A stretch of 64,000 bases of DNA from an uncultured Alphaproteobacteria bacterium (GTDB taxonomy: Bacteria > Pseudomonadota > Alphaproteobacteria > RF32 > CAG-239): positions 1-64,000 of the forward strand of contig CALXUP010000002.1 of assembly GCA_944391715.1 (NCBI GenBank). Reading direction: 5' to 3'. Shown piece after piece: positions 1 through 64,000 of the stretch. Each line of letters opens with the position of its first letter. Within the stretch, counting starts at the first letter, position 1. The translations under genes were made by a program, and so were the position numbers. The notes beneath the pieces are model-generated. The model was not told the DNA's origin, made no database searches, and worked only from the letters and a program-made list of their open reading frames with translations.

Positions 1-28
1 CGGAGTTTTTAAACACCGCAAATAAAAA

Positions 29-83
29 TGGTGCCGATTGCGTGACTCGAACACGCGACCCACGCATTACGAATGCGCTGAGG
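29..83 (-). pseudogene. tRNA-Thr fragment (3' half only)
   Basis: Positions 1–77 repeat 257–333 without a visible mismatch. The shared block covers the 3' half of the tRNA-Thr gene, from CCA through the anticodon stem, plus 28 bases beyond its 3' end. After position 77 the copy loses about 12 bases of the D-arm region, keeps a short CTGAG match, and then diverges. It cannot fold into a full tRNA. It is either a decayed tandem duplicate or an attachment-site remnant. The repeat may extend left of the window. Confidence 0.75.
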
Positions 84-284
84 ATAAAAAAGTTGACTTA
101 ACGTCAATTTTTTTACCGCAAGAAACTTTTTTGTTAATCAGCCGGAGCCGAATAGGCAACGGCGGATGTTACAAGAAAGCTGACCGCAGCGAGTTAATGT
201 TTAAAACATTTACGAGCCAGAGCTAGCAACGCAAAAACTTCGGCAATTTTAATGGCCGGAGTTTTTAAACACCGCAAATAAAAA

Positions 285-360
<76 letters not shown>

Positions 361-369
361 AACGGCACT

Positions 370-398
370 AATTTATCTTTTTAAAATTAAAAATGCAA
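370..398 (-). promoter_or_regulatory. Putative sigma70 promoter of tRNA-Thr
   Basis: On the minus strand TTGCAT and TAAATT are separated by 17 bases and lie just upstream of the tRNA 5' end at 360. Identified by eye only. Confidence 0.4.
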
Positions 399-477
399 TA
401 TTAATTTTTATAATATTGAAAAAAAGCATCCAAATATTATCTAAAAGGCATAAAATAACAGCATAAAGGAGAGAAAA

Positions 478-891
478 ATGGGAAAAAAGATTCTGCTGAC
501 GGTGCTGAGTGCGATTTTTTTGTTCGGCTGCGCCACGTCGGCAAATTACGGAAAAAAGCTGCAAAACTGGGTTGGCAAACCGGCAAGCGAACTCGAGGCC
601 AAATGGGGACGCCCCGCGCATACCAAAGTTTTTGCCAATGGTGACAGCATAATCACTTATATCAAAGCCAATGACGTATATGTTCCGAGCGAATATATCA
701 TTTTTAATGAGGGATATATGCCGGGTGATGACATAACCATCCAGCCTTATCCGGGTGTGTCGTCAAACTTTATGAATACGGAAGAACTGGTCGGATACGA
801 AACCGAATACACCTGCCAGACGTCATTTTTGGTTCAAAACGGAATAATCACCGGATGGCGTTGGAGCGGCAACAACTGCGTTGCTTATTAA
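478..891 (+). CDS. Small outer-membrane-type lipoprotein, unknown function
   Basis: A 137-aa protein with an N-terminal lipoprotein signal: two lysines, a hydrophobic stretch, then the lipobox LFGC with Cys at residue 18. Processing by signal peptidase II and lipid anchoring are therefore expected. The mature part is short and shows the pattern W-x-G-K-P-x-S-E-L near residues 31–41, often seen in small alphaproteobacterial lipoproteins of unknown role. Two further cysteines (around 113 and 133) could form a disulfide. The start has a strong ribosome site (AAGGAGAG). A hairpin terminator follows directly, so the gene is probably monocistronic. No enzymatic motif is visible. Confidence 0.8.
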   Translation: MGKKILLTVLSAIFLFGCATSANYGKKLQNWVGKPASELEAKWGRPAHTKVFANGDSIITYIKANDVYVPSEYIIFNEGYMPGDDITIQPYPGVSSNFMNTEELVGYETEYTCQTSFLVQNGIITGWRWSGNNCVAY

Positions 892-915
892 CTTGCCTTG
901 AAATACGAAACAAAA

Positions 916-951
916 AATTAAACCGGTTTTTCGGCCGGTTTAATTTTTTTT
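916..951 (+). terminator. Rho-independent terminator
   Basis: An 11-bp stem, AATTAAACCGG (916–926) with CCGGTTTAATT (935–945), followed by a T-run. It ends the lipoprotein gene. Confidence 0.9.
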
Positions 952-1037
952 GTTTTAAAGATTGTCTGCCGTAACTTTTTTTTAACTTAAATATGATGTT
1001 CTGATAAATAAGAATAATAAAAAAGACGGAAAGAAAA

Positions 1038-1364
1038 ATGGGGATATTTTCAGAACTTCAGAGCCGGTTGAAAAATTCCGGATTGCTTCTGGTTTGCATA
1101 TTGCTGTTTATTTATTTTGGCTATCACGCAGTCAACGGCGAGCGTGGTTTTTTGCGCTATATGTATTTAAAACAGGAAATTTCGGAAGCCCGGCGGATGG
1201 CTGAAAATTATCATAATCAGAAAATCAAACTGGAAGACAAAGTCCGTCTGCTGTCTTCTTCAAGCCTTGATCTCGATATGCTGGAAGAACGGGCGCGTGT
1301 TGTGCTGAATATGGCCGGGCCGGATGAGTTTATTATTTTGGATGAACCGGAAACAACCAGGTAA
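1038..1364 (+). CDS. FtsB/DivIC-like septum formation initiator
   Basis: A 108-aa bitopic membrane protein. A transmembrane helix spans about residues 15–32. Next come the family's G-E-R-G-F-L segment (39–44), a coiled coil (about 45–78), and a C-terminal part ending in P-D-E-F-I-I. This is the architecture of FtsB/DivIC proteins, which bridge FtsL and FtsQ in the division complex at the inner membrane. The following genes (a LytM peptidase and a bactofilin) also act on the cell wall. In other alphaproteobacteria ftsB usually sits near eno and pdhA, which are not here. Assignment to the family is good; the precise symbol is less certain. Confidence 0.75.
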   Translation: MGIFSELQSRLKNSGLLLVCILLFIYFGYHAVNGERGFLRYMYLKQEISEARRMAENYHNQKIKLEDKVRLLSSSSLDLDMLEERARVVLNMAGPDEFIILDEPETTR

Positions 1365-1416
1365 ATGTAAAAAATCCACAAAAATCATTCTTAAAATTTA
1401 TAGAAAAAACAAAAAC

Positions 1417-1446
1417 TTGTCAGTGCAAAAGGGACAAGAGTATAAA
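1417..1446 (+). promoter_or_regulatory. Putative promoter for peptidase–bactofilin operon
   Basis: TTGTCA and TATAAA lie 18 bases apart, in the 160-base gap before the peptidase gene. The call is visual only. Confidence 0.4.
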
Positions 1447-1524
1447 AAAGCTGTATTTTTTGATTTTTTTCTGCTATAAACAGCTAACACGTTTGCAAAA
1501 ACTGTTAAAATTTAAAGGTTTATT

Positions 1525-2748
1525 ATGAAATTCAAGATATTCGGCAGAAAAAAGAAAAATAATTATACCAATTATAAAGAAAAAAGACATTTTTTTGCTG
1601 CCAAAGAGTTTATTTTTCGTACGCAGGGCCGGGCACAGGTGATTACCATCAGTTCCCGTACCCAGATTATTGCCTTATGCCTGATTCTCGGAGTTGGCAT
1701 ATGGAGCTTTTATTCATACCATTTGTATAATAAAACCGACAATATTCTATATAGCAAAGATGCCGAACTTGTAAAAACCCGCGATGCTTATTTAGACCTG
1801 ATGACCAATTTTGTCATTTTGCATGATAAGATAGAAGAGGTTTTGTCAGACCCTAAAATGGCGGATGCCCAGAAGAAAAGCGATGTTGAAAATTACAAAC
1901 GCCGCGCTGCCGTTCTGGAAGAGAAGATCAAACAAATTCAAAATGAAAATAATTGGATAGACGAGAACGTTGTTTCTGAAAAAGTAACGATTAACGAGGC
2001 TTTGCTCCAACGGGACATTGCAATTTCCGAGCGCGATGAGTTAAAGAAAAAGGTTGCGGCCTTGGAAAATGCCATTGAAGACATTCGCGGCGCGGAAACC
2101 GAAGTTTTGGAACAGGTCAAAAAGATTGCCACCAAAGAAGTTGATAAAATCAAAAAAGCATTCAGCAGCATTAACGTGCCGTTAAAGCAAAAAGGCTTGT
2201 ATTTTAACGCCTTGGCCAACCGGAAAGAAGGCAAAGGCGGTTTGTATGTTCCGGATAAGTCAAAAATCAAGGATAAGGAAATCAGCCAGCAGGTCAATGC
2301 AATTTATGACACTGTGCAGGATTTGGAATATTATCGCGAGGTTGTTAAAGCCGTTCCGATAGGAAAGCCGGTTTGGAGTTACTGGCTGACATCGCCGTTT
2401 GGTTCCCGCCCGGATCCTTTTCAAAACAAACGCGCCGTACATAAAGGCGTAGATTTGGCCAGCCGCACCGGCAACAAAATCAGCGTCAAGGCAAAAGGAA
2501 AGGTTACTTATGCCGGCTGGATGAACGGCTATGGTTATATGGTCGAGGTCAATCATGGCAACGGTTTCAGAACAAAATACGCCCATATGAACAAAATTTA
2601 TGTAAAGAAAGGCGATGATGTAAAATATGATACCGTTTTGGGAGAGGTTGGCAGTACCGGACGATCAACCGGCCCGCATTTGCATTATGAAGTTTTGTAT
2701 AACGGCGTACCGGTAGATCCGATGCCTTTTATCAGAGCTAAAATATAA
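1525..2748 (+). CDS. Membrane-anchored M23 (LytM-type) peptidase
   Basis: A 407-aa protein. A basic cytoplasmic tail is followed by one transmembrane helix (about residues 48–65), a long periplasmic coiled coil (about 75–225) and a C-terminal M23 domain (about 290–400). The zinc-site motifs are present: HKGVDLA near residue 307, and HLHYEV near 386 with the tandem-histidine pattern of LytM metallopeptidases. The domain looks catalytically intact, so it should cleave peptidoglycan cross-links or, if regulatory, activate amidases as EnvC does. The start follows a TTTAAAGG site. The next gene is a bactofilin 10 bases downstream; M23–bactofilin pairs are a known module for local control of wall shape. 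Confidence 0.88.
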   Translation: MKFKIFGRKKKNNYTNYKEKRHFFAAKEFIFRTQGRAQVITISSRTQIIALCLILGVGIWSFYSYHLYNKTDNILYSKDAELVKTRDAYLDLMTNFVILHDKIEEVLSDPKMADAQKKSDVENYKRRAAVLEEKIKQIQNENNWIDENVVSEKVTINEALLQRDIAISERDELKKKVAALENAIEDIRGAETEVLEQVKKIATKEVDKIKKAFSSINVPLKQKGLYFNALANRKEGKGGLYVPDKSKIKDKEISQQVNAIYDTVQDLEYYREVVKAVPIGKPVWSYWLTSPFGSRPDPFQNKRAVHKGVDLASRTGNKISVKAKGKVTYAGWMNGYGYMVEVNHGNGFRTKYAHMNKIYVKKGDDVKYDTVLGEVGSTGRSTGPHLHYEVLYNGVPVDPMPFIRAKI

Positions 2749-2758
2749 GGACAGAGAG

Positions 2759-3283
2759 ATGAAAAAAATTAAAAAGCTTTTATATCTGAAATTAGCCCGT
2801 AAAATGAATAAAAACGGCGGAACTTCCGCTGTCCCGACCATCATCAGCGAAGACAGCAAAATCATCGGAAACCTTATATCTTCCGGTATCGTTCATATTG
2901 ACGGCCGCATAGAGGGCGATGTCTGCTGCGATGAACTTGTCGTCGGAATAAAAGGAAGCATTAAAGGCCTCGTTCAAACGGAAAAACTTGAACTTTACGG
3001 CACATTGCAGGGCAAGGCCAATGTTGACAGCCTGTTTATTGCCAAGAGCGCCAGAATGATCGGCGATGCCACGCACAATTCAATTGCGATTGAGCCGGGT
3101 GCATATATTGATGGCAGTTGTATTCGGGCCGACCGTCTGCAACCGTCTTCCAAACAGGTTCAACAGATAAATAAGACGGCGTTGTCGGCGGCAGAGCGTC
3201 CGGTTGAAATTGCCAACACGCCCAAGACGGTAGTTTTGAGCGTCGGGTCGTCTAACAGCCCCAAAAAACGCGTTTCTAAATAA
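2759..3283 (+). CDS. Bactofilin (polymerising cytoskeletal protein)
   Basis: A 174-aa protein with a central bactofilin domain (about residues 30–120). It shows the repeating beta-helix pattern typical of the family: I-I-G-N-L-I, then H-I-D-G-R-I-E-G-D-V, then G-x-I-K-G, L-Y-G-x-L-Q-G-K-A. Short disordered ends flank the domain, and the C-terminus is rich in Ser and basic residues. Bactofilins self-assemble without nucleotide into membrane-associated filaments that localise wall enzymes. The gene lies 10 bases after the M23 peptidase, with an AGGACAGAGAG ribosome site in the gap, so the two are almost certainly co-transcribed. A strong terminator follows. Confidence 0.92.
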   Translation: MKKIKKLLYLKLARKMNKNGGTSAVPTIISEDSKIIGNLISSGIVHIDGRIEGDVCCDELVVGIKGSIKGLVQTEKLELYGTLQGKANVDSLFIAKSARMIGDATHNSIAIEPGAYIDGSCIRADRLQPSSKQVQQINKTALSAAERPVEIANTPKTVVLSVGSSNSPKKRVSK

Positions 3284-3298
3284 GTTTATGATAATATA

Positions 3299-3335
3299 AT
3301 AAAGGCTCATACGGATATGAGCCTTTATTTTTTTC
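3299..3335. terminator. Rho-independent terminator after bactofilin
   Basis: A 13-bp perfect stem (3299–3311 with 3316–3328) around a CGGA tetraloop, then a T-run on the plus strand. The minus-strand gene ending at 3352 converges on it, so it may act on both strands. Confidence 0.9.
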
Positions 3336-3351
3336 TAAATAACTGGAATAA

Positions 3352-3954
3352 TTATAGACATTCAAAATAGACAATAGAGTGGTAGATGGGAGCACCGCCT
3401 CCGTAGTCACAATCTCGAAAGACCGGGGTATTGCCGGAGGCTCGGCAACTTGTTTGCATATCATTACAATCTGGAAGTCCATAACTTTTGCACTCTTGAT
3501 AACAATTTCTGCCCCACATACTCTGACAAGTAGAGTCATTAGAATGTGACGTTCCGCCGTCATATCCACACTCTGTCGTATATCCACAGCAATATCCTCT
3601 TATAGCAACTTCGGTAAAACAAATCCCGTTATAACAGTTTTGTCCGCTTGAGCATTTGGAGGAACCGCAGGATTGGTAATAAGTCGTGCCGTTTCTGACA
3701 CAGGAGGAAGAACCGACATTTTGGCAATTAGCCGCACAGGTCTCGGCCGTGTAAGTATAATCACAGGTTTGCGGATCAAAACAAAAATATTTGCTGATAT
3801 CAAACGGACATTTAACCCCGCCGTTCGGACATTCATCGGCAGTATATATGTATCCCATCGTCTCACAATCCGGCGTTTGGGTGCAGGCCGCTATAGCATA
3901 ACCGGAAGTAAGGGCAGTGCAGCATAAGACGCTCCCCAAAATATATTGTTTCAT
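3352..3954 (-). CDS. Cys-rich secreted protein, cassette copy 1
   Basis: A 200-aa protein starting with a typical signal peptide (MKQYILGSVLCC...AIA, cleavage around residue 21). The mature part has roughly two dozen cysteines in EGF- or defensin-like spacing, with runs such as SCVRNG, SKCSSGQ and GYCCGY. It is probably exported and disulfide-bonded. The function is unknown. Start at 3954 is supported by GGGAGAGG upstream and by the equal start in two paralogues in this window (13859–14173 and 28519–29118). The signal peptide and the first ~65 residues are almost the same in all three. The C-terminal third differs. A canonical promoter lies at 3989–4017. Confidence 0.82.
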   Translation of the reverse strand: MKQYILGSVLCCTALTSGYAIAACTQTPDCETMGYIYTADECPNGGVKCPFDISKYFCFDPQTCDYTYTAETCAANCQNVGSSSCVRNGTTYYQSCGSSKCSSGQNCYNGICFTEVAIRGYCCGYTTECGYDGGTSHSNDSTCQSMWGRNCYQECKSYGLPDCNDMQTSCRASGNTPVFRDCDYGGGAPIYHSIVYFECL

Positions 3955-3988
3955 CAAACCTCTCCCGTCAAAACAAACACATAGGGAG

Positions 3989-4017
3989 ATTATATCACGA
4001 CTCAAATGAATAGTCAA
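3989..4017 (-). promoter_or_regulatory. Sigma70-type promoter of Cys-rich cassette 1
   Basis: On the minus strand TTGACT and TATAAT are separated by exactly 17 bases. The same promoter with the same flanks precedes both paralogues. Confidence 0.8.
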
Positions 4018-4065
4018 TATATAATGAAAAGTATAATGAATATTTTGGCTAGGGACAGAGATAAT

Positions 4066-4118
4066 AAAAACCCGCTTTTTGAATTTTTCTCCGGAGGGCG
4101 GAAAGTTCAAAAAGCGGG
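4066..4118 (-). terminator. Terminator of SlyB-like gene
   Basis: A 13-bp inverted repeat (4071–4083 with 4106–4118) followed on the minus strand by T-rich sequence. It separates the SlyB-like gene from cassette 1. Confidence 0.8.
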
Positions 4119-4140
4119 ATCTTTGGTCAGGTAATATTTT

Positions 4141-4608
4141 CTAATAATAAGAATTATACGGAACGACACGTGCTTGTTTGCCGTATAAAACCAGACACCT
4201 TTGTCCCGGTTGCAGCAAAATGTCCGTTCCTTGCGTAATGGTTACCAACCCGCCGTTTTCCAACTGAATGGTATATTCATAACCGGTCTGACGGGTAACA
4301 CCCTCCTGCACGGCATCTCCGACAATACCGCCCAAAACGGCACCGCCGACACCGCCCATAACGCGTACGGCATCATTTCCGCCAATCATCGAACCGGCCG
4401 CACCGCCGGCAATTGCACCGGAAAGTTTGCCGATCTGTCCGTCTCCGTCAGAAACGGTAACCTGACGGACGGCAACGACAGTTCCTCTGGCAGCCCGGTT
4501 GACCTGCCCGACGCTGGATGTGTTATAGTGGTTGGCGCCGATATTTTCGGCACAGGCGCCAAGCAGCAGAGTCAAAGGCAAAACAAGAGCAATAACAAAT
4601 TTTTTCAT
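4141..4608 (-). CDS. Glycine-zipper outer-membrane lipoprotein (SlyB / 17-kDa antigen type)
   Basis: A 155-aa lipoprotein. The signal ends in the lipobox LLGAC, with Cys about residue 19. A Gly/Ala-rich segment (about residues 60–105, with AGGAAGSMIGG and GGVGGAVLGGIVG) is the glycine zipper that spans the outer membrane in SlyB, Pcp and the rickettsial 17-kDa antigen. A small beta domain follows (about 110–150). Start at 4608 is chosen because GGAG lies about 10 bases upstream and the lipoprotein signal begins there; a longer frame adds ten residues without a good site. A TTGACA-like promoter precedes it. The role in family members is outer-membrane integrity. Confidence 0.87.
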   Translation of the reverse strand: MKKFVIALVLPLTLLLGACAENIGANHYNTSSVGQVNRAARGTVVAVRQVTVSDGDGQIGKLSGAIAGGAAGSMIGGNDAVRVMGGVGGAVLGGIVGDAVQEGVTRQTGYEYTIQLENGGLVTITQGTDILLQPGQRCLVLYGKQARVVPYNSYY

Positions 4609-4640
4609 AACACGATTCTCCGTAAAATAAACCTGCATAA

Positions 4641-4669
4641 AATTTAATCTGTATATGCGGCTTTGTCAA
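4641..4669 (-). promoter_or_regulatory. Putative promoter of SlyB-like gene
   Basis: On the minus strand TTGACA, 17 bases, TAAATT. Located 33 bases upstream of the start codon. Confidence 0.6.
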
Positions 4670-4747
4670 TGCTGGACAATTAAACTTTCTTGTTGTATAT
4701 TCCCAAACGGTATTATTGAACATAACAAAAAATATTGAGGAATAACA

Positions 4748-6136
4748 ATGTTACAAAGAACAAAAATAAAAGCTTTGCTGGCAGCCGATGCGCCGCTGGC
4801 CGAAGTTTTGGTCAAAGGCTGGGTCAGAACCCGCCGCGATGCCAAAGATTTTTCTTTTATTGAGCTGAATGACGGCTCCTGCCTTAAAAATATTCAAGTT
4901 ATCGCCAATAATAACCTCAATAATTACGAAGATGTCAAAAAATTATCAACAGGTTCGTCCGTTGCCGTAACCGGTGAACTGGTGGAATCAAAAGGCGGAA
5001 ACCAAAAGTTTGAAATCGTTGCCAAAGATATTTTGATTTATGATATTGCCGATGATGATTATCCGCTGCAAAAGAAAAAACATACGGACGAATACCTGCG
5101 GACGATAGCCCATCTGCGGCCGCGTACCAACAAATACGGCGCCGCTTTCCGGATTCGTTCGGAACTGGCTTTTGCCATTCACAAATTTTTCCATGACCGC
5201 GGTTTTCGCTATGTCCATACACCGCTGATTACCGGCTCGGATTGTGAAGGCGCCGGCGAAATGTTCCGGGTAACGACTTTGGATATGGAAAATCTGCCCA
5301 AACTTCCGGACGGCAAAATTGACTATTCCAAAGACTTTTTCGGCAAAGAAGCACACTTAACCGTTTCCGGACAGCTCAACGGTGAAATGTATGCCATGGG
5401 ACTGGGCGATATTTATACCTTTGGACCGACGTTCCGTGCCGAAAACTCCAACACGGCGCGTCATGCTGCCGAATTCTGGATGATTGAACCGGAGATGGCC
5501 TTTGCCGACATTTATGACAATATGAATGTGGCGGAAGATATGGTGCGTTACTGCGTTAAGCATGTCATGGAACATTGTCCGGACGACATTGAGTTGTTTG
5601 AAAAGTTTGTTGACCCGACGTTAAAAGACACGCTGGACAACATCATCAATAATGACTTTGCCCGCATTACTTATACCGAGGCCATTGAGATTATGAAAAA
5701 ATCCGGACACGACTTTGAATATAAACCGGAATACGGAATTGATATGCAAACCGAGCATGAGCGCTTTTTGGCCGAGCAGTATTTCAAAAAGCCGGTGATT
5801 GTCCGCGACTATCCGAAAGAAATCAAAGCCTTTTATATGCGGCTGAATGACGACGGCAAAACCGTTGCAGCCATGGATGTCTTGGTTCCGCGGATTGGGG
5901 AGATGATCGGCGGTTCGCAGCGTGAGGAACGGTATGATGTTCTGGTGCAAAAAATCAAAGAATGCGGAATGAAGGAAGAAGACTATGCCTGGTATCTGGA
6001 TTCCCGCAAATACGGCTCCGTTCCGCATTCTGGCTTTGGACTGGGATTTGAACGGATGATGATGCTGGTAACCGGCATCAGCAATATCCGCGATGTCATT
6101 CCTTTCCCGAGAACGCCGAATTCAATCAATTTCTAG
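4748..6136 (+). CDS. asnS: Asparaginyl-tRNA synthetase
   Basis: A 462-aa class IIb synthetase that charges tRNA-Asn with asparagine. An N-terminal OB-fold for the anticodon lies at about residues 18–110. The catalytic domain follows: motif 2 is the F-R-A-E-N segment near residue 225, and motif 3 is [10 protein letters not shown] near 435. Asparagine specificity rather than aspartate is inferred from the length and overall pattern, which match bacterial AsnRS. The ribosome site is TTGAGGAATAACA. Many alphaproteobacteria lack asnS and make Asn-tRNA by GatCAB transamidation, so the gene is noteworthy here. A small exported protein gene follows 9 bases later. Confidence 0.95.
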
Positions 6137-6145
6137 GAGTTTGGA

Positions 6146-6637
6146 ATGCAAAAATTTCTGTGGCTGCTTTTGGTATTGGCTGTCTTGATTTTTCCGGCTC
6201 GGGCCGATGAAAACTTAGGCCCGTTACCGAAAGCCGCTGCAGAAATGCAAAAGCCTCTGCCGCTGTGCAGTGATGAAAAATTAAAAGAGCAGGTGGAAGC
6301 CAAAATAACGTCTTATTTTGAGAATACTCCCCGCCTGAGCCTCATCGAACGGCGGCATCGGCAGCTTTTGTTACGCAATCTTCGGAGCTTTTCCGAAATC
6401 CCGCCGGCTGAGTTTGATAAAAAAGAGAATTTCGCGGTTGCCGATAAAATGTTAATGGCAAAAATCAATGACGGCCTGAATGATGAAGATTTGAGGCTTT
6501 GCCGCAGCACGTCCGGCGGAAGGGTGCCGCCGGTTTATCTGTTGATTCGGCCCGAAAACTATCAGGTCATTGTCGATATTTTGAACTTTCTTCCCGGTTC
6601 GCCGGCAAATTCCGATTTTTTTATTATTTATGAGTAA
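6146..6637 (+). CDS. Exported protein of unknown function
   Basis: A 163-aa protein with a clear signal peptide (about residues 1–20, cleavage after P-A-R-A). The mature part is mostly helical in composition, with a conserved-looking L-C-S-D-E-K-L segment and the pattern L-x-L-I-E-R-R-H-R-Q. No enzymatic motif is recognised. It lies 9 bases after asnS with a TAGGAGTTTGGA ribosome site, so it is likely co-transcribed with asnS. The protein should act in the periplasm. I do not recognise its family. Confidence 0.7.
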   Translation: MQKFLWLLLVLAVLIFPARADENLGPLPKAAAEMQKPLPLCSDEKLKEQVEAKITSYFENTPRLSLIERRHRQLLLRNLRSFSEIPPAEFDKKENFAVADKMLMAKINDGLNDEDLRLCRSTSGGRVPPVYLLIRPENYQVIVDILNFLPGSPANSDFFIIYE

Positions 6638-6654
6638 AAAATAGATTCGGCCTC

Positions 6655-6682
6655 TTGCATTTTTATCAAAATAGTGTACTAT
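6655..6682 (+). promoter_or_regulatory. Putative promoter of rpoH
   Basis: TTGCAT, 16 bases, TACTAT, about 85 bases before the rpoH start. A 128-base gap before rpoH makes an own promoter likely. Confidence 0.4.
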
Positions 6683-6765
6683 TCTTTTCCCATGGATATT
6701 GAAATTTAGATGAGATATATCTAAATTAGTGTTCATGTAAATTATATGAAAAGAGGTTGAGGTTT

Positions 6766-7671
6766 ATGATTGCTTCATCAGAATTAGTTTTAAGAAGTTC
6801 AAACAATTTACCGGCAGTCGTTGACGGTAACAGCTTGTTTTCGTATTTGGAAAAAATCAAAAAATTCCCGATATTGACGGATAAGGAAGAATTGGATTTG
6901 GTCGCAGCCTTTCAGCAAAGGGGTGATTTGTCGGCTGCCCAGCAGCTGGTAACGTCGCATTTGCGTCTGGCGGCCAAGGTTGCTTTGTCTTATCGCCGGT
7001 ACGGCTTGCCGATGAGTGATATTATATCGGAAGCCAACATCGGTTTGATGCAGGCGGTCAAGAAATTTGACCTTGATAAAAAGGTTCGTCTGGCGACTTA
7101 TGCCGTCTGGTGGATTCGCGCATCAATCAACGACTATATTCTGCGTTCCTGGTCTCTGGTCAAAATCGGAACCAAAGCGGCCCAGAAAAAACTGTTTTAC
7201 AATCTGAGCCGTTTAAAAGCGCGTCTCGGCATCTATGACAATCGTGAACTGGCGCCGGATGCTGTTAAAAAAATTGCAAAAGAACTGGTCGTCGATGAAA
7301 GCGATGTTGTCGAAATGAACCGTCGTATGGGCGGAGACAAATCGTTAAACGTTGCTGTTTCGGATGAAGACGACAATGAAAAAATAGATTTGCTGGTCGA
7401 TTCCCGGCAAAATATTGAAGAGCGTCTTTCCCGCCGCCAGGAACAAAGCCTGCGGAATAAAATTCTCCGCAGCAGTCTGGCACAGCTTAATGAGCGCGAA
7501 AGAGAAGTCATCCGTGCCCGTATGTTAACGGAAAATCCGCTGACATTGGAAGAACTCGGAAATAAGATGGGCGTCAGCCGTGAACGTATCCGCCAGATTG
7601 AAAAGAAGGCTTTTGAAAAGCTGTCTTCTTTGGTTCGGGCGGAAATGTCCGAACAAAAAAACGCCGCCTGA
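6766..7671 (+). CDS. rpoH: RNA polymerase sigma-32 (heat-shock) factor
   Basis: A 301-aa sigma70-family factor. Region 2 (about residues 50–120) includes the DNA-melting segment with T-Y-A-V-W-W-I-R-A. The RpoH box Q-K-K-L-F-Y-N-L follows near residue 145; it separates sigma-32 from housekeeping and flagellar sigmas. Region 4 with a helix-turn-helix (SRERIRQIEKKA) is at the C-terminus. It directs polymerase to heat-shock genes; clpB in this window is a likely target. Start ATG at 6766 is preferred over the upstream TTG at 6757, because AGAGGTTGAGG then falls at normal ribosome-site spacing. Confidence 0.94.
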   Translation: MIASSELVLRSSNNLPAVVDGNSLFSYLEKIKKFPILTDKEELDLVAAFQQRGDLSAAQQLVTSHLRLAAKVALSYRRYGLPMSDIISEANIGLMQAVKKFDLDKKVRLATYAVWWIRASINDYILRSWSLVKIGTKAAQKKLFYNLSRLKARLGIYDNRELAPDAVKKIAKELVVDESDVVEMNRRMGGDKSLNVAVSDEDDNEKIDLLVDSRQNIEERLSRRQEQSLRNKILRSSLAQLNEREREVIRARMLTENPLTLEELGNKMGVSRERIRQIEKKAFEKLSSLVRAEMSEQKNAA

Positions 7672-7704
7672 ATTTGTTAACCTGATAACCTTTTGGTGAG
7701 AGAA

Positions 7705-7911
7705 ATGGCCGAATTGGAAAATGTCGACAAAGGGCTTTGCCGCCCTCAGTTGGACTGTTATTACGATGAAGAAAAGTCATCGGTTTTCTGCTGGAAAGCG
7801 TTTGAAGACCGGATGTCTGAACGTTTGTCTGCCGTCCGCGCCCAAAAACTCAAAACCGGGACTGTCGAAGAAGTGGCTCCTGCCGTAAATTTAAAACAAA
7901 AAATAATCTGA
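7705..7911 (+). CDS. Small protein of unknown function
   Basis: A 68-aa acidic protein with two or three cysteines and no signal or membrane segment. It lies between rpoH (33 bases upstream) and prmC (16 bases downstream), all on one strand. The ATG at 7705 has GGTGAGAG just upstream; the open frame extends to TTG and GTG codons 4 residues earlier. The sequence L-D-C-Y-Y-D-E-E and K-A-F-E-D-R-M-S-E-R-L looks helical. No family is recognised. It may be a real small gene carried between rpoH and prmC, but evidence is only the frame, the ribosome site and the position. Confidence 0.5.
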   Translation: MAELENVDKGLCRPQLDCYYDEEKSSVFCWKAFEDRMSERLSAVRAQKLKTGTVEEVAPAVNLKQKII

Positions 7912-7927
7912 TAATGGCGGACTGTTT

Positions 7928-8785
7928 ATGCCCCATTCCGTGAGTGAAATTTACGATTCGGCGGTCGTCCGTCTGACAAAAGCGCAAATCCCGTCGCCGC
8001 GCCTGGAAGCCCGGCTGATGTTGTTGGAGGCACTCGGACTCTCGGCAGATGAGGCTTTGCCCTTTTCGGCCGTTGCGGACGGACATCAAAAAATCTTTTT
8101 TGAAACAATGCTGAACAAGCGCCTGCAGCATTTCCCCTTGTGCAAAATCCTGGGACGGAAGGGCTTTTATAAATATGACTTCATCGTGAATGAACAAGTG
8201 CTTTCGCCGCGTCCGGATACCGAGACGCTGGTCGAAGCGGCTGTTGAATTTTCCCAAAAATACGGGCTCCGGCAAATGGTTGATTTCGGTACGGGATCGG
8301 GCTGCATTCTGCTTTCGGTTTTGGGAGATATTCCGGAAATGACGGGCACGGGCGTGGATATTTCTTCCGGAGCCGTAGCCGTGGCAGCACGCAACGCAGA
8401 AAAATTGGGGCTGTTTACTCGTGCAGAATTTCTGAATGCCGGTTGGTTTGACAAAGACATCGTTACCCGTCTCGGCCGGAAATATGACCTTATGGTCTCC
8501 AATCCGCCCTATATTCCGAGCAAAGATATTGCCGCTTTGGAAGAAGAGGTCAGGGAGCATGATCCTCTTTTGGCACTGGACGGCGGAAAAGACGGACTGC
8601 GTGATTATCGCCGTCTGGCGGAAATCGCCCCTTTAATTTTGCGTCCCGGTGCATATATTATGTTGGAGGCCGGTATCGGTCAGGCGGATGAAATTGCCGC
8701 CGTTTTTACAAAACAGGGGTTTGCATTGGAGCAGATTCGCCCGGATCTTAACGGGATTGCCCGGTGCGTAATTTTGCATAATTGA
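7928..8785 (+). CDS. prmC: Release factor glutamine methyltransferase PrmC
   Basis: A 285-aa SAM-dependent methyltransferase that methylates the glutamine of the GGQ motif in release factors RF1 and RF2, raising termination efficiency. An N-terminal helical domain (about residues 1–85) recognises the factor. The Rossmann domain has motif I DFGTGSGC near residue 119 and the catalytic NPPY near 194. In many genomes prmC sits next to prfA; here its substrate gene prfA is about 18 kb away. Downstream is a DUF4167 gene, a pairing common in alphaproteobacteria. Confidence 0.95.
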   Translation: MPHSVSEIYDSAVVRLTKAQIPSPRLEARLMLLEALGLSADEALPFSAVADGHQKIFFETMLNKRLQHFPLCKILGRKGFYKYDFIVNEQVLSPRPDTETLVEAAVEFSQKYGLRQMVDFGTGSGCILLSVLGDIPEMTGTGVDISSGAVAVAARNAEKLGLFTRAEFLNAGWFDKDIVTRLGRKYDLMVSNPPYIPSKDIAALEEEVREHDPLLALDGGKDGLRDYRRLAEIAPLILRPGAYIMLEAGIGQADEIAAVFTKQGFALEQIRPDLNGIARCVILHN

Positions 8786-8795
8786 GAAAAAATAT

Positions 8796-8823
8796 TTGCA
8801 ATTAAAAAAAATATCTGTATTAT
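8796..8823 (+). promoter_or_regulatory. Putative promoter of DUF4167 gene
   Basis: TTGCAA, 16 bases, TATTAT in the 174-base gap after prmC. The leader before the next start would be about 130 bases. Confidence 0.35.
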
Positions 8824-8959
8824 CCACATTGTTGGTGCTCGTATTTATTTGTTTTGCGCCTTATTTTTCTCAAGAAAAATGACATTGGATATCAATATTT
8901 GTCTGAATAATTCATAAAAGAAGAATTTTCTGATAATTAGCTTTGTGTGGTAAAAATAT

Positions 8960-9568
8960 ATGAAAAAAAATAACAGTAAGTATCGTAATAATAACAATCA
9001 GATTTATTCCCTGAATTATAAATTTGACAGCTGCAGTATTGCCGGCAAAATAAACGGAACAGCGCTGGACCTGATAAAAAAATATAATGAGTTGGCCAAA
9101 GAAGCGCATAGCAACAGCGACTATGTCAGTGCCGAAATTTTCCGCCAATATGCCGAGCATTATCGCAAAATCGTTACCGACATCAACGAAAAGCGGAATC
9201 AAAACAACCTTCAGCGCTCCCGCTTGGAAAACAATGCTGATGTTTCTGAAGAAACGTCCGGTCTTGATGTTATCAGCAGCGCCATAGAAAATGATGAAGA
9301 CGCACATGTTGAATTGTTTGATTCTTCGGACGAAGTGGTCAACCCGGCCGATGACATAGAGCTTACCGGCAATGTTGTTGATATGTTTACGGCTCTTCCG
9401 GCCTCCGGTGAAAAAAACTCATCAGAACCCGAACCGGCTCCGCTTGCGCCGAAATCTTTTACGGTAATTGAAATCAGCCCGGAAAATTCCAAAGCGGAAG
9501 TGATTGAGGCCGCTGCAGAAACAGCGCCGCGCCGCAAATACACCCGCAAAAAAGATTTGGCCGTCTGA
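8960..9568 (+). CDS. DUF4167 domain protein
   Basis: A 202-aa protein. The N-terminal ~75 residues match DUF4167: an Asn/Arg/Lys-rich start, then a segment of type G-K-I-N-G-T-A-x-x-L-I-K-K-Y-N-E-L-A-K-E-A, then S-A-E-I-F-R-Q-Y-A-E-H-Y. In this family the tail is long, low-complexity and basic; here it is acidic in the middle and ends in RRKYTRKK. The family is alphaproteobacterial and typically sits downstream of prmC, as here. Its molecular role is not established; the basic ends suggest RNA or ribosome contact (inference). Confidence 0.85.
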   Translation: MKKNNSKYRNNNNQIYSLNYKFDSCSIAGKINGTALDLIKKYNELAKEAHSNSDYVSAEIFRQYAEHYRKIVTDINEKRNQNNLQRSRLENNADVSEETSGLDVISSAIENDEDAHVELFDSSDEVVNPADDIELTGNVVDMFTALPASGEKNSSEPEPAPLAPKSFTVIEISPENSKAEVIEAAAETAPRRKYTRKKDLAV

Positions 9569-9591
9569 AATCCTGAAAAAGGAGAACATAT

Positions 9592-10740
9592 TTGTCTTTC
9601 GCCGTTGCCGCATTTATCGTCGGATTTTCCTGCGCCGTTATTACGGCCAAAGTGCTGTTGGGATACAACAGCTTTAGCGTATGGCTGAAAATCCCTTTGG
9701 CAACGGTTATTTTTGCAGCCTGGTTTACGCCGGTGATTTTGGGCTTTGTCCGCCGCCATCGGTTGATTGACGATATGGATGTTTATGCCGGGTTAAGCAA
9801 TTTTATGTATTATCTTTTCGGCTTGGCTTTTATAATTTTTTGTCTGTTGATGGCACGCGACATAGTCTGGTTTGCGGCCCACGGGATTGCAAAACTCATC
9901 GGTCATGCGCCGGAATACCTTGACCCCAAGAACCCTCGTTCCCTGGGAATAAGCAATGTCGTCGTTCTGTTTGTTTCTCTGCTGATTTCTTTTTACGGCG
10001 TATACCAGGCGGTCAAAGTGCCGGAAGTCCGGGAGCTTAACATCTCCAGTTCCAAAATATTAAAACCGGCAAAAATCGTCCTCTTGAGCGACTTGCATAT
10101 TAACCGCACGAGTTCCCGAAAACGTCTGGAAAAAATCATTGACAGGGTAAACGGCTTAAAGCCCGATGCCGTTGTTTTGGCCGGCGATATTATTGACGAC
10201 CGACTGATAAACATACATTCCAAACTCAATGTCTTAAAAAAGATTAAAGCCTCGGAAGGCGTTTATTCCGTCTTGGGCAATCATGATTTGTGGGCCGGCA
10301 TTCCGGCCTGGTTTATGAAGTTCGGCAAACTCGGTCTTCATCCGTTGATAAACAAAGGTGAAAGATTGGATAAATACGGCATTTTCATTGCCGGCGTTCC
10401 GGATGCCTGGATTGCAATGTTCAGTCAGATATTTCAGTACAATTTCAAAAGTGCGCTGCGGGGTTCGCAGGAAAACGATTATAAGATTCTGCTTTCTCAC
10501 AGCCCGAAAATAAATCTGCAGGGCAATAAATTTGATTTGCAGTTGTCCGGCCATACGCACGGCGGACAGATTTTTCCGTTTCACATTTTGGCAAAGCATA
10601 ACAACAAATATCTGGCCGGCCATTATAAAGACGGCGATATGGATATTTATGTTTCGCGCGGAGCCGGATATTGGGGGCCGGCAATGCGGATATTGGCGCC
10701 GTCCGAAATTACGCTGATTAATTTAACGCCTAAAAAATAA
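9592..10740 (+). CDS. Membrane metallophosphoesterase (YkuE/YaeI-like)
   Basis: A 382-aa protein. Four to five transmembrane helices fill about residues 1–145. A calcineurin-like phosphoesterase domain (about 150–380) follows with the metal-site motifs in order: SDLHINR, GDIIDD, GNHDLW, a lone His in SHSP, and SGHTHGGQ. Relatives hydrolyse phosphodiesters or lipid headgroup phosphates such as UDP-diacylglucosamine; the true substrate is unknown. The start is TTG at 9592 with AAGGAG 9 bases upstream. A second protein of the same type, with the same motifs, is encoded at 51931–53049. The domain appears catalytically complete. Confidence 0.87.
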   Translation: MSFAVAAFIVGFSCAVITAKVLLGYNSFSVWLKIPLATVIFAAWFTPVILGFVRRHRLIDDMDVYAGLSNFMYYLFGLAFIIFCLLMARDIVWFAAHGIAKLIGHAPEYLDPKNPRSLGISNVVVLFVSLLISFYGVYQAVKVPEVRELNISSSKILKPAKIVLLSDLHINRTSSRKRLEKIIDRVNGLKPDAVVLAGDIIDDRLINIHSKLNVLKKIKASEGVYSVLGNHDLWAGIPAWFMKFGKLGLHPLINKGERLDKYGIFIAGVPDAWIAMFSQIFQYNFKSALRGSQENDYKILLSHSPKINLQGNKFDLQLSGHTHGGQIFPFHILAKHNNKYLAGHYKDGDMDIYVSRGAGYWGPAMRILAPSEITLINLTPKK

Positions 10741-10749
10741 TCTGAAAAA

Positions 10750-10781
10750 CTTGATTTCTTGCCACCGCCTTTCCTATATAA
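10750..10781 (+). promoter_or_regulatory. Possible sigma-32 promoter of clpB
   Basis: CTTGATT (10750–10756) and TCCTATATAA (10772–10781) resemble alphaproteobacterial heat-shock promoters (CTTG ... CYTATNT). The position about 33 bases before the clpB start and the gene's role support the call. Confidence 0.5.
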
Positions 10782-10813
10782 ATATTAAGCGATATAAAGG
10801 AAGGTGTTAAATT

Positions 10814-13417
10814 ATGGATTATGAAAAATTAACCAACAAATCAAAAGAGGTCATCCAGGATGTAATCAATCTGGCTGCGCAGCACCGTCACCAGTACATC
10901 ACGCCGGAACATCTCTTGCAGGTGCTGATAGACTTAAAAGACGGCACAATTCTGGATCTGCTTGTCAAATCGGGCGGCAGTCTGATTCAGATTCGCCAAA
11001 AACTGGAAGAGGCATTGAGAAAGCTGCCGGAAGTCAGCGGACAGGGAACACAGAGCCTGATGTCCCAGGAGTTTACCCGCGTTATGCTGGAGGCCGAAAA
11101 GCTGGCGGACAAGGCCAATGATAAGTTTGTAACAATTGAGCGGATTTTGCAGGCTCTGGCCATGAGCAAAGGAACCGAGGCGGAGAAAATTCTGCACGAA
11201 AGCGGCGTTGACGCAGTCAAGCTGAACAATGCAATTAACGAATACCGCAAAGGGCGTCTGGCCGATTCTGAAAGCGCCGAAGACAACTTCGAGGCTCTGA
11301 AAAAATATGCCGTTGATATCACGGCGCGTGCCAAAGAAGGAAAGCTTGATCCCGTTATAGGTCGTGAACACGAGATTCGCCGGACAATTCAGGTTTTGTC
11401 GCGCCGGACAAAGAATAATCCGGTGCTGATTGGCGAACCGGGCGTCGGTAAAACAGCCATCGTTGAAGGCCTGGCCATTCGTATTGTTAATAATGACGTA
11501 CCGGAAAGCCTCAAAAACAAAAAACTTTTGGCGCTGGATATGGGAGCGTTGATTGCCGGAGCAAAATTCCGCGGTGAGTTTGAAGAGCGGCTGAAAGCGG
11601 TTCTGAAAGATGTTGAAGCATCAGACGGCAACATCATCTTGTTTATTGACGAGATGCATACGATTGTCGGCGCCGGCGCCAGCGAAGGCTCAATGGATGC
11701 GTCCAATCTCTTAAAGCCGGCCTTGGCACGTGGTGAGCTTCATTGCCTCGGCGCCACGACATTGAACGAATATAAAAAATACATAGAAAAAGACGCGGCA
11801 CTTGCCCGTCGTTTCCAACCGGTATTTATCGGTGAGCCGACGGTTGAAGAAACCATTTCCATTCTGCGTGGTATAAAAGAAAAATTTGAGCTTCACCACG
11901 GTGTCCGAATTTCCGATTCTGCTTTGCTGGCCGCTGCAACTTTGTCCAACCGCTATATTACCGACCGTTTTCTGCCGGATAAAGCCATTGACCTGATGGA
12001 CGAGGCTGCCAGCTCATTAAGAATGACGATAGATTCCAAACCGGAAGAACTCGATGAACTTGATCGCAAAATTTTGCAGCTCAAAATCGAGCGCGAAGCT
12101 TTGAAGAAAGAAGACGATGAAAAGTCCAAACAGCGCTTGGAATTGATTGGTTACGAGATTTCCGGCCTTGAATCCAAAGCCAAAACTTTGGAAGAAAAAT
12201 GGAAAGCCGAAAAGCAGGTGCTGGCAGATCTGACCGGTTTGAAAGACAAGTTGGATAAGGCCAAAATCGAGGTTGAAATTGCCAAACGCAACGGCCAGTA
12301 TGAAAAAGCCGGCGAGCTGCAATACGGCCTGATTCCGGAATTGGAAAACAAAATCAAAGCAGCGGAAGAAGTCTCCCAGCAAAAGAAGAGCGGTTTCAGC
12401 GAAGTTGTTACCGATGAGAATATTGCTGCCGTCGTTTCCAAATGGACGGGCATTCCGGTTGATAAAATGCTGGAGGGTGAAAAAGAAAAACTGCTGCATA
12501 TGGAAGAATTTTTGGGCAAACGCGTTGTCGGGCAAAAAGAGGCCATTGCCGCCGTCGCCAATGCCGTTCGCCGTTCTCGTGCCGGTATCAGCGATTCCCG
12601 CCAGCCGATAGGATCGTTCTTGTTCTTAGGGCCGACCGGTGTTGGTAAAACCGAACTGAGCAAAGCTCTGGCGGAATTTCTGTTCAATGATGAAACGGCC
12701 ATGATCCGGATTGATATGTCCGAATATATGGAAAAACATGCCGTTGCCCGTCTGATTGGTTCGCCTCCGGGATATGTCGGCTATGAAGAAGGCGGTGTAT
12801 TAACCGAGGCTGTCCGCCGTCGTCCGTATCAGGTCATCTTGTTTGATGAAGTTGAAAAAGCCCACCCGGATATTTTCAATGTCTTGCTGCAAGTGCTTGA
12901 TGACGGCCGTCTGACAGATGGCAAAGGCCGCACGGTAGATTTTAAGAATACCATTATCATTATGACTTCCAACCTGGGCTCGGAGATATTGTCCAATGCC
13001 ACGGGAGCCGATGATCCGCGCAAGATTAAGGCGCAGGTAATGGATATTGTTAAGGCGTCTTTCCGTCCGGAGTTTATCAACCGTATTGACGAGATAACAA
13101 TCTTTCATCGTCTGGATAAAAACAACATCAAAGACATTGCCGAAATCCAGATTAAGAACATTGAAAAACGGCTGGCGGAAAAGAACATCAAACTGCATGT
13201 CAACGATGCCGCCTTTGTCTGGATTGTCAATAACGGATATGATCCGGTTTATGGCGCCCGCCCGCTCAAACGTCTTTTGAAAAACCAGATTGAAAACAAG
13301 CTGGCCGTAAAGATTTTGAACGGCGAAATCGGAGAAAACGATACGGCAAATATTATTGTCGTAAACGGAGAATTGGACATTGTCAGAGATAAAAAAGCCA
13401 ATGCAAAAGCTGTATGA
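10814..13417 (+). CDS. clpB: Disaggregase chaperone ClpB
   Basis: An 867-aa Hsp100 ATPase that rescues aggregated proteins together with DnaK. The Clp N-domain spans about residues 1–145. The first AAA+ module has Walker A GEPGVGKT (near 206). The coiled-coil middle domain, about 400–530, distinguishes ClpB from ClpA and ClpC. The second AAA+ module has GPTGVGKT (near 606). A D2-small domain closes the protein. Length is standard for the family. A heat-shock-like promoter lies just upstream, consistent with the rpoH gene 4 kb away. The last codons overlap the next small gene. Confidence 0.97.
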
Positions 13418-13826
13418 ACAGGCAATGAGGGCGGCGACGGAAGAAGACGTTTCAACGCCGCCCGATTCTCTGGTGCTGTATAGCATAAGCTATCAGCCGA
13501 CGGAAGAAAACAAAGACAAGGCTTTTGCTTATCTGCAAAAAAATCCGCAGGCGATGATGATTGACCAAACGCCCTGCGGCCAAAAATTGATTGCACTGGG
13601 AATGTTGGAAGATTCCCTGCCCAAAGAACAGATAACGGAAGTCTGGCGTGTGGCAAGCCGCCGCTTGATTGCCTCGGCTGAGGGAAACATAACGGCTTTT
13701 GTGGACAATGCCGACAAACGCAGCGTCTTTCGGGGAGAAGAGCTTCCCGGATTGTTGAGAAATCCTAAAGTCAAAACCATAAACGGTATGGATAAATTTG
13801 CTTTTGCCGCCCGGTTTAAGGATTAA
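13401..13826 (+). CDS. Unknown protein overlapping clpB
   Basis: A 141-aa soluble protein whose start overlaps the last 17 bases of clpB, suggesting translational coupling. An alternative TTG start at 13380 has GGAG 9 bases upstream and would add seven residues. The C-terminal half has a distinctive pattern: [11 protein letters not shown], then S-V-F-R-G-E-E-L-P, then a segment ending in I-N-G. No signal, membrane helix or catalytic motif is recognised. Co-expression with ClpB hints at a stress-related role, but this is only context. A weak hairpin (AAGCC with GGCTT, 13825–13845) follows the stop. Confidence 0.65.
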
Positions 13827-13858
13827 GCCTTTACCTGAGCGGCTTTTTTCCATACTTT

Positions 13859-14173
13859 TTAGCAGAGTTCATAACAGCTCATTCCGCTATAACTCTGGCA
13901 GTAGTTGTCATACACGCTTGACGTTCCTCCGCTATATCCACATTTATTAACATATCCGCAGCATAATCCAGCGGTTGGGACAGAAGGGGTCGGATCGAAA
14001 CAGAAATATTTGCTGGTATCAAACGGACATTTAATCCCGCCGTTCGGACATTCGTCGGCAGTATATATGTATCCCATCGTCTCACAGTCCGGCGTTTGAG
14101 TGCAGGCCGCTAAGGCATAACCGGAAGTAAGAGCGGTGCAGCATAAGACGCTCCCCAAAATAAATTGTTTCAT
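13859..14173 (-). CDS. Cys-rich secreted protein, cassette copy 2 (short form)
   Basis: A 104-aa paralogue of the cassettes at 3352–3954 and 28519–29118. The signal peptide and first ~60 residues are nearly the same (MKQFILGSV..., then C-T-Q-T-P-D-C-E-T-M). After F-D-P the protein lacks the ~70-residue Cys-rich middle seen in the other copies. It resumes at a G-L-C-C-G-Y segment that aligns with their GYCCGY or GWCCGY, and ends soon after in S-C-Y-E-L-C. The short form could be a functional variant or a deletion derivative. The promoter and ribosome site (GGGAGAG) are intact, so it is likely expressed and exported. Function unknown. Confidence 0.78.
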   Translation of the reverse strand: MKQFILGSVLCCTALTSGYALAACTQTPDCETMGYIYTADECPNGGIKCPFDTSKYFCFDPTPSVPTAGLCCGYVNKCGYSGGTSSVYDNYCQSYSGMSCYELC

Positions 14174-14207
14174 CATTTCTCTCCCGTCAAAACAAACACA
14201 TAGGGAG

Positions 14208-14236
14208 ATTATATCACGGCTCAAACGAATAGTCAA
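14208..14236 (-). promoter_or_regulatory. Sigma70-type promoter of Cys-rich cassette 2
   Basis: On the minus strand TTGACT, 17 bases, TATAAT, with the same surrounding sequence as at 3989–4017. Confidence 0.8.
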
Positions 14237-14273
14237 TATATAATGAAAAGTATAACGATGATTTTGGCTAGAA

Positions 14274-14304
14274 GATAAAAAATCCCCGTTTGAAAGAACG
14301 GGGA
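14274..14304 (-). terminator. Terminator of alpha/beta hydrolase gene
   Basis: The stem CCCCGTT (14284–14290) with AACGGGG (14297–14303) is followed on the minus strand by a T-run. Confidence 0.85.
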
Positions 14305-14310
14305 AGAAAA

Positions 14311-15054
14311 TTAAATCATACTCTCCAGAGAATTGAACATTTCGGTAATGTCTTCCGGATTGCAAAGCCGGTGGTTGGAATTTTTCAAAAGTTTCACAAC
14401 AACTTGCGGGCTGCGCAGACATTTTGCAATATTTTGCGCTTTGTTCGGCTCTATGCAATCGTCTTTCATTCCCTGCAGCAAATGAACCGGACAGTCTATC
14501 GGAATTTCTTTGCCGAGCAGACACATCGGCCGGGCGGAATCAAACATTTGCTTGGTAAAAAGATAAGTAAAATCTTTGGTAGAAAATTCGAGTCTGCCGT
14601 TTCTTTCCATATCCTGCCGTTGTTGCGGCGTAAAGACATATTCTTCCAAATCGCGGGTAAAATCGGGCGCGGCCGCCAGCCCGACAATGCCCTGTACCCG
14701 TTCCGGCCGTTCGATTGCAGCCAGCAGACTCAGCCATCCGCCGATGGAAGAGCCGATTAAAATCACTTTGCCGTCGACGGCCTCGTCAATAATTTCCAGC
14801 AGCTGAGCCTTCCAAATCTGCATGTCGGTTCCCTCGTACCGCGCCGAGTCGGAACCATGTCCGGCCAGCTCGTAGCGAAAAAATCCGATATCGTGCGCCT
14901 CGCACCATTCTTTAACGCTTTCCGGCTTACGCCCCCAGCAGTCCGAAAACAACCCATGGGTGTAAATCACGGTAATTTTGTGGGTTGACAAAGATTTTGC
15001 TTGGCTATAGTCAATTTTGGTTGTAAAGTTTGTCTTAAATTTGCGATTTTGCAT
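14311..15054 (-). CDS. Alpha/beta hydrolase
   Basis: A 247-aa soluble alpha/beta hydrolase. The oxyanion-side motif T-H-G-L-F is near residue 34. The nucleophile elbow G-S-S-I-G-G (Ser near residue 101) and the catalytic His in S-N-H-R-L near 228 are present. An acidic residue in M-K-D-D (about 200) completes the likely triad. The overall pattern resembles small serine esterases and acyl-protein thioesterases of the ABHD10 type. The substrate is unknown. ATG at 15054 is preferred over GTG at 15060 because GAGGTG then sits about 7 bases upstream. The gene is divergent from the glycosyltransferase at 15100. Confidence 0.85.
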   Translation of the reverse strand: MQNRKFKTNFTTKIDYSQAKSLSTHKITVIYTHGLFSDCWGRKPESVKEWCEAHDIGFFRYELAGHGSDSARYEGTDMQIWKAQLLEIIDEAVDGKVILIGSSIGGWLSLLAAIERPERVQGIVGLAAAPDFTRDLEEYVFTPQQRQDMERNGRLEFSTKDFTYLFTKQMFDSARPMCLLGKEIPIDCPVHLLQGMKDDCIEPNKAQNIAKCLRSPQVVVKLLKNSNHRLCNPEDITEMFNSLESMI

Positions 15055-15099
15055 AATCACCTCAAATTGAAAAATTTTTGAAAGGATTGTAGTTTAGAA

Positions 15100-16251
15100 A
15101 TGAGCAGCAGTAAAGATAAAACTCCGGTTGTTCTCCAGGTTTTGCCAGAAATGGAAACCGGCGGCGTTGAAGTCGGAACGGTTGAAATCGCCTCTGAGCT
15201 GCAAAAACGCGGAATAAAAAATTTTGTGGCATCGCAGGGCGGCCGGATGGTTTATGACCTCGACAGATTGAAGGTGCCGCATTTTACGCTGCCGCTCAAG
15301 AGCAAAAATTTTTTCAGAATGCGCAAAAATGCCAAGGCCTTGGAAAAAATCATCCGCGATAACGGCATTAATATTGTGCATGCCCGTTCCCGTGCGCCGG
15401 CCTGGAGCGCTTATTGGGCGGCCAAACGCGCCGGGGTAAAGTTCATCACCACGTTTCACGGTACTTACGGACTTGGCCCGTTCGGGATAAAAAAGATATA
15501 TAACCGGGTAATGACTTATGGTGAAAAGGTAATTGCCATTTCAAACCATATCAAAAACCATATCTTGCAAAATTATAAAATTGATGAAAGCAAAATCAGG
15601 CTGATACACCGCTGTGCCGACATTGAGCGTTTTTCGCCGTCGGCCGTCACGCAGGAACGGATGATAAATAAAATAAAAGAATATAACATTGCCGATGACA
15701 AACCCGTGTTGCTGCTCCCGGGACGTATTACGCGCTGGAAAGGCCAGCATTTGCTGATAGAAGCGCTTGCAAAAATGCAAAACCGGAATTACTATTGCAT
15801 AATCACCGGTGACAGCCAGGGCCGCCAGCATTATATGGACTATCTTGAAAATTTGGTTCATAAATACAAGCTGGAAGGCCGCGTCGGCTTTTTCGGGCGT
15901 TATTCCGATGTTCCGGCCCTGATGATGGTTGCCAACGTCATTTTGTCGACGGCAATAGAACCGGAAGCTTTCGGACGGATTTCAATCGAGGGGCAGGCAA
16001 TGGGAAAAATTGTCGTCGCCTCGGATATCGGCGGAACGCTGGATACGATTATTGACGGCAAAACGGGCAAATTGTTTAAGAGCAATGATGCCCAGTCGCT
16101 GGCCGATGCGTTGGATTGGGCTTTGAGCCTTTCTCCGGCAGAGGCGGAAAAAATCGGCAAAGCCGGCATAAAGAACGTGCGCGATAATTTTACCAAACAG
16201 ATTATGTGCGACAAAACGATTAACGTATATAAAGAGCTTTTGGGAGAATAA
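15100..16251 (+). CDS. Glycosyltransferase family 4
   Basis: A 383-aa GT-B enzyme. The N-terminal acceptor domain begins V-L-Q-V-L-P-E-M-E-T-G-G-V-E, with the glycine-rich loop typical of GT4. The C-terminal nucleotide-sugar domain has P-G-R-I-T-R-W-K-G-Q (near residue 207) and an E-x7-E type site in P-E-A-F-G-R-I-S-I-E (near 290). It should transfer a sugar to a lipid-linked or envelope acceptor at the inner membrane. Donor and acceptor cannot be told from sequence. No polysaccharide cluster surrounds it; thrS follows after 92 bases. Confidence 0.88.
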   Translation: MSSSKDKTPVVLQVLPEMETGGVEVGTVEIASELQKRGIKNFVASQGGRMVYDLDRLKVPHFTLPLKSKNFFRMRKNAKALEKIIRDNGINIVHARSRAPAWSAYWAAKRAGVKFITTFHGTYGLGPFGIKKIYNRVMTYGEKVIAISNHIKNHILQNYKIDESKIRLIHRCADIERFSPSAVTQERMINKIKEYNIADDKPVLLLPGRITRWKGQHLLIEALAKMQNRNYYCIITGDSQGRQHYMDYLENLVHKYKLEGRVGFFGRYSDVPALMMVANVILSTAIEPEAFGRISIEGQAMGKIVVASDIGGTLDTIIDGKTGKLFKSNDAQSLADALDWALSLSPAEAEKIGKAGIKNVRDNFTKQIMCDKTINVYKELLGE

Positions 16252-16343
16252 CGGTTATTTTCCCGGCGGAACGACGGATTGCCATTTGCCTGCCGTTCTG
16301 TAAGATAATAAAATGGCAAAAAGTAAAATAAGGAAATTTAAAA

Positions 16344-18275
16344 ATGGTTGCGATTAAATTGCCTGACGGCAGTATTCTTGATATGGAGAGCGGTGTCAAC
16401 GGTTTTGACATTGCCAATAAAATTAGTTCTAACCTGGCCAAGGCGGCCATAGCCATCACCGTAAACGGCACAACCCAGGATTTGAGCACCCCTATCACGA
16501 CCGACGCAACCGTAACAATCATTACCGGCAAAGATAAAGAGGGTTTGCACATCATCCGCCACTCCTGCTCGCACGTTATGGCAGAAGCGGTAAAAGAACT
16601 GTGGAAAGATGTTCAGGTTACCATCGGCCCGGCCATTGATAACGGTTTTTATTATGACTTTGCCCGCAAAGAACCGTTTACGACCGAAGATTTTGAAAAA
16701 ATCGAAGCTAAAATGCACGAGATTGTCAAACGCGATGAAAAAGTAGAGCGGATTGTTATGCCGCGTGCCGAAGCAATTAAATTCTTCAAAGATATGGGCG
16801 AGCATTATAAAGCCGAAATTATTGAAGACCTGCCGGAAGACGAGGTAATTTCTCTGTACCGCCAGGGCAGCTTTACCGATCTCTGCCGCGGGCCGCACGT
16901 TCCGTCCACCGGCAAAATCGGTGACGCTTTCAAACTGATGAAAGTTGCCGGAGCTTATTGGCGCGGCGATTCGACCAAAGAAATGCTGCAGCGTATCTAT
17001 GCCACGGCCTGGGCCGATAAGAAAGATTTGAAAGCCTATCTCGAAATGTTGGAAGAAGCCGCCAAGCGCGACCACCGCAAACTCGGGCGTGAAATGGACT
17101 TGTTCCACTTTGAACCGGACTATGCGCCGGGTGCGGTTTTCTGGCATGACAAAGGCTACAAAATTTACCGCAAACTGATTGAATATATGCGCAAACGTCA
17201 GGAGAACAACGGTTATATTGAAATCTCCACCCCGCGCGTTATGGACCGCTGCTTGTGGGAAACTTCCGGCCACTGGGACAAATACGGTGCTCATAACTAT
17301 TCCGGCCAGACGGAAGATAAAAAATGGTTCTGCATTAAGCCGATGAACTGCCCGGGCGGCTTGCTGGTCTACAAACAAGGTATTAAGTCTTATCGTGATT
17401 TGCCTTTGCGTATGGCCGAGTTCGGCAAAGTCAACCGGTATGAGGCTTCCGGCTCTTTGATGGGGTTGATGCGCGTTCGCGAGTTTACGCAGGATGATGC
17501 CCATATTTTCTGCACGCCGGAACAAATGGAAGAAGAATGCATTACGACTTTGAAGCTGATTTTGGATATTTATAAAGACTTTGGCTTTAATGACGTAAAG
17601 ATTTATCTCTCAACCCGTCCGGACAGCATTTACCGCATCGGTTCTGACGAAATTTGGGATTTGTGTGAAAACGCGCTGGCCAATGCCTTGACTTCACACG
17701 GTTACAAGTTTGAAATCAACGAAGGCGAGGGCGCTTTTTACGGCCCGAAACTGGAGTTTATTTTGAAAGACGCCATCGGCCGCGAATGGCAGTGCGGAAC
17801 AATCCAGGTTGATATGAACCTGCCGCAGCGCTTTGATATTTCTTATATCGGCGAAGACGGCGAGAAACATCAGCCGGTAATGCTGCACCGCGCGTTGTTC
17901 GGGTCGATTGAAAGATTCTTAGGTATTTTGATTGAGAACCATGCCGGCAAACTGCCTTTGTGGCTTTCTCCGGAACAAGTTGTTGTCGCGCCGATTGTCA
18001 GTGAGTTTAACGACTATGCCGAAGAAGTCGCCGCCGCTTTGAAAAAAGCCGGCCTGAGCGCCAAAACCGATTTGCGCAACGAAAAAATCAATTATAAGAT
18101 TCGCGAACATTCCGTTGCCAAAATTCCGGTTATTGCCGTTGTCGGGGCTAAAGAAAAAGAAAACCGCACGGTAACCGTCCGTCGTATCGGTTCGGATAAA
18201 CAAGAGGTTATGAAACTGGACGATTTTGTAAAAGCTTTGGCACAGGAAGCCCAAATGCCGTCACAGGATAAATAA
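16344..18275 (+). CDS. thrS: Threonyl-tRNA synthetase
   Basis: A 643-aa class IIa synthetase. The TGS domain covers about residues 1–62. An editing domain follows, with H-S-C-S-H near 73 and a C-R-G-P-H segment near 183. The catalytic core carries K-P-M-N-C-P-G (zinc ligand Cys near 335) and motif 3 H-R-A-L-F-G-S-I-E-R near 515. The C-terminal anticodon-binding domain ends the protein. Its tRNA partner, tRNA-Thr(CGT), is encoded at 285–360. The ribosome site is AATAAGGAAAT. The gene is followed by a strong terminator. Confidence 0.97.
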   Translation: MVAIKLPDGSILDMESGVNGFDIANKISSNLAKAAIAITVNGTTQDLSTPITTDATVTIITGKDKEGLHIIRHSCSHVMAEAVKELWKDVQVTIGPAIDNGFYYDFARKEPFTTEDFEKIEAKMHEIVKRDEKVERIVMPRAEAIKFFKDMGEHYKAEIIEDLPEDEVISLYRQGSFTDLCRGPHVPSTGKIGDAFKLMKVAGAYWRGDSTKEMLQRIYATAWADKKDLKAYLEMLEEAAKRDHRKLGREMDLFHFEPDYAPGAVFWHDKGYKIYRKLIEYMRKRQENNGYIEISTPRVMDRCLWETSGHWDKYGAHNYSGQTEDKKWFCIKPMNCPGGLLVYKQGIKSYRDLPLRMAEFGKVNRYEASGSLMGLMRVREFTQDDAHIFCTPEQMEEECITTLKLILDIYKDFGFNDVKIYLSTRPDSIYRIGSDEIWDLCENALANALTSHGYKFEINEGEGAFYGPKLEFILKDAIGREWQCGTIQVDMNLPQRFDISYIGEDGEKHQPVMLHRALFGSIERFLGILIENHAGKLPLWLSPEQVVVAPIVSEFNDYAEEVAAALKKAGLSAKTDLRNEKINYKIREHSVAKIPVIAVVGAKEKENRTVTVRRIGSDKQEVMKLDDFVKALAQEAQMPSQDK

Positions 18276-18294
18276 CTGATTGGTAAAAAAAGGA

Positions 18295-18323
18295 AAAACC
18301 GGTTGGAAACAACCGGTTTTTTT
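18295..18323 (+). terminator. Terminator after thrS
   Basis: A 10-bp perfect stem, AAAACCGGTT with AACCGGTTTT, around GGAAAC, then a T-run. Confidence 0.9.
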
Positions 18324-18377
18324 GTTAGAAAATCAGCAATGCTTTGCTTTATCTTTCTTTCGGACTCCATTTTTTAC

Positions 18378-18516
18378 GTCACCCCGTGCCCGTTTTTTAT
18401 TATGTCCTCCCCGGGCTCTCTTTTTTATAGTCATTGCCGGACTCTCTTTTTTATAGTCATTGCCGGACTGCGTTTTTTATTATGTCATCCCCGGGCACCG
18501 ACCCGGGGATCCACTC
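18378..18516. repeat. Array of 26–28-bp half-palindrome repeats ending in a full palindrome
   Basis: Five units begin with GTC at 18378, 18404, 18430, 18456 and 18484. Each unit has a GTCAYYSCCGGRC-type core followed by a T-rich spacer. The first four carry only one arm; the last is a complete palindrome with CCCCGGG and CCCGGGG arms and ends in GATCCA. The same design recurs at 28316–28449. This array fills most of the 300-base gap between thrS and the autotransporter stop. Confidence 0.85.
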
Positions 18517-18578
18517 TTCAAAGCACAATGCCCTTCACATCCCCCGCCGGGTGCGCCGCCGCCGTTCGGTCGGACGGA

Positions 18579-21257
18579 TTAAAATTCATAACTAACACCG
18601 GCCTGGAGGTCAATACCTTCGCGTCCGCCGTTACGATAAACAAGTTGGAAATAGCTGTCCACAACATCCCATTCCTTTATCACGCCAAGCGCATATTCAC
18701 TATATGGCTTAACCGATATTTCCGGCAAAACAACATTATTCGCCTTAACCTTGCTGTCATCAACCAGATTCCAATAATAACTATACCCGATATACGGCAT
18801 CCAACCGTTGCCGGCATCCCACATCAGGCGCAGTCCGGGCGTCAGCTGTACAATTTGTATGGCGTCGGAATCTATATCAACACCGGCAGATGTTGTATAA
18901 TCTGATGTTTTCACATAAGTATAACTTCCCATAAAGCTCGGCTGCAGTGTAAAGCCGTCCCCGAGATAAAAATTCCTGCCGGCTTTCATGGCAAAACCCG
19001 TAGAAAGATTATGAAAATCATCCGTGCCAAAACGCGTGTGTGCCTTGCCGTCGCCATACATCACGTTAGCTGTCAGTCCTGTCCAGAATTCCCCGCGTTT
19101 AAACATTGCGCTTGCACCTAATACCGCCGCTTTTTGGTTAATTCTGACGCCGTCATATTTCTGACGAGAGCCCGTTGTTCCGACATAGCCGGAAAATACG
19201 CCGTCCCAACAATTGTCAAAATAAACTTTCCGGCTGTCTAATCCGACAAGCATCCCCCATACCCGGTTGTCAACTTTCGGGCCGTTATCCAAACTGACTT
19301 CTTCATCGCTCATAAACGGCCTCATCCATACCCGTCCGGCCATCACATCGCCGGATGCCAGACCCGCCGGCGAAACCGGCATCATCGCCGTGTTTCCTAA
19401 CGCTTCGCGATAAACATTGGCTTGCGAAATATAAACCCCGGCATTTGTGCTCACCGGAACAGTCGTCACGTCGGGGTTCAAATCGCCATAGCTGACATCG
19501 CCGCCGGACGTTCCGCTTTCTGCCATTCCCGCATTAACAAACTCTATTTCACCGGTGGTTTTGTCATAAGACGTGTCATATTTATAAATCGGACCATATG
19601 CCTCTATATCTTTTTTTATGCTTGTTTGCTCCGACAAGCCGCCTTTGGTGTCGACGACCGCAACTTTGGTGTTGGGCGAAGTCTCATCGCTCAAGATATT
19701 TAACTCATCAATAAACAACGATCCGCCATACAGATTTATTGTATCTGCCGTAATAAAGTCGCCGGTCTTGTTCGCCAGGTCAATATCCAATCCCAAGCGG
19801 GTCACGCCGGACATCAGGTTGAGTTCTTTGGGGCTAAAACGGTTGATTGCCTCGTCAATCAGGCTGATTTTCCCGCCAAAAGTATTAAAGCCGCTGGTTG
19901 AAAAATCGCTCCCCGATTTCATCACTGCTGTAACATCGCCTTGCAAATAAAGCGTCTGTTCTTTGACTTCGTTACCAAACTCAACCCGCCCGCTTTCATC
20001 GCCGGTTATGGTTATTTCGGGAATACCCAAAACACTGCCAAAAAGTTGCATAACATACCCGTCTTCGGTCTTATGAAAAACCGCCTCCTGCCCGTTCATA
20101 ACAATATGATAATCATCACCTTGCTGTGTGATCTGTGCTCCCTGATTTTCATACCCTTCCAATTCAGCTTCCACTTCTTCTGCCGAAAGAATATCAGAAT
20201 AATCTGTCATCATATAGCCGCTCTCCGTCAAAACCAGATGTCTCTGCAGATTTTCTCCGTCATAAACATAATACCCGCCGGCATTATCCGAAACAACGTC
20301 ATAACGCCCGCCATCAGACAACTCTTCCTCTATATCAATATAAACGCCGTTAATTTTATCATCAAACCGGATAATCCCGTTATTAACGGCATCTAAGGTC
20401 AAACTTCCGGCGTTATAAATTGCTTCATTATCTTCAATCTTGTTGTCATTCTCATCATTATGAATAACCTTATTGCCGGAGAATTCCGATGCCCCGTTAT
20501 CAGCCGTGATTGTCATGAGATTTTTATTATAAATAGCCCCGCCCAAAGCATCGCCATTATCAGCTTGAGCATAGTTGTCATAAAAACTGCTGTTGGTTAT
20601 GCTCATCACTCCGTAATTATAAATAGCCCCGCCCAAAGCCCTACTATTTCCTTGAGCATAGTTACCGGTAAAATCGCCGGTGATATTGCTGATGCTTCCG
20701 CTATTATAAATAGCCCCGCCTAGGCCGAAAGTTCTCCCAACTCCAACGGCATGGTTACCAGTAAAATTTCCCTCAATTTTTTTTATGGTGCCGTTGCCTG
20801 TGTTAGCTATTGCTCCGCCGTTAGCGCCGTAAGAAGATGTTGTATAGTTATTTATAAAATCCGCGTTGATATAATCCAGTGTCCCTAAGTTATATATAGG
20901 AAAAGCATGTGTTCTGCTGCCACCCATATTTTCAAAAATCACGTTTTTGATTTGCAAATCTGTTTGGGCAGAGGAAGAAAAGTTAAGAAATTTTCCACTA
21001 GTTTCATTAGAAATAGAGTTTCCCTGGCCGTCAATAACAATACCGGGAACAGCGGTGGTAAGTGCAGAATTATCTGGAACAACAATATTTTTGTCTAAAT
21101 AGACTGTTCCGCCGGCGCCGGCTCCATCCACGCCGTTCTCTACCGCACTCTTCAATTCATCCCAGGTCGAGACATGAATCTCTGCTGCCCAAACCGGCCT
21201 CAAAGCCAGCAAAACCGCTGGAATCAACACACTATAATACAACTTCTTTCTAAACAT
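18579..21257 (-). CDS. Autotransporter with beta-helix passenger
   Basis: An 892-aa type V secreted protein. A signal peptide (about residues 1–25) precedes a passenger with right-handed beta-helix character. Its repeats contain GGAIYN or GGAIAN motifs (about residues 150–265), recalling chlamydial polymorphic membrane proteins. From about residue 640 to the end is the autotransporter barrel. It starts near the M-A-G-R-V-W-M-R-P-F segment and ends in the terminal aromatic signature ...G-V-S-Y-E-F required for barrel assembly. Start at 21257 is chosen because GGAGAGGGAC precedes it and the signal peptide begins there. It is likely surface exposed and could mediate adhesion (inference). Palindromic repeats flank it on both sides. 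Confidence 0.9.
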   Translation of the reverse strand: MFRKKLYYSVLIPAVLLALRPVWAAEIHVSTWDELKSAVENGVDGAGAGGTVYLDKNIVVPDNSALTTAVPGIVIDGQGNSISNETSGKFLNFSSSAQTDLQIKNVIFENMGGSRTHAFPIYNLGTLDYINADFINNYTTSSYGANGGAIANTGNGTIKKIEGNFTGNHAVGVGRTFGLGGAIYNSGSISNITGDFTGNYAQGNSRALGGAIYNYGVMSITNSSFYDNYAQADNGDALGGAIYNKNLMTITADNGASEFSGNKVIHNDENDNKIEDNEAIYNAGSLTLDAVNNGIIRFDDKINGVYIDIEEELSDGGRYDVVSDNAGGYYVYDGENLQRHLVLTESGYMMTDYSDILSAEEVEAELEGYENQGAQITQQGDDYHIVMNGQEAVFHKTEDGYVMQLFGSVLGIPEITITGDESGRVEFGNEVKEQTLYLQGDVTAVMKSGSDFSTSGFNTFGGKISLIDEAINRFSPKELNLMSGVTRLGLDIDLANKTGDFITADTINLYGGSLFIDELNILSDETSPNTKVAVVDTKGGLSEQTSIKKDIEAYGPIYKYDTSYDKTTGEIEFVNAGMAESGTSGGDVSYGDLNPDVTTVPVSTNAGVYISQANVYREALGNTAMMPVSPAGLASGDVMAGRVWMRPFMSDEEVSLDNGPKVDNRVWGMLVGLDSRKVYFDNCWDGVFSGYVGTTGSRQKYDGVRINQKAAVLGASAMFKRGEFWTGLTANVMYGDGKAHTRFGTDDFHNLSTGFAMKAGRNFYLGDGFTLQPSFMGSYTYVKTSDYTTSAGVDIDSDAIQIVQLTPGLRLMWDAGNGWMPYIGYSYYWNLVDDSKVKANNVVLPEISVKPYSEYALGVIKEWDVVDSYFQLVYRNGGREGIDLQAGVSYEF

Positions 21258-21395
21258 CGTCCCTCTCCAAATTCTTTTGGATAAACTCATTAACATATCA
21301 TACCACATTTTTCGCCCAAAATCAATGAATATTTGAAAGTGCTAAATTTATTTTGTCTTCCGAGTCTCATTCCTCCCCGTGCTTGTTTCTTCCTA

Positions 21396-21425
21396 GTCAT
21401 CCCCGGGCTTCGACCCGGGGATCCA
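21396..21425. repeat. Dispersed palindrome, CCCCGGG type
   Basis: The full palindrome begins GTCATCCCCGGGC and ends CCCGGGGATCCA around a short loop. It matches the terminal unit of the arrays at 18484 and 28420. Confidence 0.85.
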
Positions 21426-21453
21426 AGTCAACAATAAAGCCAATTTATTAACG

Positions 21454-21482
21454 TGGATTGCCGGATCAAGTCCGGCAATGAC
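21454..21482. repeat. Dispersed palindrome, TTGCCGG type
   Basis: TGGATTGCCGG and CCGGCAATGAC flank the loop ATCAAGT. A half copy follows at about 21492–21507. The stem bases differ from the CCCCGGG type on both arms together, which preserves pairing. Confidence 0.8.
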
Positions 21483-21594
21483 TAGAAAAAAGAATCCGGC
21501 AATGACAGTGCCTTTATGCCCTTCACAATTCCCGCCGGAGCAACGCGGGGCTCAGGGCACAATTCTGACAACTGACCGCTCAGGCCGTTGCCTG

Positions 21595-21623
21595 TGGATT
21601 CTCGAGTCAAGCCCGAGAATGAC
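21595..21623. repeat. Dispersed palindrome, TCTCGAG type
   Basis: TGGATTCTCGAG and CCCGAGAATGAC surround TCAAG. It belongs to the same family as the neighbours. Confidence 0.8.
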
Positions 21624-21684
21624 AGCGCCTCTATATCCTTTTACTTCCCCTTAAAGCACAATCCCTTGTTTGGCACTTTTGAAC

Positions 21685-21817
21685 GCCCTTTAACGAGTAC
21701 TTCTTAGTCTTTGTGAAAAAGAGGAAATTAAAAACACTATGCGTCTTCTTGCCGTCTTAGCCTTGTGCTTAGACGGCCTAAACTTTTTCACGAAGACTTA
21801 GAAAACGAGTTCAGGGC
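21685..21817. repeat. Large stem-loop element A
   Basis: Arms 21703–21721 and 21783–21801 pair over 19 positions, with one G-U pair and one mismatch. The outer GCCCT (21685) pairs with AGGGC (21813–21817). A second hairpin, GCCGTCTTAG with CTTAGACGGC, nests inside. No open reading frame of interest covers it. A related element lies at 21897–22007. Confidence 0.75.
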
Positions 21818-21827
21818 TTGACTTTTC

Positions 21828-21856
21828 TGGATTCTCGGGTCAAGCCCGAGAATGAC
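21828..21856. repeat. Dispersed palindrome, TCTCGGG type
   Basis: TGGATTCTCGGG and CCCGAGAATGAC surround TCAAG, between stem-loop elements A and B. Confidence 0.8.
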
Positions 21857-21896
21857 AAAACTTTAATGCGCAATCCCTCATCCGGCACTTTTGAAT

Positions 21897-22007
21897 GCCC
21901 TTTGCGAATGGCTTAGGTTTTGGAGCAAAAACTGAAATTGAAGCACAATAGTAGAGAGCGTAGCGAGGTTAATTTTGCTCTGAAACCTTAGCAAATGAGC
22001 GTAGGGC
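21897..22007. repeat. Large stem-loop element B
   Basis: Arms 21911–21930 and 21973–21992 pair over 20 positions with two G-U pairs and one mismatch. The outer GCCCT pairs with AGGGC. The outer flank GGCACTTTTGAAYGCCCTTT is shared with element A, while the inner arm sequence is different but again self-complementary. Confidence 0.75.
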
Positions 22008-22017
22008 TGCCTTTTTG

Positions 22018-22120
22018 GTTACTTTTTGGCACCCAAAAAGTAACAATGAAAAAAATAATTTCAGATGAAAAAACAAAACAAGAAATAAGAAAAGAACTTT
22101 GGCACCCAAAAAGTAATAAA
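22018..22120. repeat. Hairpin with TTGGCACCCAAAAAG core and partial second copy
   Basis: GTTACTTTTTGG (22018–22029) and CCAAAAAGTAAC (22033–22044) form a perfect 12-bp stem with a three-base loop. The core recurs at about 22099–22115 with only one arm. The rest of the stretch to 22164 holds no gene that I can support. Confidence 0.65.
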
Positions 22121-22164
22121 GAAAAAATAAAAAAGTGAATTCAGAGGGAGGGAAGAGTTTCCCT

Positions 22165-22530
22165 CTATTTTACCCTCCCGTAAGAATCCTCAAAACGAAC
22201 AATATCATTCTCGTCCAAATTTTCGCCGGTCTGAATTTCAATAAATTCCATATTTTGCTGCGTGTTGTTTTGGATTCTGTGCTTGGTCTCGGCCGGAATA
22301 TAAACCGATTCATTGGCTTTTTTGATGATTTTTTCTTCTCCCAGCGTAACCAGAGCTTCGCCCTTGACAATAACCCAATGCTCTGCGCGATGATGATGAA
22401 GCTGCAAAGAAAGAATATTTCCCGGGGTTACACAGATTCTTTTGACGCAAAAGCCGTCGCCGGCGTCAACAACTTCCCATGTTCCCCAGGGGCGGGTATC
22501 TTTTTGCCCGCGTTGATATAAATTTGTCAT
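22165..22530 (-). CDS. Mannose-6-phosphate isomerase, type II cupin domain
   Basis: A 121-aa single-domain cupin. It opens with R-P-W-G-T-W-E-V near residue 13, and carries the metal-binding H-H-H-R-A-E-H-W near 45 and a late His in T-K-H-R-I near 85. This matches the C-terminal isomerase domain of ManC-type bifunctional enzymes, which interconvert fructose-6-phosphate and mannose-6-phosphate; here it stands alone, without the guanylyltransferase part. The ribosome site GGAG lies 10 bases upstream. It is divergent from ptsP. A role in making GDP-mannose for glycans is plausible. The exact substrate is not proven. Confidence 0.82.
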   Translation of the reverse strand: MTNLYQRGQKDTRPWGTWEVVDAGDGFCVKRICVTPGNILSLQLHHHRAEHWVIVKGEALVTLGEEKIIKKANESVYIPAETKHRIQNNTQQNMEFIEIQTGENLDENDIVRFEDSYGRVK

Positions 22531-22628
22531 AATTTTTATGCTCCGATAAAAAATTGTACTTGATGAAAAACAATATAGGCAATATAACTAAAAGCGCAAG
22601 AACAAAAATATATTGGCGACGGGAAAAT

Positions 22629-24893
22629 ATGCAATCACCAGTAGTAAATCAGGCAATGGATATCTTGAGGTTACTGAGAGAAGTAACCGAGGGGCAAGAT
22701 TCAATTTCGGAAAAGCTTGAAAAAATCGTAAAAATCATAGCCGGGAAAATGAATGCCGATGCAGCCGCCTGCTATGTCGCCGTTGATGACTATACATTGG
22801 AGCTTTTTGCCTCTTATGGTTTCAATCGCGGCGTATCGCATAAAATATCGCTGCGTTTTGGCGAAGGTCTGGTCGGAGAGGTCGCACAAAACAATCGTTA
22901 CGTTGCGGCGGCCGATGCCTGGAAACATCCGAAATTTTCATATAAGCAGGAAATGGGGGAGGATGATTACAAATCTTTCCTCGGAGTGCCGCTGATTCGC
23001 TGGAGCCGTTCCATCGGCGTTTTAACCATCCAGAGCCGCGAAGTGCATGAATATTCCCAGCTAGAAATAGACATTATGGAAACAATCGCAATGATCTTGA
23101 GCGAGATGATTGCTTCCGAAGAAATGTCTGATTATAAAAAAATGCTGATAAAAGAACGCGGCATTATTGATAAAGAAAAAAGCAAAGGTGTGAGCCTGAG
23201 CAAAGGATACGGCATGGGCGCCGCCGTGGTTCACCGCCGCCGTCGCGTCGTTACCAAAATTTTTGCCGAAGACAAAGACAAAGAAATGCACCGGTTGGAA
23301 ATCGCCTACCGGCAGATGAATGACGATTTGGAGAAAAAATTCACATCCACCCAGCTCGGTATTGGCGAACATGTTGAAATCCTCGACGCATATCGGATGT
23401 TTGCGCAGGATAAAGGCTGGTATAAAAAAATCTCCGGCAATGTTCAGGGCGGATTAACGGCCGAAGCGGCTATCGAACGCGCTTATGAAGATATGTGGAA
23501 CCGGCTTTCCGCCACCACCGATACCTATCTGAAAGAACGCCTGCACGATTTGCGCGACGTATCAGACCGCCTTCAGTCCTATTTGAGCGGTGATTTCGGC
23601 ACGATTGAAAAGGTTGACGCCAATGACATTATCGTCGTGGCTCAGACTATGGGGCCGGCTGATTTAATGGACTATGACTATACCAAAATCCGCGGCTTGA
23701 TAATTGAGGACGGCACACCGACCATGCATGTGGCAATCGTGGCCAAGGCTTTGGGGATTCCGGTCGTTGCCAAGATAAAAGGCATTTTTGAAGAAATCAA
23801 AACCGGAGAGCTGGTTGCCGTTGACGGAAATGACGGCTATGTTTACCGCAATCCGTCGCAGCAGGTGCAGGAAAAATTCAAAGCGAAGATTCTGGAAAAA
23901 CAGAAACTGCTGCAAAAACTTTCGGAACTGCGTACCAAACCGTCAGAAACGCTGGACGGCGTAAAAATCAGCCTTTATATCAACGTCGGACTGTCTTTTG
24001 ATTTGGATTATATTGAGTCGACGAACTGCGACGGAATAGGGTTATACCGGACGGAGATTCCGTTTATGGCGTCAGAGAATATGCCGGATGTTGAAAGGCA
24101 GGTCGGCTACTATCGCGAACTGATGGACAAAGCCGGCGACCGTAAGGTGATTTTCCGCAGTTTGGATGTCGGTTCGGATAAACTTCTTCCTTACTGGAGC
24201 AATATGGGCGAAGAAAATCCGGCCATCGGCTGGCGTTCGATTCGCATCACGCTGGACCGCCGGGCGATTCTGCGCAAACAGGTCAGAGCTTTTCTGCGTG
24301 CTGCCGCCGGCAAGGAATTAAACGTTATGTTTCCGATGATCTCCAACTTGAGCGAATTTGAAGAAGCCCGGGAAACGCTTATGCTGGAACTGGAAAAAGA
24401 AAAACGCAAAGGGCACGAGGTGCCGAAAAAAGTCAACGTCGGGCTGATGATTGAGGTTCCCGCCATTGTCTTTCAGCTGGATGAGATTCTTCCCAAAGCC
24501 GATTTTATCTCTATCGGAACCAACGATCTGGCACAGTTTGTTTTTGCCTGTGACCGCGGCAATCCGCGTCTGACCGAGCGCTATGATGTTTTGTCGGGGC
24601 CTTTTTTGAGTATGATGGAATTAATCGTCAGCAAAGCGGCCAAATACGGCGTATATTGTTCCGTCTGCGGTGAAATGGCCGGCAATCCGATTGAGGCAAT
24701 GGCGTTAATCGGGCTGGGATACCGCAATCTTTCAATGTCCGGTTCTTCTTTCGGACGGGTAAAGAGTATGGTGCGCAGTTTGAATGTTTCGGAGGTTTCG
24801 GATTATGTCCGGATGCTGCTGAAATCGGGCAAGAAGAGCGTCCGCCCGCAATTAATATCCTATGCCTATGATCACGGTATTGAAATCTATTAA
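22629..24893 (+). CDS. ptsP: PEP–protein phosphotransferase, nitrogen PTS enzyme I
   Basis: A 754-aa EI-Ntr. The N-terminal GAF domain (about residues 10–150) is followed by the EI N-domain. The swivel domain carries the phospho-histidine in P-T-M-H-V-A-I-V-A near residue 375. The C-terminal PEP-binding barrel carries C-D-G-I-G-L-Y-R-T-E, G-T-N-D-L and the Cys of V-C-G-E-M-A. It transfers phosphate from PEP to NPr, the first step of the regulatory nitrogen PTS. Start at 22629 gives the usual alphaproteobacterial length and N-terminus; the open frame reaches back to a TTG at 22554. The residue before the active His is Met where Ser is more usual. No HPr or EIIA gene is in the window. Confidence 0.92.
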   Translation: MQSPVVNQAMDILRLLREVTEGQDSISEKLEKIVKIIAGKMNADAAACYVAVDDYTLELFASYGFNRGVSHKISLRFGEGLVGEVAQNNRYVAAADAWKHPKFSYKQEMGEDDYKSFLGVPLIRWSRSIGVLTIQSREVHEYSQLEIDIMETIAMILSEMIASEEMSDYKKMLIKERGIIDKEKSKGVSLSKGYGMGAAVVHRRRRVVTKIFAEDKDKEMHRLEIAYRQMNDDLEKKFTSTQLGIGEHVEILDAYRMFAQDKGWYKKISGNVQGGLTAEAAIERAYEDMWNRLSATTDTYLKERLHDLRDVSDRLQSYLSGDFGTIEKVDANDIIVVAQTMGPADLMDYDYTKIRGLIIEDGTPTMHVAIVAKALGIPVVAKIKGIFEEIKTGELVAVDGNDGYVYRNPSQQVQEKFKAKILEKQKLLQKLSELRTKPSETLDGVKISLYINVGLSFDLDYIESTNCDGIGLYRTEIPFMASENMPDVERQVGYYRELMDKAGDRKVIFRSLDVGSDKLLPYWSNMGEENPAIGWRSIRITLDRRAILRKQVRAFLRAAAGKELNVMFPMISNLSEFEEARETLMLELEKEKRKGHEVPKKVNVGLMIEVPAIVFQLDEILPKADFISIGTNDLAQFVFACDRGNPRLTERYDVLSGPFLSMMELIVSKAAKYGVYCSVCGEMAGNPIEAMALIGLGYRNLSMSGSSFGRVKSMVRSLNVSEVSDYVRMLLKSGKKSVRPQLISYAYDHGIEIY

Positions 24894-24939
24894 AAAATGT
24901 GCAACAATCAACCAAATTTACCAACAAGAGGATAAAGTT

Positions 24940-25998
24940 GTGACCGAAAAAAATAAAACAGATGAAAAAGCTGCCGAAAACGGAGAAACCCCTGAAGCAG
25001 CCCAACCCGCGGAAGATAAGATCGGCGGAATCTTAAAACAGGCACGCCTCGGCAAAGGCAAAAAAATTCAGGACGTCGCACAGGTTTTGTGCATCCGTAA
25101 AGCCTATCTGGAGGCGATTGAAACTAACGATTATGAAAAAATTCCCCCGTTTCCGTACGGTATCGGCTTTATCCGCTCTTATGCCGATTATCTGGGGCTG
25201 AACAGTTCATTGATTATTCAAAAATACAAAGAAGAAACCGAACCGGAATCTGCCGAAAATGAAAATACCGGCTATGTTCCCGAACCTCAGGCCGAAGCTG
25301 CCGTTCCGGGTAAAAAATATCTGACCATCAGCTTGCTGGCCATTATCGCCGTATATGCGGCATGGCATTTTTACAGCAGCTACAAGAGCCTGCCGGAGAA
25401 TGCTGTTTCGGATGTTGAAAAAGAAAGTATCGGCGATGAAACTGCAACAGACGAAAACCAGTATCCGCTCGTGGTTGAAGATTTTTCAATGAATGAGGGA
25501 GATACTTCTGCTCCGGTTCCGCAAGAAGAAAATCTGCCGGTCATTGAACCGGCGCCGGTTGAAGAAAGCGCCCAGGTCAACGTGACGGATGCCTCTTTTG
25601 AAGAAGAGCCCGCCGCTGCACCGCAGTCAGAGCCTGAAACAACGGTTTCTGAACCGGCTGCTCCGACGGCAGTTGAAACGGCTCCGGCCGCAGAGCCCGT
25701 TCAAGAGCCCAAAGCTGCTGCCAAGCCCGCTGTTCCGGGAAAGTCGAATATTGTTTTTGAGATAAAAAAAGAAACCTGGATTGAGGTCAAAACGGCAGAC
25801 AAACTTTATTTGAGCAAAGTTTTGTATGCCGGCGATTCTTATACGCTGCCCAAAGCCAAAGGTCTGATTGTATCTGTCGGGCGTTTTGACGGGGTAGAAA
25901 CCTTTATCGACGGCGAACTGGTAGATTTTCTGCCGAAAGACCGCAAGATGAACATTGACCTGGAAGCCGCCTTGGCAAAAGTCAACCGGAAGCTTTAG
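24940..25998 (+). CDS. rodZ: RodZ-like cytoskeletal membrane protein
   Basis: A 352-aa protein. A cytoplasmic Xre-type helix-turn-helix covers about residues 25–92 (ending in [15 protein letters not shown]). One transmembrane helix lies at about 127–146. A long Pro/Glu/Ala-rich linker leads to a C-terminal DUF4115-type domain (about 265–345). This is RodZ, which links MreB filaments to wall-synthesis enzymes. Start GTG at 24940 is chosen: AGAGGAT sits about 7 bases upstream, whereas the longer frame from 24862 overlaps ptsP. The order rodZ–ispG is conserved in proteobacteria and supports the call. Confidence 0.88.
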
Positions 25999-26017
25999 AC
26001 GGTAAAAGGATTAATCA

Positions 26018-26059
26018 AGAAAATAGCTGGCCTCTGGTAAGCTATTTTCTTTTGTTTTT
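26018..26059 (+). terminator. Terminator or attenuator between rodZ and ispG
   Basis: An 11-bp perfect stem (26018–26028 with 26040–26050) with an 11-base loop, then a T-rich run. It ends only a few bases before the ispG ribosome site at about 26065. Confidence 0.85.
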
Positions 26060-26078
26060 ACAACAAGGAAGAACGAAA

Positions 26079-27158
26079 ATGACAAATCATACTCCGCAAA
26101 TTATCCGCCGCAAATCGCGCAAAATTATGGTCGGAAACGTCGCTGTCGGCGGTGATGCCCCGATAACCGTACAGTCAATGACCAATACGCTGACCTCGGA
26201 TATTAAGGCCACGATTGAACAAATTCAGCGTCAGGAAGCCGTCGGCTGTGATATTACCCGTTGTTCCTGCCCGGATGAAGATTCCGCCCGTGCGTTGAAA
26301 GAAATCACCAAAGCCGTAAGCATTCCGGTTGTCGCCGATATCCATTTCGATTACCGGCTGGGAATTTTGGCAGCGGAAAACGGCGCGGCCTGCCTGCGGA
26401 TTAATCCCGGAAACATCGGCGGTGCGGATCGGGTCAAAGCGGTTGTCAAAGCGGCCAAAGATTACGGCTGTTCGATTCGTATCGGCGTCAACGGCGGTTC
26501 GCTCGACAAACGCCTGTTGGAAAAATACGGCGAACCCTGTGCCGACGCTTTGGTTGAGAGCGCTTTGGAACAGGCCAAAATGCTGGAGGACAATGATTTT
26601 CGCGAGTTCAAAATCAGCGTCAAGTCATCTGACACGCTGATGATGATTGATGCCTATAAAAAGCTGGCGGCTGCCTGCGATTATCCGTTGCATTTGGGCG
26701 TTACCGAAGCCGGCGGCCTGCGAACCGGCACAATTAAGTCGGCAATGGGTATCGGAGCTTTGTTGATGGCCGGTATCGGTGATACATTGCGGGTTTCGCT
26801 GACGGCAGACGTGGAAGAAGAAGTCAAGGCCGGTTTTGAAATTCTGAAAGCGCTGGATTTGCGCCACCGCGGCATTCGCATTATCTCTTGCCCGACTTGT
26901 GCCCGTCGCGGCTATGACGTGCAAAAAACGGTCGAAACTTTGGAAAAACGCCTGTCCCATATTGCCAAACCTCTGACTTTGGCCGTAATGGGCTGTGTGG
27001 TCAACGGCCCGGGCGAAGCCGGACATGCCGATTTCGGTGTTTGCGGCGGCAAAGGCGGCGATAATATGATTTTTGTTGACGGCAAGCCCTCTCATAAGGT
27101 AAAAAGTGAAAACATTGTCGACGAATTGGTTCGTCTGGTCGAAAGTAAAGTTAGTTAG
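26079..27158 (+). CDS. ispG: 4-hydroxy-3-methylbut-2-enyl diphosphate synthase
   Basis: A 359-aa enzyme of the MEP isoprenoid pathway. It converts the cyclic diphosphate MEcPP to HMBPP using a [4Fe-4S] cluster. The barrel opens with V-T-V-Q-S-M-T-N-T near residue 30. The cluster ligands are in S-C-P-T-C-A-R and G-C-V-V-N-G-P-G-E. The start ATG at 26079 follows AAGGAAG; the nine extra upstream codons have no site. The short form fits the standard bacterial IspG. A terminator-like hairpin lies directly upstream. Confidence 0.96.
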
Positions 27159-27170
27159 GAAAAGAAAAAT

Positions 27171-28244
27171 ATGAATTTTGCAGAAAAACTCGCTAATGTG
27201 GTTAACCGTTACGATGAGTTGGAGGCTCTGGTCGTCAGTCCCGGATTAAGTTCCGACGAGCTGGTGAAAATGAACAAAGAGATTTCACAGTTGGCGCCGG
27301 TTGTTGAAAAAATCCGCAATTATAACCATGCCGAGGCCAATATGAACGATGCCAAAGCGATGATGGAAGATTCGTCGCTCGACAAAGAAATGCGCGAAAT
27401 GGCCGAAGCCGAGTTTTATGAGCTGAAAGAAAAACTTCCCGAATTGGAAAAAGAAATCAAAATTGCCCTGCTGCCGAAAGACGAGGACGACGAGAAAAAT
27501 GCGATTCTTGAAGTTCGCGCCGGTACCGGTGGGGATGAAGCCGCCTTGTTTGCCGCCGTTCTGTTTGAAATGTATCAGCGTTATTCGGCAACCCAAGGCT
27601 GGAAATTTGAGATTCTTGACGCCGATGAAAACGGTCTGGGCGGTTACAAGCAAGCCTCGGCCAAAATCACCGGCAAAGATGTTTTTGCAAAATTAAAATT
27701 TGAATCCGGCGCCCATCGTGTTCAGCGCGTTCCGGTAACGGAATCCCAGGGGCGTGTCCATACTTCCGCCGCCACGGTAGCCGTTTTGCCGGAAATTGAA
27801 GAAGTGGATATGTATATCAATCCGGCCGATTTGAAGATTGATGTTTATCGTGCCTCCGGCGCCGGCGGACAACACGTTAACCGGACGGAGTCTGCAGTAC
27901 GCATTACTCATATTCCGACCGGTGTTGTCGTTCAGTGCCAGGATGACCGCTCGCAGTTTAAGAATAAGGAAAAAGCCATGAACCACCTGCGGGCAAAATT
28001 ATATGATATGCAAAAAGAAAGCATTGATTCCGCTTATTCGGAAAAACGCAAACTGCAAATCGGCAGCGGCGACCGCAGCGAACGGATTCGCACCTATAAC
28101 TACCCGCAGGGACGCGTAACCGACCACCGGATTAACTTAACGCTGTACAAGCTGGATGAGGTCGTTTCCGGCGATGCACTGGACGAGATTATTGACGCGC
28201 TGGTTATGGAAGATCAGGCACAGCGTCTGGCCGAACTGGATTAG
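27171..28244 (+). CDS. prfA: Peptide chain release factor 1
   Basis: A 357-aa class I release factor for UAA and UAG. The N-terminal helical domain is followed by the codon-recognition domain, with the P-V-T tripeptide near residue 189. The catalytic G-A-G-G-Q near residue 232 is the site methylated by PrmC (7928–8785). Length is normal. The gene lies 12 bases after ispG with an AGGAAAAG ribosome site, so the two are probably co-transcribed. A repeat array follows the stop; no clear terminator is seen. Confidence 0.97.
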   Translation: MNFAEKLANVVNRYDELEALVVSPGLSSDELVKMNKEISQLAPVVEKIRNYNHAEANMNDAKAMMEDSSLDKEMREMAEAEFYELKEKLPELEKEIKIALLPKDEDDEKNAILEVRAGTGGDEAALFAAVLFEMYQRYSATQGWKFEILDADENGLGGYKQASAKITGKDVFAKLKFESGAHRVQRVPVTESQGRVHTSAATVAVLPEIEEVDMYINPADLKIDVYRASGAGGQHVNRTESAVRITHIPTGVVVQCQDDRSQFKNKEKAMNHLRAKLYDMQKESIDSAYSEKRKLQIGSGDRSERIRTYNYPQGRVTDHRINLTLYKLDEVVSGDALDEIIDALVMEDQAQRLAELD

Positions 28245-28315
28245 GCAATTTTCCTCCGGGGCAATACGCTCTCTGGGGCACAGTGCTGTCAATCCGCTAC
28301 ACGCCTGCCGTGCAG

Positions 28316-28449
28316 GTCATCCCCGAGCTCTTTTTTCTTTCGTCATCCCCGGGCTCTTTTTTCTTTCGTCATCCCCGGGCTCTTTTTTCTTTCGTCATCC
28401 CCGGGCTCTTTTTTCTTTCGTCATCCCCGGGCTTGCCCCGGGGATCCAG
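28316..28449. repeat. Tandem 26-bp half-palindrome array ending in a full palindrome
   Basis: Five units start at 28316, 28342, 28368, 28394 and 28420 with exact 26-base spacing. Each has GTCATCCCCGRGC then a CTTTTTTCTTTC spacer. The final unit is a complete palindrome with the arms CCCCGGG and CCCCGGGG and ends in GATCCAG. A further palindrome of the TCTCGGG type with one decayed arm lies at 28476–28505. Confidence 0.9.
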
Positions 28450-28475
28450 GTCAATCATATAGCTTCCTTTTTATC

Positions 28476-28505
28476 TGGATTCTCGGGTCGAAGTCCTAGA
28501 ATGAC
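28476..28505. repeat. Dispersed palindrome, decayed TCTCGGG type
   Basis: TGGATTCTCGGG with TCCTAGAATGAC on the other arm. It resembles the repeat at 21828–21856, with changes in one arm only. Confidence 0.65.
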
Positions 28506-28518
28506 AAACAGAGAACGA

Positions 28519-29118
28519 CTACTCACACGTGAACTCGGCGTAGCCGATGTAGTAAACGCTGCCGCGGCGGTCGCAAAGCTGGAAGACTGGGGTACCGCCA
28601 GAGGCTCGACAATTAGCGTGTAGCTCAGAACAATCTGGATAACCATAACTCTTGCATCTTTGATAACAACTTATACCCCAATAACTTTGGCAACTAGAAT
28701 CATAAGAATTCGATGTTTCGCCATCATATTCGCAATAAGTCGTATACCCACAGCACCACCCGCTTACCGGAGCATTAGAAACACACGTCCCGTTATTGCA
28801 GGTTTGCCCACTTGAGCATTTGGAAGAACCGCAGGATTGGTAATAGGTCGTACCGTTTCTGACACAGGAAGATGAACCGACATTTTTACATTGTGCAGCG
28901 CAGGTCTCGGCGGTGTAAGTATAATCGCAGGTCTGCGGGTCGAAACAAAAATATTTGCTGGTGTCAAACGGACATTTAACCCCGCCGTTCGGACATTCGT
29001 CGGCAGTATATATGTATCCCATTGTTTCACAATCCGGCGTTTGGGTGCAGGCCGCTATGGCATAACCGGAAGTAAGAGCGGTGCAGCATAAGACGCTCCC
29101 CAAAATATATTGTTTCAT
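28519..29118 (-). CDS. Cys-rich secreted protein, cassette copy 3
   Basis: A 199-aa paralogue closest to copy 1 (3352–3954). It has the same signal peptide, the same C-T-Q-T-P-D-C-E-T-M start of the mature protein, and the same middle section with S-C-V-R-N-G and S-K-C-S-S-G-Q. The C-terminal part differs from copy 1 but keeps the spacing of cysteines, including G-W-C-C-G-Y and C-R-A-S-G. The stop lies directly after the palindrome at 28505. The second of two adjacent ATG codons (29118) is preferred because GGGAGAG then has normal spacing. Export and disulfide bonding are expected. Function unknown. Confidence 0.82.
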   Translation of the reverse strand: MKQYILGSVLCCTALTSGYAIAACTQTPDCETMGYIYTADECPNGGVKCPFDTSKYFCFDPQTCDYTYTAETCAAQCKNVGSSSCVRNGTTYYQSCGSSKCSSGQTCNNGTCVSNAPVSGWCCGYTTYCEYDGETSNSYDSSCQSYWGISCYQRCKSYGYPDCSELHANCRASGGTPVFQLCDRRGSVYYIGYAEFTCE

Positions 29119-29152
29119 CATTTCTCTCCCGTCAAAACAAACACATAGGGAG

Positions 29153-29181
29153 ATTATACCATGGCTCAAACGAATAGTCAA
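29153..29181 (-). promoter_or_regulatory. Sigma70-type promoter of Cys-rich cassette 3
   Basis: On the minus strand TTGACT, 17 bases, TATAAT, the third copy of the same promoter block. Confidence 0.8.
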
Positions 29182-29281
29182 TATATAATGAAAAGTGTGT
29201 TGAGGATTTTGGCTAGAAGAGCCGTCATAAAACAAAATAAAACCGCTCCTGTTGATATTTTAAAACCTGCGCTTTTTTTTA

Positions 29282-29310
29282 TTGAGTCCGTTCGCTAAAA
29301 TCGCTATTAT
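29282..29310 (+). promoter_or_regulatory. Putative promoter of dnaE
   Basis: TTGAGT, 17 bases, TATTAT, ending 22 bases before the dnaE start. Confidence 0.6.
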
Positions 29311-29332
29311 CTGAGCAAGGAATTTATAATAA

Positions 29333-32300
29333 ATGTCAGAACCGAAATTTGTACATCTGCGGGTGCATACCGCTTATTCTCTGTCTGAAGGTGCAATGCT
29401 TGTGCCCAAACTGATTCACCGGCTTCATGATGAGGGCGTGGCGGCAATTGCCGTAACCGATACGGCCAATATTTTCGGCGGCAAGGCTTTTTCCAAATAT
29501 GCTTCCGATGAAGGGGTTAAACCGATTCTCGGCTCTCAGTTCTATCTGCGCAATCCCGATTCGCAGGATTTGCTCAAATGCAAGGGAAAAATCGTCGAAC
29601 CGGATAAGATTGTTTTGCTGGTTATGAACGCCGAGGGCTATAGCAATATTATGCACCTGATGAAACGGGCTTATCTTGATTTGCCGAACCCGCAGGAAAA
29701 ACCGCAGATTACCATGGCGGATCTGGAAAAATTCAATGCCGGGCTGATTATGCTGACCGGCGGCGTCGAAGGCCCGATAGGCCGTTTGCTGCTGGAAAAC
29801 CGCGCGCCGGAGGCAGAAAGCACGCTGCAGGAATTGCAAAAATATTTCGGCGACCGCTTATATATGGAAATAGCCCGTATCGGCCTGGAAGAAGAACAAA
29901 AGACGGAAGATACGTTTATCGATTTGGCCTATAAATATAATATTCCGCTGGTTGCAACCAACGAGGCTTTCTTTTTTGATACCGACATGTACGAGGCGCA
30001 CGATGCGCTGGTTTGCATTGCCGCGGGTGAAGTCGTTGCCAACCCGAACCGCAAACGTTTTTCGCCGAACAACCGCCTGCGCTCGCAGGAAGAAATGGTC
30101 GAACTGTTCAAAGACCTGCCGGAAGCGGTGCAAAATACCGTGAACATTGCCATCCGCTGCAATTATCTTTCTTCAAAAGTCAACCCGCTGCTGCCGATTT
30201 TTGAATGTCCGGACGGCAAAACCCAGGATGACTATATTGACGAACAGGCGCATTTGGGACTGCGCAAACGTATGGAAGCCACGGTTTATACACCGGAGAT
30301 GACGGAAGAAGAGCGCAAGAAAATTGATGAAGAATATTACGCCCGCCTGGAATATGAGTTAAGCGTCATCAAAAAAATGGGTTTCCCGGGATATTTCCTC
30401 ATCGTGTCTGACTTTATCCAATGGTCAAAAGACCACGGCGTTCCTGTCGGGCCGGGACGTGGTTCCGGTGCCGGTTCAATTGTTGCCTGGTCGCTCCGGA
30501 TTACCGATTTGGATCCGATAAAATTAAACCTGCTGTTTGAGCGCTTCTTAAACCCGGAACGTGTCAATATGCCGGACTTTGACGTTGACTTCTGTCAGGA
30601 AAACCGCGGCAAAACAATCGAATATGTTCAAAAAAAATACGGTTATGATCATGTTGCGCAGATTATTACTTACGGTAAGCTGCAGTCCAAGGCGGTGATT
30701 CGCGACGTTGCCCGCGTTTTGCAAATGCCTTATTCCCAGGCCGACCGCATCAGTAAAATGATTCCTCCGGGCGTTCAGGGCAAAAACCCGACCTTGCAGG
30801 AATCTCTCGACCAGGTGCCGGAATTGGAAGAAATGCGTGTTAACGATCCGCAGGTCAACAAGCTTTTTGATATCGCCATGAAATTGGAAGGTTTATACCG
30901 CCATTCCGGTGTTCATGCCGCCGGCGTGGTTATCGGGGACCGTCCGTTGGAAGAATTGACACCGCTGTATAAAGATCCGCGCTCCGATATGCCGGTTACC
31001 CAGTACGATATGAAATTTGTTGAAGAAACCGGCCTGATTAAGTTTGACTTCTTGGGCTTAAAAACCCTCACCGTTATTCAGCGCGCCGTCGACTGGGTAA
31101 AAAAAGATTACGGCGTCGAGCTGATTATGAGTGATATTCCGCTTGATGACAAGCCGACCTACGAGCTGATGCAGCGGGGCGATACAATCGGCGTATTCCA
31201 GTTTGAATCTGCCGGTATGCAGGATGTTCACAAACAAATCAAGCCGGACCGTTTTGAAGATCTTATCGCTATCGTATCATTGTACCGCCCGGGGCCGATG
31301 GATAACATTCCGAGCTACATTCGCCGTAAACACGGTGAAGAAGAAATAACCTATCTCCACCCGGATCTTGCGCCGATTCTTGATGAAACCTACGGCATTA
31401 TGGTCTATCAGGAACAGGTTATGAAGATTGCCCAGGCTCTGGGCGGTTATACGATGGGCGGTGCGGATAAATTGCGTAAGGTTATGGGTAAAAAAATGCG
31501 CGACGAGATTCCGAAACAGCGCAAAATGTTTACCGAAGGTGCCGTTGCCAAAGGAATTGACGCCGATGTCGCCACCAAAATTTTTGACCAGATGGAAAAA
31601 TTTGCGTCCTATGGTTTTAACAAGTCTCACGCCGCGGCCTATTCGCTGATTTCATACCAGACCGCTTATCTGAAAGCGCATTATCCGGTCGAGTTTATGT
31701 GCGCCATCATGGCGTTTGATATCACCAATACCGACAAGCTGCTTTTTTACAAAGAAGAATGTAAAAAAATGGGCATTAAGGTCTTGCAGCCGGATATCAA
31801 TAAATCCGGTGCCGACTTTACGGTGGAAGACGGCAATATCCGCTATGCGCTGGCCGCAATTAAGGGCGTGGGCATGGCCAATATGAAAGTGATTGAAGAG
31901 ATTCGCAAACAGGGCGGCCCGTTTAAGGATATATCGGATTTCATCCACCGGATGCCGCTGGCCAACAGCAACCGCCGCCAGCTGGAGAATATGATTAAGG
32001 CTGGCGCTTTCGATTGCCTGGAGAAAAACCGCGGTAAACTTTTTGCCAATGTAGATACGATTATGCAGCACATTTCTTCCGCCAATGAGCTGAAAACCAG
32101 CTCGCAGTCTTCTCTGTTCGGGACGGAAGAACTCCAGTCAAAAGTCAAACTGGCGGAAAAGCCAGACTGGCCTGAATTGGAAAAACTCAAACTCGAGGCC
32201 GAGGCAATAGGATTTTACCTCTCGGCGCATCCGTTAGACAGCTATCGTTCCGGTATGGAACGTTTGGGCGTTAAGAGCTGTACGGAGGTCTTGGCCGGCG

Positions 32301-32803
32301 TCAAAGTCGGTGATACCGTCCGTGCCAAACTGGCCGGCTGCGTCAGCACTTTTCAAAAACGCATCAGCAAAAACGGCAACAAATACGCTTTTCTCGGTTT
32401 GTCGGATGCATCCAGCGGTTTTGAAGGAATTTTGTTCTCTGACCTGCTGGCAAAATATGAAGACACCATCAATTCGGGGCTGCCGCTCTTGGTCGGCGTA
32501 ACAGTTGAAAAACAGGAAGAGGGCGCCAACCCTCGGGTTATGATTAACTCGGTCGAAACCTTGGATCAGGCAATTGCCGACGGGGTGAACGGACTGGTCA
32601 TCGGGCTGAACAGTGTCGAGGCCGTTGCTCCGTTGAAAGAAATTCTGCGCCACGATAGAAACGGCGTAAATAAGATATATTTAAAACCGGAAAACAATGA
32701 TTGGGATATCCGTATCCAACTGGCGGGAGGCTATGCTTTTGCCAATGATATTTTGAGCAAAATCCGCGGGCTTCCGGGTGTTTCTTATGTAAAGGAGCTG
32801 TAA
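29333..32803 (+). CDS. dnaE: DNA polymerase III alpha subunit
   Basis: A 1156-aa replicative polymerase. The N-terminal PHP domain begins F-V-H-L-R-V-H-T-A-Y-S. The palm domain carries M-P-D-F-D-V-D-F near residue 415 with catalytic aspartates. A helix-hairpin-helix region and an OB-fold (about 985–1080) follow. This is the main chromosomal DNA polymerase, acting with the sliding clamp and the epsilon proofreader. Length is in the usual DnaE range. The ribosome site AAGGAA and a good promoter lie upstream. The next gene begins one base after the stop. Confidence 0.97.
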   Translation: MSEPKFVHLRVHTAYSLSEGAMLVPKLIHRLHDEGVAAIAVTDTANIFGGKAFSKYASDEGVKPILGSQFYLRNPDSQDLLKCKGKIVEPDKIVLLVMNAEGYSNIMHLMKRAYLDLPNPQEKPQITMADLEKFNAGLIMLTGGVEGPIGRLLLENRAPEAESTLQELQKYFGDRLYMEIARIGLEEEQKTEDTFIDLAYKYNIPLVATNEAFFFDTDMYEAHDALVCIAAGEVVANPNRKRFSPNNRLRSQEEMVELFKDLPEAVQNTVNIAIRCNYLSSKVNPLLPIFECPDGKTQDDYIDEQAHLGLRKRMEATVYTPEMTEEERKKIDEEYYARLEYELSVIKKMGFPGYFLIVSDFIQWSKDHGVPVGPGRGSGAGSIVAWSLRITDLDPIKLNLLFERFLNPERVNMPDFDVDFCQENRGKTIEYVQKKYGYDHVAQIITYGKLQSKAVIRDVARVLQMPYSQADRISKMIPPGVQGKNPTLQESLDQVPELEEMRVNDPQVNKLFDIAMKLEGLYRHSGVHAAGVVIGDRPLEELTPLYKDPRSDMPVTQYDMKFVEETGLIKFDFLGLKTLTVIQRAVDWVKKDYGVELIMSDIPLDDKPTYELMQRGDTIGVFQFESAGMQDVHKQIKPDRFEDLIAIVSLYRPGPMDNIPSYIRRKHGEEEITYLHPDLAPILDETYGIMVYQEQVMKIAQALGGYTMGGADKLRKVMGKKMRDEIPKQRKMFTEGAVAKGIDADVATKIFDQMEKFASYGFNKSHAAAYSLISYQTAYLKAHYPVEFMCAIMAFDITNTDKLLFYKEECKKMGIKVLQPDINKSGADFTVEDGNIRYALAAIKGVGMANMKVIEEIRKQGGPFKDISDFIHRMPLANSNRRQLENMIKAGAFDCLEKNRGKLFANVDTIMQHISSANELKTSSQSSLFGTEELQSKVKLAEKPDWPELEKLKLEAEAIGFYLSAHPLDSYRSGMERLGVKSCTEVLAGVKVGDTVRAKLAGCVSTFQKRISKNGNKYAFLGLSDASSGFEGILFSDLLAKYEDTINSGLPLLVGVTVEKQEEGANPRVMINSVETLDQAIADGVNGLVIGLNSVEAVAPLKEILRHDRNGVNKIYLKPENNDWDIRIQLAGGYAFANDILSKIRGLPGVSYVKEL

Positions 32804-32804
32804 A

Positions 32805-33674
32805 ATGGCAGATATTTTCCACAAATTTTGTTCCTGGTTCAGCCAAAGCTGCCCGACAGCTTCAGCGGAAGGAACCGACAGTAAAAAATGGCCAAAATTA
32901 AAATTTCTGCCGTTGCTGTTGGATCCCTATCGTTTTTTTGTTGATTCTTTCCGGAGCTTTCTCGGGCTGGCCTTTTTGTTCGGCGGCCTGATGTCTGTTA
33001 TTTCCTGTTTGTTTGGCTTTCCGTTTATCTGTGCCCTTAATAATCCGGCCGGGAATTATTTTTGTTCATCTTCCACCTGGCTTTATCTGGCAAATTTTCT
33101 GCTCAAGCTGCTGTTGGGAATATGGTTTATTGTCTGCTACCGGCAGGTGCTGTCCGGACAAAAGTTGAATTTGCGGCTTATCTTAAAGCCTGGCCTCCGT
33201 TTTTTTAAAACGCTTTTAACAGTTGTCGGTTTTTTGAGCCTGTTTGTTTTTCCGCTGATTTCTTTTTCTTATCTGGCAGCCCGGCAGCCCAATCCGGATT
33301 GGCGGATTGAAGTTGCGGTTTTTGCCGTTTTCTTTTTTCTGTTCATTATTCCGTTGTTTGGATTGCGGATGTTATCATTGTTGTCATCGGCGGCTTCGGG
33401 AGAAAGCCGTTTGAAATGGCGGGAAATTTGGCGCCGGACGTCGGGAGCCAATTTGAAGATTCTGATATCATTGTTTTTTATGCTGCTGATTTTTGTATAT
33501 CTGTCCGGCGGTCTGTTAAGCAGCTATGCCGGGGTTGACGGCGGTCATCCGCTATATATTGCATTTACGTCCGAGTTTATGTACAATTTCATAATTCTGA
33601 TGGCCGTTGCCTGGCTGACGGGGCTGAGTTACAGCCTGCAATTATTTTTAACGGGAGAAAAATGTAATGAATAA
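32805..33674 (+). CDS. Polytopic membrane protein, unknown
   Basis: A 289-aa inner-membrane protein. A soluble N-terminus with a few cysteines is followed by about six hydrophobic helices: about residues 53–75, 85–110, 140–160, 168–190, 220–240 and 255–280. No transporter signature is recognised. The start ATG is one base after the dnaE stop and shares the AAGGAG site inside dnaE. It overlaps the next gene by 8 bases. The two adjacent genes have similar size and helix number and may be diverged relatives that work together. Function cannot be assigned. Confidence 0.72.
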   Translation: MADIFHKFCSWFSQSCPTASAEGTDSKKWPKLKFLPLLLDPYRFFVDSFRSFLGLAFLFGGLMSVISCLFGFPFICALNNPAGNYFCSSSTWLYLANFLLKLLLGIWFIVCYRQVLSGQKLNLRLILKPGLRFFKTLLTVVGFLSLFVFPLISFSYLAARQPNPDWRIEVAVFAVFFFLFIIPLFGLRMLSLLSSAASGESRLKWREIWRRTSGANLKILISLFFMLLIFVYLSGGLLSSYAGVDGGHPLYIAFTSEFMYNFIILMAVAWLTGLSYSLQLFLTGEKCNE

Positions 33675-34488
33675 AGATTCCATAATCATCCTGCCGTGGA
33701 AAGAATGTCTGAGCCGCAGTTTTGCTTATGTTCTGCTCAATCTGAAACTCATATTTATGATAATTGCGTTAGGCGTTCTGCTGACGGGATATGAGGCGTT
33801 GTTCGGCACGCCGCTGTTTTGTTCTCTGACCATGGCGGAAAATTGTGCAACGACGCAGGGAGCCTATATCGGTGTCGTAGCTTTGACAACGCTTTTTTCG
33901 GTTTATGTGATGACTTCCTTTTCCCGTTTTATAATTTTGAAAGACGAGCCGCGCCCGTTTTCTTTTCGTTTTGGCAGCCGTGAATTGCGGGTATTGGGAT
34001 ATCAGCTGCTGATAGACGTTATCCCGGGAGTAATCTTTGGGCAGGTTATCGGCATATTGACGGCATATGTCAATATGTATCAGGATATAATGCTCAAACA
34101 CTTGCTTTTAATTGTTTTGATTGCAATTCTGGCAGCAATGATAATGCTTTCGCGCTTTAGTTTGGTTTTGAGCGGAGCGGCCGTCGAAAACCGGAATATG
34201 ACTTTGAAAAAATCGTTTGAAATTACCCGCGGAAATTCCAATAAAATCTTCTGGGGCAGCATTGTGATGACCCTGCCGATAATCTTTCTGATGACCGTGC
34301 TGGGAATGGCCGGAAACATCGCCGGAGAAAGTCTGGTTTTGCGTTTAATCTTTTCGGCCGTATTTCTGGTACTGATTTTTTTGAATGTTGCCGTTAAAAT
34401 GTCTTTTAACGCCCATTTGTATCAGTACTTTGTTTACTTTGACAACAAACGAACCGAAGATGCCGAGGCCCGGGCCTTGGAGGAATAG
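33667..34488 (+). CDS. Polytopic membrane protein, unknown
   Basis: A 273-aa inner-membrane protein with about six hydrophobic helices. It begins with I-I-L-P-W-K-E-C-L-S-R-S-F-A-Y near residue 6, a pattern also seen in uncharacterised alphaproteobacterial membrane proteins. The segment L-K-K-S-F-E-I-T-R-G-N near residue 180 is typical of proteins annotated as DUF-type or glycerophosphoryl-diester-associated membrane domains; I do not rely on that. It overlaps the previous gene by 8 bases and is followed by a terminator, so it ends the dnaE transcription unit. Confidence 0.7.
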   Translation: MNKDSIIILPWKECLSRSFAYVLLNLKLIFMIIALGVLLTGYEALFGTPLFCSLTMAENCATTQGAYIGVVALTTLFSVYVMTSFSRFIILKDEPRPFSFRFGSRELRVLGYQLLIDVIPGVIFGQVIGILTAYVNMYQDIMLKHLLLIVLIAILAAMIMLSRFSLVLSGAAVENRNMTLKKSFEITRGNSNKIFWGSIVMTLPIIFLMTVLGMAGNIAGESLVLRLIFSAVFLVLIFLNVAVKMSFNAHLYQYFVYFDNKRTEDAEARALEE

Positions 34489-34503
34489 TCCATAGATGTT
34501 AAA

Positions 34504-34542
34504 TTCCCCGGGAACGGTTCTTCCGTGCCCGGGGATTTTTTT
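34504..34542 (+). terminator. Terminator of dnaE operon
   Basis: A 13-position stem (34505–34517 with 34523–34535, one A-G mismatch), then seven T. Confidence 0.88.
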
Positions 34543-34599
34543 GCCGGAGATATGGAAATGTTGTCGGAAGATTTGTTGATTAAAACCGAAAATTTCGGA

Positions 34600-34632
34600 C
34601 AATAAAAAAGGGAGGAACAAATCCTCCCTTTT
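34600..34632 (-). terminator. Terminator of adhE
   Basis: The stem AAAAGGGAGGA (34606–34616) with TCCTCCCTTTT (34622–34632), followed on the minus strand by T-rich sequence. Confidence 0.9.
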
Positions 34633-34651
34633 CCGGCATCCTGCGAACAGA

Positions 34652-37279
34652 TTACGCTTTGCCGTAATAAGCGTTCAGATACATTTGTTTGATTTCCGAA
34701 ATCAACGGATAAGCCGGGTTGGCTCCGGTGCATTGGTCATCAAACGCCAGTTCTGACAGTTCATCCAAATTGTCAAGAAAAGTCTTCTCATCAACGCCCC
34801 ATTCTTTAATGGAAGCCGGGATGCTGATGCTCTTCTTCAATTTTTCAACGGCCTTGATCAGGTTGGCAACCTTCTCGTCATCGTTCTTTCCGCCCAAATT
34901 CAGGAACTCGGCCACTTTGGCGTATCTTCTCTTGCCTTCCGGATAGTGATACTGTGAGAAAGTTCCTTGTTTGGTCGGCTTGTCATTGGCGTTGAATTTG
35001 ATAACTTCGCTGATCATCAACGCATTGGCAATACCGTGCGGAATGTTATAAGCACTGCCGAGCTTGTGAGCCATCGAGTGGCAAACGCCGAGGAACGCCT
35101 GGGCAAATGCCATACCTGCCATCGTTGCGGCATAATGCATATTCTCGCGAGCTTTCGGATTGTTGGCGCCATCATTGACCGAGAGTTCCAGATTGTCAAA
35201 AATCAGGCGGATGGCTTCATAGGCAATACCATCGGTAAACGGCGTTGCCATAATGGAGGCCAAAGCTTCCAGAGCATGGGTCAGCGCATCAATACCGGAA
35301 GCGGCAGCCAAACCGCGCGGCATGGTCAAAACCAAATCCGGGTCGATAATGGACATATTCGGCGTCAGAGCATAATCGGCAATCGGATATTTGATGTGGG
35401 TATTAGAGTCCGTAATAACGGCAAACGGCGTAACTTCCGAACCGGTACCGGATGTGGTAGGAATGGCGACCATATAAGCTTTAGAACCCAAATCCGGGAA
35501 CATGCAGACACGTTTGCGAATATCCATAAAGCGCATGGCCAGATTTTCAAACTGAACTTCCGGATGTTCATACATCAACCAGACGATTTTGGCTGCATCC
35601 ATCGGAGAACCGCCGCCGAGTGCAATAATAACATCCGGTTCAAAACTGCGGCACATAACCAGAGCGCGGTTAACGGTATCCGTATCCGGATCCGGCGCAA
35701 CTTCGGAGAAAATCTGGTATGCAATACCCATGTCTTCCAGAACGGAAGTGATTTTGTTGGTATAGCCGAGCTGGAACAAGGGTTTGTCAGTAATAATCAA
35801 CGCCTTCTTTTTCCCGCAGAGCTCACGCAGCGCAAAACCGACGGCGCCTTGTTTGAAGTAAATTTTCGGGGGAACTCTGAACCAGAGCATATTTTCGCGT
35901 CTTTCCGCAACATTTTTAATATTTAACAAGTGTTTTACTCCTACGTTTTCGCTGGCCGCATTACCGCCCCAGGAACCGCAGCCCAAAGTGAGTGACGGGT
36001 CAAGGCGGAAGTTGTACAAATCACCGATACCGCCTTGTGAAGACGGGGTGTTAACAAGCATACGTCCGGTTTCGATAACTTCGCTGAAACGGGCGATACG
36101 GTCTTTGTTATGATCGGCCGTATAGAGCACGGAAGTGTGCCCCGGTCCGGCAAAGTTAACCAGATCGCGCGCCATAAAGACAGCTTGTTCAAAATCTTTG
36201 GCTTTGTACATAGCCAGAACCGGCGACAATTTTTCATAAGAAAATTCTTCTTCTTTGCCGATTTTTTCAACTTCGCCGATAAGAACCTTCGTTTCCTGCG
36301 GAACTTTAACACCGGCCATTTCGGCAATCTTATAAGCCGGCTGTCCGACGATTTTCGAGTTCAGTTTGCCGTCAATAACAATCGTTTGGGCGACCTTTTC
36401 TTTTTCCTTTTTGTTCAGGATATAAGCACCGCGATATTGCAGCTCTTCTTTAACGGCGTCATAAATGTCTTTGTGAACGATAATAGATTGCTCGGAAGCG
36501 CAAATCATGCCGTTGTCAAAGGTTTTGCTCATCAAAACGGAGCTGACGGCCATTTTAATGTCGGCTGTTTCGTCAATAATAGCCGGAACGTTTCCTGCAC
36601 CGACGCCGAGAGCCGGTTTGCCGGAAGAATAAGCCGATTTGACCATACCCGGGCCGCCGGTTGCCAAAATCAGGTCAATGCCGTCATGGCTCATCAAATG
36701 CTGCGTGAGTTCAATCGTCGGATCTGTAATCCAGCCGATAATGTTATCAGGCGCACCGGCCTTAACGGCGGCTTCCAGCATCAGGCGGGCTGTCTCAACC
36801 GTACATCTCTTGGCACGTGGGTGCGGCGAAAAGATAATTCCGTTACGGGTCTTGAGGGCAATCATGCTTTTGAAAATGGCGGTAGACGTCGGATTGGTCG
36901 TCGGAATAACGCCGGCAATAACGCCGAGCGGCTCGGCGATTTTGGTAATGCCGTTGGTTGCGTCATGCTCGATAACGCCGCAGGTCTTTGTATGGCGGTA
37001 TTTGTTATAAACCTCTTCGGCGGCAAAATGGTTTTTAATCACCTTGTCTTCCACAATACCCATACCGGTTTCTTCCACCGCCATTTTTGCCAGCGGAATA
37101 CGGTGGCTGTTGGCGGCAATCGCCATGGCTTCGACAATCTTGTCCACCTGTTCCTGGCTGAACGTTGCCATAATTTTCTGAGCCTCGCTGACTCTGGCAA
37201 TCAAAGCATTCAAATCGTCAATGCTTTGGGCGCCGTTGTCAAACTTTCTTTCAGTATTCGCAACAACTTCTTTTTTCAT
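34652..37279 (-). CDS. adhE: Bifunctional aldehyde–alcohol dehydrogenase
   Basis: An 875-aa fusion enzyme. The N-terminal half is a CoA-acylating aldehyde dehydrogenase that reduces acetyl-CoA to acetaldehyde; its catalytic Cys is in M-I-C-A-S-E near residue 259. The C-terminal half is an iron-dependent alcohol dehydrogenase that reduces acetaldehyde to ethanol. It has the G-G-G-S-P-M-D nucleotide motif near 540 and the iron-binding histidines around H-S-M-A-H-K. It regenerates NAD+ in fermentation and often forms spirosomes. Start at 37279 is preferred: AAGGGG lies 10 bases upstream, and the longer frame's ATG at 37327 lies inside a TATAAT box. Its presence points to anaerobic growth. Confidence 0.95.
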   Translation of the reverse strand: MKKEVVANTERKFDNGAQSIDDLNALIARVSEAQKIMATFSQEQVDKIVEAMAIAANSHRIPLAKMAVEETGMGIVEDKVIKNHFAAEEVYNKYRHTKTCGVIEHDATNGITKIAEPLGVIAGVIPTTNPTSTAIFKSMIALKTRNGIIFSPHPRAKRCTVETARLMLEAAVKAGAPDNIIGWITDPTIELTQHLMSHDGIDLILATGGPGMVKSAYSSGKPALGVGAGNVPAIIDETADIKMAVSSVLMSKTFDNGMICASEQSIIVHKDIYDAVKEELQYRGAYILNKKEKEKVAQTIVIDGKLNSKIVGQPAYKIAEMAGVKVPQETKVLIGEVEKIGKEEEFSYEKLSPVLAMYKAKDFEQAVFMARDLVNFAGPGHTSVLYTADHNKDRIARFSEVIETGRMLVNTPSSQGGIGDLYNFRLDPSLTLGCGSWGGNAASENVGVKHLLNIKNVAERRENMLWFRVPPKIYFKQGAVGFALRELCGKKKALIITDKPLFQLGYTNKITSVLEDMGIAYQIFSEVAPDPDTDTVNRALVMCRSFEPDVIIALGGGSPMDAAKIVWLMYEHPEVQFENLAMRFMDIRKRVCMFPDLGSKAYMVAIPTTSGTGSEVTPFAVITDSNTHIKYPIADYALTPNMSIIDPDLVLTMPRGLAAASGIDALTHALEALASIMATPFTDGIAYEAIRLIFDNLELSVNDGANNPKARENMHYAATMAGMAFAQAFLGVCHSMAHKLGSAYNIPHGIANALMISEVIKFNANDKPTKQGTFSQYHYPEGKRRYAKVAEFLNLGGKNDDEKVANLIKAVEKLKKSISIPASIKEWGVDEKTFLDNLDELSELAFDDQCTGANPAYPLISEIKQMYLNAYYGKA

Positions 37280-37325
37280 GTTGCCATTACCCCTTTCGTT
37301 ACTGTTAAAATCACAATTCTCTGCC

Positions 37326-37331
37326 ATTATA
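37326..37331 (-). promoter_or_regulatory. Putative -10 box of adhE
   Basis: TATAAT on the minus strand, 47 bases before the chosen start. No clear -35 element at normal spacing. It supports the downstream start codon. Confidence 0.35.
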
Positions 37332-37392
37332 TAACAGAAATCTCCAAAGATTAGTTAATTTTTTTATACCTGCGGATTTATCCCGATACATT

Positions 37393-38805
37393 TTATTTCA
37401 AATTCTTACAAACTTCTTCATGGTCGCTGAAATGAAAAATCTGCCCGTTGATATACTGCCCGGTCTCATGCCCTTTGCCGGCAATAATCAGAATATCGTC
37501 TTTCTGCAGCGCAGCCATGGCGATTTTGATTGCTTCGGCCCGATTCCCGATATTAATGCCGCGCGGGCAGGCAGCCATAATCTGCGAACGGATTTTTTCG
37601 GCATCTTCGGTTCTGGGATTATCATCCGTCACATATACGACATCGGCCAGGTCATTGGCGATTTTTCCCATAATCGGACGTTTGCCGGCATCGCGGTCGC
37701 CGCCGCAGCCGAACAAAACATAAAGCCTGCCGCGGCAATGAGAACGCATAGCACGAATAACATTTTCCAAAGCGTCGGGCGTATGGGCATAGTCAATATA
37801 AACGGCTGCGCCGTCTGCCGTTTTACCGGCCAGGTCAAGCCTTCCTTTGGCGCCGTGAATCTGGCTGATATGCTCTAAAACTTCTTCGGGCTTTCCTGTC
37901 AGTTCGGCAGCCATGCCAAGAGCGCATAAAACATTCATCGCCTGAAATTCTCCGGCCAGGGGAACAAATATCTCCTTCTCTTTTTCGTAAAAAACAAGCC
38001 TTAATTTTTGCCCGTCAACGGTCGGAACAGCCTGCAAAAGCTTCAATTCCTCGCCGTTATGCCCATAAGTTATGATGCGTTTTCCGCTTTCTTCGCAAAC
38101 CTTGCGCAAATGCTCAAAAACCTCAATATCGGCATTCAAAACGGCCGTTCCGCCGGGAACAAGCACTTCCCGGAACAAAATTTCTTTGGCAGCCAGATAG
38201 TTTTCAAAAGTCTTGTGATAGTCAAGATGGTCACGGGTCAGATTGGTAAAGCCGGCCACTTTCACGTTATGAACACCGCCCGTACGGTATTGGCATAAAC
38301 CATGGCTCGACATTTCCATAACCGCATAGTCATAACCTTCTTTTTTCAGCCCGGCGAGTTCTTCGGCAATCACGACGGCGTTCGGCGTCGTGTTGGGAGA
38401 GGGAATGGGCGCTTCGCTGCCTTTAATCAGTCCGAGCGTTCCCATGCTTGCCGCTTTAAGATTCATCATGGTCAGAATTTGGCGGACAAAATCGGCAATC
38501 GATGTCTTGCCGTTGGTCCCGGTAACCGCTGCAATATTTTCCGGTTGCGGACCGTAAAATTCGGCGGCCGCTTCGGCAAAAGCCTTGTTCGGATTCTCTT
38601 TTGCAATAAATTTAACGGTCGGATAAGTCTTCTCGTCAACATATTCCGGTTTGCAGATAATAACCGCCGCACCGTTTTGCACGGCCGACGGAATATATAC
38701 CGATGCCGGGGCTTTCTCGCTGTCTTGCGCCCCGAAGAGATATCCCGGCTTAATCAGGCGGGAGTCCGTCGACAAGCCCTTAATTTCGATTCCGGCAATT
38801 TTCAT
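37393..38805 (-). CDS. murE: UDP-MurNAc-tripeptide (meso-DAP) synthetase
   Basis: A 470-aa Mur ligase that adds meso-diaminopimelate to UDP-MurNAc-L-Ala-D-Glu in the cytoplasm. The N-terminal domain has G-L-S-T-D-S-R. The ATP loop is G-T-N-G-K-T-S near residue 97. The signature D-D-N-P-R near 390 reads meso-DAP, so the wall is DAP-type. Start at 38805 follows AAAGGACAG; the longer frame has 26 unlikely residues. In most proteobacteria murE sits in the dcw cluster; here it stands alone between adhE and a DUF1847 gene. Confidence 0.95.
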   Translation of the reverse strand: MKIAGIEIKGLSTDSRLIKPGYLFGAQDSEKAPASVYIPSAVQNGAAVIICKPEYVDEKTYPTVKFIAKENPNKAFAEAAAEFYGPQPENIAAVTGTNGKTSIADFVRQILTMMNLKAASMGTLGLIKGSEAPIPSPNTTPNAVVIAEELAGLKKEGYDYAVMEMSSHGLCQYRTGGVHNVKVAGFTNLTRDHLDYHKTFENYLAAKEILFREVLVPGGTAVLNADIEVFEHLRKVCEESGKRIITYGHNGEELKLLQAVPTVDGQKLRLVFYEKEKEIFVPLAGEFQAMNVLCALGMAAELTGKPEEVLEHISQIHGAKGRLDLAGKTADGAAVYIDYAHTPDALENVIRAMRSHCRGRLYVLFGCGGDRDAGKRPIMGKIANDLADVVYVTDDNPRTEDAEKIRSQIMAACPRGINIGNRAEAIKIAMAALQKDDILIIAGKGHETGQYINGQIFHFSDHEEVCKNLK

Positions 38806-38933
38806 GATGTTTCTGTCCTTTAATTCGATTCTTTTATCAAGAGTCTGAAATAAAAAAATGAAAGAAGCGTTTAAAATTTTCAAGCTTGCGAAATTATTTT
38901 TCCGTTTTATAATCAGCCGAAAACGGAGGGAAA

Positions 38934-39377
38934 ATGAAAGAACAATACAGTCCGGAAGACTTAAAAGAAATGGAAATCACTTACGAGGCGTTGAACAAGT
39001 CCCGCATTCAGGAGCTGATAAACTATGCCAAAGGAATGGGATACCGGCGGATTGGCATTGCCAACTGTATTTGTATGCAAAAATATATTCCGAAACTGAT
39101 AAACCTGCTGACTGCCGGCGGGTTGGAGGTCTTTCACGTCAACTGCCGGGAAGGCGGACTGGATTTGTGCGACTTTACCAAAGACCATAAAGGCTCAAGC
39201 TGTGACCCGGCATTTCAGGCCGATTATCTCAACTCTATGAATACCGATTTAAATGTCAATGTCGGGCTTTGCCTCGGACACGGTCTGATTTTTCAAAAAC
39301 ATTCCAAGGCCCCCGTTACCACGCTGATTGTCAAGGATTTTGCCACCGGACATAGCCCATTGGCTAATCTTGAATAA
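38934..39377 (+). CDS. DUF1847 Cys-rich metal-binding-type protein
   Basis: A 147-aa soluble protein. Cysteines fall at about residues 45, 47, 72, 81, 92 and 113, and the C-terminus has G-L-C-L-G-H-G followed by S-K-A-P-V-T-T-L-I-V-K-D. These are the marks of DUF1847, a family found mainly in anaerobes. Its members are presumed to bind a metal, but no reaction is established. The shown copy lacks the extra N-terminal Cys segment of longer members and may be a short form. The ribosome site is CGGAGGGAAA. The next gene, 51 bases on, is another Cys-rich protein. Confidence 0.8.
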   Translation: MKEQYSPEDLKEMEITYEALNKSRIQELINYAKGMGYRRIGIANCICMQKYIPKLINLLTAGGLEVFHVNCREGGLDLCDFTKDHKGSSCDPAFQADYLNSMNTDLNVNVGLCLGHGLIFQKHSKAPVTTLIVKDFATGHSPLANLE

Positions 39378-39428
39378 CTTGTTTCCCTGCTTACTTATGA
39401 AAAAAAGTAATTTTGCAGGGAGAAGAAA

Positions 39429-39878
39429 ATGGATAAGAAAAAAACTGGAATATATGTTGCCGGCGGCATTTTGCTGTTTCTGGCAGGAGTCGGTTTTTCA
39501 CAAATGTTTATGTTTGCCGCTTCGGGACGGGTAGACCCGCAGCAGATTGTCGTTGCTTTCAAAAATCCGGTTTGCACGGCGCCGACTGTCATCAACTGCC
39601 CGCATATCCGAAAACTTCCGGAAATGCGCCCAAATAGGGTACAGCCGGAAAGAAGAATGCCCCGTCCGGCAATCTGCGGCTGTTCTGGGCAGGGGAGAAC
39701 AATGCCGTCCGGGTGCTGTGGAAAGGCCGAAGCAGAAATGTCTCCGTTGCCCAAATGTGATTGTTCTTCCGGCGCCGGGATAAAAAATCGCTGCTGTGGC
39801 GGGCCTCAGGCCTCGGTCTGGCCGGAACCGGACAAAGAAGAACCTCTTCATTTGAAACCCCGCCGCCGCGCGGCCTGA
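39429..39878 (+). CDS. Membrane-anchored Cys-rich protein, unknown
   Basis: A 149-aa protein. One N-terminal transmembrane helix (about residues 8–30) leads to a tail rich in Cys, Pro and basic residues. Pairs such as C-G-C-S, G-C-C-G-K, C-D-C-S and R-C-C-G-G occur between residues 83 and 128. The tail would lie in the periplasm, where the cysteines could form disulfides or hold a metal. The AGGGAGAAGAAA ribosome site is good. No family is recognised. Confidence 0.6.
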   Translation: MDKKKTGIYVAGGILLFLAGVGFSQMFMFAASGRVDPQQIVVAFKNPVCTAPTVINCPHIRKLPEMRPNRVQPERRMPRPAICGCSGQGRTMPSGCCGKAEAEMSPLPKCDCSSGAGIKNRCCGGPQASVWPEPDKEEPLHLKPRRRAA

Positions 39879-39974
39879 TTAGAATAGCAGAAGAAAATAC
39901 AACACGGTTCAGGCTCTTATAAGACGCAGTTAAAACTTTACTTCTGAAATACGATATGCTATCAAGCGGTTATT

Positions 39975-41813
39975 ATGATAGACATTAACGACATAACCGT
40001 CAGGATAGGAGCCAAAACGCTGCTGGAGAACGCATCGGCGCATATTGCCGACGGTTGGAAAGTCGGTCTGGTCGGTGCCAACGGCTGCGGAAAATCAACG
40101 CTCTTCCGCGTGTTAAAAGAGGAGCTGGAAACCGAACACGGCGATATATCTTTTCCGTCCGGCAGCCGGGTTGTGTTTGTGGAGCAGGAATTATCCGGGC
40201 TGGATATGCCCCTTTTGGATTTTGTCCTGGCTCAGGATAAGGAACGCAGTATGCTTTTGGCGCGTTTGGAAAATGCCGGGGCGGAAGAGGCGGCGGAAAT
40301 CCATGAAAGATTAAACGTGCTGGGTGCCTCGGCGGCTTCGGCTCGCGCTGCGGAAATTTTAAGCGGCCTTGGTTTTAAGCAGGAAGATTTAACGCGTCCG
40401 GTAAAAGAATTCTCCGGCGGCTGGCGGATGAGGGTAGCCCTGGCCGCCGCATTGTTTCAGCCGTCCGATATTTTGCTGCTGGACGAGCCGACCAATCACC
40501 TGGACTTGGAGTCCGGTATCTGGCTGGAAAGCCATTTGCGCAAATACCGCGGCACCTTGTTGATTATCAGCCACGACCGGAATATTCTGAATTCGTTATG
40601 CAATTATATTATCCATTTCGATAACAAACATCTGATAACCTATGCCGGAAATTATGACACTTTTCAAACCACCCGCGCTCTGCAGCAACAAGTGCAGGCC
40701 CGTCGGGCAGAAAAAATTGAGCAGCGTCGCCGTCATCTGCAGTCTTTTGTTGACCGTTTTCGCTATAAGGCAACCAAGGCCAAGCAGGCGCAAAGCCGGA
40801 TAAAAATGCTGGAAAAGCTGGAAACGGTGGAACTGGTGGAAGACGCCGCCGCGACGGTTTTTGACTTTCCGGAACCCGACGAGCTGCCACCGCCGCTTTT
40901 GACGATTGAAAACGGGATAGTCGGTTATGATGGCATTCCGGTTTTAAAAAGGCTGAACTTGCAAATTGTCGACAATGACCGGATTGCTTTGCTCGGCGCC
41001 AACGGCAACGGAAAATCAACTTTGGCAAAACTGTTGTCCGGGCGGTTGCCGCTGATGGAAGGCAGCGAACGCCGGTTGGGAAAATTAAAGGTCGGTTATT
41101 TTGCCCAGCACCAGGCGGAAGAATTGCCGATGGAACAAACGGCGCTGGAATTTATGACAACTCTAATGCCGCAGGAGCATGAAACCAAAATCCGCGCTCA
41201 CCTGGCCAGATTCGGATTGGGGCAGGAAAAAGCCCTGACGCAGATTTCCCGTTTGTCCGGCGGAGAAAAAGCCCGCCTGCTTTTTGCCGCCATGACGGTT
41301 GAACGCCCGGGATTGCTGATTTTGGATGAGCCGACCAATCATCTTGATATTGACGGGCGCGAAGCTTTGATAAGGGCGTTAAACGAATATAAAGGCTCGG
41401 TCATCTTAATCACGCACGACATTCACCTGATTGAACTGATTGCCGACAATTTGTGGTTGGTCAAAAATCATACCTGCAAGCCGTATGACGGAGATTTGGA
41501 AGATTATAAAAAATTGTTGTTGGAAGGCGATACGTTTAAAAAAGCGCCCAAAACCGCAGCCAAACCGGCCGAACCCAAAATTGACACCCGCCGGTTAAAA
41601 AAAGACCTGTCCTCCCGCCTGCGCAGCATTGAACGCGAGCTTGAAAAGCTAAACCGGCAAAAAACCGAAATTGAAAACTCTTTTCAGAACCGGATGTCAA
41701 CCGATGAATTGATAACCCGGCAGAAAGAACTGTCCCGGCTGGAAAATCAGATTGCCGGATTTGAAAGCGAGTGGCTGGAAACAAGCGAGAAATTGGAAGA
41801 AATGGAGAAATAA
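39975..41813 (+). CDS. ABC-F family ATPase
   Basis: A 612-aa soluble protein with two ABC ATPase domains and no membrane segments. Domain 1 has Walker A G-A-N-G-C-G-K-S-T near residue 33 and a signature F-S-G-G-W-R-M-R. Domain 2 has G-A-N-G-N-G-K-S-T near 339 and L-S-G-G-E-K-A-R. Both Walker B segments read L-L-D-E-P-T-N-H-L-D or similar. The linker is charged and helical, and a C-terminal coiled coil spans about 520–612. ABC-F proteins act on ribosomes in translation or antibiotic protection; this resembles the YheS/Uup types. The ribosome site is weak. The EamA-type gene follows one base later. Confidence 0.9.
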   Translation: MIDINDITVRIGAKTLLENASAHIADGWKVGLVGANGCGKSTLFRVLKEELETEHGDISFPSGSRVVFVEQELSGLDMPLLDFVLAQDKERSMLLARLENAGAEEAAEIHERLNVLGASAASARAAEILSGLGFKQEDLTRPVKEFSGGWRMRVALAAALFQPSDILLLDEPTNHLDLESGIWLESHLRKYRGTLLIISHDRNILNSLCNYIIHFDNKHLITYAGNYDTFQTTRALQQQVQARRAEKIEQRRRHLQSFVDRFRYKATKAKQAQSRIKMLEKLETVELVEDAAATVFDFPEPDELPPPLLTIENGIVGYDGIPVLKRLNLQIVDNDRIALLGANGNGKSTLAKLLSGRLPLMEGSERRLGKLKVGYFAQHQAEELPMEQTALEFMTTLMPQEHETKIRAHLARFGLGQEKALTQISRLSGGEKARLLFAAMTVERPGLLILDEPTNHLDIDGREALIRALNEYKGSVILITHDIHLIELIADNLWLVKNHTCKPYDGDLEDYKKLLLEGDTFKKAPKTAAKPAEPKIDTRRLKKDLSSRLRSIERELEKLNRQKTEIENSFQNRMSTDELITRQKELSRLENQIAGFESEWLETSEKLEEMEK

Positions 41814-41814
41814 A

Positions 41815-42228
41815 ATGTGGATTTTGTTTGCCGTATTGTCAGCGTTTTTTGCAGCTTTGACTTCTATTCTGGCCAAAATCGGTATTGAAGGTGTCAACTC
41901 CAACCTGGCAACGGCAATCAGAACCGTTGTCATTTTGATAATGGCCTGGGGAATTGTCTGGTTCACCGGCGTACATCATCAACTCGGCAGCATTACGCAA
42001 AAAAGCTGGACGTTTTTAATCTTGTCCGGAATAGCAACCGGCGCCTCCTGGCTGTTTTTCTTCAAAGCGCTGCAAATCGGCGATGCGTCAAAAGTCGTTC
42101 CGGTTGACAAATTCAGCGTTGTGCTCACTATTTTGATGGCCTTTGTCTTTTTGCATGAAACGGTCAGTCTGAAAGTCCTTGTCGGCGGCGGGCTGATAAC
42201 GCTCGGAACCTTGATTATGGTTTTATAA
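41815..42228 (+). CDS. Small EamA-type (DMT) membrane protein
   Basis: A 137-aa protein with about five hydrophobic helices, corresponding to one EamA half (drug/metabolite transporter superfamily). Full transporters carry two such halves, so this one should dimerise. The segment G-D-A-S-K-V-V-P-V-D-K-F-S near residue 98 is typical of the short "bacterial/archaeal transporter" group. The start at 41815 overlaps nothing and has GGAGA inside the end of the ABC-F gene. The substrate is unknown. Confidence 0.82.
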   Translation: MWILFAVLSAFFAALTSILAKIGIEGVNSNLATAIRTVVILIMAWGIVWFTGVHHQLGSITQKSWTFLILSGIATGASWLFFFKALQIGDASKVVPVDKFSVVLTILMAFVFLHETVSLKVLVGGGLITLGTLIMVL

Positions 42229-42238
42229 AACGCCAGAC

Positions 42239-42266
42239 TTGACAAAAAACTTTTTTCTCATAAAAT
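42239..42266 (+). promoter_or_regulatory. Putative promoter of the 42295 gene
   Basis: TTGACA, 16 bases, TAAAAT, 28 bases before the start codon. The leader has no Shine-Dalgarno sequence. Confidence 0.6.
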
Positions 42267-42294
42267 AATATTCTAAAATAAATTATTAAATTTT

Positions 42295-43092
42295 ATGCAT
42301 ATGGAAGAAAAATATTATTTTGTTATCGGAGAAAGAAATATTGTAGTTGCTGAAACAATTAAAGTTTTGGAAAGTTGCGGCGCGGCATTCCGGTTGCTTG
42401 AAAAGCCTTATATTTTTACCCGGGATGAAGAAGAAAAACTGCTGGAGCAAGGCTTCAAACCTGTTTACATCGGGGTTTCATACCGCTCGGATACGGCAGA
42501 ATATAATCGTGTGGAAGATTCTGTTTTGTATAAGGCTTTGCAATATGCCAAAAAAGAATTTTCCGTCAACGATTGGCAGTATATGGTTATGGAATACTAT
42601 CTTGGCCGGTTTCATCTGGATTGGTCGTGCAATTTACGCAAGTTGATTGCTGCCGGCAATACAAGAAAAGAAATCCAGGAACTGCAACAAAAAAACCGCG
42701 AGGCGCTTGGCTTTGGCGAAAATGCTGAAAAATCTGCACAGGAGGCTGTTGACGAGGCATTGAACAGGGCTGGCCGAAGAAACGACTTTCTGGTGATTAA
42801 ATGGAATTATCAGACCGAAAACGGCGATTTTGAAAACTGGCTTCCGATATTGGACCGGGTTTTCTGGATTCAGAACTTTGTCAATGTTTTGATAATCACG
42901 CCGCATAATGCAGCTTATTACGGTTATGGCAGCATAGCCTTTCGGATTATCGGCTGTTGCAATTCAACCGGTTGTGCCGGCGGCAATATGGCGCATTTTC
43001 TTTATCCTTTGTCCAAAGATGATATTCTGAGGGCAATATGTTTTTTGAAAAATGAAACCATAACTCTTCGCAAAGAAGGGCTTTTATGGTAA
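42295..43092 (+). CDS. Unknown protein with helical middle and Gly/Cys segment
   Basis: A 265-aa soluble protein without signal or membrane helix. A charged helical section lies at about residues 125–165. A Gly/Cys-rich stretch (I-I-G-C-C-N-S-T-G-C-A-G-G-N near residue 218) could bind a metal or nucleotide, but no known motif fits. No Shine-Dalgarno sequence precedes the ATG; a second ATG lies two codons later. It has its own promoter and a terminator, so it is a single-gene unit. I do not recognise its family. Accessory character is suggested by the AT-rich leader and lack of neighbours in common. Confidence 0.65.
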   Translation: MHMEEKYYFVIGERNIVVAETIKVLESCGAAFRLLEKPYIFTRDEEEKLLEQGFKPVYIGVSYRSDTAEYNRVEDSVLYKALQYAKKEFSVNDWQYMVMEYYLGRFHLDWSCNLRKLIAAGNTRKEIQELQQKNREALGFGENAEKSAQEAVDEALNRAGRRNDFLVIKWNYQTENGDFENWLPILDRVFWIQNFVNVLIITPHNAAYYGYGSIAFRIIGCCNSTGCAGGNMAHFLYPLSKDDILRAICFLKNETITLRKEGLLW

Positions 43093-43103
43093 CAAATTTA
43101 AAA

Positions 43104-43133
43104 AAAAGGGCAGTTTTTTACTGCTCTTTTTTT
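43104..43133 (+). terminator. Terminator
   Basis: An 11-bp stem with one G-U pair (43104–43114 with 43120–43130) around TTTTT, then T-run. Confidence 0.88.
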
Positions 43134-43255
43134 AATATTAAGCTCATCAAAAAAAGTAATCATAATTCGCAGTTCTAAAATTTAATGCCGAGATTGACAA
43201 GTTTATACGTTTATGGCAGGTTGGGGACAATATTTATCTGGAAGGATTCTGAATA

Positions 43256-43807
43256 ATGCAGCCGGACAAAAACTCGAAATTTCTTTTGCTTTCATGTTGT
43301 GCGCCGTGCTCTTGCGCGGTTATCAAAACACTGGCGGAACAATTTTATGACTTCAGCGTCGTATTTTACAACCCGAATGTCCGTCCCCATGCGGAATATT
43401 GCAAACGTCGTGAAGAAAACCGCCGGATATGCAGCCTTTATCAGATTCCCTTTATCGAATTGGAATACGATAACGACCATTGGTGCGAAATGACCAAAGG
43501 GCTGGAAAACGAGCCCGAGCGCGGAGCCAGATGCTCTGTTTGTTTTTATATGCGCTTAAAAAGGGTAATGGAATACGCCAAAGCCAATGGTTTTGACGGC
43601 GTTGCTTCAGTCTTGGGCGTTTCGCGTTATAAAAACCTGGCTCAGGTTAATGCGGCGGCAGAGAAAGCCTCGTCCGAAACCGGCATGCCGTATTTTGATA
43701 TAGAAGGACGCAAACACGGTATGCAGGAACTGCGCTGCCGGCTGATAAAAGAACTGGATTTGTATAATCAAAATTATTGCGGCTGCCGTCCGCGGACGGA
43801 TGAATAA
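43256..43807 (+). CDS. queH: Epoxyqueuosine reductase QueH
   Basis: A 183-aa iron-sulfur protein for the last step of queuosine biosynthesis, reduction of epoxyqueuosine in tRNA. The ligands are in order: C-C-A-P-C-S near residue 15, E-R-G-A-R-C-S-V-C-F near 85, and N-Y-C-G-C near the C-terminus. This is QueH (formerly DUF208), the non-cobalamin alternative to QueG, common in anaerobes. The gene stands alone, with a GGAAGGA ribosome site and a terminator downstream. Other queuosine genes are not in the window. Confidence 0.92.
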   Translation: MQPDKNSKFLLLSCCAPCSCAVIKTLAEQFYDFSVVFYNPNVRPHAEYCKRREENRRICSLYQIPFIELEYDNDHWCEMTKGLENEPERGARCSVCFYMRLKRVMEYAKANGFDGVASVLGVSRYKNLAQVNAAAEKASSETGMPYFDIEGRKHGMQELRCRLIKELDLYNQNYCGCRPRTDE

Positions 43808-43811
43808 ACAA

Positions 43812-43852
43812 AAAAGCCTTGCTCTTTGACGGAGCAGGGCTTTTAAATTTTT
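43812..43852. terminator. Bidirectional terminator between convergent genes
   Basis: A 9-bp stem (43816–43824 with 43832–43840) with A and T runs on either side. It serves queH and the convergent J-domain gene. Confidence 0.8.
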
Positions 43853-44370
43853 TTTGAAAAATAGTCATACGCCTCGACCAGAAATTTAAATTTTTCTTCC
43901 ATGACGGGATTTCCGGAATTCTTGTCGGGATGGTATGCTTTTGCCAAACGCCGGAAATTCTTTTTCAGATTTTCTTTGTTAAGCGTCTGTCGGGACAATT
44001 CCAAAATCTGCAAATATTGCTCTTCTTTATCTGTATCTGCCGGCCTGTAAGATTCCCGTTGCCATCCGTCGGATGCATTATTGCCTGACGCCGAACCGGA
44101 AGCCTTTTCCTGTTTGTATTCATACCGGTTGTAGGTATTTTCCGTCCGATAAGTTTTTTGCCGTCTGTTTGATAAGTATTGCAAAATTTCATGACACAAT
44201 CCAAACAAAAATGCTCCGGTGTAAAAGATGCATTTGAACGGAAAACTCACAACCAGCCAGATAATGCGCAAAATTCCCAAAAGCATGAGAATGCCATACC
44301 AGATAATAGCCAGAAGAACATATAATATAATGCAGGCAAGAACAATATAAAAAATGACTCCGATATCCAT
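43843..44370 (-). CDS. Membrane-anchored J-domain protein
   Basis: A 175-aa protein. Two hydrophobic helices fill about residues 4–60, followed by a polar linker rich in Tyr, Ser and Asn. A C-terminal J domain (about 118–175) carries the essential H-P-D in A-K-A-Y-H-P-D-K-N-S-G. J domains stimulate Hsp70 ATPase activity; this one would recruit DnaK to the inner membrane. Start at 44370 is chosen because the hydrophobic segment begins there; the ribosome site is poor. The DnaJ Gly/Phe and zinc regions are absent, so it is a type III (specialised) protein. Confidence 0.82.
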   Translation of the reverse strand: MDIGVIFYIVLACIILYVLLAIIWYGILMLLGILRIIWLVVSFPFKCIFYTGAFLFGLCHEILQYLSNRRQKTYRTENTYNRYEYKQEKASGSASGNNASDGWQRESYRPADTDKEEQYLQILELSRQTLNKENLKKNFRRLAKAYHPDKNSGNPVMEEKFKFLVEAYDYFSKKI

Positions 44371-44485
44371 AATAATTGCTTTATAATATATTTTACCGGC
44401 AAAGATAATCATAGGCCGGAAAATTTGTCAATATCTAAAAAAAAGCAGCAATACCCGGTATTGCTGCTTTTTTAACATCAGTGCC

Positions 44486-46015
44486 TCAACTCCACCGTTG
44501 CTGATAAAATACGGCTTCTTCGGGATTATTGCGATTGTAAAACTCCCGCAAGGCATACATTTCCAACGGATAGCGGTCAATATACGCCATAACGATGTCA
44601 TGCGAACCTTCTTGAACCAGGAACTTTTCTTCTTCCGGAGAAAAACGCTCAGTCAGACATTTCTTAAAGTCCTCGGCATTTCCGCTTTTTATCAAGCTCT
44701 TTCTTACCGTTGTGGTATATGAAGACCACCTGCATCGATCCGTCAAAGCCAGCATCTCGTCAACCTTGTTTCTTCCCGAGCTTTGATACATTTCAATGAG
44801 GGAATGCAAACGCTCAGCAGGATAATGCCGGATAAGATGCATAACCAACTCGTCTTTTCCGTTCTTCAGAAACTGGTCAAGCCGGTACATATCGGGATAT
44901 AACGAAATATAATCTTTAGCTTCCTGCAAAGACCGTTTGTCAAACAACAAACTAAGAAGTTGGTAGTCAAACTTATATTTGCGAATATATTTATAGAACA
45001 ATTCCGAAGATCCCGTCTCCAAAAGAGCTTTTTGCTTTTCGAACGGCAGTGCCCGTTGAGAAATCCACAAGTCGAAATATTCCGGATTACCGTTATCCAA
45101 CAATAATGCCGTCAAATCTTTACACAATCCGTGTTTCTGCAAATGCAGGGCAATCTCTTCCATATTGCCGCGCTGCCAAAGCATCTTCTGCATCTTGGGT
45201 GTAAAGCCGTGCCGCCTGATGTAAGACATCAGTTCATCATGGTTTCCGCGGCCGATGACGATACTCTGTCCTTTTTCACCAAACCCCATATAGGATAAGA
45301 AAGCCTCCGTTTCTTCAGGATTATTTCGTTGGGCAATCATCACTTGCACATCCTCCGGCAGAGTTTTGTGTTGTTTGCCGTACCAGTGGATTGCAAATAA
45401 AATATCCTGATGATTCTGGTAGAGCCTGAACCATTTGGATATTAGTTCCGGACAAAAGCAATGCTTATGAAAATGCAGGGCAATTTCTTCCATATTGCCG
45501 CGTTGCCAAAGCTTTTTTTGCATTTCGGGCGTAAAACCGTGACGTTCGATATAATACATCAGTTCGTCGTGTTTCCCGCGGCTGATGACAACATTTTGTC
45601 CTTCTTCGCCAAAGCCCATATAGGCTAAGAAAGCTTTCATTTCTTCGGGGTTGTTCCGTTCGGCAATAATGACCTGAACCTCAACCGGCAAAACAAGACT
45701 GCGAGAACTGTAAGAATAGCGGTTATATTGAGATACAACTGCATACATCTCACCGTATTTTTGAATCATGAGCAAAATTTCATCATGTTTCTGCCGCCGG
45801 GCAATCATAATGGCCCGCTCATCGGTAAGTTTGTTCTCAAGCAGACGATAGGAGCAATACGGATATCCTTCATAATCCTCTTCCCAGGAAGACTCAATAT
45901 GACATTTGAGACTTTTCAACTCTTCCATAATCTCAATGTGGAGCTCACACTCTTTCCGTCCTTCTTCTAAAGAAGTCATCGGATCTTTTTCAGTTAATTT
46001 CTTCATAATATACAT
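44486..46015 (-). CDS. Helical-repeat protein of unknown function
   Basis: A 509-aa soluble protein built from short helical repeats, with a unit like G-N-H-D-E-L-M-x-Y-I-x-R-H-G-F. An 81-residue block (about 109–189) is repeated almost exactly at 219–299, giving a 110-residue period. The rest shows weaker repeats down to the C-terminus. The architecture recalls HEAT/ankyrin-type scaffolds for protein binding, but no named family is recognised. The ATG at 46015 has AGAGGA about 14 bases upstream; a second ATG is at 46006. Its neighbours are a J-domain protein and, divergently, a nucleotidyltransferase-like gene. Confidence 0.72.
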   Translation of the reverse strand: MYIMKKLTEKDPMTSLEEGRKECELHIEIMEELKSLKCHIESSWEEDYEGYPYCSYRLLENKLTDERAIMIARRQKHDEILLMIQKYGEMYAVVSQYNRYSYSSRSLVLPVEVQVIIAERNNPEEMKAFLAYMGFGEEGQNVVISRGKHDELMYYIERHGFTPEMQKKLWQRGNMEEIALHFHKHCFCPELISKWFRLYQNHQDILFAIHWYGKQHKTLPEDVQVMIAQRNNPEETEAFLSYMGFGEKGQSIVIGRGNHDELMSYIRRHGFTPKMQKMLWQRGNMEEIALHLQKHGLCKDLTALLLDNGNPEYFDLWISQRALPFEKQKALLETGSSELFYKYIRKYKFDYQLLSLLFDKRSLQEAKDYISLYPDMYRLDQFLKNGKDELVMHLIRHYPAERLHSLIEMYQSSGRNKVDEMLALTDRCRWSSYTTTVRKSLIKSGNAEDFKKCLTERFSPEEEKFLVQEGSHDIVMAYIDRYPLEMYALREFYNRNNPEEAVFYQQRWS

Positions 46016-46104
46016 AATTTTTATGGTTTTCCTCTCGACTCATAGCACAATTTTTTATAAAATCAATAAGAAAATAAAAAGACATCTGGCACAGGCAGGG
46101 CAAA

Positions 46105-46695
46105 ATGGTTGAAGATATAATAAGCTTGGCGGAGAAGAACTTGACCGCTGCGAAGAAAGTCATACAAAATTGCGGAATCATTAAGGCTTGGCAGGATATC
46201 GGAGCCGAAATCAACCTTGTCGGCTCGGTGCGGATGGGACTGCTGATGACGCACCGTGATATTGATTTTCATATTTACACGCAAAATCTGAGTATTGCGG
46301 AAAGTTTTAAGGCCGTTGCAAAAATTGCGGCGCATCCGGAAATTGAAAAAATAACATATGGAAACCTGTTGAATGAAGAAGATTCCTGCCTGGAATGGCA
46401 TGCCTGGTACCGGGATAATGAAAAAAACTTGTGGCAGATTGATATGATGCACATCCGCCGCGGTTCGGCTTATGATGGTTTTTTTGAAAAACAGGCAGAC
46501 CGGATTTGCGCAGTTATGACGCCGGCACAAAAAGAAACAATTCTTCGCTTAAAATATGAAACGCCGGCAGAAGAAAAAATCGGCGGCATCGAATATTATA
46601 TGGCCGTGATTCGTGACGGCATAAAAGATTGGAAAAGCTTTTCCGCTTGGCGCAAAGCCAATCCGCAAACCGGCATAATCAGTTGGCTGCCCTGA
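46105..46695 (+). CDS. Nucleotidyltransferase-like protein
   Basis: A 196-aa soluble protein. The segment L-V-G-S-V-R-M-G-L-L (near residue 40) and the following D-I-D-F-H (near 52) form the G-S-x-n-D-x-D motif of the polymerase-beta nucleotidyltransferase fold. A further Asp in Q-I-D-M-M near 113 may be the third metal ligand. Relatives include antibiotic adenylyltransferases and toxin–antitoxin MNT types, but the rest of the sequence does not settle the subfamily. No HEPN partner is seen next to it. The site GCAGGGC precedes ATG. It is divergent from the helical-repeat gene. Confidence 0.7.
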   Translation: MVEDIISLAEKNLTAAKKVIQNCGIIKAWQDIGAEINLVGSVRMGLLMTHRDIDFHIYTQNLSIAESFKAVAKIAAHPEIEKITYGNLLNEEDSCLEWHAWYRDNEKNLWQIDMMHIRRGSAYDGFFEKQADRICAVMTPAQKETILRLKYETPAEEKIGGIEYYMAVIRDGIKDWKSFSAWRKANPQTGIISWLP

Positions 46696-46701
46696 AAACG
46701 C

Positions 46702-46730
46702 TTGCTTTTGGAAAAATTTTTTACTAAAAT
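46702..46730 (+). promoter_or_regulatory. Putative promoter of the 46773 gene
   Basis: TTGCTT, 17 bases, TAAAAT, with an AT-rich leader of about 40 bases. Confidence 0.5.
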
Positions 46731-46772
46731 GTTGATACGTTATTTTATTATTAATTTAAATTTTTAAGGCTT

Positions 46773-47078
46773 ATGAAACTATTGACATTAATGTCGGGCG
46801 ACAGTTTAAAAAAAGAGGGTAAAAAACTTTGGTGGAAACTGGATGAACAACTGCCTGTGGCTTATGGTGTGGTTGAAAAAGACCTCCCTCGGATAGAAGC
46901 TTTCAAACAAATCTTGCCAAAGTTAAAAAAATGGGAAACAAAAGCTCTTAAAGCTTGGCTGAAAGCAGAAATTTATGCTCTGGAACACAATTTCTGTGAG
47001 CTGTCAACTGCTAGTGAAGAAGAATGGGAGAGCCGTCTGATACAAATTTACAAAACGCATCTCGAGGCAATCTCGTAA
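46773..47078 (+). CDS. Small unknown protein
   Basis: A 101-aa soluble, Lys-rich, helical protein. It has L-K-K-E-G-K-K-L-W-W-K-L-D near residue 12 and a Trp-rich middle. No signal, membrane helix or catalytic motif is seen. A weak AAGG lies close to the start. It has its own promoter and a good terminator. I do not recognise a family. Codon choice and the AT-rich leader resemble the other accessory genes in this stretch. Confidence 0.55.
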   Translation: MKLLTLMSGDSLKKEGKKLWWKLDEQLPVAYGVVEKDLPRIEAFKQILPKLKKWETKALKAWLKAEIYALEHNFCELSTASEEEWESRLIQIYKTHLEAIS

Positions 47079-47082
47079 AAAT

Positions 47083-47123
47083 AAAAGGAACTCTGCTGTC
47101 TTTATAGGCAGGGTTCCTTTTTT
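47083..47123 (+). terminator. Terminator
   Basis: A stem of at least 11 bp (AAAAGGAACTCTGC with GCAGGGTTCCTTTT, one G-U), then T-run. Confidence 0.9.
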
Positions 47124-47216
47124 AGTTATGTAACTTTGAAGAAAAAGTTGTTTTGCTTTTTCTAAAAATATATAAATTGCAAAATCTAATCTTGAAAAAT
47201 TTGTCAAATTTTGTGC

Positions 47217-47245
47217 TTGATTTAATAATGAATATACGATATTCT
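47217..47245 (+). promoter_or_regulatory. Putative promoter of the 47293 gene
   Basis: TTGATT, 17 bases, TATTCT, 48 bases before the start. Identified by eye. Confidence 0.4.
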
Positions 47246-47292
47246 AAATCCGTAAAAAATATTCTTATGTTTAACAAAAAAAATTTACTATT

Positions 47293-47847
47293 ATGCAAAA
47301 CGTTATTTTTAGTATTTTAGCAGTTCTTGTTATTTCTTACGTTGTGTTGTACCTCCGATATAGAAAGGAGACAAAGTCAAAACTGGCGAAGTCAGAACCG
47401 GAGGAGCCTAAACAGGAGAAATCAGAGTCAAAACAAAAAAAATTAAATGAGGAATTGGCAAAAACTTGTAGGTATTTTGATTACAATAAAGAAGATATCA
47501 ATAAAGTAATCCGGCTGCTTGAAGCAGGAGCAGACCCTAATACAAAAGTAGCCATTAGTGTGAATTATTCTAATGATTCCTATGCGCCTGGTTATGCTAC
47601 AGAATATGTGCCTTTATATTCTGAAACAGAAAATGAAGAGGTCAAAAGGCTTTTAAGAGCCTTTGGAGCAAAAACGCCTGAAGAATTGAGAGCCGAATGG
47701 GAAGAACAGGAAAGAATCCGTAAAGCTAAAGAAGCTCAGGAATATGCACTCCGCGAAACGAAGGAAAAAGCAGAAAAAGAAGCTAAAGCCAAAGCCGATA
47801 AACAAAGAGTTGACGCATATTTAGCGGCAAGGTCATCTCAATCTTAA
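47293..47847 (+). CDS. Membrane-anchored protein with ankyrin-like segment
   Basis: A 184-aa protein. One N-terminal transmembrane helix (about residues 4–22) is followed by a charged coiled region. Then comes an ankyrin-like segment, I-N-K-V-I-R-L-L-E-A-G-A-D-P-N near residue 69, and a second partial one ending in L-L-R-A-F-G-A-K. A long Glu/Lys/Ala coiled coil (about 130–175) ends it. Ankyrin-type segments usually bind proteins. No Shine-Dalgarno sequence is visible before ATG. It is convergent with the DUF4186 gene. Confidence 0.62.
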   Translation: MQNVIFSILAVLVISYVVLYLRYRKETKSKLAKSEPEEPKQEKSESKQKKLNEELAKTCRYFDYNKEDINKVIRLLEAGADPNTKVAISVNYSNDSYAPGYATEYVPLYSETENEEVKRLLRAFGAKTPEELRAEWEEQERIRKAKEAQEYALRETKEKAEKEAKAKADKQRVDAYLAARSSQS

Positions 47848-47857
47848 TATGCAGACT

Positions 47858-47894
47858 AAAAACGTTTCTCTATCTTAGGGAAACGTTTTTTTTT
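47858..47894. terminator. Bidirectional terminator
   Basis: The stem AAAAACGTTTC (47858–47868) with GAAACGTTTTT (47880–47890). It overlaps the last codons of the convergent DUF4186 gene. Confidence 0.82.
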
Positions 47895-48241
47895 GATTCC
47901 ATTTGTTTTTCAATCCAAGCCATAATCAAGTCAACAATATCTGCCTGCTGTTCGGGCGTCAGTTCTCTGCCGGGGCGGATACCATGCCATTTGTAAAGGC
48001 ATTGCCGGCAGCAGCAGGCCGTGGCATGCTGGGCGATAAATACCGGATGATTGCGCATCGGCGTTTGCTTGCCGTCATTTTCTATCACGGCAGGCGCCAG
48101 ACGGCGGGCAATAAAATCTTCGGCATGGCAGCGGATGGTGTCATACCCCTTTTGCCGGACATAATCTTTGTATTTTTTGCTCAATTTAAAACTGCTGCGG
48201 AATTTTGATTTTCCGAGTTTTTCCAAAATACCTTTTTCCAT
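47870..48241 (-). CDS. DUF4186 family protein
   Basis: A 123-aa soluble protein. It carries the DUF4186 marks in order: S-K-F-R-S-S-F-K-L near residue 11, a T-I-R-C-H-A-E-D-F-I segment, G-K-Q-T-P-M-R-N-H-P-V-F near 57, and H-A-T-A-C-C-C-R-x-C-L-x-K-W-H near 72. The histidine and cysteine cluster suggests metal binding. The family's biological role is unknown. Length is typical for the family. Its stop codon lies inside the terminator hairpin at 47858–47894. Confidence 0.88.
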   Translation of the reverse strand: MEKGILEKLGKSKFRSSFKLSKKYKDYVRQKGYDTIRCHAEDFIARRLAPAVIENDGKQTPMRNHPVFIAQHATACCCRQCLYKWHGIRPGRELTPEQQADIVDLIMAWIEKQMESKKNVSLR

Positions 48242-48330
48242 AATTTTCCTCTGTCGGAATTATAAAACATCATTTTTCCGTTGCAAATAAAAAAACAAAA
48301 GTTAGACTTCGGTCAAGAAGGAAGAATATA

Positions 48331-49338
48331 ATGAGTTTGACCAAAAAAGAAATTGTCGCTTTGCTGTCGGATGATGCAAACGAACAAGAGTTGTTTAAAC
48401 GGGCGGATGATGTCCGCCGGAAAAACGTCGGCGACGAGATACATCTGCGCGGTCTGATAGAATTTTCTAACATTTGCCGCAATAATTGCCTGTATTGCGG
48501 TATCCGTCGGGATAATAAAAAAGTTTGCCGCTACCGCCTTTCGGAAGAAGAGCTGATAAAAACGGCCCGTCAGGGTGCGGATATGGGGTTCAAAACCATA
48601 GTAATGCAGTCCGGTGAAGATATGTACTTCACTGCGGAACGGTTATGCCGGATAATTTCGGCGATTAAAAAATTTGATGTTGCAATAACCCTGAGTATCG
48701 GCGAACGGAGTTATGACGAATACAAAGCATTTCGCGAAGCCGGTGCCGACCGCTATCTGATGCGGATAGAAACAACGGACAAAGAGCTGTATCACAGGCT
48801 GGATCCGCAAATGAGCTGGCAGCATCGCTATGAATGCCTGCTGATGATAAAAGAACTTGGTTATGAGCTCGGGTCGGGCATTATGGTCGGGCTTCCGGGA
48901 CAAACGCTTGAATCCATTGCAAACGATTTGCTTTTTCTGCAGGATTTGGAAATTGATATGGCCGGCATAGGCCCCTTTATTCCGCATCCCGATACTCCGC
49001 TTGCCGGAGAAAGCGGCGGAAGTTTAAGCCTGGCTTTGCGGACAATGGCCGTTATGCGGATTATGCTGCCGGATATCAATATTCCGGCCACAACGGCAAT
49101 GGAAAGCCTGCATCCAAACGGGCGGATAATGGCTTTGCAGGCCGGAGCAAACGTCGTAATGCCGAATATAACGGAAGAAGAATATCGAAGTTTTTATGCG
49201 CTCTATCCGGGAAAAGCCGGTGCCGACGACACACCGGCAAACAGCCGCAGCCGTTTGGCACAAAAAATCATAAACCTGGGACGAACCATCGGCACCGGCT
49301 ATGGCAGCCATATCAAAAAGTCGCTTATTGACAAATAA
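48331..49338 (+). CDS. hydE: [FeFe]-hydrogenase maturase HydE (radical SAM)
   Basis: A 335-aa radical-SAM enzyme. The cluster motif C-R-N-N-C-L-Y-C is near residue 49 inside E-F-S-N-I-C-R-N-N-C-L-Y-C-G-I-R, the HydE pattern. The C-terminal part (T-T-A-M-E-S-L, then G-A-N-V-V-M-P-N-I-T) matches the BioB/HydE barrel. HydE works with HydF and HydG to build the H-cluster of [FeFe] hydrogenase. HydF, HydG and the hydrogenase are not in this window, so function depends on genes elsewhere. The ribosome site is AAGGAAGAAT. A related BioB-like role cannot be fully excluded. Confidence 0.88.
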   Translation: MSLTKKEIVALLSDDANEQELFKRADDVRRKNVGDEIHLRGLIEFSNICRNNCLYCGIRRDNKKVCRYRLSEEELIKTARQGADMGFKTIVMQSGEDMYFTAERLCRIISAIKKFDVAITLSIGERSYDEYKAFREAGADRYLMRIETTDKELYHRLDPQMSWQHRYECLLMIKELGYELGSGIMVGLPGQTLESIANDLLFLQDLEIDMAGIGPFIPHPDTPLAGESGGSLSLALRTMAVMRIMLPDINIPATTAMESLHPNGRIMALQAGANVVMPNITEEEYRSFYALYPGKAGADDTPANSRSRLAQKIINLGRTIGTGYGSHIKKSLIDK

Positions 49339-49356
49339 AGAATGTAATGCTAGATA
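49328..49356 (+). promoter_or_regulatory. Strong promoter overlapping the end of hydE
   Basis: TTGACA, 17 bases, TAGATA. Transcription would begin near 49363, downstream of the ATG at 49347 and upstream of the ATG at 49389. Confidence 0.6.
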
Positions 49357-49388
49357 CAAAACCGTATAACTTTATTATTGTCTGTATT

Positions 49389-50222
49389 ATGGATATGTTA
49401 GATTTAACCACAGTAGACCGTACGATTCCTATAGGTATCAGACGGGCTTGGAGAGGAGATACAGGAATGATATATTCAGGAATCCTCCCCGGGGATTATC
49501 TTTTGAAAGATAACAGCTTTTCCGCTTCCACCATTTGGGGGCAGGAGAAAGGCATTTTTTTTGATAATTTTGATTATCTGATTTTGGATCAGCTGACACC
49601 CAATGCCGTCACGGCGTCTGAGGCGCTTGGCTATTGTAAAGTTGTTGGTATGGAGCTGCCTTCACGCAAAAGACTTGAAGCTTTGGAAAAATTCAAAAGG
49701 ATTGTGAATCACAGCTTAAGAACTATAGGAAAACACGATTGTCAGCTTCTTTCAAATGTTGTTCAAAATTATTGGTCAAAAGAAGCTGCCGAAATCGGAG
49801 AACCCGGATACCGCCGTATTGTCATAACGGGATATGCCGGATTTATGCTTTTTAATATCCCAAATATACAGGGGGTTCGTATCAAAGATACATCGCCCCG
49901 TATTCCGGGTATTTATATTGCTGACCAGCATTATGAAGATGCTTCTTGGTTGTTGCAGGATATCGGGCTGTGCTGGTATTATGTTTTGGAAAGCCGTTGC
50001 CGGCATTATAGTGACGCTCCGCAGGATATGAGGCGTAACGGCCGCTGTTATATTAAAGGAAACAACTTAATTGTTGAAAACCCAACCGGAGATGTCTTTT
50101 ACAAAGGAACGGAAAGATATGCCAGAACCATAAAAGACTACTTCACAATGGACAATTACGGAATATACCGAAAAACTGACAGTATTGAAGGAAGTGTTCT
50201 TGCTCCGGAAACCGAAAAATAA
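49389..50222 (+). CDS. Unknown modular protein, family member A
   Basis: A 277-aa protein, no signal or membrane helix. It shares a module with the proteins at 62253 and 63229. An opening segment of type G-x-Y-L-L-K-x-x-x-x-S-A-x-T lies near residue 35, with Q-E-x-G-I-F after it. About 90 residues later comes a Y-W-S-K-E-A segment and then R-R-I-V-I-T-G-Y. This arrangement recalls DUF1566 or C-type-lectin-like folds, but that is inference. Start at 49389 is preferred to 49347 because the promoter at 49328–49356 would make the earlier ATG untranscribed. There is no Shine-Dalgarno sequence. Confidence 0.65.
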   Translation: MDMLDLTTVDRTIPIGIRRAWRGDTGMIYSGILPGDYLLKDNSFSASTIWGQEKGIFFDNFDYLILDQLTPNAVTASEALGYCKVVGMELPSRKRLEALEKFKRIVNHSLRTIGKHDCQLLSNVVQNYWSKEAAEIGEPGYRRIVITGYAGFMLFNIPNIQGVRIKDTSPRIPGIYIADQHYEDASWLLQDIGLCWYYVLESRCRHYSDAPQDMRRNGRCYIKGNNLIVENPTGDVFYKGTERYARTIKDYFTMDNYGIYRKTDSIEGSVLAPETEK

Positions 50223-50250
50223 CGGATAATGCCGGTTGAATCCAAATTTT

Positions 50251-50286
50251 AAAAAGCCAAAGGTATATAACGCCTTTGGCTTTTTT
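50251..50286 (+). terminator. Terminator of family member A
   Basis: The stem AAAAAGCCAAAGG with CCTTTGGCTTTTT, then T-run. Confidence 0.9.
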
Positions 50287-50303
50287 GTAACTGATAAATT
50301 AAA

Positions 50304-50330
50304 CATAAAAAACCCCGGAAGACCGGGGTT
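50304..50330 (-). terminator. Terminator of the DUF2934-like gene
   Basis: AACCCCGG and CCGGGGTT around AAGA, with a T-run on the minus strand. Confidence 0.88.
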
Positions 50331-50353
50331 GCAATACTTTACAAAAGTTCAGC

Positions 50354-50581
50354 CTATTTTTTTGTTTTTTTGCTGGAAGCTTTTTTTACGGAAGTTTTGC
50401 TGGAGCAAGCTTTGCTGCTGGATTTTGTAGAGCAGGAAGATTTGCTGGAGCAGCTGATTTTGCTGGACAGCTGTTGAATGGCTGCATTCCAGTTTTGCAG
50501 ATCATTTCCGTTTTGGCAGCCGTTATTCAGCCAGTTGTAGTAAGCAGCAACGCGAATATCATTTTCAGTATAGTTTTTCAT
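50354..50581 (-). CDS. Small DUF2934-like protein with Cys/Ser/Lys tail
   Basis: A 75-aa protein. The first ~40 residues (D-I-R-V-A-A-Y-Y-N-W-L-N-N-G ... D-L-Q-N-W-N-A-A) resemble DUF2934, a short helical domain usually found in proteobacteria. The tail is a low-complexity run of Ser, Lys and six cysteines in S-x-K-x-x-C-S spacing, ending in lysines. The basic tail could bind nucleic acid; the cysteines could be a metal store or disulfide-linked. ATG at 50581 is chosen; GTG at 50584 is possible. The gene is monocistronic with its own terminator. Confidence 0.65.
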   Translation of the reverse strand: MKNYTENDIRVAAYYNWLNNGCQNGNDLQNWNAAIQQLSSKISCSSKSSCSTKSSSKACSSKTSVKKASSKKTKK

Positions 50582-50939
50582 CACTTGTAGTCCTCAAAAG
50601 TAAAAATTACCAAATACAACCATAGAATATAAGCAAAGTGTTAAAACTTGTTTAATTTATTGATTCAGCATAAAATATTTTTTAGCAAGACGGACTAGAA
50701 TGCAAGTTTTGTCTATTTGTGAATAAATGTTGCAACTTGATTTTTTAATAAAGTCCGGGTTTGAAAAGGATAGAATAAATTTTGATTTCTTTTTATTTTG
50801 GGAAATTTTGGCATAAAATAAGTTTTTGTAATCTCTTTTTTACATAAGTTTTATAATAAACAGACCAAAAAAATATCTTGACTTAGAGCCCACTTTAAAA
50901 GTTATGCTGAATAATATCTGAAATGAAGGGAGAAAAATA
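50582..50939. other. AT-rich intergenic region
   Basis: No open frame or RNA gene is supported in this ~360-base stretch. A weak promoter candidate (TTGACT at 50878 and TATGCT 19 bases on) precedes the DUF362 gene. Confidence 0.5.
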
Positions 50940-51896
50940 ATGAAACGCAGAGACTTTTTCAAATTGTCGGCAAGCGCTGTTGTCGCCGGCGTTTTAGGAA
51001 AAACTTTCGGCATAAATCCGGCCGGTGCTGCCTTGCCTGAACAACAGGAGAAACCCAAGGTTTATTTTATCCGCGATATTACGCCGGAGAATCTGGTAAA
51101 GCTTTATGAAAAGGTCAACCAAAATATTAAAGGCAAAACCGCAATAAAACTTCATACCGGCGAGCCCCATGGGCCGAATCTGCTGCCGCGGGAACTGGCA
51201 AAAGCTCTGCAGGCAAAAATTCCCGATAGTACGATAGTCGAATGCAATGTATTGTATCCCAGCCCGCGCCAGACCACGGAAGGGCATTTGGAAACCTTAA
51301 AGACAAACGGCTGGACATTTTGCCCGGTAGATATTATGGATGCCGACGGCGATATTTCTTTGCCGGTTAACGGCGGAAAACGCCTGAAAGAAGTTGCTGT
51401 CGGAAAGCATATCGAAAACTATGATTCGATGGTCGTTTATACTCATTTTAAAGGACACGCAATGGGCGGTTTCGGCGGCTCGTTAAAAAACATTGCCATC
51501 GGCTGTGCCTCAGGCAAAAAAGGAAAAGCTCAGCTGCATGGTGCCGGCTGGCCGATTGGCAAGCCTTTTCTGGAAAGAATGGTGGAGGGCGGCAAGGCCG
51601 TTTGCGACCATTTCGGAAAACAAATTGCTTATATTAATGTCTTAAAAAATATTTCGGTCGATTGCGACTGCGATGCCCACGGCTCAAAACCAACCTGCCC
51701 GGATATCGGAATGCTTGCCTCAATCGATATTCTGGCTGTTGACCAGGCTTCTATAGATATGGTTTATGCATTGCCGGAGAAAGACAAACATGATATTGTT
51801 GAGCGCATAGAGTCGCGGAAAGGCCTTCATCAGCTGGAGTATATGGAAACGCTGAAAATGGGCAGCCGCCGGTATGAACTGGTTGAAATCAGCTGA
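50940..51896 (+). CDS. Exported DUF362 protein with Tat signal
   Basis: A 318-aa protein. The twin-arginine signal R-R-D-F-F-K-L-S at residue 3 and the hydrophobic segment ending near residue 29 (P-A-G-A) predict export in folded form by Tat. The DUF362 domain has K-L-H-T-G-E-P-H-G and F-K-G-H-A-M-G-G-F-G-G-S-L-K-N. A Cys cluster D-C-D-C-D-A-H-G-S-K-P-T-C-P-D-I-G near residue 241 may bind a metal or cluster. Many DUF362 proteins carry ferredoxin-type domains; none is seen here. The family is frequent in anaerobes; the substrate is unknown. The ribosome site is AAGGGAGA. Confidence 0.85.
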   Translation: MKRRDFFKLSASAVVAGVLGKTFGINPAGAALPEQQEKPKVYFIRDITPENLVKLYEKVNQNIKGKTAIKLHTGEPHGPNLLPRELAKALQAKIPDSTIVECNVLYPSPRQTTEGHLETLKTNGWTFCPVDIMDADGDISLPVNGGKRLKEVAVGKHIENYDSMVVYTHFKGHAMGGFGGSLKNIAIGCASGKKGKAQLHGAGWPIGKPFLERMVEGGKAVCDHFGKQIAYINVLKNISVDCDCDAHGSKPTCPDIGMLASIDILAVDQASIDMVYALPEKDKHDIVERIESRKGLHQLEYMETLKMGSRRYELVEIS

Positions 51897-51930
51897 TTTT
51901 AACGTATAAATAAGCAACAGGCAGGTAAAT

Positions 51931-53049
51931 ATGTTAATGTGGTATATCATTTTGGCAATCACGATTATTTTGACCGGAACCGGGCTGATTTATGTCAGCA
52001 GCCGGGTGAGCAAATTCGGGTTTGTCGAAAAACTCGGCAAGGGCAGCAGGACGCGCCGCAATTTAATCGGAGCCGTCATCGTGTTGCTGATATTTTTTCT
52101 GCTCAGCCTTGCAATAAACCTGATGAATGCCGTCATCTGCCTGTTGCATTTTATGGTTATCTGGCTGGTATGCGATTTGTTTTTTGCCCTGGCCGGACGG
52201 ATAAGAAAACAGCCGTTTCGGCGTTATTATGCCGGAGGGACGGCCGTCTTTTTGAGTATTGTTTCCCTGGCGGCCGGCTGGTATCTTGACCACCATGTCT
52301 GGACGACTTCTTATGTGATTGAATCTCAAAAAGCTTCTCAGAATTTGCGCATTGTTCTTTTTGCCGATTCTCATATCGGAACGACATTTGACAGCCGGGG
52401 TTTTGCCGGACTTTTGGAACAGATGCAGCAGCAAAATCCCGATATTGTCGTTATAGCCGGCGATTTCGTGGATGACGGCACCAACCGTGCGGAAATGGTT
52501 GCCGCCAGCCGTGCTCTCGGAAATCTCAAAACAAATTACGGCGTCTATTTTGCTTTCGGCAACCATGACAAAGGCTATTACAGTCCGGCGCTTCGCGGCT
52601 TTACGGGCGGAGAGCTTATAAAGGAACTTGAGAAAAATAACGTCAGGGTTCTGCAGGATGAAAGCGTCTTAATCGGAGATTCTTTTTATATTATCGGACG
52701 GAAGGACGCATCCGAAATGCAGCGCGGCGGCGCCCGGGCAGAAATGGCCGAATTGGTGAAGGGGCTGGATAAAGATAAAATGATGATTGTCTTGGATCAC
52801 CAGCCGAATGATTATGATAACCAGACCAAAACCGGCGCAGATTTGGTGCTTTCCGGCCATACGCACGGCGGACAGCTCTTTCCGCTGAACAAAGTCGGCG
52901 AATGGATTGGTGCCAATGACAAAACCTATGGATTCGAGCAGCGCGGAAACAGCCGTTTTATCGTAACTTCCGGTCTCTCCAACTGGGCAATGAAGTTCAA
53001 AACCGGCACAAAATCAGAATTTGTTGTAATTGATATCAGAAAAAAATAA
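51931..53049 (+). CDS. Second membrane metallophosphoesterase
   Basis: A 372-aa protein of the same architecture as 9592–10740. Four hydrophobic helices fill about residues 1–115. The catalytic domain then shows A-D-S-H-I-G-T, G-D-F-V-D-D, G-N-H-D-K-G and S-G-H-T-H-G-G-Q. The first motif is ADSH where the other copy has SDLH. The copies share motifs but differ in the linker and in loop lengths, so they probably act on different substrates. Start ATG at 51931 has GGCAGG upstream. It is 34 bases after the DUF362 gene and may be co-transcribed. Confidence 0.86.
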   Translation: MLMWYIILAITIILTGTGLIYVSSRVSKFGFVEKLGKGSRTRRNLIGAVIVLLIFFLLSLAINLMNAVICLLHFMVIWLVCDLFFALAGRIRKQPFRRYYAGGTAVFLSIVSLAAGWYLDHHVWTTSYVIESQKASQNLRIVLFADSHIGTTFDSRGFAGLLEQMQQQNPDIVVIAGDFVDDGTNRAEMVAASRALGNLKTNYGVYFAFGNHDKGYYSPALRGFTGGELIKELEKNNVRVLQDESVLIGDSFYIIGRKDASEMQRGGARAEMAELVKGLDKDKMMIVLDHQPNDYDNQTKTGADLVLSGHTHGGQLFPLNKVGEWIGANDKTYGFEQRGNSRFIVTSGLSNWAMKFKTGTKSEFVVIDIRKK

Positions 53050-53075
53050 TGCTTCCTCGTTGTTAAAACAAATAT

Positions 53076-53105
53076 AAAATGCCGCTGTAAAAAGGCGGCA
53101 TTTTT
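53076..53105. terminator. Bidirectional terminator
   Basis: A 10-bp stem (53076–53085 with 53095–53104) with A and T runs. It separates the phosphoesterase gene from the convergent rnj gene. Confidence 0.85.
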
Positions 53106-53123
53106 CGTTTGGGCACAGGGTTT

Positions 53124-54803
53124 TTATAACGGTGTTATCTCCGTATCCGGTTTTTTGAAAAAATGCATAAAGACAACCGGTTTGATGTCTGTAGCAGCAT
53201 AAATCTTTTTGCGGATTTTTGCCCGGATATATTCTTCAATAGCGCTTTCGCGATAGTTCAGTTTGACCACTTCTCCCGGAATGGATTTTATCATATCCGC
53301 CCTGATTTCCTCTTCCAGTTTATTCCAGGCATTTTCTTCCAGAATGTCAATGGAACTTATCTGCAAATCTTCCAACTGCCATTTTTCATCAAAAAAGGCG
53401 CTGATAAATACGCTGCAGTTATAGGCAATGCGTTTGCGGTTTTTAATCAGTTGCGACCCGAGGCTGGTCAGCTGTTTGCGGTCGACGCCCAGAATATCGG
53501 TCGGAACGACGCCGACCAGTTCGTATCCGTCTTTATTAATCAACAGAACATCGCCGTTATGAACCTGGGTAACGTCTTTAACGCCGCATTCCAAAGCAAA
53601 ACGCCGTTGCTCCCTGATGTTGCGCTTGTCGCCGTGAACCGGAATAACCAGCTGCGGTTTTAACAGTTCATACATGGCTTTAATTTCTTGTTTACCGCCA
53701 TGCCCGGTGGTGTGAACATCATATTCTTCACTGGTTATGACGTCAACACCGGCATCGCGCAGTTTTTCCTGCATCCGTTCTATTTTTTCCTCGTTTCCGG
53801 GAATAATCTTGGAGGAAAAAATAATGGCATCGCCTTTGCCGAGGCTGATATTTTTGTTTTCTCCGTTAACAATACGGGTCAGCCCGCTGCGATAATTGCC
53901 CTGCGACCCGGCACAGATATACAGCATCTTGTCCAACGGGATGTCCGTCGCTTGTTTGGCCTCCACATAAGACGGAATATCTTTCAAAAAACCGCAGTCT
54001 TTGGCAATATTCATATTCTGAATCAGGCTCATTCCGGCAATAACCGGCGTCCGGTCGGCGGCATGAGCAGCCAAAATCAGGCTCTCCATCCGGGTAATGT
54101 TAGAAGCAAAACAAGTGGCAACCAGCGTATTTTTGAAAGTCGGCACCAGCTTTATCAGATTTTCGCGGATTTTCATTTCCGACGGCGAAGGAGCTGTTTC
54201 CCGCATATTGGTCGAATCTCCGACATAAAGGATAACGCCTTCTTTAGCGGCTTCGTGCAATGCCTGATAATCCGTGACCGACAGTTCGTTTTGTCCGTCG
54301 TCAAAACGCCAGTCCGTCGCATGGACGACATTGCCGTAGCGGGTGCGGATAATCAGCCCGCAGCTTTCCAAAGTCGAATGCACCAGTCCGGCAAATTCAA
54401 CGTCAAAATTTTGCAGTTTAACGCGCGGGTGCGCCGTGGCCGAATGCAATTCAACCTCGTTTTCCAGCTTATATTCCCTTAAACGGTAAGCAATATGTCC
54501 GAGCGTAAAATCAGTGGCATATATCGGGCAACGCAGTTTGGGCCAGATATGGGCAATGGCTCCGAAATGGTCTTCATGCGCATGCGTAATAAAAATCGCC
54601 TCAATGTCCTGCTGATAATTCTCCAGAAAAGACGGATCAGCCAGTCCCATTTCTATTCCGGGAAAGTCATCATTCAAAAAACCGTACCCGGCATCAACAA
54701 CAATAATTTTTCCGTCAACGGCATAGGCGTACATATTAAAACCGACTTCTTCCGCTCCGCCTAAAGCAAAAAAGTATATCCCCTCTTTGTTAAATTCGTT
54801 CAT
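53124..54803 (-). CDS. rnj: Ribonuclease J
   Basis: A 559-aa metallo-beta-lactamase nuclease. It has the zinc motif T-H-A-H-E-D-H-F-G near residue 74, the beta-CASP domain with the K-x-P-V-I-A-G-M-type region, and G-H-G-G-K-Q-E near 380. RNase J matures and degrades RNA with 5'-exonuclease and endonuclease activity and replaces RNase E functions in some lineages. In alphaproteobacteria it lies downstream of nuoN and birA, as here. Length is normal. The ribosome site is weak but the N-terminus (F-F-A-L-G-G-A-E-E-V-G) is the family start. Confidence 0.95.
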   Translation of the reverse strand: MNEFNKEGIYFFALGGAEEVGFNMYAYAVDGKIIVVDAGYGFLNDDFPGIEMGLADPSFLENYQQDIEAIFITHAHEDHFGAIAHIWPKLRCPIYATDFTLGHIAYRLREYKLENEVELHSATAHPRVKLQNFDVEFAGLVHSTLESCGLIIRTRYGNVVHATDWRFDDGQNELSVTDYQALHEAAKEGVILYVGDSTNMRETAPSPSEMKIRENLIKLVPTFKNTLVATCFASNITRMESLILAAHAADRTPVIAGMSLIQNMNIAKDCGFLKDIPSYVEAKQATDIPLDKMLYICAGSQGNYRSGLTRIVNGENKNISLGKGDAIIFSSKIIPGNEEKIERMQEKLRDAGVDVITSEEYDVHTTGHGGKQEIKAMYELLKPQLVIPVHGDKRNIREQRRFALECGVKDVTQVHNGDVLLINKDGYELVGVVPTDILGVDRKQLTSLGSQLIKNRKRIAYNCSVFISAFFDEKWQLEDLQISSIDILEENAWNKLEEEIRADMIKSIPGEVVKLNYRESAIEEYIRAKIRKKIYAATDIKPVVFMHFFKKPDTEITPL

Positions 54804-54812
54804 TTACAATTA

Positions 54813-55541
54813 TTATCCTTGTTTGTCTTCCTTATAAAATACATCACCGGCATAAATTTTTTGCACTATATCACCTTTTTGCAATAATAACAATCCATTA
54901 TTGTCAACGCCGGCAAACACGCCGCATTCCTCGCCTTTTTCCGTTACGACGCGGATATCTTCGCCCTGTCCCTTTGCCATTTGCAGCCAGCGGCGGCGGA
55001 TGTTTTCAAAGCCGTCTTTATGCCATATATTGCGATTCTCGTCAAATTTTTTTAAATACATTCGCAAAAAATCCAACCGGTCAATTTCAATGCCGTTTTC
55101 TTTCAGACTGGCCGAGCGGTAGAGCAGGGTGCTCAACCGGGGTGCGTCCGTAATGTTGACGCCGATGCCGATGATAATATAGCCGTTTTCGCCGTTTTCC
55201 ATCAGAATACCGGAGATTTTTCCGCCGCCGACCAAAACGTCATTCGGCCATTTTATTTTAACCTCGGCGCCTAACCCGGCAATAACGTCTGCCAGACTTA
55301 ATGAAACGACAAAAACCAGCTGTCCCAGATCTTTCAGTTCTTCTTTAACGCCCAAAGACATAAATAAGTTCCCGTCAAGGCCGATCCAGCTTCTGCCCCG
55401 GCGTCCTCTGCCGGCATTTTGCCGGACGGCCGTTGCAACAAACTTTTCCGCCGGCGGGCACGCACTCAATATTTTTGCGTCATCGTTAGTGCTTCCGGTT
55501 TCTTCTTTATCCTGCCAATACCATCCGTTTATCGCGGTCAT
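54813..55541 (-). CDS. birA: Biotin–protein ligase
   Basis: A 242-aa enzyme that attaches biotin to acetyl-CoA carboxylase. The biotin-binding segment G-R-G-R-R-G-R-S-W is near residue 44, and K-W-P-N-D-V near 100 holds the catalytic lysine region. The DNA-binding domain of E. coli BirA is absent, so it is a monofunctional ligase without repressor role. It lies 9 bases after nuoN and 9 bases before rnj on the same strand. The order nuoN–birA–rnj is a conserved alphaproteobacterial layout. Confidence 0.93.
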   Translation of the reverse strand: MTAINGWYWQDKEETGSTNDDAKILSACPPAEKFVATAVRQNAGRGRRGRSWIGLDGNLFMSLGVKEELKDLGQLVFVVSLSLADVIAGLGAEVKIKWPNDVLVGGGKISGILMENGENGYIIIGIGVNITDAPRLSTLLYRSASLKENGIEIDRLDFLRMYLKKFDENRNIWHKDGFENIRRRWLQMAKGQGEDIRVVTEKGEECGVFAGVDNNGLLLLQKGDIVQKIYAGDVFYKEDKQG

Positions 55542-55550
55542 CGCTTTCTC

Positions 55551-56966
55551 CTAAAATACCCTTATCAGCATCCGTTCAAAACCGCTCATCAAAAAGCGCG
55601 GCTGCACCAGGCTGATAACAACCAAAATCAAATTAAGCGTCAGGCAAATATAAATACTCTTGTCAATTCGGTCAAAATTCATAATCGGCGAATCAAAATA
55701 CACGGTTTTGACCACAACCAGATAAGCGTTGGCCATCAAAATCAAAGACAACAACGCCACAGCCACCAGATAAAAATGATGTTCCAGCACCAGATTGTTG
55801 ATGACGGACAATTTACCGAGAAAACCAAGCATCGGCGGAGAACCGATTAACGAAACAAGAAACATCAGCAGAGCAGCGGCCAGATAAGCCTTCTGCTTGG
55901 CAATACCGGCAAATTCCCGCAGCTCAAACACATAGCGTCCCTGGCTTTTGAACCCGAGAAAAACGGTGTATATGCCCAGCATGGACATTAAATAAACAAG
56001 CAGATAAACAAACGAACTGAACAAACTGTCGGTACTGAAAGTTATCAGGCTTATCAGAATAAAGCCGACGTTAAAAACGCTGCCGTAAGCAAACAGGCGC
56101 AGAATATTTTTTTCACCGTTGGCCCCGATCGCACCAAAAAACAACGAAGCAACGGCAAAAATAATCAACGGCTGCTGAAAATGCCCGTATATGGGAAAAA
56201 AGACATTGATTGTCATTGTGCAAAATGCGGCAAAATAAGCCAGAACCGGTGCCAAAGTCAGATACCCGCCGACCGGCAGGATAGAATAACGGACAACATC
56301 CAGAAACCAAAAATGAAACGGTGCTGCCGCCATAAAGAACAACATCCCCGCCAGAATCATTGACGCAGCATAAAGATATATTCGCGGAATATCGGCTCCT
56401 TGGTGCAAAAAAGCAAAGATATCAAGATAATTCAGGCTTTCCGTCTGTCGGTAAAAAATTATAATTCCGGCGGCCATCAACAACAGAAAAATAGCGGCAA
56501 ATCCGGCGTAACGATGTGCAATAACAAAAATCCGCTCATCGTCAAGCCGCCGCAAAATTAAGAAATAAACCAAAACCGCATGCAGAGCCAAAGCGCTCCA
56601 CAGCAAAGCAAAATTATGTGCAGAAATGATAACGTCAAGGCAAATAAGCGAACTGATGCTTAACATAAAATACCGAAAAGACGACCTCTCTTCGTGCAAA
56701 AACCAGCGGTATGCCAAAAAGAACCAGACAAAAGAAAACAAAAAAACCAGACATTTAAATAAGGTCGTATAACGGCTGTTATCATAAATCCCGGGCAATT
56801 CGCTTTTATCATAAAGAATAATGCTCAACAGGACGGAAGCCAGCATAAAATATTTAGATAGCGTAAAATAGGTTTTCGGAGTGGCAGAAGTCCTGAAAAA
56901 ACGAACCAGTGCCAAAACAGGCAGGCAGCAGCACAAGACGATTTCGGGCAAAAAAGTTATCAGCAT
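55551..56966 (-). CDS. nuoN: NuoN-like antiporter subunit, degenerate
   Basis: A 471-aa polytopic protein with about 13 hydrophobic helices, placed last in an L–M–N order and followed by birA and rnj as in alphaproteobacterial nuo operons. The antiporter motif near residue 215 reads A-A-P-F-H-F-W, matching the family. The Glu normally in the L-E-L-x-S-L segment of TM5 is replaced (L-W-S-A-L-A-L). The TM7 lysine before the APFH motif is also absent (F-F-M-A-A-A). Both are key in proton transfer by family members. The fold and order say NuoN; the loss suggests weak or absent proton pumping. Confidence 0.78.
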   Translation of the reverse strand: MLITFLPEIVLCCCLPVLALVRFFRTSATPKTYFTLSKYFMLASVLLSIILYDKSELPGIYDNSRYTTLFKCLVFLFSFVWFFLAYRWFLHEERSSFRYFMLSISSLICLDVIISAHNFALLWSALALHAVLVYFLILRRLDDERIFVIAHRYAGFAAIFLLLMAAGIIIFYRQTESLNYLDIFAFLHQGADIPRIYLYAASMILAGMLFFMAAAPFHFWFLDVVRYSILPVGGYLTLAPVLAYFAAFCTMTINVFFPIYGHFQQPLIIFAVASLFFGAIGANGEKNILRLFAYGSVFNVGFILISLITFSTDSLFSSFVYLLVYLMSMLGIYTVFLGFKSQGRYVFELREFAGIAKQKAYLAAALLMFLVSLIGSPPMLGFLGKLSVINNLVLEHHFYLVAVALLSLILMANAYLVVVKTVYFDSPIMNFDRIDKSIYICLTLNLILVVISLVQPRFLMSGFERMLIRVF

Positions 56967-56976
56967 AATGTTTCTC

Positions 56977-58410
56977 CTATCGGCCTAAAAACCATAGCGG
57001 CCTGATAAACGAGGCAATCAGGACAAAAATAATAAAAGTCATAAAGAAAAAGTAGGGTTTGGAAATATCCGTAATACATCCTTTTTCAGGGCAAAAAGCC
57101 GAACTGTCCTTCAGCCGGTACAAATCCCCGAGCAGCGCGCCGGAAGAAAGAACCAAAGCGCAAACAACCGTAATCCCCAGATTAAAACTGTTTTCCAGCA
57201 GGCTTGAGATAATCAGAAAGTTGTTTAAAAACAATGAGGAAACCGGAAGCCCGATTGCCGCCAGAACCAGAAAAGAATATACAAAAGCCAGGCGGGGAAC
57301 GGGGCAAAGCAGACCCTCCGTCCCGAGTTCAAGCTTTTCTTGCTGACTGCGGACATAACTCGAAACAAACTCCAGGCCGGCAACAATAATCAGATAACTG
57401 AAAAAAGAGAACCCGACATTCAGCATAATCAAAGTATTTTTGGACAGCAGCCCCAGCATATACATAATATAATAAACGGTGATATAAGAGAAAAATTTAT
57501 ATTGGGTATCCCGGTTGATAAAGCCGATAAGCGCAATAAACAACATCGTCACAACGCCGATAATCTCCAATGCCGTTATGTAAAAAGCCGCCGAAACCGG
57601 AAATGTTTGCGGTAAAAAGCGGATTAATCCGTAAATTCCGGTCAGCGGAATCAGGTTGACGATAATAAATACCAGCGGGTTTTTAATGCTCGAACTCACA
57701 CTTGCAATCCAAAAATGAAACGGCCAGATCGGAATGCGGGATAAAAAGGAAATTAAAATCGATGCCCACATAAAGTGTTCCGTCCTGCCGTTAAAAGACA
57801 GCTGCGTTACTTTTGATATTTCAACGGCTCCGTTTTGGTAGTTGTATAAAATGATTGTCGCCAGAAACAAAACGACCGCACCCAGAAAGTTGTAAAGGAA
57901 AAAGCGATACATAATTCCCTGACGGCGAATGTCTCCGAAAATGCCGATTAGCATAAATACCGGAAAAAGCATTGCCTCAAAGAAAATGTAAAAAGAAAAC
58001 ACGTCCGCAGCCAGCAAAAATCCGGTAATCTGGCTCAAAAACAACAGGGCAAAAACCATCATCGATTTTTGTTGTATCCGGTTATGCCGGACCGCTATAA
58101 ACCCGATAATAAAAGCAAGATGAATAGACAGCAGCAAAAGTGCAGAAAAAACGTCAACTCCGAGAACAATGTCAATTCTTGGATTCTCCAGCCAGGTAAA
58201 GCGTTCTACCAGCTGCAATGCGGAAGATTTAACGTCCAGCCGGGAAAACATTCGCAAAATGAGCACAATATTGGCAATAACCGTAAACAGGCTGACGTTA
58301 TAAACATTCCTTCCTCCGGTTTTTTCGTCATTTTTGGCGGCCAACACAAAAAGCATCCCCAAAAAGGGCAAAACGATAATAACCGACAACAGGTAAAGAT
58401 TGCTGCTCAT
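56977..58410 (-). CDS. nuoM: NuoM-like antiporter subunit, partly degenerate
   Basis: A 477-aa polytopic protein with about 14 hydrophobic helices. The TM5 glutamate is kept (F-F-E-A-M-L-F-P, near residue 130). At the TM7 position the usual K-x-P-x-x-P-F-H reads R-I-P-I-W-P-F-H, so the lysine is replaced by arginine. The following L-P-D-A-H is lost (I-A-S-V-S). The lysine of the K-M-G-G-Y-G segment in TM8 is also missing (P-L-T-G-I-Y-G). The gene lies between nuoL- and nuoN-like genes with gaps of only 3 and 10 bases. Best seen as a diverged complex I subunit. Confidence 0.8.
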   Translation of the reverse strand: MSSNLYLLSVIIVLPFLGMLFVLAAKNDEKTGGRNVYNVSLFTVIANIVLILRMFSRLDVKSSALQLVERFTWLENPRIDIVLGVDVFSALLLLSIHLAFIIGFIAVRHNRIQQKSMMVFALLFLSQITGFLLAADVFSFYIFFEAMLFPVFMLIGIFGDIRRQGIMYRFFLYNFLGAVVLFLATIILYNYQNGAVEISKVTQLSFNGRTEHFMWASILISFLSRIPIWPFHFWIASVSSSIKNPLVFIIVNLIPLTGIYGLIRFLPQTFPVSAAFYITALEIIGVVTMLFIALIGFINRDTQYKFFSYITVYYIMYMLGLLSKNTLIMLNVGFSFFSYLIIVAGLEFVSSYVRSQQEKLELGTEGLLCPVPRLAFVYSFLVLAAIGLPVSSLFLNNFLIISSLLENSFNLGITVVCALVLSSGALLGDLYRLKDSSAFCPEKGCITDISKPYFFFMTFIIFVLIASFIRPLWFLGR

Positions 58411-58413
58411 CTC

Positions 58414-60090
58414 CTATCTCCCCGTATAAAGAAAAAGAATGCCCAGACCGCACAAGGCCAGCAAGATATAATTAATCAACGCCGGCTGATGAATCTTTTG
58501 TGAAACCTTGATTAAGAATTTTATCATATCAGAAAGAGAGTTAATTATGGTTCTTTCAATAATGACAAAATCTATCGTCAGCCATAAGATACGCCCTAAA
58601 ACGGTTATCGGCGTTAAGACGACAAGCTCGTAAAATCGTTTGAAAAATTCTGCAAGCTGCAATTCTTCATCGGCATAATAGCGCGACAAACGGCGCAGCG
58701 GATGTATCGCCAGCAACAGCAGGAATACGGCAAAAGCCATGACGGCGGTTCGGGAAACTTCCGGAAAAGGAAAAACAGACCAGCCGCAAATCAATACTGC
58801 CGGTAGCCAACAGTCAGCATAAGGCAGAGCTTTCAACCGCGCAGAAACGATTTCGTCGGCTTGGGTCGCCCCGAAAAAAACTTCTCTCAGAAAATGTGCC
58901 AAAGCCAGAGCCATAAACGATACAAACAAAACAATCACAACCCGGGCTCCTGCTTGACTATAATCAAGCGACAAGGTGTTTTGAGCAAAAATTGCAAACC
59001 ATAAAACAAAGAACAAAAACAACAGCCATAGATTTTTAAAGAAACCGCCCGTTTTGGATACGTAAATTTCATCCGACGCAGCTGCGGACAAAGCGTGTAT
59101 CAGTCCGTTTAAAGCCAGCATCAGCAAAAACAACGAAAAATATGCCGAAAAGGAAAAATGGGGCACTGTCAGAGCCAGAGCATATAAGAATGCCCAGAAC
59201 AGCATGTTGAAACAAAGCGTTTTTTCTTTAATATCATCATATATCAATGTTCCGCCTAAGGCATAAACGGCCGAGAGCCCGGCTGTGACGGCAATTACCA
59301 ACCGGCCGTATTCAAAGGCGGATAATAAAGGCATAACTTTTTCATAAATCAATATTCCGACCACCGGCAGACTGCTGAAACTCAGGAAAACGAGCCGGTT
59401 AAAATTCAGGTCGCGAAAGCTCAGGAGCTGGTTATGAAACAAAAACAAACCGTTTTTTATCAACAGGCTTAAAAGGATAAGGCTTGCAACCAGCGGAATA
59501 TGCTCGCCCTCCCGGGCATATTTTGTCAGAACGGAAAGTTCCACCTGATGAAACTGGCTGTATATTATTGCAAAGGCCGTAAACAAGGCCATGTCGGAAA
59601 TCAGGTCATAAACAATATATGTTTTTTTCGATTCGTAATCGTTAATAATGTAAAGAGTCGTGATGCTGGTTAAAAAGGCGCTGATCATTAAGATAATCAG
59701 GTTATTGGTGCAAATCAGCAATAGTAAAAACGCCAAATTGACGCACATCAAACCGCCCAGGCGCAATCGGCGGATTTCCTGCCGAGAGAAAATATTGCAA
59801 AAAAGCGAAAACAACAGCACAATGCCCAATGGCATCAAATAGAGATAATTGCGCTGATTGGCCGAAAGGTTGATGTCTATATGCAGACTTTTATATTGTA
59901 TCCAGTGAAAAACAAAAGGTTCCGAGCTCCCGGACAAATAAGCCTGCCAAATCAGCCAGCCGTAACTAACTGCGCCCGCAAAAACCAATAATGAAAAGAA
60001 TCGGGAATATTTGTCTTTGGGAAGAAAAAACGCAGCTCCGCCCGTTAAAGACAACAATATAAACAAGTTTACCAGCATATTATTCGTCAT
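58414..60090 (-). CDS. nuoL: NuoL-like antiporter subunit, strongly degenerate
   Basis: A 558-aa protein with about 15 hydrophobic helices and a C-terminal amphipathic helix and final TM, as in NuoL. Gene order (L–M–N–birA–rnj) gives the identity; sequence similarity is weak. The W-E-G segment of TM5, holding a key Glu, reads M-I-S-A. The TM7 lysine remains (I-K-N-G-L-F-L-F-H), but the W-L-P-D-A-M-E-G-P-T block after it is gone. Start at 60090 is chosen; TTG at 60120 lies against the terminator hairpin, and ATG at 60078 is also possible. No nuoK precedes it in the window. Confidence 0.68.
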   Translation of the reverse strand: MTNNMLVNLFILLSLTGGAAFFLPKDKYSRFFSLLVFAGAVSYGWLIWQAYLSGSSEPFVFHWIQYKSLHIDINLSANQRNYLYLMPLGIVLLFSLFCNIFSRQEIRRLRLGGLMCVNLAFLLLLICTNNLIILMISAFLTSITTLYIINDYESKKTYIVYDLISDMALFTAFAIIYSQFHQVELSVLTKYAREGEHIPLVASLILLSLLIKNGLFLFHNQLLSFRDLNFNRLVFLSFSSLPVVGILIYEKVMPLLSAFEYGRLVIAVTAGLSAVYALGGTLIYDDIKEKTLCFNMLFWAFLYALALTVPHFSFSAYFSLFLLMLALNGLIHALSAAASDEIYVSKTGGFFKNLWLLFLFFVLWFAIFAQNTLSLDYSQAGARVVIVLFVSFMALALAHFLREVFFGATQADEIVSARLKALPYADCWLPAVLICGWSVFPFPEVSRTAVMAFAVFLLLLAIHPLRRLSRYYADEELQLAEFFKRFYELVVLTPITVLGRILWLTIDFVIIERTIINSLSDMIKFLIKVSQKIHQPALINYILLALCGLGILFLYTGR

Positions 60091-60120
60091 AAAGTCATTC
60101 AACTGCGACCAATATAACAA

Positions 60121-60149
60121 AAAATAAGGGCTTTTAAAGCCCTTATTTT
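60121..60149. terminator. Terminator between the 60170 gene and nuoL
   Basis: A near-perfect palindrome, AAAATAAGGGCTTT with AAAGCCCTTATTTT. It would end transcripts of the 105-aa gene and leaves little room for a nuoL promoter. Confidence 0.75.
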
Positions 60150-60169
60150 ATCTTGATTGTGCATAAAAA

Positions 60170-60487
60170 CTATTTTGCCAAAGCTTCCAGGCTCTTGACG
60201 ATGCGGAGCGGAACCTTATATTCACGAGCTACCTCGTCGCCGTCGATTTCGGCAATCAAAACTTCATCCACGGATTTCAACGGGGCTCTGGCTTTTTCAT
60301 TAATGGCGTCTAAAAATAATGCGCTTTCGCGGCTGCGATACAAAAGAGCCACATCACCGCCGTCATATACCATACGGGGATTCTCGGGACCGCCGTTACG
60401 GTATTTTATGATAATCAGGATCTCTCCCGCACCATTTTGTAAAATATCGTATCTACCTTCTTGTTCAGAAATCGTATTATCAGCCAT
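60170..60487 (-). CDS. Small unknown protein
   Basis: A 105-aa soluble protein. The first half has an all-beta feel (R-Y-D-I-L-Q-N-G, I-L-I-I-I-K-Y-R-N-G-G). A D-G-G-D-V-A-L-L-Y segment and a helical end follow. Start at 60487 is supported by GAGGAAAG just upstream. No family is recognised. It lies upstream of nuoL on the same strand, separated by a terminator-like palindrome. A role in the nuo block is not implied by anything beyond position. Confidence 0.65.
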   Translation of the reverse strand: MADNTISEQEGRYDILQNGAGEILIIIKYRNGGPENPRMVYDGGDVALLYRSRESALFLDAINEKARAPLKSVDEVLIAEIDGDEVAREYKVPLRIVKSLEALAK

Positions 60488-60612
60488 GGCTTTCCTCATC
60501 AAATTATTATTCTGTAATCTTCTGATATTTCAATCTGAAACTGATATTAACATATAATTATTAATAAATACAGCACAATTTTAATTTTTTTATTTTTTTT
60601 TGATTTTTTTTA

Positions 60613-60641
60613 TTGACTATCGTTCTTTTATCCCTTATACA
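60613..60641 (+). promoter_or_regulatory. Promoter of tRNA-Lys
   Basis: TTGACT, 17 bases, TATACA, ending 18 bases before the tRNA. This is near consensus. Confidence 0.75.
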
Positions 60642-60659
60642 TACCTTCGTATTCGATAA

Positions 60660-60735
60660 GGGTGCGTAGCTCAGTTGGTAGAGCATTTGACTTTTAATCA
60701 AAGGGTCTCGGGTTCGAATCCCGACGCGCTCACCA
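60660..60735 (+). tRNA. tRNA-Lys (anticodon TTT)
   Basis: A 76-nt cloverleaf with encoded CCA. The acceptor pairs GGGTGCG with CGCGCTC with two G-U pairs. D arm AGCTCAGTTGGTAGAGC; T loop GTTCGAATC. The anticodon loop CTTTTAA gives anticodon TTT, reading AAA and AAG. Confidence 0.96.
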
Positions 60736-60742
60736 TTTATGA

Positions 60743-60772
60743 AAATCTCCGTAGGCTGCGGGGATTTTTTTT
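60743..60772 (+). terminator. Terminator of tRNA-Lys
   Basis: A 9-bp stem with one G-U (60743–60751 with 60759–60767), then eight T. Confidence 0.88.
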
Positions 60773-60914
60773 GTGTCTTTTTAAAGGTTCATCGGGTTCA
60801 TCGTCAAATTTAGGGGCAAGTTATCAAAAAGCATCATAATCAGTACACCGAAATTAAAATAAGTTAAGCACATAAAATCCGCACGCGCAAGCGGTAGTTT
60901 TCAAAATTTCTAAA

Positions 60915-61319
60915 ACCATATCCGGCAGACATTGGGCAGTCTTTTATGAATCTTATATGCAAACCTATATTGAACGCGATATTAAAGCGCTAAGCGCGGT
61001 GGGCAATGAGCGGCAATATGTTTGAGACCTATGTTGTTTCTGAAATCATCAAAAGCTATTGGCATAACGGCAAACAGCCGGATATTTACTATTACCGCGA
61101 CAAAGAAAAGCGGGAAATTGACGTGTTGCTCCATGAAAATGGCACGCTGTATCCGGTAGAGATTAAGAAAAAAGCAACCCGGACAAAGGAGGTATCAAGG
61201 CTTTTAACGTTATTGAAAAGCTTAAACAAAAAAGAGGAACCGGGGCTGTTGTCTGTATGGCGCAGACGCATTTGCCACTGACTGGTGATGTTAATATTAT
61301 TCCGGTTGGATATTTATAA
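60915..61319 (+). pseudogene. Broken AAA/DUF4143-type ATPase gene
   Basis: Three fragments of one protein appear in order but in different frames. About 60933–61003 encodes F-Y-E-S-Y-M-Q-T-Y-I-E-R-D, typical of the middle of DUF4143 ATPases. From 61006 another frame gives M-S-G-N-M-F-E-T-Y-V-V-S-E-I and the nuclease-like stretch D-K-E-K-R-E-I-D-V-L-L. From about 61200 a third frame gives G-T-G-A-V-V-C-M-A-Q-T-H-L-P-L and the natural stop at 61317. A large internal deletion lies near 61000 and a frameshift near 61195. The N-terminal ATPase domain is missing. The gene is clearly inactive. Confidence 0.82.
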
Positions 61320-61446
61320 TCCCGCCAGCATAATAGTTTTTAATTAAAATACGCAAAAACTTTGAATTTTTAAAAAGTTTCTGATTGAAACACACAAAAA
61401 CTTTTCGACTAATCTTAAATGCCTCCTTAGGTTAAGCTACAACCAA

Positions 61447-61914
61447 TTACTTAAATTTTAGACTCATTTCTTGTTCTTGAGGTTTAAAACCATAATCTTC
61501 ATAGAATTTATAGGCGATTTTATTATCATTAAAGACACCAAGTTTGACTTCCTGAATTCCATTTTCTTTGCAAAATGTTAGAAACTCATTCATTAACATT
61601 TTTCCAATACCTTGTTTTCTATATTCTTGGATAACACCTAAAGTTCCAATATTACAAATGATCGGATTTTCTAAATAGGGAGCATTTTTTTTATTAGCAA
61701 TCAACAAACCAACAACCTTATCTCCATCGACTGCAACAACAGCAAAAGCATTGTCGTTTCCTATGGTTGATAAAAGAGCGTCTTTTTCAAAATCACGATT
61801 AATTGGCGCGAAATAACCATTTAATATTTTACGATGGTGTTCTCTGATTTCATTACACAGTTCTACTGCTTGAGCCACATCTTTTTCTTCAAAACTTCTA
61901 ATTTTTATACTCAT
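61447..61914 (-). CDS. GNAT-family N-acetyltransferase
   Basis: A 155-aa acetyltransferase of the GNAT fold. The acetyl-CoA site R-K-Q-G-I-G-K-M-L-M is near residue 104, followed by the helix and a C-terminal N-D-N-K-I-A-Y-K-F-Y-E-D-Y-G-F. The acceptor is unknown. The sequence is AT-rich with many AAA/GAA/ATT codons and lacks the GCC/CGC-rich use of neighbouring housekeeping genes, which may indicate transfer from a low-GC donor. It is oriented opposite to the pseudogene and lies in an accessory stretch. Confidence 0.85.
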   Translation of the reverse strand: MSIKIRSFEEKDVAQAVELCNEIREHHRKILNGYFAPINRDFEKDALLSTIGNDNAFAVVAVDGDKVVGLLIANKKNAPYLENPIICNIGTLGVIQEYRKQGIGKMLMNEFLTFCKENGIQEVKLGVFNDNKIAYKFYEDYGFKPQEQEMSLKFK

Positions 61915-62252
61915 GAAATATTCTTAAACCATAATTAACCCTATACAAAAATGCAGCAATACTAATGCATTGTCAATAAATTTAATTGTTCAAATAAAAG
62001 CTGTTATTGCCTGTTATTATTTTTGTATATCCGTTATACGAATGCTCTTTTTTTTTATTTGCTTTCTTTTGCGCCTGCTTTCACCCGGAAGCATTGCCGG
62101 CACTCTAATGCACAATCAATAATTTTCAGGCAGATTAACCTGTTGTAATAAAAGTTTTTTCTGTTTTTTTTCTACTTGATTTTTAAAATTATTGGTATAT
62201 TGTACACACAAACAATGTATTATTATTTTTCATAACTTTATTTTTTATAATT
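61915..62252. other. AT-rich intergenic region before family member B
   Basis: No gene is supported. A weak repeat of type CTAATGCA..TCAATAA occurs near 61974 and 62104. A possible promoter for the next gene is TTGATT at 62176 with TATTGT 16 bases on. Confidence 0.4.
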
Positions 62253-63215
62253 ATGAAAGCTACAGGTTTATCCGCATCTAGGCAGATAGTCTGCTATGAT
62301 GCAAAAAGTGTTGATGCAGGTTTACTGCAAAGTTCAAAATGTAAAGGAAGCTATTTGTTAAAGAATGGCGAGATTAGTGCTCAAACGGTTTATAATCAGG
62401 AATGGGGCATCTTTATTGATGAACATTTGTATATTCCGTTAAAAATGACAAAACAGCTGCTAACGGCTCACGAAGCCGAAGTTTATTACCACAGCCTGGG
62501 AGAACAGATGCCTGATTTATATCAGATTGTCCGTTTCAAATTGGCAGTGGAAGACGTTAACGCATCTCTGACGCGGATTGGAATGCAAGATTTTGTTTTT
62601 CCTGAAGATATTCTTCATAACGTATGGTATGAAGAAGCGCTGAAAGAGGCTAAATCCGGTGAAATGCGCCGCTGTGTTGTAATTTCCGGGTACCCGGATT
62701 ATCAGAAACCTTCTTATCAGCAAATTGATGAAGATTATTTATTGTTTGCCGATACAATCCTCTATTGCCGCACTGAAGAATGTTATGAACCGGTCAGCCC
62801 TGTTTTAAAATTCAACTGGTCGGGAATTGATTTTCTTTGTGCCGAGATTGCAGAAAAGAATTATAATTTTTACCGGGGAAAAGACCTTAAACTGGTTTAT
62901 CTGGGGAGAGGTACGGTGATTGACCTTGTTGATAATGAGTTGCTTGTTACAGGGAGGAGCTTATATCAAAACTTTGAGGGAAAATTATATGAAGTATGTT
63001 CTTTGGATGATAACACATCATATTCACGTTGTAATAACACCGGACAAATAGTTATTACCACTTCTCATGAATATGTTCTGGATGGTATTTTGGAATCTGC
63101 CTGGAATATTAAAACTTATTTTCAAAAAAATGAAGAAGGTTTGTTTGTCAAAGTGAAGACAGAGGATGTCGACACCTATGACAGAAACCGTTTTTGGAAA
63201 AATTTTTACAACTAA
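62253..63215 (+). CDS. Unknown modular protein, family member B
   Basis: A 320-aa soluble protein, relative of 49389–50222. The module opens with K-G-S-Y-L-L-K-N-G-E-I-S-A-Q-T-V near residue 31, then N-Q-E-W-G-I-F. It continues with L-T-A-H-E-A-E-V-Y, V-W-Y-E-E-A and R-R-C-V-V-I-S-G-Y near 139. A C-terminal part (about 150–320) differs from member A and has a beta-rich look. The leader contains A-T-A-A-C-T-T-T-A-T-T close to the ATG, a string also found before member A, and no Shine-Dalgarno sequence. Function is unknown; no signal peptide is seen. Confidence 0.68.
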   Translation: MKATGLSASRQIVCYDAKSVDAGLLQSSKCKGSYLLKNGEISAQTVYNQEWGIFIDEHLYIPLKMTKQLLTAHEAEVYYHSLGEQMPDLYQIVRFKLAVEDVNASLTRIGMQDFVFPEDILHNVWYEEALKEAKSGEMRRCVVISGYPDYQKPSYQQIDEDYLLFADTILYCRTEECYEPVSPVLKFNWSGIDFLCAEIAEKNYNFYRGKDLKLVYLGRGTVIDLVDNELLVTGRSLYQNFEGKLYEVCSLDDNTSYSRCNNTGQIVITTSHEYVLDGILESAWNIKTYFQKNEEGLFVKVKTEDVDTYDRNRFWKNFYN

Positions 63216-63228
63216 AACTTGCTTTCTT

Positions 63229-64000
63229 ATGAACAAAAATCAAACTGAGGCATTATTGTCCTGCATCAGGGACAATGCCATCGACACATTGGAATTGTAT
63301 GACTACCTGAATACGGTTCATCCCGGAGAGTTCCATTTTACCAATGGAACGCATTTTCCGGTTTTGTTGCCGGGCTTGACGGCTGATGGCGTATTTGCCA
63401 GTGAAGAATACTATCTGACGGCAAATGAGCGTATCAATGGAAAGACGACTTTAGCCCGCGCTCAAAGATTTTGCAGCAACCGCGGATGTGTTTTGCCGGA
63501 TTGGAAAGCCGGCCGCGCAATGAAAGAACATCGCGGCGAGATTAACGCGTCTCTTAAAATTCTCGGTTTTCCGTTGTTGGAGGACGGTGAGTATTGGACA
63601 GCCGGCGACAAAGCCGGAGAAGGCGAACCCGGAGAAATTATTTTCGGCGGGCCGGCCCCCGGAGATGACACTTACATCGGAGGTTCGTGGACAAACTATC
63701 ACAAATATGTCCGCGGATGTATTAAGGTAGCCAAGACGCCCCAAAAACTGGATTATGCCAGAAGTGAGTTCAAAGATGAACAAACAACGGTGTTAGACAG
63801 TATTTTTAAGGACTTTGGAATATCCCGCTATCAGTTTATGATGTATCATAACAACAAGAACTGTTATCCGCAGCCCGGTCATTATCTTTTGAAGAACGGT
63901 GCACATTCAGCGTCTACCGTTTATGACCAGGAGGCAGGGATATTTGCAAATGCCAACCTGTATATTAAACTTGATATGCCCAAATCGCCGTTTACGTCCG
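63229..64000 (+). CDS. Unknown modular protein, family member C (partial)
   Basis: At least 257 residues; the frame is open at the window end, so the true length is unknown. Two modules are visible. The first (about residues 30–170) has R-A-Q-R-F-C-S-N-R-G-C-V-L-P-D-W and E-I-N-A-S-L-K-I-L-G-F, aligning with member A's module. The second starts near residue 200 with P-G-H-Y-L-L-K-N-G-A-H-S-A-S-T-V-Y and D-Q-E-A-G-I-F, matching the N-terminus of B. It is 13 bases after member B, so the two are probably co-transcribed. The start ATG lacks a Shine-Dalgarno sequence. Confidence 0.68.
   Translation, partial: MNKNQTEALLSCIRDNAIDTLELYDYLNTVHPGEFHFTNGTHFPVLLPGLTADGVFASEEYYLTANERINGKTTLARAQRFCSNRGCVLPDWKAGRAMKEHRGEINASLKILGFPLLEDGEYWTAGDKAGEGEPGEIIFGGPAPGDDTYIGGSWTNYHKYVRGCIKVAKTPQKLDYARSEFKDEQTTVLDSIFKDFGISRYQFMMYHNNKNCYPQPGHYLLKNGAHSASTVYDQEAGIFANANLYIKLDMPKSPFTS

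Follow-up and report, generated by a model that had tools for sequence, protein, structure and literature searches.

How far the antiporter-like subunits of complex I are able to function independently is a long-standing question, and the past that they are supposed to have had before the complex existed is hardly testable. The window analysed here, 64,000 nucleotides from an uncultured alphaproteobacterium, appears to hold a natural case: it encodes homologues of NuoL, NuoM and NuoN, while profile searches of the genome find no complex I to which they could belong. The module that drives the arm has been removed, the arm itself is retained in well over a hundred species, and proton residues have been replaced in a fixed manner. 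The first-pass annotation of this DNA drew attention to the replaced residues; the solitude of the three genes is not visible from the window alone, so that the central fact lay beyond that reader's view. What, then, is the arm retained for?

The locus

The three genes are intact open reading frames, tightly packed on the minus strand, and are referred to below as the orphan L (nuoL-like, 58414..60090), M (nuoM-like, 56977..58410) and N (nuoN-like, 55551..56966). They are followed on the same strand by birA (54813..55541), which encodes a biotin-protein ligase and is a retained neighbour from the alphaproteobacterial nuo operon with no part in the function, and by rnj (53124..54803), the gene for RNase J, which served as the yardstick for selection strength. 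Directly upstream of L, also on the minus strand, is a gene for a conserved 110-residue protein of unassigned family (60170..60502), which has no match in Pfam and is conserved beside the locus in both the family and its sister family. A terminator-like hairpin of 13 pairs (60121..60149, minus strand) lies between this gene and L and is overlapped by a promoter-like site (60111-60138, a consensus match only), which suggests that the trio probably has its own transcript start. Translation of L probably begins at the ATG at 60090 or 60078 and not at the TTG at 60120; the residue numbers used for L (F149, D176, K222, R242 and 492-543) are counted from that TTG.

The order L-M-N-birA-rnj, which the first-pass annotation had taken as a mark of complex I, occurs in all 40 sampled relatives, usually with the 110-residue gene upstream. 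The full block is present in 77 of 80 GTDB loci, the others being split or interrupted by the end of a contig, and the only recurrent neighbours are the 110-residue gene, birA, rnj, one gene on the opposite strand and mutS.

Identity and predicted fold of the subunits

N matches the NuoN model TIGR01770 (E 1e-61) and M the NuoM model TIGR01972 (E 1e-54), each match falling short of the curated cut-off, and the closest solved relatives of the two are subunits from Paracoccus denitrificans and plant mitochondria. As a single sequence L finds no sequence match in Pfam or the PDB, and PF00361 is matched by L in only 4 of 37 family members. The reading that L is not a NuoL, which these searches invite, was overturned by its family profile, fold and position. 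Aligned by hhalign with a NuoL profile built from 20 alphaproteobacterial sequences and that of E. coli, the L family profile gave a probability of 99.4% and an E-value of 4e-21 over 542 columns; the profile-profile comparisons for M and N gave E-values of 4e-51 and 1e-62. L, M and N are thus homologues of NuoL, NuoM and NuoN, as had been read from gene order and helix patterns, with L very divergent.

The NuoL of complex I has a long lateral helix that runs along M and N and ties the three subunits together. The AlphaFold model of the orphan L (pLDDT 85.9, pTM 0.84) retains a helix of 52 residues (492-543) followed by the last transmembrane (TM) helix; its top PDB match is Paracoccus NuoL (TM-score 0.76), and in comparisons with L subunits of complex I it reaches Z 32-34. 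The model of M (pLDDT 86.8) is matched best by Paracoccus NuoM (TM-score 0.88). In prediction, then, the folds of both L and M are intact.

Absence of a complex I core

The source organism belongs to a family of uncultured Alphaproteobacteria from gut and rumen, grouped around 'Azospirillum sp. CAG:239', of which 152 genomes were analysed. Its own genome (1.55 Mb, 96.8% complete, a draft in 35 contigs) gave no match to NuoD or NuoH in profile searches. Family-wide searches for subunits outside the trio covered NuoD, NuoB and NuoK: NuoD (PF00346) and NuoB (PF01058) were found in 0/152 genomes, NuoD in 0/109 of those of good quality, and NuoK (PF00420) in 0/152 above the cut-off, two weak matches falling within an L-sized frame. 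The searches are sensitive: of 14 control genomes, 11-13 gave positives, NuoD was detected in 265 of 289 sampled Alphaproteobacteria, and the Pfam models used also recognize the A, B, D, H and K subunits of the sister-family genome described below, which have diverged strongly. PF00361 antiporter-type subunits are present in 140/152 family genomes and an F-type ATPase is retained in 144/152, while the Rnf complex occurs in about half of the family, source genome included. Most genomes of one genus (g13, G101-G126) depart from the remaining family in having a second, different a subunit of the F-type ATPase.

With NuoB and NuoD missing from 152 genomes and NuoH from the source genome, there is no carrier of electrons to quinone. 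To judge from the profile searches, the family has no complex I and L, M and N stand alone. Azospirillum CAG:239 is described as having no terminal oxidase and is termed a strict anaerobe (PMC6431628); it has [FeFe]-hydrogenases, and homologues of NuoE/F are reported to adjoin [FeFe]-hydrogenase there, not as complex I (PMC4967309).

Origin from a nuo operon

The sister family, which belongs to the same order, is represented by a single genome (G152). At the corresponding site it carries the 110-residue gene followed by nuoA-B-C-D-H-J-K-M-N-birA-rnj (locus L075, G152:C81, 7250-16446), with M truncated to 348 residues and E, F, G, I and L missing in place. This reduced operon is an odd minimal complex I in its own right; its NuoB retains the four cluster cysteines, as judged by eye. 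Within the family itself, four genomes from two genera (g6 and g12) have lost the trio cleanly, the 110-residue gene, birA and rnj remaining, with an unrelated gene filling the gap in one of them (G094). Two further genomes without the trio (G080 and G151) were excluded from the count of losses, as the rnj locus was found in neither. The subset retained by the sister family and the loci without the trio together show that the nuo operon eroded in place and that L, M and N were lost later, at least twice. L, M and N formed the 3′ end of the ancestral nuo operon and are the remnant left after erosion, and the partly dismantled operon of the sister family, which retained another subset, represents an intermediate.

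The orphan sequences are monophyletic, with support of 100/100 in the N tree and 98 in a quick M tree. The M of the sister-family genome falls beside the orphans on long branches in the quick tree, and its N falls beside the references, outside the orphan clade; of these results only the monophyly of the orphans is relied upon. The 110-residue protein was considered as a partner of the trio and rejected, since it persists where the trio has been lost and, in the sister family, is encoded just ahead of nuoA. Its gene is best regarded as a positional marker.

Loss and replacement of channel residues

Channel residues were placed by multiple alignment and, independently, by hhalign, and the two disagree only at NuoL K399/D400, whose placement is arbitrary because TM12 is degenerate. 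Reference Alphaproteobacteria (n = 20) retain all the residues listed here except His305 of N (18/20) and Asp400 of L (19/20). In the orphan L, Glu144 of TM5 is replaced by Phe149 (Glu in 0/84 relatives), the W-L-P-D-A-M block is missing and His254, His334, His338, Lys342 and Lys399/Asp400 of TM12 are lost; the channel residues of TM8, TM11 and TM12 are gone. Lys229 of TM7 is retained as Lys222 (codon 59455-59457; 82/84) and Asp178 of TM6 as Asp or Glu in 84/84 (D176 here), and a new residue, R242, is nearly invariant. In M, Lys234 of TM7 has become Arg225 (57736-57738; 88/88), Lys265 of TM8 leucine (L256; 87/88), Glu407 of TM12 Asn397 (57220-57222; 88/88) and His322 tyrosine (Y314; 85/88), with Glu144 of TM5 (E145; 71/88) and His241 (H232; 88/88) retained. 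In N, Glu133 of TM5, Lys217 of TM7 and Lys247 of TM8 are replaced by Ala127, Phe211 and Val241, and Lys395 of TM12 is retained here as Lys385 and in 34/87 relatives.

The losses that the first-pass annotation had read by eye from family motifs in L, M and N hold wherever it named particular residues. Its broader statement that the proton residues are largely missing is supported, with two corrections: most are lost, but it left unlisted the M TM5 Glu and the L TM7 Lys, which, with the N TM12 Lys in part, are what remains of the complex I relay set (TM5 Glu, TM7/TM8 Lys, TM12 Lys/Glu). As read from the alignments, the losses are real and family-wide, and not due to chance. The canonical proton relay is broken in L, M and N, most specifically in M.

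The channel columns of M are among its most conserved (median 0.99 versus 0.57 elsewhere, p = 0.0009) and they carry the new residues, which points to a fixed redesign and not to decay, whereas the channel columns of N drift (median 0.36 versus 0.46). When the loss of ionizable columns was compared with that of other reference-invariant columns, the Fisher p-values were 0.017 for N, 0.19 for L and 0.25 for M; as only N is significant, we claim no preferential loss of charged residues overall.

Asparagine, leucine and tyrosine cannot relay protons as glutamate, lysine and histidine do, and arginine in place of lysine stays charged. With Asn, Leu and Tyr at the M positions in TM12, TM8 and TM11, neither M nor N is likely to pump protons by the established redox-type mechanism. 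E. coli complex I in which Glu407 of M is changed to Lys still pumps, with reduced stoichiometry (PMC9271201); one such change alone leaves pumping in place, and in the orphan M several positions have changed together.

Selection on the three genes

Pairs of sequences compared within genera gave dN/dS values of 0.02-0.05 in M, 0.05-0.08 in N and 0.07-0.15 in L, as against 0.02-0.05 in rnj, and the frames of the trio are intact in every relative sampled, a set that spans many genera. All three genes are therefore maintained under purifying selection, M as strictly as RNase J, which bears out the earlier impression, gained from the open frames, that they are maintained. A partial relaxation is possible for N and L, and the clean loss of the trio in two genera implies that it is dispensable in some settings.

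What the remnant may do

That the trio is a reused, non-redox module, the part of the complex I membrane arm that is left and stands by itself, we consider very probable. The first-pass annotation had offered recruitment for another role in an anaerobe as one of two readings, and this is supported by the missing redox core, the maintenance of the trio and the strictly anaerobic life of the group (PMC6431628). Its other reading, a complex that still moves electrons and no longer pumps, would account for the proton residues lost in M and N, but it has no NuoB or NuoD to work with in any family genome and no NuoH in the source genome, and the group is described as without terminal oxidases (PMC6431628); we regard it as extremely improbable, and as refuted unless redox subunits too divergent to be recognized by sequence are hidden in these genomes. 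Only a little less so is the view that the genes are decaying leftovers of the nuo operon. The clean losses, the fast evolution of L and N and the free drift of the N channel residues would fit such decay, yet frames intact across many genera and dN/dS well below 1 do not, and for M, whose channel columns have become fixed to new residues in 88/88, it is refuted by the selection data. That the missing nuo genes merely went unassembled might be suspected of a draft in many contigs, but is rejected, with a negligible chance of being right, given the completeness of that draft, the absence of NuoD from the good-quality genomes and a contig that runs from L into the 110-residue gene with no space for nuoA-K.

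Two further readings give the trio a definite task. It might be the membrane part of a larger machine in which a new input module encoded elsewhere, either a soluble enzyme or a further membrane protein, has replaced the quinone module: L retains the lateral-helix end and N, by sequence, its general fold, the side that once faced NuoK/J, and the constraint on M comes close to that on RNase J, as expected for an interface protein. This we hold to be unlikely, as the locus has no conserved unassigned neighbour other than the 110-residue gene, which persists where the trio is deleted. Rnf was considered as the partner and rejected, the trio being found with and without it; genus g2 at least and most of g3 have L, M and N and no Rnf match. 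Less likely again is that the trio serves as a minimal cation/proton antiporter of the Mrp type and operates chiefly through L, with its TM7 Lys and TM6 acid. Lys222 and Asp/Glu176 are conserved as this would demand, and in B. subtilis NuoL can stand in for MrpA (PMC4938563), but L has lost its TM5 Glu, TM8 Lys, TM12 Lys-Asp and histidines, an MrpC/NuoK-type subunit is absent above the cut-off from all 152 genomes, and the MrpD-like channels M and N no longer have their relay residues.

The explanation that we prefer overall, and think reasonably probable, is that a self-standing LMN module was reused after the electron-transfer and quinone modules had gone. The three subunits would have outlived that loss in strictly anaerobic gut Alphaproteobacteria and may still assemble as a membrane complex. 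M would be its working core, and the fixed Arg-His-Tyr-Asn set, around which its former proton channel would have been rebuilt, could not pass protons on in the manner of the Lys/Glu set; L would act as a keel with one possible half-channel at Asp176/Lys222, and N would be mainly structural. Our best guess is a passive or gradient-driven movement of solutes or ions through a remodelled path in M and L, not redox-driven pumping. Whether the family has in this way turned the NuoL-M-N arm into an independent non-redox transport or channel machine, with M rebuilt around the fixed set, seems to us evenly balanced. A transport or channel activity of any kind is a tentative proposal, somewhat short of even, and the particular roles given here to M, L and N are doubtful.

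Comparison with known systems

The trio resembles the distal arm of complex I (NuoL/M/N; ND5/ND4/ND2) in homology, gene order, the predicted folds of L and M and the lateral helix of L, and differs from it in lacking the quinone module and NuoK and in its replaced relay residues. The Mrp antiporters (CPA3), whose MrpA and MrpD belong to the same superfamily of antiporter-like subunits, work without redox subunits; here, however, the small MrpC-type subunit is missing (PF00420 0/152 above the cut-off), the TM5 Glu/TM7 Lys pairs are broken and L bears a C-terminal lateral helix of the NuoL type. DabB of the DAB/Mps inorganic carbon transporters is NuoL-like, and these systems similarly reuse such a protein outside complex I, but the orphans are three tandem subunits with no DabA-like (PF10070) gene among their recurrent neighbours. 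One such transporter, DAB2, is described in PMC13144422. Group 4 membrane-bound hydrogenases differ in having NiFe large and small subunits (NuoD/NuoB-like), found in 0/152 family genomes. Hydrogenosomes, which keep only homologues of NuoE/F, likewise retain a piece of complex I in a hydrogen-metabolising anaerobe (PMC4967309), yet they are the mirror image: the soluble NADH module is retained there and the distal membrane arm here. The orphans mirror hydrogenosome evolution in anaerobic, hydrogen-metabolising relatives.

We found no report of orphan nuoLMN genes in a literature search, which left subscription papers outside its range. The proteins are of a known kind; for their state, a distal arm alone, with altered channels and retained family-wide, we found no described match. 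They offer a natural mutant series of channel residues and a candidate for a new type of transporter.

Other features of the window

The window also encodes HydE, an [FeFe]-hydrogenase maturase (48331-49338), and beyond it a DUF362 protein whose TAT-signal match is weak (50940-51896). A short ORF (61006-61281), which has no match in NCBIfam, looks by eye like the C-terminus of a larger protein of ATPase type (DUF4143-like) and is probably a gene remnant. Three proteins (49347-50222, 62253-63215 and 63166-63999) have in common a repeated motif like LLKNGxxSxxTVYNQExGIFI, and a family search on two of them gave no match. Relatives of these proteins, recognized by eye, occur in another locus (L204, 7122-9172), where a similar HydE/DUF362 pair is adjacent (3187-5150).
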